Origin: Cellulophaga sp.
GTDB taxonomy: Bacteria > Bacteroidota > Bacteroidia > Flavobacteriales > Flavobacteriaceae
Length of the DNA stretch: 32,337 nucleotides
Direction of reading: 5' to 3'
Assembly (NCBI GenBank): GCA_030731855.1
Contig: JANQTG010000222.1
Coordinates: 40,784-73,120 of the forward strand
Shown here: piece after piece, positions 1 through 32,337 of the stretch
Layout: each line of letters begins with the position of its first letter
How positions within the stretch are numbered: position 1 is the first letter of the stretch
Notes under the pieces: generated by a model
What the model saw: only the letters and a program-made list of their open reading frames with translations
What the model was told of the DNA's origin: nothing
Database searches by the model: none
Program-made: the position numbers and the translations under genes

Positions 1-1202
1 GAAAAACCAATGGCTTCATCACTTAAAATAATGTTTTTTCGTAATTTCTGTTTGTTTTTTAGACGATCAGTTACGTTTTTCTCCCAATCGGTTACTGCCA
101 TTTCACAGGTCATGCTGTAAACGGAATTGAATAAACGGTCATCCCAATTGATTTTAAATTCCATCATAACATTGCTATATCCGTAATACCACTTATTATC
201 TTTTTCTCTATAATCTACTCGGTAGGCAATTTCCGTTGGAAAAACATTGGCTTTTGCAGGCTTTTTTCTAACAAACATACTTGCAGCTTCATATTTATCT
301 GTAATATTTAAGTTGAAGATAGCACTGGTTAATATTTTATTTTCGACATCAATAAAAAGTTGGCCTTCATATAGTTGGTCTAACATTTCCTCTTTTTGCC
401 TAAAGTTAATCACATAAATAAGTTTACCATTTATCCTTGTAGAACGGTCAAACGTATACGTGTACAATTCTAAGGTTTCATCTGTAAAAATATATTCTGG
501 ATATTTCATGACATCAACAAATAGTGCATTGAACGGTCCACCTTGTAGCTTTAAAGCTAGTGTATCTAATTTATCATAATCCGTACTTTTCCTAGCCTTG
601 TAGAGCTCTACATCATCTTTTTGATTTGATGCGTATGATGTTTTGTGAATATTCACTACTGCTTCTGATAGCGATACATTTTTACGTCTTTTTTTAATAG
701 TCTCTCTGTAGAATGCTGTCATTAGTGTAGGGTCTTCAAAATAATTATCTCCCTTTTTTTTGAAGGTTTCTAGTACTAATTCTTTTGCATTTTTAGGTAC
801 TATAATGTTTACTTCTGATAATTCTAAAATTGAAGTTTCTAGACTTATATTATTGTTATTTTCTTTTAAATCAGCTAACGCAATTTGTTTAGATTTATAG
901 CCTAAAAAACTAATATGAACATTAGCATTTTTAATGCTTGTAGGTACTTTAAGTGAGAAATCACCCTCAGTATTGGTCACCGTTGTAATATTTGTATTCT
1001 CGATAGAAATTGTGGCAAATATTAATTCCTTATTTGACGACGCATCAACAACTTTTCCTTTGTATTGTTTAAAGCTCTCAATCTGTTTGTTTTGATCTTG
1101 AAATACTGCTGCATTTAAGACGCCTGTTGCTCCTAAGACAAATAGAGTAAAAAGAGCACTAACAAAGTATTTTAGTTTATTTTTTATAATTTTTTGTTCC
1201 AT
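1..1202 (-). CDS. Carboxypeptidase-like regulatory domain protein, C-terminus cut by window edge
   Basis: The frame is open from an ATG at 1202 to the left edge (400 complete codons, no stop), so the gene is partial. Residues about 10-31 are hydrophobic (YFVSALFTLFVLGATGVLNA) and look like a signal peptide or membrane anchor. Residues about 43-120 match a CarboxypepD_reg-like beta-sandwich: it opens with YKGKVVDASSNKEL, then has TNTEGDFSLKVP and FLGYKS. This fold is common at the N-terminus of Bacteroidota envelope proteins. Next comes a segment with AFYRETIKKRRK and LSEAVVNI, which I associate with the DUF5686-like group of the same phylum. The rest reads as a beta-rich lipoprotein or periplasmic region (YTYTFDRSTRINGKLIYVINF). 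Function is unknown; an envelope location is inferred. It is separated from the DUF349 gene by a terminator and about 175 bp, so it probably has its own promoter. Confidence 0.8.
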   Translation of the reverse strand, partial: MEQKIIKNKLKYFVSALFTLFVLGATGVLNAAVFQDQNKQIESFKQYKGKVVDASSNKELIFATISIENTNITTVTNTEGDFSLKVPTSIKNANVHISFLGYKSKQIALADLKENNNNISLETSILELSEVNIIVPKNAKELVLETFKKKGDNYFEDPTLMTAFYRETIKKRRKNVSLSEAVVNIHKTSYASNQKDDVELYKARKSTDYDKLDTLALKLQGGPFNALFVDVMKYPEYIFTDETLELYTYTFDRSTRINGKLIYVINFRQKEEMLDQLYEGQLFIDVENKILTSAIFNLNITDKYEAASMFVRKKPAKANVFPTEIAYRVDYREKDNKWYYGYSNVMMEFKINWDDRLFNSVYSMTCEMAVTDWEKNVTDRLKNKQKLRKNIILSDEAIGF

Positions 1203-1329
1203 AACTCAATATTTTTTTATTGATGTAAGTTACTATTAATTAAGGTATTGTATTATCAATATTTTGTTAATTAACGATTCTTAAAACTAGTATTTATTTA
1301 TCATTAGTATTATATTTTTTTATAAAAAA

Positions 1330-1353
1330 AATCCACTAAAAATTTAGTGGATT
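1330..1353 (-). terminator. Rho-independent terminator of the DUF349 gene
   Basis: The stem AATCCACTAAA (1330-1340) pairs perfectly with TTTAGTGGATT (1343-1353), with a formal 2-nt loop. On the minus strand it is followed by an uninterrupted T run. It lies 25 nt after the DUF349 stop codon and closes the long minus-strand cluster. Confidence 0.85.
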
Positions 1354-1377
1354 TTAATAACAATAAATTGTAACTTT

Positions 1378-3492
1378 TTAATTTTCAGGAGTATCGTCTT
1401 CTGCTTGTACATTAACTTCTTCTTCTGCTTCTTTTTCTAGGTTATTTTTAAAAATATTGAGCTTTTTTAATTTTGCCTTCCATGTGGCTAAATCTTCTTT
1501 ATGTGCATTAATTTTCTTTATAACATCTTTTACAATAGGACTGTCTTCGGAAGCGTTAGAGAAAAACTGAAGGTTGTTTTCTAACTGTCTTACTTCATCT
1601 TTGCTTTCATCAATTTTACGTCTTATAAAAGTACGCTCTCTTTGTAAGGCGTATTCGGTATCTTCATTTTTAGATAACTCTTCAATTTTATTACCGTATT
1701 TTAATAATTCACCTTCTTTTTTATCGACATCTAACTTTTTAAACAAAGCATCTAAAATTCTATTGAATTTCTCGTTAATACTTTTTTTGTTAAAAGGTAC
1801 CCTTCCATAGGTTTTCCATTCTGCAATAAAACCTTTAATGGCATTTAAATCATTCACCCTATTGCCAGACATGGTAAAACTTTGTAAACGTTCAAGGCAG
1901 GTATTTTTCAATTCAAAATTTTCTAGCTCTTCTTTTTGAGCTTCATTTTTAGTAGCGTTTAATTGATTGAAATAGTGGTTACAAGCATCTTTAAATTGTT
2001 TCCAAATTTTATCAGAATACTTTCTAGGCACATGTCCAATCTGCTTCCATTCGTTTTGAATACGCTTCATTTCTGAAGTTACTTTAGGGGAGTTTTCACT
2101 ATCCTTTAAGCTTAGCGCTAGGTCTAAAAGGGCTCTTTTTTTGTCTAAATTATCTTGTTGCTCCTTTTTTTGATCTTTATAGAAATTATTCTTTTTTCTA
2201 TTAAATGAACGAACACTGTTTTTAAAGCGCGCCCAAGTTTTTTCATTTACTTTTTGAGGTACCTTGCCGGCGCTAAAAAACTGATCTCTTAGTTTTTCAA
2301 TCGTTGTAATCTGTTCTTGTAAACCTTTGTGATTTGTCGCCGCCTTTGCTGTAATCGCATCAATAGCTTCAATAATTTCGTTCTTTTTAATTAAATTTGC
2401 TTCGTATGTTTTTTCTACTTCAGCATAATACTCTTGCCTTCTGTTGTGCAAGGCTTTTGTAGCATTACTAAAACGTTCCCAAATAATTTCTCGATTTTCT
2501 TTTCCAACAGGGCCAATATCTTCTTTCCATATTTTATGGAGTGTTTGTAACTCTTGGAAAGCGGCACCTAAGTCTTCTACTTTTTCTAGGGCTTCAGCTC
2601 TTTCTGCAATTTTTTCTTTTTCTTCTAAATTTCGTTTAAAATCTAAATCTCTAAGTTCTCTGTTTAAGTGTAAAAAATCGTAAAATATTTCGATATGATG
2701 GTGGTAGGTTCTCCAAACATCATTGTAATTATTTCTAGGAATTGGCCCTGCATGGCGCCAACTTTCCTGAAGTTCTTTGAAGGTTTTATAGGTGGTGTTT
2801 ATATCTTCTTCAATAGATACTAATCCTTTAAGATCTTCAATAATTTGAAGTCTATTTTCTAAATTAGTTTTTAAAGTATTTTCAAGACTTTTATAATACT
2901 GATTTCTTTTTTCTCGATATTCAGAATACACTTCATTGTATTGCCTTTTGGTAACCGAATTGTATTTAAAGTCAATTTCATTGCCGCCACTTTCTATAAA
3001 TTCTTCTTTTTTCTGGTCAATAAACTCTTGGAATTTTAAATCGAATTCATATTTAATGCCGTCTACATGCTTTTTTATGGCTTGTACTTTTTCATTTTTT
3101 ACTAAACGTTGTAATTCACCTACCAAGTTTTCCATTGATAAAGCATGGTAATCTAATAAAGGAATAACATGACGTTGATGATTATCCGCATCCTCTGCAT
3201 CTTCGGCATTAGCATCATCTATCTCATTAAGTAGATCATCATCTGGCTTTTCTGCTTTTTCTGGATGTTTTTCTTCTACCTTTTCTTTAGTTTCTGACTT
3301 TTCACTAGCATTTTCAACAGCAATAGCTTGTTTTGTAATGTCTTCATTGGTTGTCGTTTCTACTTCAATAGCTTCACTATCAACGATTTTTATATCGTCT
3401 GTTGCGGTATTTATTAAAGCATCATCGTTTGTTGCTAATTTTTGGTCATCACTACTCGCATTCTGTAGTTTGTCATCTTTCTCGTCCAACAT
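1378..3492 (-). CDS. DUF349 repeat protein, 704 aa
   Basis: Residues 1-110 are acidic and low in complexity (runs of D, E, N, T), with no signal peptide, so the protein is probably cytoplasmic. The rest is helical and charged and holds five DUF349-type units. Each is marked by a W/F, then G-x-V/I-P, then W or F: ESWRHAGPIPRNN, KIWKEDIGPVGKEN, DQFFSAGKVPQKV, NEWKQIGHVPRKY and AEWKTYGRVPFNK. The C-terminal ~100 residues are predicted coiled coil (ENNLQFFSNAS onward) ending in an acidic tail. DUF349 proteins are widespread in Bacteroidota and their molecular role is not settled; a nucleic-acid or ribosome-linked role is only a guess. It is the last gene of the cluster and is separated from aroE by 362 bp, so it may be transcribed on its own. 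It stops with TAA just before a good terminator. Confidence 0.9.
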   Translation of the reverse strand: MLDEKDDKLQNASSDDQKLATNDDALINTATDDIKIVDSEAIEVETTTNEDITKQAIAVENASEKSETKEKVEEKHPEKAEKPDDDLLNEIDDANAEDAEDADNHQRHVIPLLDYHALSMENLVGELQRLVKNEKVQAIKKHVDGIKYEFDLKFQEFIDQKKEEFIESGGNEIDFKYNSVTKRQYNEVYSEYREKRNQYYKSLENTLKTNLENRLQIIEDLKGLVSIEEDINTTYKTFKELQESWRHAGPIPRNNYNDVWRTYHHHIEIFYDFLHLNRELRDLDFKRNLEEKEKIAERAEALEKVEDLGAAFQELQTLHKIWKEDIGPVGKENREIIWERFSNATKALHNRRQEYYAEVEKTYEANLIKKNEIIEAIDAITAKAATNHKGLQEQITTIEKLRDQFFSAGKVPQKVNEKTWARFKNSVRSFNRKKNNFYKDQKKEQQDNLDKKRALLDLALSLKDSENSPKVTSEMKRIQNEWKQIGHVPRKYSDKIWKQFKDACNHYFNQLNATKNEAQKEELENFELKNTCLERLQSFTMSGNRVNDLNAIKGFIAEWKTYGRVPFNKKSINEKFNRILDALFKKLDVDKKEGELLKYGNKIEELSKNEDTEYALQRERTFIRRKIDESKDEVRQLENNLQFFSNASEDSPIVKDVIKKINAHKEDLATWKAKLKKLNIFKNNLEKEAEEEVNVQAEDDTPEN

Positions 3493-3854
3493 ATTTGTAC
3501 GTATTTGGCAGTTCGCCTATTTCTAGGGTAAGATAGTAACAACCTCGTGAATAGCAAAAAAATAAAGCAAACTTATTTTTCAAAAGCAAAAAGAATTAAG
3601 AAACAAGAGAAAAAAATTAGAAGTATGAAATACAAAATTAGAAATACGAAGTTAGAAGTACGAAATTAGAAAAACGTACCTCCCTAATATTAGGTTGATC
3701 ACTTAGAAATGGGAAAAAAAATATGAATAAAAAAATCTGAAAGTTGATTTCTTAAATGAAGTACTACCAGTAAAAAACAATCAAGTAAAAAAATTATTAC
3801 ATTGTTAGATTAAATAATTTTTTCACCCAAAGCCCAAAACCCAGCACCCAAAAC
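3493..3854. other. Intergenic spacer with periodic tracts, between aroE and the DUF349 gene
   Basis: I see no gene here. The spacer holds a 7-nt-periodic A-rich tract (3617-3679), a 12-bp perfect palindrome CCTAATATTAGG (3683-3694), a plain AT-rich stretch, and a C-rich 7-nt-periodic tract that runs into the aroE stop codon. A possible minus-strand -7 box (TAAGTTTG, 3568-3575) lies 75 nt upstream of the DUF349 start with no clear -33 partner. Confidence 0.7.
3617..3679. repeat. Degenerate 7-nt-periodic tract, A-rich, 9 units
   Basis: Nine contiguous heptads follow the consensus TWNGAAR without any register slip. Two unit types alternate (TTAGAAR and TACGAAR), giving a secondary 14-nt period: 3638-3651 and 3652-3665 agree at 12 of 14 positions. 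The 16-mer at 3635-3650 recurs exactly at 17286-17301 in another spacer. Confidence 0.85.
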
Positions 3855-3859
3855 CTAAC
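3825..3859 (-). repeat. C-rich heptad tract over the aroE stop codon; G-quadruplex-type motif on the coding strand
   Basis: Five heptads of consensus RCCCARM/ACCTAAC run in register. On the coding (minus) strand this gives four GGG tracts exactly 7 nt apart (plus-strand CCC at 3826-3828, 3833-3835, 3840-3842 and 3847-3849) with 4-nt loops. The aroE TAG stop (3855-3857) lies inside the fifth unit. Confidence 0.85.
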
Positions 3860-4604
3860 TATTCCAAATCTCCCAAGCTTTTTCTGCTTGTAGTTCTAGC
3901 ATTTTTTCTCCGTTTTTTACTTGAGCACCTTGAGCTTTACCTGCCAATAAAAAAGCCGTTTTTTCAGGATTATAAATTAAATCGAACAACACATGTTTAC
4001 TGTTGATAAATTGATAAGGAAGATCTGGTTTGTTTTCAATTTCGGGAAATGTACCTAAAGGAGTGCAGTTTACAATAACAGTGTATTTTGTTAAAATTTC
4101 TTCGTTTAAGTCAAGATACCTAAACTGATTTTCTTTCGCGTTTCGTGACACAAAAGTATAGGCTATTCCTAGTAATTTAAATACATACGCCACTGCTTTT
4201 GACGCGCCTCCTGTTCCTAAAATTAAGGCATGTGTGTGGCTATTATCTAACAGCGGTTCTATAGATTTTTGAAATCCGTAATAGTCTGTATTGTAGCCTT
4301 TTAATCCTTTTTCAGTGAATTTAATAGTATTTACCGCGCCAATTTCTTTAGCAGTTGCATCTAATTCAACTAAAAAAGGGATAACAGCCTCTTTATAAGG
4401 AATAGTGACATTAAAGCCCTTTATGTTCTTGTTATTTTTTAAAATTTCGCTTAGTTCTGCGATATCTTGAAAGTCAAAATTCTCGTAGCTGTAATTATCT
4501 AAGCTTAAATCTTTGAATTTTTTTGTAAAGTGTACTCTGGAAAATGAATATTCAATATTCTTTCCGATTAAGCCAAATCTAACTATTTTATTTTCTTTTC
4601 CCAT
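3855..4604 (-). CDS. aroE: Shikimate dehydrogenase AroE, 249 aa
   Basis: Reduces 3-dehydroshikimate to shikimate with NADPH in aromatic amino acid biosynthesis; cytoplasmic. The substrate-binding half shows the serine motif YSFS (19-22), GFNVTIPYK (63-71) with the catalytic lysine K71, and VNT (91-93) followed by NTD (105-107). The nucleotide-binding half shows the glycine loop ILGTGGASKA (128-137). Length is in the short range usual for Bacteroidota AroE. The ATG lies inside the end of the upstream DUF368 gene (17-nt overlap), so the two are translationally linked. The gene ends in TAG inside a C-rich heptad tract, an unusual 3' end for this region where most genes end in TAA. Identification is firm. 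Confidence 0.95.
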   Translation of the reverse strand: MGKENKIVRFGLIGKNIEYSFSRVHFTKKFKDLSLDNYSYENFDFQDIAELSEILKNNKNIKGFNVTIPYKEAVIPFLVELDATAKEIGAVNTIKFTEKGLKGYNTDYYGFQKSIEPLLDNSHTHALILGTGGASKAVAYVFKLLGIAYTFVSRNAKENQFRYLDLNEEILTKYTVIVNCTPLGTFPEIENKPDLPYQFINSKHVLFDLIYNPEKTAFLLAGKAQGAQVKNGEKMLELQAEKAWEIWNS

Positions 4605-5595
4605 ACCAATCTAAACCTAAAAGAATACCTGCTCCAAAAAACACAAAAAACACCGCCCACCAAGTTTCGGCCATTGAAAAATTGGGTAAATAGCGTTCAT
4701 AATTAATTATTACTTCATTATTATTGGAGTCTAAAACTAAGCTTCCGTTTGCTGCAGTCTTAAAAATCGTTTTCTTCCAAGGCCAAACCACGCCCAATGA
4801 TCCTGTAATGAAGCCTATAATTAATGCATTTGTAATATGTTTAAAGTGTTTTAGTAGATACGATAATACATGTGATAAGGTAACTAAACCCACCGCAGAG
4901 CCAGAGGTAAAAACCGCTAAAACCGTTAAAGCATTTAATCTTTTTGTGTTTTTTGTAAAGCTAAAATCTCCAGTAATTATTTCTGAGAAAGTGTCGTATA
5001 AAGCATTTACCGAATCGACTAAAAGTAATACATAGTTACCTAGAAGAATCAGAATAAATGAACCAGAAAGTCCGGGTAAGGTCATGCCTGACACACTAAT
5101 AATACCACAAAAAAATATAAAAATTAAATTGGTGTTTTCTTTAGCAGGGTTTAAAAAACTGATGCCAATACCTAGTAGTAGTCCAATAATACCAGCCGTA
5201 TAGGTTTTCTTATGCCAATGGTTAAAATCTTTCGCAATGTAATAAATAGAGCCCAAAATCATTCCGAAAAAGGCAGACCAAACAAAAAGTTCTTTTTCTT
5301 CTAAAAAGTAATCAAGTATTTTAGAAACACTAAAATAACTTACTAGCATTCCGAAAATTAACAAACTTAAAAATTGACCGTTTGTATAGCGATAAAAACT
5401 TTTTAATCTTCCGCTGACTAATAATTTAAAGGCTTTTAAATTTATCTTTTGCAGCGAATAAATAAATTCTTCGTAGAAACCACCAACATAGGCAACAATA
5501 CCACCAGAAACGCCTGGTACTTTATTCGCAGCACCCATACACAAGCCTTTGATAATAAGCCAAAACTTATCTGTGGATGTTCTAGGTTCATACAT
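4588..5595 (-). CDS. DUF368 (PopT-type) polyprenyl-phosphate transporter, second copy, 335 aa
   Basis: Polytopic inner-membrane protein of the DUF368 family. Members of this family (PopT) are reported to return undecaprenyl phosphate across the membrane for reuse in cell-wall and surface-polysaccharide synthesis. The two family signatures, one per pseudo-repeat, are visible: GLCMGAANKVPGVSGG near residue 17 and MTLPGLSGSFILILLGNY near 170. About eight or more hydrophobic segments lie between them. This copy is 30 residues longer than its neighbour. The extra length falls mostly in a loop before the last membrane segment (ANGSLVLDSNNNEV) and in the linker near residue 205. It starts 12 nt after the first copy ends and overlaps aroE. 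The family call is firm; the transported lipid is taken from the family and not shown here. Confidence 0.88.
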   Translation of the reverse strand: MYEPRTSTDKFWLIIKGLCMGAANKVPGVSGGIVAYVGGFYEEFIYSLQKINLKAFKLLVSGRLKSFYRYTNGQFLSLLIFGMLVSYFSVSKILDYFLEEKELFVWSAFFGMILGSIYYIAKDFNHWHKKTYTAGIIGLLLGIGISFLNPAKENTNLIFIFFCGIISVSGMTLPGLSGSFILILLGNYVLLLVDSVNALYDTFSEIITGDFSFTKNTKRLNALTVLAVFTSGSAVGLVTLSHVLSYLLKHFKHITNALIIGFITGSLGVVWPWKKTIFKTAANGSLVLDSNNNEVIINYERYLPNFSMAETWWAVFFVFFGAGILLGLDWYGKRK

Positions 5596-5607
5596 AAGAA
5601 ATAATAC

Positions 5608-6525
5608 TTATTTTTTTGAAGCTGATTTTTCTAATATAAAAATAAGAGAAAAACCTACTAAAGCGAGTAAAATAGCAAATAATAACTGATTATCGCCTTC
5701 AAAAGCGAACGGAGAAACACTTTGTTCTCTTATCGTAATTATTTTATCGCCAAAAACCTTTGTTTCTAATATTTTTTTCCAAGGCCATATTTTGGGTAAA
5801 GAACCTAAAATAAAACCTGTTAATGTTGCTAGGGTAATATCTTTATAGCGCGTAAATAACCATTTTAAAACTTTGGCAAAACTTAGTAAGCCAAAGATAG
5901 CACCTAAGCCCACGGTGATAATTATTTTAAAATCCCACTCATGCACAGCATCGAGAATTACCTTGTAAGATCCTAAAAGCACTAAAATAAAAGCACCAGA
6001 AATTCCGGGTAAAATCATCGCGCAGATCGCCAAAGCTCCAGATAAGAATAGAAAAGGAAGACTGTCTGTATTTTCAGCCGGTGGTATAGTGGTGATGTAA
6101 TAAGCAATACTCGTTCCACAAATAAACATGATAATCGCGGCTAAATTCCATTTTTCTAATGATTTGCCTACAAAAAAGATACTGGCTACTACTAATCCGA
6201 AAAAGAACGACCACAAGAGCACAGGTTTATTTTCTAGTAACCAACTAATTCCTTTTGCTAAAGAGAGCACACTAATGGCGATTCCTGAGAAAAGGGCTAA
6301 TAAAAAGTTGCCATTTAATTGTTTCCAAAATGCTTTAAATCCTTCTTTTTTTAATGTTTTAAATAAAGATAAGTTGATATTATTTATAGACGTAATCAAC
6401 TCTTCGTAAATACCAGATATAAAAGCAATTGTACCTCCAGATACTCCAGGAACCACATCTGCCGCGCCCATAGCAAGACCCTTTAAAGTAATAAAAAAAT
6501 AGTGTAATAGACTTCTGTTTTCCAT
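5608..6525 (-). CDS. DUF368 (PopT-type) polyprenyl-phosphate transporter, first copy, 305 aa
   Basis: A paralogue of the next gene in the same operon. The two family signatures are GLAMGAADVVPGVSGG (residues 15-30) and MILPGISGAFILVLLGSY (about 164-181). Residues about 75-95, 105-125, 130-150 and others are hydrophobic, and the last membrane segment (LLFAILLALVGFSLIF) is followed by a lysine-rich tail. Family knowledge suggests undecaprenyl-phosphate translocation. The start at 6525 places the conserved GLAMGAAD motif close to the N-terminus, as in the second copy. Only 12 nt separate the two copies. Their internal sequences have diverged well beyond the signature motifs, which suggests an old duplication and possibly different substrates or conditions of use. 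Confidence 0.88.
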   Translation of the reverse strand: MENRSLLHYFFITLKGLAMGAADVVPGVSGGTIAFISGIYEELITSINNINLSLFKTLKKEGFKAFWKQLNGNFLLALFSGIAISVLSLAKGISWLLENKPVLLWSFFFGLVVASIFFVGKSLEKWNLAAIIMFICGTSIAYYITTIPPAENTDSLPFLFLSGALAICAMILPGISGAFILVLLGSYKVILDAVHEWDFKIIITVGLGAIFGLLSFAKVLKWLFTRYKDITLATLTGFILGSLPKIWPWKKILETKVFGDKIITIREQSVSPFAFEGDNQLLFAILLALVGFSLIFILEKSASKK

Positions 6526-6600
6526 ACAGGTAAAATTCTATAATCACATAAATAATAAAATCAACCGATTTTAAAATTTACTGATTCGTATTGTTTAATT

Positions 6601-6640
6601 AAAAGTATTGCTTAGTATTTCTGCGGGTAAAAATACTTTT
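6601..6640 (-). terminator. Weak hairpin after the TPR gene
   Basis: AAAAGTATT (6601-6609) pairs with AATACTTTT (6632-6640) across a 22-nt loop. An alternative shorter stem forms inside it (AGTATTT with AAATACT on the minus strand). It abuts the TPR stop codon and has no clean T run after it, so it may attenuate rather than end transcription into the DUF368 genes. Confidence 0.35.
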
Positions 6641-6641
6641 T

Positions 6642-8042
6642 TTATTTAGAAGTCTTTTTATATTCTTCAAATATCATTTTCATCCATTCCGTTTCGCAAA
6701 ATATTGGATAGGCGATTTTAAAATCAGGAAGTCCGTCAGCATCTAAAATAATTGCTTCTGCTAACAATATTTTAGCTCTTTCTGAATTATGCACTAAGCT
6801 ATATAAGCCTGATAATTGATATAATATTGTCGCTTCATCGGTATGGAAAATTCTTGCTTGTAGTAAAATTTCTATAGCTGCATGATACTCTTTATTTTCA
6901 ATATTTAAATCAGCCCAAAGTAACCAAGTATCTAAATCATAATTACCGAATTCAACAGCTTGCTTAAAAGCATATTCGGCTTCTTCTTTTTTATGTAATT
7001 CAAGATTTATCTTACCGCTTTTTTTCCAATATTGTGGATTTTCTTCATCAATAGTTAGTGCCTTTTTGATATAGTGTTCGGCTTTTTTAAAATTACCCAA
7101 TCGAAAATATAAATCAGTTATGGCCAACCAACCTTTGTCTAATTGTGGGTCTTCATGCACAGTCTGATAAAAGAATTTTTTAGCAATTTCAGTATTTCCT
7201 AATTTCTCGTGGCATTTTCCTATTCTTAAGTACGCGTGCGACGTAGGGTCTTCAATACTGATCGTAGTCTCGTAATTTTCAATAGCCTCGTTAAATTTTC
7301 CTTGTTTTTCAAGCACTTTTCCTTTTTCAAAATAAGCACCTAAAAAAGTGTCATCAGAAATAATGGCAAAATCATACGCTGTTAAAGCTTCTTTGTACAT
7401 TTTTTTATAATAGTACTGTTTGCCTAATTGATGCCAAGCAACCTCACAGTAAGGATTCTCTTCTAAATAATCGTTTAAATATAGTATGGCACCATCATGG
7501 TCTTCTAAAAATTCAAAGCAATAGACCACATTGTATAGCGAAGCGTAATCTTCATCGTCAAAATCGACACATTTCATGAAGCTTTTTTTAGCCATTTCAA
7601 AATCGTCCATAAATAAATACTCCATGCCTAATAGCGAATAAATATCAAAGGCATCGTCTGTAAGATCTAAAGCTTTTTCTAATAATTTTACGGCTTCGGG
7701 GTGATTATTTTTTTTTGAAAATATATTTGCTCTCTGAATATAGATTTCTTCGTTAGAATTATCTATTATTTGTAGTTCATCTAATAAGTTTTGCGCAGCT
7801 TCTAATTTGTCTTCAAACACCAAAACCTCAACATGCAGTAATTTAAGTTCTATAGCATTAGGATGCTGTTGTAATCCTATTTTTATAGCTTTTTTGGCCA
7901 AAGAAATCTTACCATTGTTTAAATAATGGTGAATAATGTCTTCAAAATCTTCTGAATCAAAGAAATAGACATCATCTGTCTTTAACATCGATTCGAATTT
8001 GGTTATAGGTTGGCTAGGTCTTTCTTCTGCATCTAGTGCCAT
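6642..8042 (-). CDS. Tetratricopeptide-repeat protein, 466 aa
   Basis: A near-continuous array of about ten to twelve 34-residue TPR units. Clear examples are AWHQLGKQYYYKKMYKEAL, AYFEKGKVLEKQGKFNEAI, AYLRIGKCHEKLGNTEIA and GWLAITDLYFRLGNFKKAE. No signal peptide or membrane segment is seen, so a cytoplasmic scaffold or protein-interaction role is likely. The acidic N-terminus (TDDVYFFDSEDFEDIIHHYL) is typical of a flavobacterial family found beside aroE and DUF368 genes. No catalytic domain is visible and the partner is unknown. The start at 8042 gives a normal N-terminus; an upstream 93-bp spacer separates it from the aminotransferase. Confidence 0.85.
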   Translation of the reverse strand: MALDAEERPSQPITKFESMLKTDDVYFFDSEDFEDIIHHYLNNGKISLAKKAIKIGLQQHPNAIELKLLHVEVLVFEDKLEAAQNLLDELQIIDNSNEEIYIQRANIFSKKNNHPEAVKLLEKALDLTDDAFDIYSLLGMEYLFMDDFEMAKKSFMKCVDFDDEDYASLYNVVYCFEFLEDHDGAILYLNDYLEENPYCEVAWHQLGKQYYYKKMYKEALTAYDFAIISDDTFLGAYFEKGKVLEKQGKFNEAIENYETTISIEDPTSHAYLRIGKCHEKLGNTEIAKKFFYQTVHEDPQLDKGWLAITDLYFRLGNFKKAEHYIKKALTIDEENPQYWKKSGKINLELHKKEEAEYAFKQAVEFGNYDLDTWLLWADLNIENKEYHAAIEILLQARIFHTDEATILYQLSGLYSLVHNSERAKILLAEAIILDADGLPDFKIAYPIFCETEWMKMIFEEYKKTSK

Positions 8043-8115
8043 AGGCCTTCGTTTTTCAATTCTTTTAAAAATACCATTTTGAAGTGGGCTATCATCCTAG
8101 ATGTAAGCTATATTA

Positions 8116-8139
8116 TTAACAAATTAGTTAACAAATTAG
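8116..8139 (-). repeat. Perfect 12-nt tandem duplication over the aminotransferase stop codon
   Basis: TTAACAAATTAG occurs twice in direct succession (8116-8127 and 8128-8139). The second copy contains the TAA stop codon of the aminotransferase (8136-8138). Because 12 is a multiple of 3, the first copy supplies a second in-frame TAA 12 nt further downstream on the minus strand. Confidence 0.9.
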
Positions 8140-9317
8140 TATTGGTGTTGGTCTAAAATACTTATTATTTGTTCGCAACCAGCCTTAATCTCCTGATTAG
8201 AAATGGTTAATGGAGGAGAAATTCGTACTGCCCTAGGCTCAAAAAGCAACCAAAAAAGAATCAGATTTTGTTTTGCAGCGGTTAAAACCAAATAGTCAGT
8301 AAGTTCTTTATTTTCCATTATAAGCGCTAGCATAAGTCCCTTACCTCTAATTTCTTTAATGTATTTATGTTTTAAGTAGGCTCTAAATAAGAGTTCTTTT
8401 TCTAAAGTTTCAGCAATTAAAGTAGTTTCTGTAATTTCTTTTAAAGTTGCCAAACTCGCAGCGGCAATAACGGGGTTACCTCCAAAAGTGGTAATATGGC
8501 CTAATTTTGGACTCTCTTGTAGGTTTTGCATTAAAGTTTTTGAAGCTACAAAGGCACCTGCTGGTAAACCACCTGCCATTCCTTTACCAATCACTAAAAT
8601 ATCAGGAATACAGTTATAATGTTCAAAGGCAAAAAGTTTTCCTGTTCTGCCAAAACCAGGTTGAATTTCGTCTAAAATTAGTAAAGCGCCAACGGCATCG
8701 CATCGCTTTCTTATTTTAGTCAGATAGCCATTTTTAGGTTCAATAAAACCAGCACCACCTTGTATTGTTTCTAAAAGTACACCTGCCGTTTTTTCGGTTA
8801 TTTTAGCAATATCGTCTTCATTATTAAAGCTTATAAAGCGAACATCAGGAACCAATGGTCTAAATACAGATTTGCGTTCCTCAAAGCCCATAACGCTTAA
8901 ACTACCCATGGTATTTCCATGATAAGCATGGTTGGCGGCAATTAACTCGGTTCTTCCTGTTGCTCTGCGTGCTAATTTTAAGGCACCTTCAATAGCTTCG
9001 GTTCCTGAATTTACTAAATACGTAGTTTGTAGACTCTCGGGAAGATGTGATGCTAAAAGTTTGGTGTAATCAACAGCGGGTTTTTGAATATATTCTCCAT
9101 AAACCATCACATGTGCATAAGAATCTACCTGATCTTTTATTGCTTGGCTAACCTTTGGATGGCAATGTCCTAAACTACAAGCCGATACACCTGCAACAAA
9201 ATCTAAATGTGCATTACCCTGAGTATCATAAATATAACTTCCTTTAGCATGGGATACTTCCAAAGCTAAAGGGTAAGGCGTTGTTTGCGCTTGGTGTTTA
9301 TAAAAGTCAGTTTTCAT
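8136..9317 (-). CDS. Class-III PLP aminotransferase (acetylornithine/GABA type), 393 aa
   Basis: A fold-type I, class-III aminotransferase. Visible motifs are NSGTEAIEGALKLARRATGR (103-122) for phosphate binding, YHG (132-134) for the ring-stacking aromatic, LDEIQPGFGRTG (215-226) with the cofactor aspartate D216, and the Schiff-base lysine K245 in VIGKGMAGG. Length agrees with acetylornithine-type members. The substrate cannot be read from the sequence: the gene stands apart from arginine, lysine and ectoine genes, and flavobacterial orthologues are usually annotated only as aspartate aminotransferase family. It starts 1 nt after the OstA-like stop codon, so the two are almost certainly co-transcribed. 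An in-frame tandem stop arises from a 12-nt duplication. Confidence 0.88.
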   Translation of the reverse strand: MKTDFYKHQAQTTPYPLALEVSHAKGSYIYDTQGNAHLDFVAGVSACSLGHCHPKVSQAIKDQVDSYAHVMVYGEYIQKPAVDYTKLLASHLPESLQTTYLVNSGTEAIEGALKLARRATGRTELIAANHAYHGNTMGSLSVMGFEERKSVFRPLVPDVRFISFNNEDDIAKITEKTAGVLLETIQGGAGFIEPKNGYLTKIRKRCDAVGALLILDEIQPGFGRTGKLFAFEHYNCIPDILVIGKGMAGGLPAGAFVASKTLMQNLQESPKLGHITTFGGNPVIAAASLATLKEITETTLIAETLEKELLFRAYLKHKYIKEIRGKGLMLALIMENKELTDYLVLTAAKQNLILFWLLFEPRAVRISPPLTISNQEIKAGCEQIISILDQHQY

Positions 9318-9318
9318 G

Positions 9319-11082
9319 CTATTCGTTCGACTCTTTTAATGTAGTGTTTGGTTCTGCTTGTTCTTTTGTTGATGTTATTTTTTTTACTGGTTTCACTATT
9401 TTTTGATTTACGGGGTCAGAAATGTTTTTACTCCGTTCTGCTTCTTCAGCATCAATATCTATTGGGTTTTCTATGCCTCGAATGACAACTAACTCGATAT
9501 TATTATCATCGTCATCAAAAATATCGTCTTTTGTTAAAATACGTTCTTCTCCACGCCAAACCATACCTTTTAAAATTCGAAGTTCTATCTCTAAATTCGA
9601 TTCCGTAAAAATGGTTCCGTCTGGTTCTGTAAAAAAAGTTAAATCTTCCACATCGTTATTAGCAAATGTAATATTGATTTTACTACACAATGTTTTATTG
9701 ATACCGATAAGCTCTTGGTCGTCATTATACATCCAATACACTACTTCGGTATTGCTAATTAAATCGACTTCCTTGAGTTCATTTTCTAGGAATTTACCAA
9801 ATAAATTAATCCCTTTTGCTTGGTTGTAACCTGTTTTTCCAACGGTATCGAGCGATACAATAAAGGCATTTTTGAGTACTTTGAGCGAATCTAATTTTTC
9901 GGTTTCTATATTGGATAATAAATGGATAGTGTCTCCTGTCATTTGGTTTTCACCGTTCCAAATGATAGGGTAGAACTTCGGCCAATCTTTTTCTTTAGTG
10001 GTGATAGGTATTTTTTTTGCTAACAATTTAGTCAATCCTGTAGCTTGGTCGATGTGAATAGAATCTGCTTTTCCGCTCAAATCGGTTTTATAAAATTTTG
10101 CATTTCTGAAAGCGCGAACAATTCTTTTATCAGGAATCCCTGTAATCATTAGCGTATCTCCATGCATATACAATGAATCTTTTTCTACCAAACTTACAGC
10201 AACAGCTCTTCTGGTTGCAAAAACGGAATCTTGGGCTTTAAAGACTTCTGCGTAATGAGCTCTTAAAATACCTTTGTTTATAGTGTCGGTAATTTTAATA
10301 TTATTAGTAGCTGAAGCAAACTCTTTTGCTTTATTAAAATAGACACTATCGCCAACAATAATACGGTTGTTATAATCTATTCTCGTATTTTTTATGCCGT
10401 AACCACTTTCTATTTTAGTGTCATAAAAGCCACGTTCACAATAAATTTTATAGGTTTCACCAGTAACTGTTGATGGCCCATACATGTACGCATTTTTTGA
10501 AGATGTGTAATAATCTAATTGCTTTGAATCTAACACATATTCAGGATTGTCTATATGAACACTATCTAAAAATTGATATTTTTTAGTTTCCATATAATAC
10601 CGACCAATTTGGCTTGTTAAGGTATTTAAAGAATCTATTACAGTACCAAAATCTTTATAATAAGCTTCTTGATTTTCACGATCAAAACGTAAGGTGTCAG
10701 TTTCTAGTCGCATGCCAGGATTTTGTTCTAAAATAACACTTTGCCATGCTTTGGCAAGTTTGGTATTCCCATCATAATCCATTTTGCCGCTGGTCATTTG
10801 TATGGAATCGCCTTGTTGTAAACGGATATTACCCACCGCTTTTAAACGGTTTTCTTTCTGATAAAAAATAGCATAATCGCACCACAAATCGGCACCTTGG
10901 TGTTCAAATTGTACTTGCCTTTCATCTTTACTAAAAATAGAAGCCCCTGGTGCTTTAGCTTCATCTTTGCTAAAAGTACCTCCGTAAATGATATTTATTT
11001 GTTTGCCTTCAGTAGGTTCAACTTGACTGAAACCAAGATGTATTAGACATACCGCAAACAAAAAAAAGCGAATTTTTTGCAC
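9319..11082 (-). CDS. OstA/LptA-like secreted protein, 587 aa, GTG start
   Basis: Residues 1-19 form a signal peptide (MQKIRFFLFAVCLIHLGFSQ, cleavage near SQ). The mature part is a repetitive beta-rich chain with the OstA-like pattern: ADLWCDYAIFYQKENRLKAVGNIRLQQGD, then further D-x-a-x-f/y and G-d-S/T-i units (GDSIQMTSG, GDSVYFNK, GDTLMITG, GDTIHLLS). This is the N-terminal OstA/LptA-like domain family that in other bacteria carries lipopolysaccharide across the periplasm. The C-terminal ~60 residues are charged and likely disordered. No LptD barrel is present. The start is GTG at 11080-11082: an in-frame TAA lies directly before it, the internal ATG nearby is out of frame, and this start gives a complete signal peptide. 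Role in LPS transport is inferred from the family. Confidence 0.85.
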   Translation of the reverse strand: MQKIRFFLFAVCLIHLGFSQVEPTEGKQINIIYGGTFSKDEAKAPGASIFSKDERQVQFEHQGADLWCDYAIFYQKENRLKAVGNIRLQQGDSIQMTSGKMDYDGNTKLAKAWQSVILEQNPGMRLETDTLRFDRENQEAYYKDFGTVIDSLNTLTSQIGRYYMETKKYQFLDSVHIDNPEYVLDSKQLDYYTSSKNAYMYGPSTVTGETYKIYCERGFYDTKIESGYGIKNTRIDYNNRIIVGDSVYFNKAKEFASATNNIKITDTINKGILRAHYAEVFKAQDSVFATRRAVAVSLVEKDSLYMHGDTLMITGIPDKRIVRAFRNAKFYKTDLSGKADSIHIDQATGLTKLLAKKIPITTKEKDWPKFYPIIWNGENQMTGDTIHLLSNIETEKLDSLKVLKNAFIVSLDTVGKTGYNQAKGINLFGKFLENELKEVDLISNTEVVYWMYNDDQELIGINKTLCSKINITFANNDVEDLTFFTEPDGTIFTESNLEIELRILKGMVWRGEERILTKDDIFDDDDNNIELVVIRGIENPIDIDAEEAERSKNISDPVNQKIVKPVKKITSTKEQAEPNTTLKESNE

Positions 11083-11098
11083 TTAATTTATTTTTGCT

Positions 11099-11128
11099 CA
11101 AAAATAGCGAATTTTCAAGCAGTCAAAA
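11099..11128 (-). promoter_or_regulatory. Bacteroidota-type promoter of the OstA-like gene
   Basis: On the minus strand TTTTG (11128-11124), a 17-nt spacer, then TATTTTTG (11106-11099), matching the TTTG / TAnnTTTG pattern of Bacteroidota housekeeping promoters. The spacer is slightly shorter than the usual 19-21. The -7 box ends 16 nt before the GTG start, so the leader would be very short. Confidence 0.5.
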
Positions 11129-11273
11129 GCGGATTGGGATAATTTTAGTATAATCATCGTTATAAATACATTTAGTTTAAGCGCTGTGTATACTTTTTGA
11201 AATAATACAAACGTTATGTATCTCTTAGGGTACTATTTTTAGAATTAAATAAATTGCCTAATTATTAGATAAT

Positions 11274-11891
11274 ATGCTTATGAATAACAATCCATTATTT
11301 TTTTCGATACTATTTTTAGTGCTAGGATCTGGAATATTATATTCCCAAAAAACTTCAGGAACTTTAGTCTTTAAAGATGGAAGTATTAAAAAGGGCTTTG
11401 TGCAATTAGCCAGTTCAGAACGAGTAAAATTCAAAGTCAATAAAAAAGATAAGGCTATAAAATATGAATTTACTGATTTAGAATATGCTGAAATTAGTAT
11501 TAATGATGAAGTTTCTAGGTATAAACTAGTTTCCATTTTAGACAAAGATTTGCCCATAGTTTTAAAAGAAATTGTTAGCGGAAAAGTATCGCTTTTTAAT
11601 CTCAACACTCAAGGGTATTCCCCAGGTGTTCCTATGGGAGGTGGCATGGCTGGTGCACCAATGTATCCTATGGGTACTAACTATTCAATTAAAAATTTAT
11701 ATGTTTTAAAACAAGGTGAAGCTAAAGCAACACATTTAGGTTCTAATCAATTATTCTCTAAAAATTTTAAGCAAGCAGCTTCGGATTATTTCAAAGATTG
11801 CGAAAATTTGGTCGCTAAAATTCAAAATAGAGATTTTAAGAAAAAAGAAATTAAAGCTATTGTTGAATATTATAATAGTCAATGTGAATAA
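11274..11891 (+). CDS. Secreted protein of unknown function, 205 aa
   Basis: I do not recognise this family. Residues 7-24 are hydrophobic and end in YSQ, a typical flavobacterial signal peptide, so the protein is probably exported. The mature N-terminal part (KTSGTLVFKDGSIKKGFVQL ... KAIKYEFTDLEYAEI) looks like a small beta-domain in which a strand made from 'G-x-l-v-f-k-d-G' is followed by a turn. A Gly/Met/Pro-rich linker (GVPMGGGMAGAPMYPMG, about 121-137) precedes a charged helical C-terminus with two cysteines, C176 and C204 (DCENLV and the penultimate residue), which might form a disulphide. The start could also be ATG 11280, two codons in. It stands alone between a divergent promoter region and a convergent terminator. 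Confidence 0.75.
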   Translation: MLMNNNPLFFSILFLVLGSGILYSQKTSGTLVFKDGSIKKGFVQLASSERVKFKVNKKDKAIKYEFTDLEYAEISINDEVSRYKLVSILDKDLPIVLKEIVSGKVSLFNLNTQGYSPGVPMGGGMAGAPMYPMGTNYSIKNLYVLKQGEAKATHLGSNQLFSKNFKQAASDYFKDCENLVAKIQNRDFKKKEIKAIVEYYNSQCE

Positions 11892-11902
11892 TTATCGTAA
11901 CA

Positions 11903-11930
11903 AAAAAAGCCACTCGAAAGTGGCTTTTTT
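11903..11930. terminator. Bidirectional terminator between the secreted protein and purA
   Basis: Perfect 12-bp stem AAAAAAGCCACT (11903-11914) with AGTGGCTTTTTT (11919-11930) and a CGAA tetraloop. A run on one side and T run on the other make it work in both directions. It lies 11 nt after one stop codon and 23 nt from the other. Confidence 0.95.
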
Positions 11931-11953
11931 AATGTATTAAGACGTTTTAAAGA

Positions 11954-13225
11954 TTATCTGTAAATCGTCTGTTTTCTATCAGGCCCAACAGATACTATTT
12001 TAATTGGCACTTCTAATTCTTTTTCAAGAAAATCTATATAGGTATTAAGCGCTGCGGGTAATTGACTTGCAGTACTCATTTTAGTTAAATCTTCAGCCCA
12101 ACCATCCATTTCTGTATAGATTGGAGTTACACTTTCTGGTTCAATATTGTATGGAAAATGTGTAATTGTTTCTCCTTTGTAGTTGTAAGCGGTGCATACT
12201 TTCAGTTTTTTAAAGCCACTCAATACATCGCCTTTCATCATCATTAGTTCCGTAACCCCGTTAATTTGTACAGCATATTTTAAGGCAACTAAATCTAACC
12301 AACCACAACGTCTTGCTCTACCAGTTGTAGCACCAAATTCGTTACCCACACGACCCATAATTTCTCCATCAGCATCAAAAAGTTCTGTTGGGAATGGGCC
12401 ACTCCCTACTCTGGTAGTATAGGCCTTAAAAATACCTTTTACCTCGCCAATTTGGTTCGGTGCAACACCTAAACCAGTACAAGCACCAGCGGCTGTTGTG
12501 TTTGACGAAGTTACAAAAGGGTAAGTCCCAAAATCAATATCTAATAAAGAACCTTGAGCACCTTCTGCCAATATTTTTTTACCTTCTTTTTGTGCTTTGA
12601 ATAGATACTCTTCGCTATCTATAAAAGTAAGTTCTTTTAATTTTTCAACGGCTTTAAAAAAATCAGCTTCTAATTCTTGCAAATCATATTGAATATCTAC
12701 ATCATAAAAACCAATCATAGCTTCATGCTTATCGGCTAAGTTGCGGTATTTTTCTTTCCAATCGCTAAATTCTAAATCACCCACACGCATTCCGTTTCTT
12801 CCGGTTTTGTCCATGTATGTTGGGCCAATACCTTTTAATGTAGAACCAATTTTTGCTTTACCCTTGGCAGCTTCTGAGGCGGCATCCAGTAAGCGGTGTG
12901 TTGGTAAAATTAAGTGTGCTTTTCTAGAGATTAATAAGATAGATTTTATATCTAAATTAAATTTATGTAGATTGTCTAATTCTTTTTGAAAAATAACAGG
13001 ATCAATAACAACGCCATTGCCTACAATATTAATGGCACCCTTATGAAAAATACCAGACGGAATGGTGTGTAAAACATGTTTTATACCATCAAATTCTAAA
13101 GTATGACCAGCATTTGGGCCACCTTGAAAACGGGCGATAATATCATAATTTTTGGTTAATACATCAACAATTTTTCCTTTTCCTTCGTCTCCCCATTGAA
13201 GCCCAAGTAGTAAATCTACTGCCAT
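11954..13225 (-). CDS. purA: Adenylosuccinate synthetase PurA, 423 aa
   Basis: Joins IMP and aspartate with GTP hydrolysis to give adenylosuccinate, the first committed step to AMP. Motifs in order: LLLGLQWGDEGKGK (4-17) phosphate loop, GGPNAGHT (about 37-44), STLKGIGPTYMDKTGRNG, the EGAQG loop with DIDFGTYPFVTSSNTT, TRVGSGPFPTEL, and GATTGRARRCGWLD. The open frame extends 33 codons further upstream, but that part overlaps the fur-like gene in another frame and does not resemble PurA. The start at 13225 puts the conserved N-terminus at residue 2 and gives the usual family length. It lies 13 nt after the Fur-family gene, so rel, fur-like and purA probably form one operon. Confidence 0.97.
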   Translation of the reverse strand: MAVDLLLGLQWGDEGKGKIVDVLTKNYDIIARFQGGPNAGHTLEFDGIKHVLHTIPSGIFHKGAINIVGNGVVIDPVIFQKELDNLHKFNLDIKSILLISRKAHLILPTHRLLDAASEAAKGKAKIGSTLKGIGPTYMDKTGRNGMRVGDLEFSDWKEKYRNLADKHEAMIGFYDVDIQYDLQELEADFFKAVEKLKELTFIDSEEYLFKAQKEGKKILAEGAQGSLLDIDFGTYPFVTSSNTTAAGACTGLGVAPNQIGEVKGIFKAYTTRVGSGPFPTELFDADGEIMGRVGNEFGATTGRARRCGWLDLVALKYAVQINGVTELMMMKGDVLSGFKKLKVCTAYNYKGETITHFPYNIEPESVTPIYTEMDGWAEDLTKMSTASQLPAALNTYIDFLEKELEVPIKIVSVGPDRKQTIYR

Positions 13226-13238
13226 TCTTGTAATTTGC

Positions 13239-13706
13239 TTAGTTGTTGTTAATTTCTTCTTTGTTCTCGTCTTTATTTTTTGTTCCATAGAAGTAGAGCG
13301 AGTGGTTGCTGATGGTAATGTCAAAAACCTCTTCTATGGTCTTTTTTATAGATTGTATTCTAGGGTCACAAAACTCAATAACTTCTCCCGTATCGGTTAA
13401 AATTACATGATCGTGTTGCCTGTCAAAATAAGATTTTTCGTATTGTGCTTGGTTTTTGCCAAACTGATGTTTTCGTACTAATTTACAATCTAATAAAAGC
13501 TCAATAGTATTATAAAGTGTTGCTCTACTTACCCTGTAGTTTTTGTTTTTCATTTTAATGTAGAGGCTTTCTATATCAAAATGATCTTCGTTATTGTAAA
13601 TTTCTTGAAGTATAGCGTAGCGTTCGGGCGTTTTTCTGTGTCCGTTTTCTTCTAAAAAAGTAGTGAAGACATTTTTTACGATGTCTTGGTTTTTATTGTT
13701 ATTCAT
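13239..13706 (-). CDS. Fur-family transcriptional regulator, 155 aa
   Basis: Winged-helix N-terminal domain with [16 protein letters not shown] and the recognition helix region [21 protein letters not shown], then a dimerisation/metal domain with [24 protein letters not shown]. The usual HHDH metal motif reads QHDH. The CxxC pair that holds the structural zinc in many Fur/PerR/Zur proteins (normally just after HHDH-LI) is replaced by LTDT. No CxxC is present near the C-terminus either, which ends in a K/N/E-rich tail. It is therefore a Fur superfamily protein without the structural zinc cysteines; which metal or signal it senses cannot be told. It lies between rel and purA, a placement I recall from other Flavobacteriia. 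A TACATTTG box (13732-13739) 25 nt upstream may give it a promoter of its own. Confidence 0.88.
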
Positions 13707-13731
13707 GATAACTTTTGCAACAATCGAAGTG

Positions 13732-13739
13732 CAAATGTA
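13732..13739 (-). promoter_or_regulatory. Candidate -7 box for the Fur-family gene
   Basis: TACATTTG on the minus strand fits TAnnTTTG and ends 25 nt before the ATG. No TTTG partner is seen at the expected distance, so this is a single-box call. Confidence 0.35.
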
Positions 13740-13749
13740 CAGCTAAAAT

Positions 13750-15957
13750 TTATATTCTGCTGACTTTGTCTATCCCATTGATACTCTTTAAATTGTTAAT
13801 AACTTTTTTTAGTATCTCGTTATTTTTTACGACAACAGTTATTTTTCCTTTGAAAGTACCTCCATCTGTACTAAAATTAAGACTTCGCATGTTTACGTGC
13901 ATATTCCCCGAAATAACTTCGGTTATTTTGCTTACCAAACCCAAATTGTCAATACCCGTTAAATTTATTTCAGAAGTAAATTCTTGTTGGCTAGAGTCTA
14001 TCCATTTAGCAGACATAATTCTGTAAGCGTAATTAGACTGCAATGAAATGGCATTAGGGCAATTTTTTGAGTGCACCTTAATACCTTCATTAATACTAAC
14101 AAATCCAAAAACGTCATCACCAGGTATAGGGTTACAACAAGGCGATAGTTTATAAGGTAATTTCTCTTCTTCGTTTCCAAAAACTAAAACATCGTATTTT
14201 GATGTAATTTCTTCTTTATCAATATCTCCAGAAGGTTGTTGTCTTTGAATTTTATTTTTAAAAAAGCTGATAAACGCATTACTATAGGATGCGGCAAAAT
14301 CTTTTATTTTTTGATTATCAATGGTGCCTATTCCTACCCTGTAAAACAAATCTAGACTTGTTTTTAACTTAAAGTAAGAAACCATTTTGTTGATGGTATC
14401 TTCACTGAAGTTTATTTTTTGAGAGCGTAGTTTTCGTCTTAAAATTTCTTTTCCTTCTAGTGCAACACTCTTTTTTTCTTCTCTTAAAACCGATTTTATT
14501 TTAGCTCTCGCTCTTGCTGTCGTGGCATAATCTAACCAACTTTGGTTAGGTTGTGCGCTCTCAGAGGTGATAATTTCTACCTGATCGCCACTATGTAGGG
14601 TAGTATTTAAAGGTACTAGTTTTCCGTTTACTTTTGCGCCTCGGGTATGCATGCCCACTTCGGTGTGTATGTTGAAGGCAAAATCTAATGGGGTTGAGTT
14701 TTTTGGTAATGATTTTAACTCACCCTGTGGCGTAAAAACAAATATTTCTTTCGCGTATAAATTTAATTTAAACTCCTCAACGAAATCTACCGCATTGGTA
14801 TTGGCATTTTCTAAAGCTTCTTGTAATTTATTAAGCCACTCTTCAATTCCAATTTCTTTTTGATTGCCATGTTTGTATTTGTAATGTGCCGCATAGCCTT
14901 TTTCAGCAATTTCGTGCATGCGTTCGCTACGAATCTGTACTTCTACCCATTTCCCTAAAGGGCCCATTACCGTAATATGTAAAGCTTCGTAGCCCGTAGA
15001 TTTTGGGGAAGATATCCAATCTCTTAAACGAACAGGATTAGGCGTAAAATGGTCTGTTACAATAGAATAAATTTTCCAAGCTAAGAATTTTTCATTCGGT
15101 TTATCAGACTTGTAGATCACTCGGAGCGCAAATTTGTCGTAAATTTCATCAAAAGTCACATTTTGAGTCACCATTTTTCTTCGGATAGAATAAATAGACT
15201 TCATTCTACCTTTGATTATATAATTTAGATTCTCTTTGTCAAGAGAATCGCTTATAACGGCTGAGAAATCTTCAATATATTTTTTTTGTTCTTCTTTAGT
15301 TTCTTCAATTTTACCCAGAATATCATTATAAACTTCTGGTTCTGTGTATTTTAAACTTAAATCTTCTAATTCTGTTTTAATATTATACAAGCCAATTCTG
15401 TGCGCGAGCGGTGCATAAATATATAAAGTTTCCGAAGCTATTTTTACTTGTTTATGCTCTGGCATAGAATCCATAGTGAGCATGTTGTGATACCTATCTG
15501 CTATTTTTATGATGATAACTCGAATGTCATCATTCAAGGTCAACAACATTTTTCTAAAATTCTCAGCCTGCTGCGATATGTTCATATCTTTTTTCAGGTG
15601 AGAAATTTTTGTAAGACCGTCAACAATTTTTGCAACGGAAGATCCAAACATTCTATCAATATCATCAAGGGTGTATTCAGTATCTTCCACCACATCGTGT
15701 AGTAGGGCAGAGGCAATAGAAACTGCATCTAAGCCTATTTCTGAGGCTACAATTTTGGCTACTGCTATGGGATGAAATATATAGGCTTCGCCAGATTTCC
15801 TTCTTTGATCTTTATGAGCGTCAACAGCCACATCAAAAGCAGTCCGAATTAATTTTTTATCCTCGTCAGTAAGTGTTTGATAACTGATACGCAATAGTTC
15901 TTTATATTGCTTAGCAATTTGTTTGTTTTCTTTTTCTATAGCTTCCTCGGTCATCAT
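13750..15957 (-). CDS. Bifunctional (p)ppGpp synthetase/hydrolase, RelA/SpoT family, 735 aa
   Basis: Makes and degrades the starvation alarmone (p)ppGpp. Domains in order: HD hydrolase (about 45-200) with the metal ligands intact (H62, LLHDVVEDT at 85-93, IADRYHNM at 152-159); synthetase (about 245-360) with GRMKSIYSIRRK, LRVIYKS, the motif RLRD (310-313) at the RxKD position typical of bifunctional enzymes, YEALH and VEVQIR; TGS domain (about 400-465, FVFTPQGELKSLPKNSTPLDFAFNIH begins it); a helical region; a zinc-finger-like CCNPIPGDDV segment; and a C-terminal ACT domain. All catalytic signatures are present, so both activities are expected. The spacing to the upstream M48 gene is 37 nt, and the Fur-family gene follows after 43 nt. 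Confidence 0.95.
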   Translation of the reverse strand: MMTEEAIEKENKQIAKQYKELLRISYQTLTDEDKKLIRTAFDVAVDAHKDQRRKSGEAYIFHPIAVAKIVASEIGLDAVSIASALLHDVVEDTEYTLDDIDRMFGSSVAKIVDGLTKISHLKKDMNISQQAENFRKMLLTLNDDIRVIIIKIADRYHNMLTMDSMPEHKQVKIASETLYIYAPLAHRIGLYNIKTELEDLSLKYTEPEVYNDILGKIEETKEEQKKYIEDFSAVISDSLDKENLNYIIKGRMKSIYSIRRKMVTQNVTFDEIYDKFALRVIYKSDKPNEKFLAWKIYSIVTDHFTPNPVRLRDWISSPKSTGYEALHITVMGPLGKWVEVQIRSERMHEIAEKGYAAHYKYKHGNQKEIGIEEWLNKLQEALENANTNAVDFVEEFKLNLYAKEIFVFTPQGELKSLPKNSTPLDFAFNIHTEVGMHTRGAKVNGKLVPLNTTLHSGDQVEIITSESAQPNQSWLDYATTARARAKIKSVLREEKKSVALEGKEILRRKLRSQKINFSEDTINKMVSYFKLKTSLDLFYRVGIGTIDNQKIKDFAASYSNAFISFFKNKIQRQQPSGDIDKEEITSKYDVLVFGNEEEKLPYKLSPCCNPIPGDDVFGFVSINEGIKVHSKNCPNAISLQSNYAYRIMSAKWIDSSQQEFTSEINLTGIDNLGLVSKITEVISGNMHVNMRSLNFSTDGGTFKGKITVVVKNNEILKKVINNLKSINGIDKVSRI

Positions 15958-15994
15958 ATAATCTAAATGATATAATTTTACTAAACTACAAAAA

Positions 15995-17227
15995 TTATGC
16001 CTTTAAATTCTTAATTCTTTGTAGTAAAGTTGGATGCGAATAATGCATAAAAACATATGCAGGATGCGGGGTAAGATTACTCAGACTATTTTTTGATAAT
16101 TTTTTGAGTGATGATATTAACGGAGCGGCAGCAAAGGTGTATTTTGCATAATCATCCGCTTCATATTCGAACTTACGAGACATGTAATTCATGATTAGTC
16201 CTGTAATTTCAGAAATAGGGCTATAAAGAATGCCAAACCCTACCAAAGCGGCATGAAAACTTGGTATGCTAACACCTATGGCTAAAGAAACTTGTGGTGT
16301 GTTTATGAAAAGTGACAAAATAAAAAGGGTAAATCCTGTTAATAAAATAGAAGTAAATAAATTAAAAATAATATGTTTTCGTTTGTAATGACCAACTTCA
16401 TGGGCTAAAACTGCAACTACTTCGTCTTCAGTTAAATCGTTGACTAAAGTATCGTAAAGTGTTATTCTTTTTTCTTTTCCAAAGCCAGAAAAGTAGGCGT
16501 TAGCTTTTGTAGAACGTTTAGAACCGTCAATAATAAAAATATTTCGCAGCTCAAACCCTACAGAGACCGCATACTGTTCTATTTTACTTTTTAAAGATCC
16601 GTCCTCAAGAGGGGTTTGTTTATTGAATAAGGGCACAATTAATTTACTGTAAAACAGATTCATGATTAAGGTAAAAATAGTAATAACGATCCATGCATAA
16701 ATCCAAAAATTAGTACCTGCCCAATCAAAAAACCAAAGAATTAAGGCTAAAATAACACCTCCTAAAAGTGCTGTCATTAGCCAACCTTTTAGTTTGTCGA
16801 GTACAAACAGTTTTTTAGTGGTTTTATTAAAACCAAATTTTTCTTCAATCACAAAGGTTGCGTAGTAAGAAAATGGTGTGGTAACAATATCGCTTCCGAT
16901 CATGATTATACCAAAAAATACCAAAGCGATGATAATCGGATGCTCCGAGAAACTGCGCGCTAAGCTATCTATCCATTCAAAACCTCCAAAAATTAAAAAC
17001 GAGAATGTAAGTAAAAACGAGAACGTAGAGGTTAATAAGCCGAAGTTGTAATTTGTTTGTTTGTAGGCTTGCGATTTTGCGTATTCTTCTTTATCATAAA
17101 CATCGCCCAATTCTTTAGGAATTTCTTCTTTGTAGCGCTTTGAATTGATGAAGTCTAAATACGTTTCTACAATAAATTGAAGTGTAATAATGGTTAATAT
17201 GATATAAAATAAAATTTCGGTATTCAT
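15995..17227 (-). CDS. Ste24-like M48 membrane metallopeptidase, 410 aa
   Basis: Integral membrane zinc protease of the CAAX-protease-1/Ste24 type. About seven hydrophobic segments are seen (for example 3-22, 64-82, 96-115, 150-168, 175-195, 287-308). The catalytic HEVGH is at 276-280 within AVLAHEVGHYKRKH. The third zinc ligand is in FEYEADDYA (353-361, ligand E354), and a C-terminal HPT (398-400) matches the family. ANAYFSGFGKEKRITLYDTL precedes the active site, as is usual. Bacteria lack prenylated CAAX substrates of the yeast kind, so the role is probably membrane-protein or peptide quality control; this is inference. It starts 147 bp after the RNA methyltransferase gene, with a periodic tract between them. 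Confidence 0.92.
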   Translation of the reverse strand: MNTEILFYIILTIITLQFIVETYLDFINSKRYKEEIPKELGDVYDKEEYAKSQAYKQTNYNFGLLTSTFSFLLTFSFLIFGGFEWIDSLARSFSEHPIIIALVFFGIIMIGSDIVTTPFSYYATFVIEEKFGFNKTTKKLFVLDKLKGWLMTALLGGVILALILWFFDWAGTNFWIYAWIVITIFTLIMNLFYSKLIVPLFNKQTPLEDGSLKSKIEQYAVSVGFELRNIFIIDGSKRSTKANAYFSGFGKEKRITLYDTLVNDLTEDEVVAVLAHEVGHYKRKHIIFNLFTSILLTGFTLFILSLFINTPQVSLAIGVSIPSFHAALVGFGILYSPISEITGLIMNYMSRKFEYEADDYAKYTFAAAPLISSLKKLSKNSLSNLTPHPAYVFMHYSHPTLLQRIKNLKA

Positions 17228-17251
17228 TGTTGTTTAGTTTAAAAGTCTAAA

Positions 17252-17307
17252 GTATTAAGTATTAAGATGAAAAATACGAATTACGAAATTAGAAATACGA
17301 AAGTAGT
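17252..17307. repeat. Degenerate 7-nt-periodic tract, A-rich, 8 units
   Basis: Eight heptads in one register, starting with two identical GTATTAA units and followed by units such as AATACGA, ATTACGA and AATTAGA. It shares an exact 16-mer (17286-17301) with the tract at 3617-3679. Confidence 0.85.
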
Positions 17308-17320
17308 TTAGAAAATTATA

Positions 17321-17390
17321 TTAAGTACAAAGTCGAATGTCAAAGGTCAAAAATTTAGAACTACCCACTGCCCACTAGCGACTACCCTCT
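17321..17390 (-). repeat. 7-nt-periodic tract over the RNA methyltransferase stop codon, 10 units
   Basis: Ten heptads in register. Units 2-4 end in GTC and the last units end in ACT or TCT (for example ACCCACT, GCCCACT). The TAG stop codon (17375-17377) lies inside, so the last four or five codons of the gene are part of the tract. Confidence 0.85.
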
Positions 17391-18196
17391 ATTCCGCGCT
17401 GTCTTTTTGCTTCAAATATCAGAATTGCTGCCGAGACCGATACGTTCATCGAATCTATTTCGCCTTCCATAGGGATAATGATGTTTTGCGTGCTATTTTC
17501 AAGCCATTCTTGTGGCAAGCCAGTCGCTTCGGTGCCTACAACAATGGCGCTGGGGTTATTATAATCTATTTTTGTGTAGTTTTCTGATGCGGTGAGTGCA
17601 GCACAATAAATAGCAATTTTACGCTCTTTTAAAAAAGCAAGAACTTCTTCTGTAGTACCAATACCGATATTATTGGTAAAAACGCAACCGATGCTCGATC
17701 GGATAATATTTGGGTTGTATATATCGCCTTTTGGGTTCGCTATAATCACCGCATCTAAATTTGCAGCATCAGCAGTGCGTAATAAAGCGCCAAGATTACC
17801 TGGTTTTTCTGTGGTATCAGCTACTAAAATTAAGGGATTTTTATTTTTAAATTTTAAGTCAGATAATGCGTGCGATTTACTTTTGACTAGCGCAATAATC
17901 CCTTCAGTCGTTTCGCGATAAGCCATTTTTTGATAAACATCTTTAGACACTTTTATAAGTTCTATGTTTGATTTTTTACTGTCAATAATTTTTTCTAATT
18001 GATTAATTGGAATAATAGCTTCATTAAAAAAAATAGTTTTAATTTCATAATTGCCTTTTACAGCCAATTGAAATTCGCGCAGACCTTCTAAAACAAATTC
18101 TCCTGTTTTTTTGCGTTCACGAGATTTCTCCTTTAATACTAAAACCTTTTTAACTAATGGGTTTTGTACGCTGCTTATTTCTTTATAACGATTCAT
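17375..18196 (-). CDS. TrmH/SpoU-family RNA 2'-O-methyltransferase, 273 aa
   Basis: SAM-dependent methyltransferase with the SPOUT knot. An N-terminal substrate-binding part (RYKEISSVQNPLVKKVLVLKEKSRERKKTGEFVLEG, residues 3-38) resembles SpoU_sub_bind. Motif 1 is KPGNLGALLRTADAANLDAVI, motif 2 is VVGTEATGLPQEWL, and motif 3 is MNVSVSAAILIFEAKRQR near the end. All three are intact. Likely acts on rRNA or tRNA ribose; the exact nucleotide is not readable. The last codons (Glu-Gly-Ser-Arg-TAG) lie within a heptad tract, so the C-terminal few residues may not be ancestral. The neighbour on the other side is the divergent molybdenum-cofactor operon. Confidence 0.93.
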   Translation of the reverse strand: MNRYKEISSVQNPLVKKVLVLKEKSRERKKTGEFVLEGLREFQLAVKGNYEIKTIFFNEAIIPINQLEKIIDSKKSNIELIKVSKDVYQKMAYRETTEGIIALVKSKSHALSDLKFKNKNPLILVADTTEKPGNLGALLRTADAANLDAVIIANPKGDIYNPNIIRSSIGCVFTNNIGIGTTEEVLAFLKERKIAIYCAALTASENYTKIDYNNPSAIVVGTEATGLPQEWLENSTQNIIIPMEGEIDSMNVSVSAAILIFEAKRQRGIEGSR

Positions 18197-18467
18197 ACTT
18201 TAAATAATGATTACAACACTAAACTTCACCAATAAAAAATATTTATGTGTTCAAATTATGAGCTGCATCCTTGAAAGTCAAAAGTATAACAAAATCTACA
18301 GAAAGTCTCTCTTAAACATTTGGCAATTTTGGGTTTTTAATACCATCCATTATTCTTAACTTTCTCGAATAAATAATAAAATCTTGGCAATAGCTGAGTA
18401 AAAAGTAAAGAAGCTCCTTTTTTTAAGAAATTTAAAAGGTCTCAATAGAATAAATAGTATTTAAAAA
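18197..18467. other. Divergent intergenic region before the molybdenum-cofactor operon
   Basis: No gene is seen in these 271 bp. A minus-strand TACTTTTG (18279-18286) fits the -7 box for the methyltransferase gene, about 83 nt before its ATG, without a clear -33 partner. The octamer TTGGCAAT occurs twice in direct orientation (18320-18327 and 18384-18391) and could be an operator for mobA. I find no TAnnTTTG box facing mobA and no convincing riboswitch fold. Confidence 0.5.
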
Positions 18468-19067
18468 ATGATTTTAGCAGATAAATTATGCGGCTTAGTG
18501 CTTTCTGGCGGTAAAAGTACTAGAATGGGAAAAGATAAGGGTTTAATTAGCTATCACGGTAAACCACAGCGCGAACATATTTACCATTTATTGAGTGAAG
18601 TGTGTGATGAAACTTTTTTAAGTATTCGACAAAATCAATTAACCAAAGTTCCTGAAAATTATAAAATTATAATCGATGAAGACGAGTTTAAAGGGCCTTT
18701 TAATGGTATACTTTCTGCGCATAAAAAATACCCAAAAGTAGCTTGGTTAGTCTTAGCTTGTGATTTGCCCTTGATAACAAAAGAGTCTTTGCAAGAATTA
18801 ATTTCGCAAAGAAACCAGAATACATTAGCGACAGCTTTTGCTTTAAAAGAAAGTCCGCTACCCGAACCTTTGGTCGCAATTTGGGAAGCTAGTGGATTAT
18901 CGCAAGCTTTGAATTTTATGAACAGCGCAAAAGGTACTTGTCCACGTAAATTTTTAATTGAAAATGAAGTACAATTGGTTTTTCCAAAAGATGAAAAGGT
19001 ACTTTTAAATGCTAATTTAGAATCGGAATATGAAGAAGCTTTAAAAATAGTAGCTAATAATGACTAA
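18468..19067 (+). CDS. mobA: Molybdenum cofactor guanylyltransferase MobA, 199 aa
   Basis: Transfers GMP from GTP to molybdopterin to make the guanine dinucleotide form of the cofactor. The nucleotidyltransferase signature LSGGKSTRMGKDKG is at 12-25. FKGPFNGILSA (74-84) and the metal-binding aspartate D99 in LACDLPLI follow. Length agrees with the family. It overlaps the next gene by 8 nt, the first of three overlaps in this operon. The presence of mobA implies that the organism has at least one bis-MGD enzyme (such as a nitrate reductase or formate dehydrogenase), none of which lies in this window. The alternative, another NTP-transferase such as MocA, is less likely because of the tight link to moeA and moeB. 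Confidence 0.88.
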   Translation: MILADKLCGLVLSGGKSTRMGKDKGLISYHGKPQREHIYHLLSEVCDETFLSIRQNQLTKVPENYKIIIDEDEFKGPFNGILSAHKKYPKVAWLVLACDLPLITKESLQELISQRNQNTLATAFALKESPLPEPLVAIWEASGLSQALNFMNSAKGTCPRKFLIENEVQLVFPKDEKVLLNANLESEYEEALKIVANND

Positions 19068-20133
19068 TAATCGGTATTCAAGACAAACGCAACTTTCCCA
19101 ATTTGGCGAAAAGGCACAAGAAAAGCTTTCTAATACTAAAGTATTGGTGGTTGGCGCTGGTGGACTAGGAATTCCGGTGCTTACCTATTTAAATGCTATG
19201 GGCGTTGGCACTCTTGGTATTATAGATAATGATGTGGTTAGTTTAACTAATTTACAGAGACAAGTCGCGTATCGAGAAGCCGATATAGGAAAATCAAAAG
19301 TAATAGTTTTAAGCGATGTTTTAAAAGCACAAAATTCTGAAACGACTATTGCTATTTATAATGAATTATTAACTACGGCTAACGCATTAGAATTGATTTC
19401 TTTGTATGATGTTGTGGTTGATGCATCAGATAATTTCGCGACTCGTTATTTAGTAAATGACGCTTGTGTGCTAGTAAATAAACCTTTTGTTTACGGTGCT
19501 TTACATGGTTTTGAAGGTCAAGTAAGTGCTTTTAATTATAACAATGGGCCAACATACCGTTGTTTGTTTCCTGAAGTTCCAAAAGCTGACAGCGTACCTA
19601 ATTGCGATGAAAATGGCGTTCTAGGAGTGCTACCAGGAATTATTGGGAACTTACAAGCCTTAGAAGTCGTTAAAGTCATCACAGGAGTAGGGGAAGCACT
19701 CTCTGGAAAATTATTACTTTTTGATGGTTTAACACAAAACTACCGGAAAATCAGCTTTAAAAAAGTGATGGATAACCTAAAAATAAGTCAACTAAAACAA
19801 CATTATGGTTTCGAATGTGCATCTAGCTTTTCAAGCATCGATACGAGTAGTTTTAAAGCTATTTTGAGCAAAAAATCGATTCAAATACTAGATGTGCGAA
19901 CCGTAGAAGAATTTAACGAATTTCATTTTAAAAATACGATTCATATTCCACTATCAGATTTAGAAAATAACCTGAATGAATTAGTGCTAAGTAAAGAAAT
20001 ATATGTGCTTTGTGCTTCAGGAAAAAGAAGTCAACAAGCAATTTTATTGTTACAAAAGCATTATCCCAATACAAATTTTATCAATGTATTAGGAGGAATT
20101 CAAAATGTAGGAAGTTATGTTACTGAGCACTGA
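19060..20133 (+). CDS. moeB: MoeB/ThiF-type adenylyltransferase with C-terminal rhodanese domain, 357 aa
   Basis: E1-like enzyme that adenylates the C-terminus of a small sulphur-carrier protein such as MoaD or ThiS; the rhodanese part can then supply sulphur. The ThiF domain (about 5-240) shows VVGAGGLGIPVL (30-41), IDNDVVSLTNLQRQ (55-68), DASDNFATRY (121-130) and C182 in PNCDENGVLGVLPGIIG. The rhodanese domain (about 262-355) has ILDVRTVEEFNEFH and the active-site loop CASGKRS with C318. The zinc CxxC pairs of E. coli MoeB are absent: after YRCLFPE no second cysteine follows. It is therefore a MoeZ-like fusion without the structural zinc. Operon position between mobA and moeA favours a molybdopterin role. 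No MoaD or ThiS gene is in the window. Confidence 0.9.
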   Translation: MTNNRYSRQTQLSQFGEKAQEKLSNTKVLVVGAGGLGIPVLTYLNAMGVGTLGIIDNDVVSLTNLQRQVAYREADIGKSKVIVLSDVLKAQNSETTIAIYNELLTTANALELISLYDVVVDASDNFATRYLVNDACVLVNKPFVYGALHGFEGQVSAFNYNNGPTYRCLFPEVPKADSVPNCDENGVLGVLPGIIGNLQALEVVKVITGVGEALSGKLLLFDGLTQNYRKISFKKVMDNLKISQLKQHYGFECASSFSSIDTSSFKAILSKKSIQILDVRTVEEFNEFHFKNTIHIPLSDLENNLNELVLSKEIYVLCASGKRSQQAILLLQKHYPNTNFINVLGGIQNVGSYVTEH

Positions 20134-20890
20134 AAACCTACTACTGCTATGTTTGGGTTTTTTTATTGTAGCTACACTGTATTCTTCTGTAGGCTTTGGT
20201 GGGGGCTCTAGTTATTTGGCTTTATTGACCTTGTTTTTTGTCAGTTTTTTTGCCATTCGCTCCATTGCTTTAGTCTGTAATTTGGTGGTTGTAAGCACCA
20301 GTACTTATTTATATTTTAAGCACGGTCATGCGAAACTAAAAGACTTTCTTCCATTTTTAGTCACCAGTATACCTTTAGCCTATTTAGGCGCATCCTTTAA
20401 ATTAAGTGAAAAAGTCTTTTTTATTATTCTAGGTTTGTCTTTGATCATTTCGGCATTGACCTTGGCTTGGCAAACTTATACAAAGGCGACGGCAGAAAGA
20501 ATAAAAAACTATCCATCTTATTTTAGCTTTACTATAGGTGGAATTATTGGATTATTATCAGGATTAGTGGGTATTGGAGGTGGTATTTTTTTAGCACCGA
20601 TTTTGAATCATTTTAAATGGAGTACCCCCATAAAAATAGCCGCATTGGCAAGTTTTTTTATTTTAGTAAATTCGGTTTCTGGATTGGTGGGCTTATTTAA
20701 TGCAGGCACTTTAGTTTTACCTTGGAAAGAAGCGCTAATTTTAATAATTGTGGTTTTTTTAGGCGGACAACTAGGTATTAGAATCAGTTTAAAAAAATTA
20801 ACACCAAACGGAATTAAGCGAGTAACGGCACTATTAGTTTTGGTCGTAGGTTTAAGAGTATTATTAAAAAACGGATTAGAAATATTATGA
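20117..20890 (+). CDS. TauE/SafE (TSUP) family membrane permease, 257 aa
   Basis: About eight hydrophobic segments arranged as two similar halves, typical of the TSUP family. Motifs: YSSVGFGGGSSYLALLTLFF in the first half (about 22-41) and GLLSGLVGIGGGIFLAPIL in the second (about 149-167). These Gly-rich re-entrant loops are the family hallmark. TSUP proteins move sulphur compounds such as sulphite, sulphonates or thiosulphate, but substrates differ widely. The ATG lies 17 nt inside the end of the moeB-like gene and the stop overlaps the moeA start by 4 nt, so it is an integral part of the operon. This suggests that it serves cofactor synthesis or a cofactor-dependent pathway, perhaps by handling a sulphur species or an oxyanion; that is inference. 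Confidence 0.9.
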   Translation: MLLSTENLLLLCLGFFIVATLYSSVGFGGGSSYLALLTLFFVSFFAIRSIALVCNLVVVSTSTYLYFKHGHAKLKDFLPFLVTSIPLAYLGASFKLSEKVFFIILGLSLIISALTLAWQTYTKATAERIKNYPSYFSFTIGGIIGLLSGLVGIGGGIFLAPILNHFKWSTPIKIAALASFFILVNSVSGLVGLFNAGTLVLPWKEALILIIVVFLGGQLGIRISLKKLTPNGIKRVTALLVLVVGLRVLLKNGLEIL

Positions 20891-22077
20891 TAACATACGA
20901 AGAAGCTTTTAGGAGGGTGATGCTTTATGATAAAGATTATGGTACAGAAACGGTACCATTATTAAAAAGTAATTTTAGAATTCTAGCAGAAACTATTCAT
21001 GCAGATCGAGATTTTCCTCCGTTTAATCGGGCAACTAAAGATGGGATAGCCATAAATTTTGCTACTTTCGAAAATGGGACTTCTACTTTTAAAATTGAAG
21101 CTACCGTAAATGCAGGGATGCCACAGCAAGAACTTAAGGATGCTAATTGTTGTATAGAAATAATGACAGGAGCGGTATTACCTAAAAATGCCGATACTAT
21201 TATCATGTATGAAGATTTAGACATAAAAGACGGTATCGCTACACTTTTAAGTACACCAAAAGAAGGTCAAAATATTCATCAACAAGGGGCTGATAAATTA
21301 AAAGGTGCTGCGCTCCTAGAAAAAGGAGTTAAAATAACGCCAGCAGAAATTGGTATTTTGGCCTCTGTAGGAAAGAAGAAAGTACTGGTTGCTAAACTGC
21401 CAAAGGTAGTGGTGATTTCTACAGGAAATGAACTAGTATCAGTTTCAGAAACTCCAAAGCCACATCAGATTAGAACTTCGAATGTAATTTCATTACAAGC
21501 AGCTTTAAGTGCAGAGCAAATAATAGCGAAGCATATCCATATTTCTGACAGTAAAAGAGCCATAACAAAAAATGTAAAAAAAGCATTAAAACAAAATGAT
21601 GTTTTATTGCTTAGTGGTGGGGTCTCAAAAGGAAAATTCGATTTTATACCAGAAGTGATGGACGATTTAGGCGTAGAGAAAGTTTTTCATAAAGTATTAC
21701 AGCGTCCAGGAAAACCTTTTTGGTTTGGGATTCATGATAAACTACAAACTTTAGTTTTTTCTTTTCCTGGAAACCCCGTTTCTACTTTTATAAATTACTA
21801 TGCGTATTTTATTCCATGGTTTAAAAGTTCAGTTGGCGTAGGGTATAGCGATCAGTTTGTGAAACTAGATGAGTCTGTAGCCAATACCACAGGAATGACG
21901 CTGTTTAATCTTGTAAAAACCTATTGGAAAAATGGTTCGTTGTTTGTTTCAATACTTAAAAATAACGGATCAGGTGATTTAACCAGCCTATCAGAAGCTG
22001 ACGGGTTTATTTGTTTGCCACACAAAGAAACGGATTATGAAAAAGGTGAGTTAGTTGTTTTTGTGGGGACGAAATAA
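20887..22077 (+). CDS. moeA: Molybdopterin molybdotransferase MoeA, 396 aa
   Basis: Inserts molybdate into adenylated molybdopterin. The N-terminal domains (about 1-165) show DRDFPPFNRATKDGIA with the conserved PPF.R...DG, and TGAVLPKNADTIIMYEDL. The central MoCF_biosynth domain shows VVISTGNELV, LSGGVSKGKFDFIPEV and KPGKPFWFG-like HKVLQRPGKPFWFG, followed by SFPGNPVSTFINYY. The C-terminal ~70 residues form the small beta-barrel domain (NGSGDLTSLSEADGFICLP). Complete and of normal length. It starts with ATGA overlap on the permease stop and is the last gene of the operon. A bidirectional terminator follows at once. Confidence 0.95.
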   Translation: MITYEEAFRRVMLYDKDYGTETVPLLKSNFRILAETIHADRDFPPFNRATKDGIAINFATFENGTSTFKIEATVNAGMPQQELKDANCCIEIMTGAVLPKNADTIIMYEDLDIKDGIATLLSTPKEGQNIHQQGADKLKGAALLEKGVKITPAEIGILASVGKKKVLVAKLPKVVVISTGNELVSVSETPKPHQIRTSNVISLQAALSAEQIIAKHIHISDSKRAITKNVKKALKQNDVLLLSGGVSKGKFDFIPEVMDDLGVEKVFHKVLQRPGKPFWFGIHDKLQTLVFSFPGNPVSTFINYYAYFIPWFKSSVGVGYSDQFVKLDESVANTTGMTLFNLVKTYWKNGSLFVSILKNNGSGDLTSLSEADGFICLPHKETDYEKGELVVFVGTK

Positions 22078-22079
22078 AA

Positions 22080-22109
22080 AAAAGCACCAATGAAAAAATT
22101 GATGCTTTT
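22080..22109. terminator. Bidirectional terminator between moeA and the amidohydrolase gene
   Basis: AAAAGCACCAAT (22080-22091) pairs with ATTGATGCTTTT (22098-22109) with one C/A mismatch and loop GAAAAA. An A run precedes and, on the other strand, gives a T run after the stem. It serves both converging genes. Confidence 0.85.
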
Positions 22110-22137
22110 AGTTAGTAACTATTATTATTATTAGGAT

Positions 22138-23430
22138 TTATTCTCCTTCATATTTCCCCATATACCGTTTCCAAAGCTCTGTTTGGTGCGTTTCTAAAGA
22201 AATGGATCTGCCATCAATATAGGCATGAGTTAAAATGTTGGTGCGCATATCTAAAGCATCGCCTTCGGATATAAATAAGGTAGCACTTTTGCCCATTTCT
22301 AAAGTGCCGTAATCAGCATCAATTCCTAAAATTTTAGCATTGTTACCCGTAATCATTTGTAAGGCTACTTCTTTATCTAAGCCTTGCCCTACTACCTGAC
22401 CCGCATAAAAAGGTAAGTTTCTAGTCTGAAAATTCGCTTTATCCGCATTTTGCATGCCCACTAAAAGTCCAGCATCGATTAATAATTTAGGATTTTTATA
22501 GGGTAAATCATAATCATCGTCTTCATGCTCAGGAATGGTATGTGTAAAGTTGGCTAATACTGGAATATTATGTTCTTTTAAGAAATCGGTAATTTTATAT
22601 GCTTCATAACCTCCAACGAGTACTATATCTTTAATATTATGTGCTTTGGCTAAAGTGATAGCATCTATAATTTCACGTTCACCATCCGTGTAAATGTAAA
22701 GTTTTTTAGACCCATCAAACAAACCTTGCATAGCTTTGAAGGCTAAATTTTCTTCTTTTGAAGCCGCTTTTCCATACGCAGCTGCATTTTTGATGAATAA
22801 ACTAATTTCATCTTGCTCTTCTTTGTACTTGTCATTAGGTTTAAAGCCGCGTTCTTCACCAGCCCACCAACGCCCTTGTCTAAATGCGCTTGGCCAATTC
22901 ATATGAATAGCATCATCAACTTTTAAAGCGGCATCTTCCCAATTCCAAGCATCGAACTGTACAATAGATGAGGTACCAGAAATACGACCGCCTTGTGGTG
23001 TTATTTGTCCAATTAAAATGCCATTAGGGCGCATACTTTCTATTACTTTAGATTCTGCATTATAGGCAATTAAACTTCGAACATGAGGTATCATTTCTCC
23101 AATTTCATCTTCATCTACACTGGCGCGTACCGCATCTACTTCTACCAAACCTAAAGATTTTGCAGGAGCAATAAAGCCTGGATAAATATGTTTTCCTGAC
23201 GCATTAATTACGTTACCACTGCGGGCAATTTTAGCATTCGCACTACCGATGAAGGTAATTTTGCCGTTTTCAAACATTAGAAGGGCATTTTCTATGACCT
23301 GCCCGTTTCCTAAATGCGCAGTAGCGCCTTCAATACTAACGGCTTCTTTCTGAATTGGCGCTGGCGTTTGTTGGGCAAAAACGATGCTCGCACTACAAAA
23401 CAATAGCAATGTATATAAGTATTTTTTCAT
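22138..23430 (-). CDS. Secreted amidohydrolase-family protein lacking the first metal motif, 430 aa
   Basis: Signal peptide at 1-20 (MKKYLYTLLLFCSASIVFAQ). A beta-sandwich start (GATAHLGNGQVIENALLMFENGKITFIG) and a C-terminal end (GTLEMGKSATLFISEGDALDM) are those of the amidohydrolase (imidazolonepropionase-like) superfamily. The strand-1 motif, normally PGxIDxHxH, here reads PGFIAPAKS (84-92), so both metal-binding histidines and the aspartate are gone. No CHSY, or NSDD-like motif is seen where later ligands would be. The protein is most like the N-terminal half of the larger protein encoded upstream, which has lost the same residues. It is probably a non-catalytic or altered-function paralogue, exported to the periplasm or surface. 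Normal codon use and an intact frame argue that it is kept by selection. Confidence 0.85.
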   Translation of the reverse strand: MKKYLYTLLLFCSASIVFAQQTPAPIQKEAVSIEGATAHLGNGQVIENALLMFENGKITFIGSANAKIARSGNVINASGKHIYPGFIAPAKSLGLVEVDAVRASVDEDEIGEMIPHVRSLIAYNAESKVIESMRPNGILIGQITPQGGRISGTSSIVQFDAWNWEDAALKVDDAIHMNWPSAFRQGRWWAGEERGFKPNDKYKEEQDEISLFIKNAAAYGKAASKEENLAFKAMQGLFDGSKKLYIYTDGEREIIDAITLAKAHNIKDIVLVGGYEAYKITDFLKEHNIPVLANFTHTIPEHEDDDYDLPYKNPKLLIDAGLLVGMQNADKANFQTRNLPFYAGQVVGQGLDKEVALQMITGNNAKILGIDADYGTLEMGKSATLFISEGDALDMRTNILTHAYIDGRSISLETHQTELWKRYMGKYEGE

Positions 23431-23449
23431 TTTTTATGGCTTTTTAATT

Positions 23450-23519
23450 AGCTATATGCTTTAGGCTGTATGCCGTAAGCTATTTTATAAATTCTCTATT
23501 CTCTATTCTTTTCTCTTTT
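23450..23519. repeat. 7-nt-periodic tract, T-rich, 10 units
   Basis: Ten contiguous heptads without slip. The first five follow NGCTNTA-like units (AGCTATA, TGCTTTA, GGCTGTA); the last four are TTCTCTA (twice), TTCTTTT and CTCTTTT. By hand count consecutive units agree at 42 of 63 positions. Confidence 0.9.
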
Positions 23520-23531
23520 TTGTAACCACTC

Positions 23532-23555
23532 TTGCACTGAGCGGAGTAGAAGTGA
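23532..23555. repeat. Candidate dispersed element with CACTGAGCG core
   Basis: The stretch containing GCACTGAGCGGAGTAGAAG is much richer in G+C than the AT-rich sequence around it. Its core (CACTGAGCG) recurs in opposite orientation at 30362-30370 (CGCTCAGTG), again just after a stop codon. From memory, similar words are frequent in other flavobacterial spacers; I cannot verify this here. Confidence 0.5.
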
Positions 23556-23590
23556 ACTACTAGTCACTAACTCCTAACTACTAATTACTA
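23556..23590 (-). repeat. 7-nt-periodic tract NNNACTA over the stop codon of the large amidohydrolase
   Basis: Five heptads in register ending in CTA: ACTACTA, GTCACTA, ACTCCTA, ACTACTA, ATTACTA. On the coding strand every unit begins with TAG. The gene's TAG stop (23581-23583) is one of them, and the units place TAG in all three frames. Confidence 0.9.
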
Positions 23591-26544
23591 TAGGTATTAC
23601 TATCACAATGAAACTCTTCCTTATCTTTTTTCATTGGTTTTTGAGTCGGTTTTCCGCCTTCTTTTTCCGTCAACATCATGTTAATTAAGGTGTTGCGTTC
23701 ATTAATAATGGCTTCTCTTTTTATTTTATCTTTATCCATATCAAAATAAACAGCACCATCAATCATTGTTTTTTCTGCATTAGCATAAATTGATAAAGGG
23801 TGGTCTGACCAAAGTACTAAATCAGCATCTTTACCTTCTTTTACGCTACCAGTTCTATCATCAATATGTAATAATTTAGCAGGATTCAAAGTCACCATTT
23901 TCCAAGCTTCTTCCTCAGAAACTCCTCCATATTTTACAATTTTTCCAGCTTCTTGGTTTAGTCTTCTAGACATTTCGCGATCATCACTATTAATAGCTAC
24001 CGTAACTCCTTGACTGTGCATAATGGCAGCATTGTAAGGTATGGCATCATTTACTTCGTATTTGTAAGCCCACCAATCGCTAAACGTTGAACCGCCAACA
24101 CCGTGCTCCGCCATTTTATCAGCTACTTTGTACCCTTCTAAAATATGGGTAAAAGTGTTTACTTTAAAGTTAAAATCATCGGCAACTTTCATGAGCATAT
24201 TAATTTCGCTTTGCACATAAGAGTGGCAGCTGATATAACGCTCTCCATTTAAAATTTCTGCCAATACTTCCATTTCTTGATCATAACGGAATGGTTTTCC
24301 ACTTTTCTTTACTAAGTCGTATTCTTTGGCTCTTTGAAAGTAGTTGATAAATACTTGTTCTACACCCATTCTAGTCTGTGGAAAACGACTAAAACTACCC
24401 CAGTTCGATTGTTTTACGTTTTCACCGAGTGCAAATTTTATAAATTTAGGAGAGTTGTTGTAAATCATTTTATCTGCGGTTTCACCCCATTTTAATTTTA
24501 TAATGGCCGATTGTCCACCAATAGGGTTTGCAGAACCGTGTAATAATTGCGCTGAGGTTACCCCACCAGCCAAATTACGATAAATGTTCATGTCTTCGTC
24601 ATCCACTACATCTTCCATGGTTACTTCCGCTGACGAATTTTGTCCGCCTTCATTTACCGATTTTAAGGCAATATGGGTATGTTCATCAATGATACCCGCG
24701 GTTAGATGTTTTCCTGTAGCATCTACTACTTTTGCTCCACTTGCACTTAGGTTTGTACCTATTTTACTAATTTTTCCGTTTTTAACCAGTACATCAGTAT
24801 TTTTTAATACTCCAGCAGTTTCTCCTGTCCAAACTGTTGCATTTTTAAATAAAATGGTTTCTTGCGTTGGTTTTGAGGCATTTCCGTAACCTATATTGGG
24901 GTAGGTAACAGGCATTATTTTTGGTGCTTCAGCAGTTTTTTCTTCTTTATCTTTTTCCGAAAAGCTTTTTGTTTTGGTGGCTTTGAAAGATGATTCTCTT
25001 CCGTTTGGTAGCATTAACCTCCCTGAAATATCATCAGAAGTTTTAGCCGCCATGCCAGTCATACGATATATTTTTTCGCCTTCATCTGTAGAGAAAGATA
25101 AATCTAACCAATTATCAGAATAGCTTATTTTAGATTTTAGTTTTAAGGTATCTTGTTTTACTTCTACTTTGGGCTTACTTAAATCTCCTGTAATGGCTAA
25201 TTGATACGAGTTTTCGCCTGCTATTAAATTATAATCACCACGAATATCTTTTACGGTTATGTCATTAACGATAGTTTTATTGCCTTGAACCCAATTCTCG
25301 AATAGCGTAGTGCTTTTATTAAAAATAGGCCCTGAAGTTATTAAAAAGTTTGCATAGCTACCGACTTGCAAAGACCCTATTTGGGCGCTTTTTCCTAGAA
25401 TTTGAGCCGGAATGGTAGTTAGTGCTTCTAAAGCTTTTGTTTCTGAAAGTCCATATGTGATTGCTTTTAATAAATTTTCTTTGAATTTAGCCGCAGACTT
25501 CGCATCGTGCATAGTGAAAGAAAATGTAATTCCGTTATCTACCATAGCTTTCGGGTTACTTGGGGCTTGGTTCCAGTATCTCATATCTTCTAAAGATACA
25601 TAACCGGCTTGGTACGGATTAGAAACATCATAAGCGTCAGGGAAGTTTAGAGGCAGAATAAAGGAAGCATTTGTTGCTTTCATATCTTGAATATTTTCAT
25701 ATTCATCTCCACCAGCTACTAGTACATATTGTATAGCATTAGCATCTCCGATTTTATCGGCTAATAATACATTTCCTTTATCTTTTGCTTCAAAAATTTG
25801 TACCATACTTTTATTGGCTATTAAAGCTTCTAAAGAGCGGTCTTTCGTATCTGATTTTCCTTGGGCATACCAATTCATATCACTATACATTTGTCGCAAT
25901 AAGGCGGTAGTTCCCATTAAAGAACTTGGGTAAGCCTGATTGGATAGAACACTGCGTTCTAGCGAGAAATATTGTGCAGATTTGCCATCTATAACACGTG
26001 TTGCATCACTAGCATCGCTATTTAAAGTGATTAATGAGCCTGTACCACGTGCAATACCATCTTGTAAATGTGTATTTACAACTCCAAAACCAGCTTCACG
26101 AAGTTCTTTAGCTTTTTTGTCATCGTATTTAAAGCTTGTTAAGGCATTCATTTCTGGCATAACATGATCGTTCCAATAAAAACCTTCTCGAGAAGGTTCA
26201 TACTGTGTAGTTCTGCCTGATCCAGAGGGTCTTTTTGGTTTTTCTAAACCAAAATCAGAATAAATATCGATAAAAGAAGGATAGATAGATTTTCCACTAA
26301 CATCTATAGTTACTGTGTTTTTAGGAAGTGTTACCGATGTACCAACTTGTACAATTTTTCCGTTTTGGATCAGTAGCGTTCCGTTTTCGATAATTTGAGT
26401 AGGAGTTACAAATATTTTACCATTTGTAAGTGCCGTGTAATTGTTGTTTTTTGATTTTACCCCATCGTTTTTAGGGAAATACTCTTGTGCAAACACAAGA
26501 CTGCTACCCCATAAAAGGGTGAGCACGAGTAGTCTCATTTTCAT
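23581..26544 (-). CDS. Secreted double-domain amidohydrolase, 987 aa, first domain degenerate
   Basis: Signal peptide at 1-20 (ends SSLVFAQ). Two amidohydrolase modules are joined by a linker of about 130 residues. Module 1 (about 35-430) has YPSFIDIYSDFGL (88-100) in place of the HxH motif and looks catalytically dead. The linker (about 430-560) carries a beta-rich segment (MTGMAAKTSDDISGRLMLP). Module 2 (about 562-935) has IIDEHTHIALKS with H622 and H624, CHSY (H774), FTH (H800) and INSDDREMS (D854), so its metal site appears intact. A Lys/Glu-rich tail follows. The family cleaves cyclic amides or peptides; the substrate is unknown. Start could be Met3. The smaller paralogue lies 150 bp downstream on the same strand, likely co-transcribed. 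The last codons are part of a heptad tract. Confidence 0.88.
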   Translation of the reverse strand: MKMRLLVLTLLWGSSLVFAQEYFPKNDGVKSKNNNYTALTNGKIFVTPTQIIENGTLLIQNGKIVQVGTSVTLPKNTVTIDVSGKSIYPSFIDIYSDFGLEKPKRPSGSGRTTQYEPSREGFYWNDHVMPEMNALTSFKYDDKKAKELREAGFGVVNTHLQDGIARGTGSLITLNSDASDATRVIDGKSAQYFSLERSVLSNQAYPSSLMGTTALLRQMYSDMNWYAQGKSDTKDRSLEALIANKSMVQIFEAKDKGNVLLADKIGDANAIQYVLVAGGDEYENIQDMKATNASFILPLNFPDAYDVSNPYQAGYVSLEDMRYWNQAPSNPKAMVDNGITFSFTMHDAKSAAKFKENLLKAITYGLSETKALEALTTIPAQILGKSAQIGSLQVGSYANFLITSGPIFNKSTTLFENWVQGNKTIVNDITVKDIRGDYNLIAGENSYQLAITGDLSKPKVEVKQDTLKLKSKISYSDNWLDLSFSTDEGEKIYRMTGMAAKTSDDISGRLMLPNGRESSFKATKTKSFSEKDKEEKTAEAPKIMPVTYPNIGYGNASKPTQETILFKNATVWTGETAGVLKNTDVLVKNGKISKIGTNLSASGAKVVDATGKHLTAGIIDEHTHIALKSVNEGGQNSSAEVTMEDVVDDEDMNIYRNLAGGVTSAQLLHGSANPIGGQSAIIKLKWGETADKMIYNNSPKFIKFALGENVKQSNWGSFSRFPQTRMGVEQVFINYFQRAKEYDLVKKSGKPFRYDQEMEVLAEILNGERYISCHSYVQSEINMLMKVADDFNFKVNTFTHILEGYKVADKMAEHGVGGSTFSDWWAYKYEVNDAIPYNAAIMHSQGVTVAINSDDREMSRRLNQEAGKIVKYGGVSEEEAWKMVTLNPAKLLHIDDRTGSVKEGKDADLVLWSDHPLSIYANAEKTMIDGAVYFDMDKDKIKREAIINERNTLINMMLTEKEGGKPTQKPMKKDKEEFHCDSNTYSN

Positions 26545-26670
26545 AAATTTTTATTTAGTTTGTTAGTCACTCTAAAAATAAGTGAATTGAATGAATTAGG
26601 ACTTGTATTAAGCTTTTTTTAACAATTATATAAATTTTATTTTTGCGATTATTTATGACGTTATTCTTTT

Positions 26671-26702
26671 AAAAGTTAAGAAGTTAAGAGGTAAAAAGTT
26701 AA
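26671..26702. repeat. 8-nt-periodic tract, 4 units
   Basis: Four octads, AAAAGTTA, AGAAGTTA, AGAGGTAA and AAAGTTAA, in register. The last unit forms an 8-bp inverted repeat with TTAACTTT (26711-26718), loop 8 nt, which might act as a weak terminator downstream of the DUF3810 gene. Confidence 0.75.
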
Positions 26703-26742
26703 TTGAGAGCTTAACTTTCTGACCATATATCTATCAATTTTT

Positions 26743-26790
26743 TTAACCTAACACCAATCTAACCATCTAAACTCCTAAACTTAAAAACCT
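26743..26790 (-). repeat. 8-nt-periodic tract abutting the DUF3810 stop codon, 6 units
   Basis: Six octads, most with the form CTAANCNN (for example CTAACCAT, CTAAACTC, CTAAACTT). On the coding strand the units carry TTAG. The gene's TAG stop is at 26789-26791, at the edge of the tract. Confidence 0.8.
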
Positions 26791-27856
26791 ATAAAGGATA
26801 CTTTTGATGATAGCTCACCAGTAATAATACTACCTTACTATAGCTCTTAATACCATCAGTTTGGTTGTTTGCTTTCAAAAAAGAATTGAAAATAGCTTTA
26901 AACACAGGTTCGGTTATATTCTCATATTTTTCCCAAAAATCATTCAATTCTTGGTAGTTTTTTAATACTCCTGAATTTATTTTAGGGAGTAGGCTGTTAA
27001 ATAGTTTTTCATCGTTTTGTTTAATATCGCTTAAACAATAACTTAGCGCATAGGCATAGGCGGCATATTTAAAATAAATATCTTTATTATGCACCGTTAC
27101 TAAATAGCCGATTAAATTTGTTTCATTTTCTGCGGAATAGCCAATTTGATGTCCGACTTCGTGACCACTAATTACCGAAAACCTAAAAGGCGGAATTAAA
27201 CCGTTGACCTGCGCTTCGTTTGTAAACGGATTAAGATAACCTCCGTAACCCATATAGCTGAGCGGAATACTGTACAAGGAATTTTTTATACTCGGATTTT
27301 CATATTTTAAAAAAGGATGAATTTTTTCTAAACTTGCGTAGCCATCAATTGTTTTATAAAAAAGCTCTTGGTTTGAGTAGGGTGTTTTAACTACCGCAGT
27401 ACTGTCATTCGTAAGCTTTAGTTGAATTTCGTTTGTTTTATCAATTAAGGATTCAACAAAACGGAGTAAATCTTTTCTATCGTTATTTTCTTGAATACCT
27501 AAAGCAGTTGAAACTGGTAGACGGTAGTAATTAAGTCCCCAACATATATTAAATATAAAATAAGCTACGGACAAGACTACTAGTCCGTTTTTTAGGAAGT
27601 AACCCGGTTTTTTCCAAATACATTTTCTTTTAGTAACAACATATCTAATAGCATAAATCGCCAAGAATGTATACAATACATCACCAATTGAAAAAGGAAT
27701 CCATCCATTTAAAAACCTAAAAAATTTAGTGATGTATTGATATAAACCTAAACTATAATATTGCTCAATAAATTCAGGGTAGTAACTCAGCCATTTCACC
27801 AATAGTATTTGCGGAAAAAACGAAAAGGCTATTATATTTTTAATTTTTGTTTTCAT
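26789..27856 (-). CDS. DUF3810 membrane protein with metallopeptidase motif, 355 aa
   Basis: An N-terminal membrane region has hydrophobic segments at about 9-21, 52-72 and 90-106 (GLVVLSVAYFIFNICWG). The rest is a presumably extracytoplasmic domain. This contains SVISGHEVGHQIGYSAENETN (228-247) with the zinc-protease motif HEVGH at 232-236 and acidic residues E243 and E245 that could supply the third ligand. Preceding it are LSYMGYGGYLNPFTNEAQVN and IPPFRFSV, typical of DUF3810. The family has no agreed function; a membrane-anchored zinc peptidase is a reasonable inference. It is divergent from pepD with a shared promoter region of only about 65 bp. It ends in TAG beside an octad tract. Confidence 0.85.
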   Translation of the reverse strand: MKTKIKNIIAFSFFPQILLVKWLSYYPEFIEQYYSLGLYQYITKFFRFLNGWIPFSIGDVLYTFLAIYAIRYVVTKRKCIWKKPGYFLKNGLVVLSVAYFIFNICWGLNYYRLPVSTALGIQENNDRKDLLRFVESLIDKTNEIQLKLTNDSTAVVKTPYSNQELFYKTIDGYASLEKIHPFLKYENPSIKNSLYSIPLSYMGYGGYLNPFTNEAQVNGLIPPFRFSVISGHEVGHQIGYSAENETNLIGYLVTVHNKDIYFKYAAYAYALSYCLSDIKQNDEKLFNSLLPKINSGVLKNYQELNDFWEKYENITEPVFKAIFNSFLKANNQTDGIKSYSKVVLLLVSYHQKYPL

Positions 27857-27874
27857 TCAAAAATAATTCTTTGC

Positions 27875-27882
27875 CAAAAATA
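27875..27882 (-). promoter_or_regulatory. Candidate -7 box of the DUF3810 gene
   Basis: TATTTTTG on the minus strand ends 18 nt before the ATG. It is the exact inverted counterpart of the box at 27903-27910. No TTTG -33 box is found at the expected distance. Confidence 0.45.
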
Positions 27883-27902
27883 GACTTTTCTATAACTATC
27901 CG

Positions 27903-27910
27903 TATTTTTG
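27903..27910 (+). promoter_or_regulatory. Candidate -7 box of the pepD gene
   Basis: TATTTTTG fits TAnnTTTG and lies 12 nt before the chosen ATG. The transcript leader would be only a few bases. Together with 27875-27882 it forms a symmetric divergent promoter pair 20 nt apart. Confidence 0.4.
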
Positions 27911-27922
27911 AGGAAGAATAAA

Positions 27923-29392
27923 ATGACTATGAGTAAAACAATACAAGAATTAGAACCGAAAGCTGTTTGGAAAAATTTTGCTAATTTAAATGCAGTTCCA
28001 AGACCATCAAAAAAAGAAGAACGTGTTATTCAGTTTATGCTTGATTTTGGAGAAAAACTACAATTAGAAACCATAAAAGATAGTGTCGGCAACATTATCA
28101 TCAGAAAACCTGCTACTCAGGGTTATGAAAAACGCAAAATGGTGACCTTACAATCGCATTTAGATATGGTGCATCAGAAAAATAATGACACCGATTTTAA
28201 TTTTGATACGCAGGGTATAGATATGTTTATTGATAACGATTGGGTACGTGCCAATGGCACTACTTTAGGCGCTGATAATGGGCTAGGTGTAGCGACAATT
28301 ATGGCATTGTTAGAGAGTACAGATATTCCGCACCCAGCCTTAGAAGCGTTATTTACCATTGATGAAGAAACTGGAATGACTGGTGCTAAAGGACTGAAAG
28401 CCGATATTTTACAAGGCGAAATTCTTTTAAATTTAGATACCGAAGAAGATGATGAAATAGGTATCGGTTGTGCAGGTGGTATTGATGTAACTGCGACCCG
28501 AAAGTACAAGAAAAAATCTCCTTCAAAAAAAGATACTGCGCTGGAAGTAACCGTTAAAGGCTTAAAAGGTGGGCACAGTGGTATGGATATTCACAAAGGT
28601 CTAGGCAACGCCAATAAAATAATGAACAGACTATTGTATTTAGGAGCTGAGAATTACAACCTTAGAGTTGCGAAAATTAATGGAGGTAGCCTTAGAAATG
28701 CAATTCCAAGAGAAAGTAAAGCTGTTGTGGTGCTTCCTAAGACTAAGAAAAAGCTGAAAAAGTTTCAAAGCCATTTTGAACAATGGATAGAAACCATAAA
28801 GCAAGAGCTCATAATTACAGAACCAACTTTAGAAATTAGTATTAATAAGGTAAAGCAACCAAAGTCAGTTTTGCCTAAAGAAGTACAAACAAAACTTTTA
28901 AATGCGCTTTATGCTGCCCAAAATGGTGTTTATGCTATGAGTGCTGCTTTTGATAATTTAGTAGAAACATCAAACAACATTGCAAGAGTTGAGGTAGATA
29001 AAGGCAAAATTAATATTGCTTGTTTAACAAGATCTTCGGTTGATTCTGGTAAGATTGATTTAGCAAATTCTCTGCGTGCTGTTTTTGAGCTTGCTGATTG
29101 TAAAGTGAGTTTTAGTGGTGACTACCCCGGTTGGAATCCGAACCCTGATTCTGCAATTTTAACAGTGCTAAAAAAGGAGTATAAGAAAATTTTTAAATCA
29201 GAGCCAAATGTTGCCGCTTGTCATGCAGGTTTAGAATGCGGAATATTAGGGCAAAACTATCCTAACATAGATATGATAAGTTTTGGGCCAACCATTAAAG
29301 GAGCCCATTCTCCAGACGAACGGGTAAGTATTTCTTCAGTTCAGAAATTTTGGAAATTTACCTTAGAAATTTTAAAAAATATACCTGAATAA
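27923..29392 (+). CDS. pepD: Aminoacyl-histidine dipeptidase PepD (M20 family), 489 aa
   Basis: Di-zinc cytosolic peptidase that cleaves dipeptides such as carnosine-like X-His. Visible ligands and motifs: LQSHLDMV (H79, D81), GADNGLGVA (D118), IDEETGMTGAKGL with E148/E149, NLDTEEDDE, the lid domain with KGGHSGMDIHKG, and the C-terminal GAHSPDERVS. Length matches the family. The frame reaches back to a TTG at 27908, but this lies inside the -7 box. The ATG at 27923 is preceded by AGGAAG (27911-27916) with a 6-nt gap, a good ribosome binding site; the ATG at 27929 is also possible and fits the short leader better. No signal peptide. It is probably monocistronic or followed by the M48 gene after 59 bp. 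Confidence 0.92.
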   Translation: MTMSKTIQELEPKAVWKNFANLNAVPRPSKKEERVIQFMLDFGEKLQLETIKDSVGNIIIRKPATQGYEKRKMVTLQSHLDMVHQKNNDTDFNFDTQGIDMFIDNDWVRANGTTLGADNGLGVATIMALLESTDIPHPALEALFTIDEETGMTGAKGLKADILQGEILLNLDTEEDDEIGIGCAGGIDVTATRKYKKKSPSKKDTALEVTVKGLKGGHSGMDIHKGLGNANKIMNRLLYLGAENYNLRVAKINGGSLRNAIPRESKAVVVLPKTKKKLKKFQSHFEQWIETIKQELIITEPTLEISINKVKQPKSVLPKEVQTKLLNALYAAQNGVYAMSAAFDNLVETSNNIARVEVDKGKINIACLTRSSVDSGKIDLANSLRAVFELADCKVSFSGDYPGWNPNPDSAILTVLKKEYKKIFKSEPNVAACHAGLECGILGQNYPNIDMISFGPTIKGAHSPDERVSISSVQKFWKFTLEILKNIPE

Positions 29393-29419
29393 GGGGATGT
29401 AGAAGATTACTATTAAATG

Positions 29420-29427
29420 TAATTTTG
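29420..29427 (+). promoter_or_regulatory. Candidate -7 box of the secreted M48 protease gene
   Basis: TAATTTTG fits TAnnTTTG and ends 24 nt before the ATG. No -33 TTTG is visible at the usual distance. Confidence 0.4.
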
Positions 29428-29451
29428 TCTCAATAAAATAAATAGGTTCCC

Positions 29452-30219
29452 ATGAAAAAAGTTTTTTTAGTTTTAGTACTTGTATTTACAACAGTTAGTT
29501 TACAAGCCCAATTAGGTAAAGTTTTGAAAAAAGGAAATATTGATGCTGGTAAAAAGTTAGTAAAGGCAGCAACACTTTCTGATGAAGATATGGCAGCACT
29601 TTCTTTAGAATCTGTTCAATGGATGGATGAAAACAACCCAATTGCAGGCGAAGATGACCCATACGGAGCGCGTTTGGCGAGGTTAGTGGCAGATTTTGAG
29701 GAAGAAGACGGCTTAAAATTAAATTTTAAAGTATATTCAGTAGTAGATATTAACGCTTTTGCAACACCTGACGGAAGTGTTAGAGTAATGGCGGGTTTAA
29801 TGGATTTAATGACTGATGATGAGTTGTTAAGCGTAATTGGTCACGAAATAGGACATGTTAAACTAGGCCATTCAAAAGAACGTTATAGAGCGGCTTACAA
29901 AATTTCGGCAGCAAAAGATTTAGCGGTTGCCAACACCAACGCAGGTAAAGTTTTAGCGGATGACGAAATAGGCGGTTTTATGGAAAATATGTTAAATGCA
30001 CAATTTTCTCAAACAAACGAATCTGAATCTGATGAATATGGGTTTGATTTTTTGGTAAAGCATAATTTAAATTATCATGCTATGGAAGGTGCATTCCAAA
30101 AATTAGCAGATTTAAGTAGCGATGGCGGAAAAAGTTCGTTAATGTCTTCACATCCTGGTGCTGCAAAACGTTCAGAAAAAGCAAAAGAGCGCGCTGAAAA
30201 GCAAGATGCTAAAAACTAA
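29452..30219 (+). CDS. Secreted M48-family metalloprotease, 255 aa
   Basis: Signal peptide at 1-19 (MKKVFLVLVLVFTTVSLQAQ). A peptidase M48 domain follows, with FATPDGSVRVMAGLMDLM (103-120), the zinc motif IGHEIGHVKLGH (HEIGH 131-135) and the third ligand E192 in ESESDEYGFDFL. SSHPGAAKRSEKA near the end is the conserved SHP region. It resembles periplasmic LoiP/YggG-type proteases but has no lipobox cysteine, so it is probably soluble in the periplasm. The C-terminus is Lys/Glu-rich. It is the second M48 protein in the window; unlike the first it has no membrane helices. Its stop codon is followed directly by a heptad tract and then a terminator. Confidence 0.92.
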   Translation: MKKVFLVLVLVFTTVSLQAQLGKVLKKGNIDAGKKLVKAATLSDEDMAALSLESVQWMDENNPIAGEDDPYGARLARLVADFEEEDGLKLNFKVYSVVDINAFATPDGSVRVMAGLMDLMTDDELLSVIGHEIGHVKLGHSKERYRAAYKISAAKDLAVANTNAGKVLADDEIGGFMENMLNAQFSQTNESESDEYGFDFLVKHNLNYHAMEGAFQKLADLSSDGGKSSLMSSHPGAAKRSEKAKERAEKQDAKN

Positions 30220-30254
30220 TTGAAAATTAAAAGTGAAAAATTAAAAATGACACT
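30220..30254 (+). repeat. 7-nt-periodic tract directly after the M48 stop codon, 5 units
   Basis: Five heptads in register (TTGAAAA, TTAAAAG, TGAAAAA, TTAAAAA, TGACACT). It begins on the first base after the TAA. Each unit has TGA or TAA near its start, and because the period is 7 these fall in all three frames. Confidence 0.85.
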
Positions 30255-30273
30255 TTTTAGGAAATAAAAAAAG

Positions 30274-30305
30274 AGGTTTGCTAAATAATTAGTAAACCTT
30301 TTTTT
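30274..30305. terminator. Bidirectional terminator between the M48 protease and prfC
   Basis: AGGTTTGCTAA (30274-30284) pairs with TTAGTAAACCT (30289-30299) with one G-T pair and loop ATAA. A T run follows on the plus strand and the A-rich 30264-30272 gives a T run on the minus strand. Confidence 0.9.
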
Positions 30306-30321
30306 GTTATCGATTTGTGTT

Positions 30322-30345
30322 CCCTTCCTTTGGAGGGGCTAGGGG
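30322..30345. repeat. G/C-rich hairpin element after prfC
   Basis: CCCTTCC (30322-30328) can pair with GGAGGGG (30332-30338), loop TTT, followed by a second GGGG at 30342-30345. It stands out by G-tract content in an AT-rich spacer. Words of this kind recur in other flavobacterial spacers as I remember them; unverified here. Confidence 0.45.
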
Positions 30346-30375
30346 ACGACTTTTCTTGAATCGCTCAGTGGAGCA

Positions 30376-31962
30376 TTAATATTCCGAAGTAAACTTAAGC
30401 TCAACTGACGGATATTTTTGTTGCGTCATTTGCAGTGAAAATTGAGAATCTGCTAAAAATACCAATTGTCCGCGTTTGTCTTTGGCTAAAAATTTCTGCT
30501 TAACTCGCTTAAACTCTTTAAATTCTTCATTTTTAGGGTCTTTGGGTACTACCCAACATGCTTTAAAAACTGGAAAATTTTCATAGGTACATTTTGCACC
30601 ATATTCGTGTTCTAAACGGTATTGAATTACCTCGTACTGCAAAGCGCCAACAGTACCAATTACTTTTCTGCCATTCATTTCTAGGGTGAATAATTGCGCA
30701 ACGCCTTCATCCATTAATTGATCGACACCTTTTTCTAATTGCTTAGATTTCATGGGGTCAGCATTATTAATGTATCTGAAATGCTCGGGCGAAAAACTTG
30801 GTATTCCCTTGTAATGAAGTATTTCTCCTTCGGTTAGGGTGTCACCAATTTTAAAACTACCTGTATCGTGTAAACCTACAATATCCCCAGGATAGGATAT
30901 ATCAACAATCTCTTTTTTTTCTGCAAAAAAAGCATTCGGACTTGAGAATTTTAATTTTTTGTTACTTCTTACGTGTAAATAAGAAGTATTTCTCTCAAAA
31001 GTACCAGAAACTACTTTAATGAAGGCTAAACGATCTCGATGCTTAGGATCCATATTGGCATGAATTTTAAAAACAAAACCGGTAAAATCTTTTTCATTAG
31101 CATTTACTAATCTTTCTTCAGACATTTTAGGTCTCGGAGTCGGGGCAATATCAATAAAGCAATCTAGCAATTCACGTACACCAAAATTATTTAAGGCAGA
31201 ACCGAAAAATACAGGTTGTAATTTGCTTTGTAAATAATCTTCTCTATTAAATTCTGGATAAACACCACGAACAAGATCTAGATTTTCTCTTAGCTCTTTT
31301 GCAGCTTTAGCACCAATTGTTTTTTCTAATTCAGGACTTTTAATATCACTAAATGCAATAACATCTTCAATATTTTTTTTGCTATCACCACTGAAAAGGT
31401 TAATGTTTTGCTCGTAAATATTATAAATACCTTTAAAATCGTAGCCCATTCCTATTGGGAAGCTTAAAGGAGTAACCGTTAATCCTAATTTTTGCTCTAC
31501 TTCGTCTAATAAATCAAAAGCATCTTTACCTTCACGATCCATTTTATTGATAAAAACGATAATCGGAATGTTACGCATGCGGCAAACTTCAACTAATTTT
31601 TCAGTTTGCTCTTCGACTCCTTTGGCAACATCAATAACTACAATAACACTATCTACCGCAGTTAAGGTTCTAAAAGTATCTTCGGCAAAATCTTTGTGTC
31701 CAGGTGTATCTAGAATGTTAATTTTTTTGTCTCTATAAATGAAGGCAAGAACCGAAGTAGCTACAGAAATACCACGTTGGCGTTCTATTTCCATAAAATC
31801 ACTAGTGGCTCCTTTTTTTATTTTGTTATTTTTTACTGCTCCAGCCTCTTGAATAGCACCACCAAACAAAAGTAATTTTTCTGTCAGAGTGGTCTTTCCA
31901 GCATCTGGGTGAGATATAATACCAAAAGTTCTTCTTCTCTTTATTTCACTCTCAAAACTCAT
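30376..31962 (-). CDS. prfC: Peptide chain release factor 3, 528 aa
   Basis: GTPase that recycles RF1/RF2 from the ribosome after termination. The GTPase motifs are complete: G1 ISHPDAGKTTLTEKL (16-30), G2 region SDFMEIERQRGISV, G3 DTPGHKDF, and G4 INKMDREG. Downstream follow the translation-factor beta-barrel (FVFKIHANMDPKHRDRLAF) and the RF3 C-terminal domain with GALQYEVIQYRLEHEYGA. The open frame extends six codons further to a TTG at 31980, but the ATG at 31962 starts the conserved N-terminus (MSFESEIKRRRTFGI) and gives a length equal to typical RF3. A TATTTTTG box (31978-31985) lies 15 nt upstream and overlaps the TTG, which supports the shorter start. It seems to be a single-gene unit. 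Confidence 0.97.
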   Translation of the reverse strand: MSFESEIKRRRTFGIISHPDAGKTTLTEKLLLFGGAIQEAGAVKNNKIKKGATSDFMEIERQRGISVATSVLAFIYRDKKINILDTPGHKDFAEDTFRTLTAVDSVIVVIDVAKGVEEQTEKLVEVCRMRNIPIIVFINKMDREGKDAFDLLDEVEQKLGLTVTPLSFPIGMGYDFKGIYNIYEQNINLFSGDSKKNIEDVIAFSDIKSPELEKTIGAKAAKELRENLDLVRGVYPEFNREDYLQSKLQPVFFGSALNNFGVRELLDCFIDIAPTPRPKMSEERLVNANEKDFTGFVFKIHANMDPKHRDRLAFIKVVSGTFERNTSYLHVRSNKKLKFSSPNAFFAEKKEIVDISYPGDIVGLHDTGSFKIGDTLTEGEILHYKGIPSFSPEHFRYINNADPMKSKQLEKGVDQLMDEGVAQLFTLEMNGRKVIGTVGALQYEVIQYRLEHEYGAKCTYENFPVFKACWVVPKDPKNEEFKEFKRVKQKFLAKDKRGQLVFLADSQFSLQMTQQKYPSVELKFTSEY

Positions 31963-31977
31963 ACTAAAAAATTTCGG

Positions 31978-31985
31978 CAAAAATA
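31978..31985 (-). promoter_or_regulatory. Candidate -7 box of prfC
   Basis: TATTTTTG on the minus strand, 15 nt before the ATG. This is the same box and nearly the same distance as at the OstA-like and DUF3810 genes. No clear -33 TTTG. Confidence 0.45.
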
Positions 31986-32337
31986 CATTAAAATTGATTG
32001 AGCATCCATCTAAAGGAAATTAATATTTTATTTTAATTTTAACTTTTTAAAAAAATTCAAGAGGACAATAAAATTTTTATTTCACTCGAAATGGTTTGAT
32101 TATTAACGGGTTATTTATTTTTTATCTTGTGGCTTTTCAACATCTGATAATTCGGTTAAAAACACAATCCACCGATAAACTAAAAACCAGATAATCCATT
32201 TCACCGATAAAAACGTAATTACTCCAATAACATTTGCGTCATTGGTCGATAAAATATGTTTTTTGCAGAATTTTCATACATCGTATGTGTTAACAGATAA
32301 GCGATTAAAAATTTAGCTATATCTTGCACCGTAAATT
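31986..32337. other. Right-edge region upstream of prfC, mostly without a gene
   Basis: About 130 bp of very AT-rich sequence (31986-32114) in which I see nothing definite. It is followed by two overlapping minus-strand open stretches, described separately, that run to the window edge. Confidence 0.5.
32115..32337 (-). pseudogene. Possible frameshifted small membrane protein, cut by window edge
   Basis: Two minus-strand reading frames look protein-like but are out of phase. The upstream one enters from the edge and stops at 32219 (38 codons, including IAKFLIAYLLTHTMYENSAK). The other continues from about 32262 to a stop at 32115 and encodes a plausible membrane helix (VKWIIWFLVYRWIVFLTE) with a charged tail. 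It has no good start codon of its own. A 6-A run on the minus strand near 32258-32263 is where the two frames could be joined. I do not recognise the product. It may be a decayed gene, a sequencing error, or the real C-terminus of one gene followed by chance sequence. Confidence 0.3.

Follow-up and report, generated by a model that had tools for sequence, protein, structure and literature searches.

A run of ten heptamers in an intergenic spacer of a Cellulophaga genome probably represents two abutting arrays of different age, which would have grown by slippage in steps of 7 nt, with selection acting on them at gene ends. The run lies in a window of 32,337 nucleotides, the whole stretch of DNA analysed here, which is part of contig C222 of a 3.8-Mb draft genome (G000). 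The architecture, the orthology, one clear whole-unit length change and the polarity are observed directly. We infer slippage as the motor and selection as the filter, a reading that we hold slightly less firmly than at first, because two of the three whole-unit changes seen between relatives rest on an alignment restricted in its gaps.

Location and composition of the tract

The heptamers sit in a 150-nt spacer (23431–23580) between two co-directional genes called as reading frames on the minus strand, an upstream gene of 987 aa (23581–26544) and a downstream gene of 430 aa (22138–23430). From our own look at the proteins, rather than from a family library, we take both products to be putative amidohydrolase-like proteins. 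By the 430-aa gene, the nearest named relatives are Cellulophaga species, at 77–80% identity. A tRNA search of the window found none, and comparison of the window with Rfam gave 0 matches above the gathering score.

Read on the plus strand, the spacer begins with an 8-nt leader (23431–23438; minus-strand mRNA CATAAAAA, immediately 5' of the ATG), which is identical in the nearest congener, G014. GC and TTTTTAATTA then make up the 12 nt (23439–23450) that lead to the array we regard as older, five units of the GCYNTAN type at 23451–23485 (GCTATAT, GCTTTAG, GCTGTAT, GCCGTAA and GCTATTT), which on the mRNA (minus) strand read NTANRGC and point to the ATG of the 430-aa gene. An intermediate unit, TATAAAT (23486–23492), separates it from the presumed younger array at 23493–23520 (plus strand; TCTCTAT, TCTCTAT, TCTTTTC and TCTTTTT). 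Beyond these lie an imperfect palindrome, CACTGAGCGGAGTAGAAGTG (23535–23554), which is a distinct genome-wide repeat, and a second heptamer tract of the AACTACT type (23555–23590, plus strand) that overlaps the 987-aa gene at its 3' end. Searched as CTGAGCGNAGTNGAAG, the palindrome has 56 matches in the genome at one mismatch or fewer, against 0 for the reversed control, and several copies lie between heptamer tracts, frequently as ACTCTTGCA-CTGAGCG. The window holds further heptamer tracts at 3582–3672, 3826–3858, 17242–17302 and 17323–17391, of the GAAATAC, ACCCAAA, AAGTATT and ACTACCC types.

In the frame used by an earlier sequence-only reading of the window, positions 23450–23519 divide into AGCTATA, TGCTTTA, GGCTGTA, TGCCGTA, AGCTATT, TTATAAA, TTCTCTA, TTCTCTA, TTCTTTT and CTCTTTT. 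The ten units in unbroken register that it described are present in the sequence, and the forms it gave them (NGCTNTA or NGCCGTA, then TTCTCTA or TTCTTTT) hold in general, the departures being the fifth unit, AGCTATT, and the tenth, CTCTTTT. Identity over 23444–23519 is 0.605 at lag 7 and 0.539 at lag 14, against 0.408 at the best lag that is not a multiple of 7, and the spacer has a lag-7 run score of 22, which no dinucleotide shuffle out of 5000 attained at lags 4 to 14; the tract is therefore not a product of chance. Taken separately, the first half (23437–23485) was matched at lag 7 by 6 of 5000 shuffles (31 when any lag is allowed), and the second part (23486–23520) by 0 (10 when any lag is allowed). 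The change of sequence type midway exists and was overstated: NGCTNTA and TTCTCTA are alike at C3, T4, T6 and A7, and a single fixed column differs (G to T, that is, GCYNTAN to TCTCTAT). The profiles of the two halves agree best in phase, where their similarity is 3.85/7 (the runner-up offset gives 2.75); of 5040 column permutations, 48 reach the in-phase value. The register across the switch is definable solely through the columns that both types have in common.

Orthologous spacers and the two histories

The closest relative available for comparison, G014, shares 89% identity in the downstream protein and has an orthologous spacer of 130 nt. When the two spacers are paired by eye (automatic alignment pairs them otherwise), the five GCYNTAN units align one for one and in the same place, the G000/G014 pairs being GCTATAT/GCTTTAC, GCTTTAG/GCTTTAG, GCTGTAT/GCGCTAT, GCCGTAA/GCCTTAA and GCTATTT/ACTATTT. 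The G014 spacer holds an extra 42 nt, exactly six units, from AAAAAGC to the pre-ATG CATAAAAA, which G000 lacks. TTCTCTA was not found in the orthologous spacer of G014, and TTCTCTATTCTCTATTCT, at one mismatch or fewer, has 0 matches anywhere in that genome, compared with 8 in G000, seven of them in contig C62 and one at the tract itself. From the GC before TTTTTAAT to the first array unit there are 12 nt in G000 and 17 nt in G014, so that a 5-nt change has occurred next to the units and the register is broken inside the spacer.

The older array would thus predate the split from G014 and would since have been altered by point substitutions and by entire 7-nt units being added or dropped. The TTCTCTA array, the younger one, was most likely gained in the G000 lineage, from or beside AT-rich sequence (or else lost in G014), and may be in phase with its neighbour by chance (1 in 7) or by descent. 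The sequence-only reading named, as the outcome that would count against it, halves of separate origin whose common phase is accidental; the separate origin is borne out, GCYNTAN being present in G014 and TTCTCTA not, and the accident of phase is one of these two possibilities.

A survey of the spacer across 18 genomes of the genus, one of them without a match at E 1e-100 and with a paralog in G014 set aside, gave 17 orthologous loci, our own included. The array occurs in two only (150 and 130 nt); four other spacers are 99–106 nt long and free of GCYNTAN arrays, one is 62 nt, nine are 10–30 nt, and at one locus the genes overlap according to the reading-frame call. A function of the array in this operon is unlikely, because 15 of the 17 sampled spacers do without it.

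Elsewhere in the window, the spacer at 17228–17374 has a shorter G014 ortholog with no tract (lag-7 score 2 there, 22 here). The spacer at 3493–3854 also has a shorter ortholog, which in automatic alignment is free of GAAATAC units, a less clean case in that the A-rich G014 spacer still scores 15 at lag 7 against 22. A 255-aa reading frame at 29452–30219 is absent from the otherwise syntenic stretch of G014. In two further orthologous pairs, L235/L222 and L242/L221, the best alignment has single units gained or lost, under a scheme that permits whole-unit gaps only and that leaves a 2-nt remainder in L242/L221. Whole-unit length change between relatives is hence clear in one alignment, that of the 42 nt, and suggested by these two, and changes that are not multiples of 7 occur as well (5 nt in this spacer, 2 nt in L242/L221). 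Among 38 aligned units of orthologous arrays, columns 4 and 7 differ in 23 of 76 cells and the other five columns in 20 of 190, an excess that is only suggestive, because the search pattern behind the majority of these arrays fixes the other columns and leaves columns 4 and 7 open, and because the count took in two flanking non-array units of L233.

Heptamer arrays as a class

The interpretation in the sequence-only reading is partly supported, in that period 7 is special and general, on the strength both of the 42-nt, six-unit difference and of the excess of such tracts in the genome. In 429 kb of G000 with 245 spacers there are 37 period-7 tracts at a threshold of 12, against 2.1 expected (the average over ten Markov resamplings); periods 4 to 13 other than 7 give 0 to 7 tracts, and period 14 gives 23. 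The corresponding counts for period 7 are 13 against 1.0 in 400 kb of G014 and 28 against 2.3 in 80 loci of other Flavobacteriaceae, in which periods 6 (10 against 1.5) and 12 (7 against 2.5) are likewise in excess. In a further 310 kb of G000, the raw counts were 22 tracts of period 7 and 12 of period 8.

The units themselves recur. Within G000, 26 of 51 tracts have a consensus unit that is also found elsewhere in the same sample, where shuffled units would give 11.2. The query GCTNTANGCYNTANGC has 47 matches in G000 against 1 for its reversed control, and occurs in 17 of 40 genomes and in 135 of 299 genomes of the family (our own included each time), yet only 13 of the 299 have at least 13 matches, a patchy spread. 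In genome G266 the reversed control of GCTNTANGCYNTANGC itself has 49 matches, other units being expanded elsewhere. Pattern-defined arrays are intergenic apart from 4 of 48 that fall within reading frames, and 1 is at a contig edge. TTCTCTA arrays recur in 6 of 99 other genomes and at C62 of G000, where 62 nt of perfect period 7 (L266, 5844–5905; 8.9 copies) reach the contig end; arrays of this type may break assembly. In G055 the reversed control of TTCTCTA has 21 matches, and other heptamer units are expanded there.

Polarity relative to genes

The GCYNTAN array in our spacer is a start-side member of its class, and nearly all sampled near-gene arrays of the class share one orientation relative to the gene. 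In the discovery sets the GC end pointed to the nearest gene in 13 of 19 arrays of G000 (p 0.17) and in 19 of 24 of G014 (p 0.007), and 30 of the 38 arrays with a clear asymmetry conformed. A second set, drawn from 18 other genomes of 16 genera with one congener among them, contained 80 arrays, of which 63 had their GC end towards the gene beside them; the arrays are not all independent, some loci being possible orthologs (G130/G340 and G059/G309 share a genus). Where an array was both near a gene and clearly nearer to it, the count was 45 of 45, under a definition (one gene within 40 nt, and the opposite gene farther off by 20 nt or more) that was set after the discovery set had been seen, in the same script as the second-set result. 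The arrays that break the polarity lie mostly mid-way in long spacers. Across G000, G014 and the further loci, array ends at most 25 nt from a gene are GC ends in 73 cases and the other end in 5, all five being arrays that fill a short spacer, with their GC end also towards the opposite gene.

Distances to the genes are likewise structured. Start-side arrays stand 8–10 nt from the ATG in 20 of 32 cases, and on the stop side the distance after the stop codon is 0 modulo 7 in 13 of 41, against 5.9 expected. A frequent arrangement is a facing pair: stop codon, GCYNTAN units, a short middle, NTANRGC units, 8–10 nt and ATG. In G014, three copies of such a pair (L217, L219 and L226) occupy extended regions where no reading frame was called, and these may adjoin rRNA operons. 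Tabulated by column, 146 units from the stop side and 136 from the start side give a consensus of GCTNTAN with no run of three G. On the mRNA strand, column 4 is often a purine on both sides, in 101 of 146 stop-side units and in 86 of 136 start-side units, the latter being read on the opposite strand.

A broader rule for heptamers of any type, with G over C on the mRNA strand after stops and the reverse before starts, was also considered. With ties left out, G exceeds C after stops in 55 cases against 10 (11 against 1 in a further sample), and C exceeds G before starts in 37 against 18 (9 against 6), a weak preference; between divergent genes the rule fails (3 against 6, with 4 ties). Spacers free of tracts lean slightly the same way as the G-over-C rule (618 against 501). 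We do not retain the rule for all heptamer types, given its weakness before starts and its failure between divergent genes.

Origin of the arrays

Both arrays fall into a class of degenerate heptamer arrays that extends across the family. Members of this class most likely expand through replication slippage or unequal exchange that strongly favours 7-nt steps, and their placement may be filtered by selection at gene ends that keeps the 8–10 nt before the ATG free and the GC end of the unit towards the gene. Plain slippage does not account for everything: instead of a unit random to each locus, identical ones turn up at numerous loci and across numerous genera, so something seeds or selects units. 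Slippage alone also does not predict the bias of orthologous differences to columns 4 and 7, and the length changes of 5 and 2 nt speak against strictly 7-nt steps.

The sequence-only reading saw in the tract its clearest example of a length-counting process, in which the period is conserved independently of the sequence. Such a process, for instance an enzyme adding 7-nt units at low sequence fidelity so that the phase outlives a change of unit, would fit the prominence of period 7 in three samples and the stop-codon distances noted above; if 7 were counted regardless of sequence, unlike neighbouring arrays should be in phase. When other switches of type without change of phase were sought, as had been proposed, only 4 of 17 unlike pairs of neighbouring sub-arrays (gap of at most 20 nt; 14 from the first sample and 3 from a further one) were in phase, against 2.4 expected, the two like pairs, counted apart, both being so. 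These four, the present tract, two in L183 and one in L093, all have a similarity of at least 4.25/7, which could be taken in favour of counting, but a pair in L257 from the further sample is similar at 4.33 and out of phase, and the threshold for 'similar', about 4.2, was chosen after the data had been seen. The register is mostly kept for related units and not for unlike ones, as slippage with substitution gives. With the 5-nt difference inside the spacer and halves that differ in age, we regard true length counting as improbable; at this tract divergence and unit-wise slippage are enough, and the tract does not serve as an example of a period that outlasts its sequence, its halves having different histories and unlike types being near chance in phase.

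It is about as doubtful that the arrays act as the arms of an intercistronic RNA hairpin in the operon mRNA. Twelve facing pairs from short co-directional spacers (with L292, L297, L322, L337 and the L217 group left out, and with L184 and L225 orthologs of each other) all fold with negative z, mean −2.45 and seven below −2, but bases at columns 4 and 7 match less often within a locus (0.51) than between loci (0.61), with 1961 of 2000 permutations reaching the observed value, and the purine preference at column 4 on both sides works against perfect stems. Co-directional spacers that bear tracts have, moreover, a less negative mean z than tract-free ones, both in G000 (−0.76, n=12, against −1.90, n=66) and in G014 (−0.80, n=8, against −1.27, n=66), and our own spacer is without a facing GCYNTAN arm and has a z between −0.7 and −1.0. 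In general, the folding of tract-bearing spacers does not clearly exceed that of shuffles. As a general function, we reject the hairpin on these z-scores and on the lack of covariation between arms. A role in ending translation downstream of a gene in every frame, with stop codons furnished by the arrays (7 is 1 modulo 3, and the unit carries TAN), is highly improbable: stop-side tracts do hold 320 sense against 207 antisense stop trinucleotides in 3488 nt (2002 against 2016 in 29700 nt of tract-free spacers), but start-side tracts show some excess too (245 against 205 in 2789 nt), A or G at column 7 is not clearly commoner on the stop side (105 of 146 against 86 of 136, p 0.13), and start-side arrays such as ours would be left unexplained. 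We give equally little credence to protein binding with one heptamer per subunit, by a protein of the cold-shock type or similar, an option that MacGregor considered for the TAACTGA repeats (PMC4679880, in the part that treats them). A degenerate unit with fixed and free columns beside start codons would suit it, but start and stop sides have opposite polarity, which leaves any one RNA strand with different motifs at the two, and the array is missing from most sampled congeners at the orthologous spacer. A more speculative alternative, which we also think unlikely, is a process independent of G-quadruplexes and common to distant phyla that builds up 7-nt units in one direction, starting at gene ends and proceeding into the spacer. 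The G-bearing strand on each side runs 5' to 3' into the spacer, and units might be added to two facing 3' ends at a break or gap, in a telomere-like manner with an error-prone 7-nt template; if true, this would account for the polarity, for a period that is fixed while some columns are free, and for facing pairs whose arms do not covary. Slippage with selection at gene ends remains our preferred reading.

Relation to known heptamer repeats

The cyanobacterial STRR heptamers are a known class of heptamer repeats. Heptamers are over-represented among bacterial simple repeats, and among long simple sequence repeats they are the most abundant, the latter a result of Mrazek et al. 2007, both as told in PMC4679880 and PMC4692102. 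These repeats show, as far as those accounts go, the same excess of 7-nt units, with slippage proposed, and are described there as simple, in contrast to the degenerate arrays with fixed and free columns reported here.

On the description in the sections of Rehm et al. 2015 that deal with them (PMC4692102), the nearest known parallel is the class of G-rich heptamers in Xanthomonas, (GGGANTN)n, and Nostoc, GGGGA(C/T)T. Those repeats, as presented there, form facing pairs (70 and 75 cases), lie near genes on the non-coding strand upstream and the coding strand downstream, and vary in length and sequence among close species. The arrays here resemble them, on that account, as intergenic tandem 7-mers with two free columns, facing pairs and proximity to genes, and GCYNTAN shares their polarity, with the G strand non-coding upstream and coding downstream. 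Differences from that description are the host family, Flavobacteriaceae, the 8–10 nt spacing of start-side arrays from the ATG, and the lack of runs of three G in GCYNTAN and the other types, for which a G-quadruplex is not expected.

MacGregor 2015 (PMC4679880) reports, in the portion concerned with their distribution, TAACTGA heptamer repeats in Beggiatoaceae, Cyanobacteria and a few Bacteroidetes, with 2–6 copies in the Beggiatoaceae strain and up to 43 elsewhere; in F. litoralis, 12 of 14 sets are forward, 1–43 nt before a start, and one set after a stop is reversed. The likeness, within that portion, extends to intergenic position, to some Bacteroidetes, flavobacteria included, with mixed heptamers in their spacers, and to relatives with shorter, repeat-free spacers. 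The TAACTGA system as described there has one exact unit, whereas the arrays here are built of several types of degenerate unit; TAACTGA is absent among the consensus units of our 113 tracts. In a non-exhaustive search of open-licence literature we found no paper on the GCYNTAN unit or on the polarity of flavobacterial heptamers, and GAGCGTAGTCGAAG, used as a query there, returned none.

Runs of three G are missing from the GCYNTAN unit, so the polarity cannot be due in general to G-quadruplexes. A polar, degenerate family without such runs, patchily spread in the Flavobacteriaceae, means that polarity need not stem from G-quadruplexes, and the 13 genomes (of 299 sampled) in which one unit is abundant are natural replicates for timing the gain of single units.
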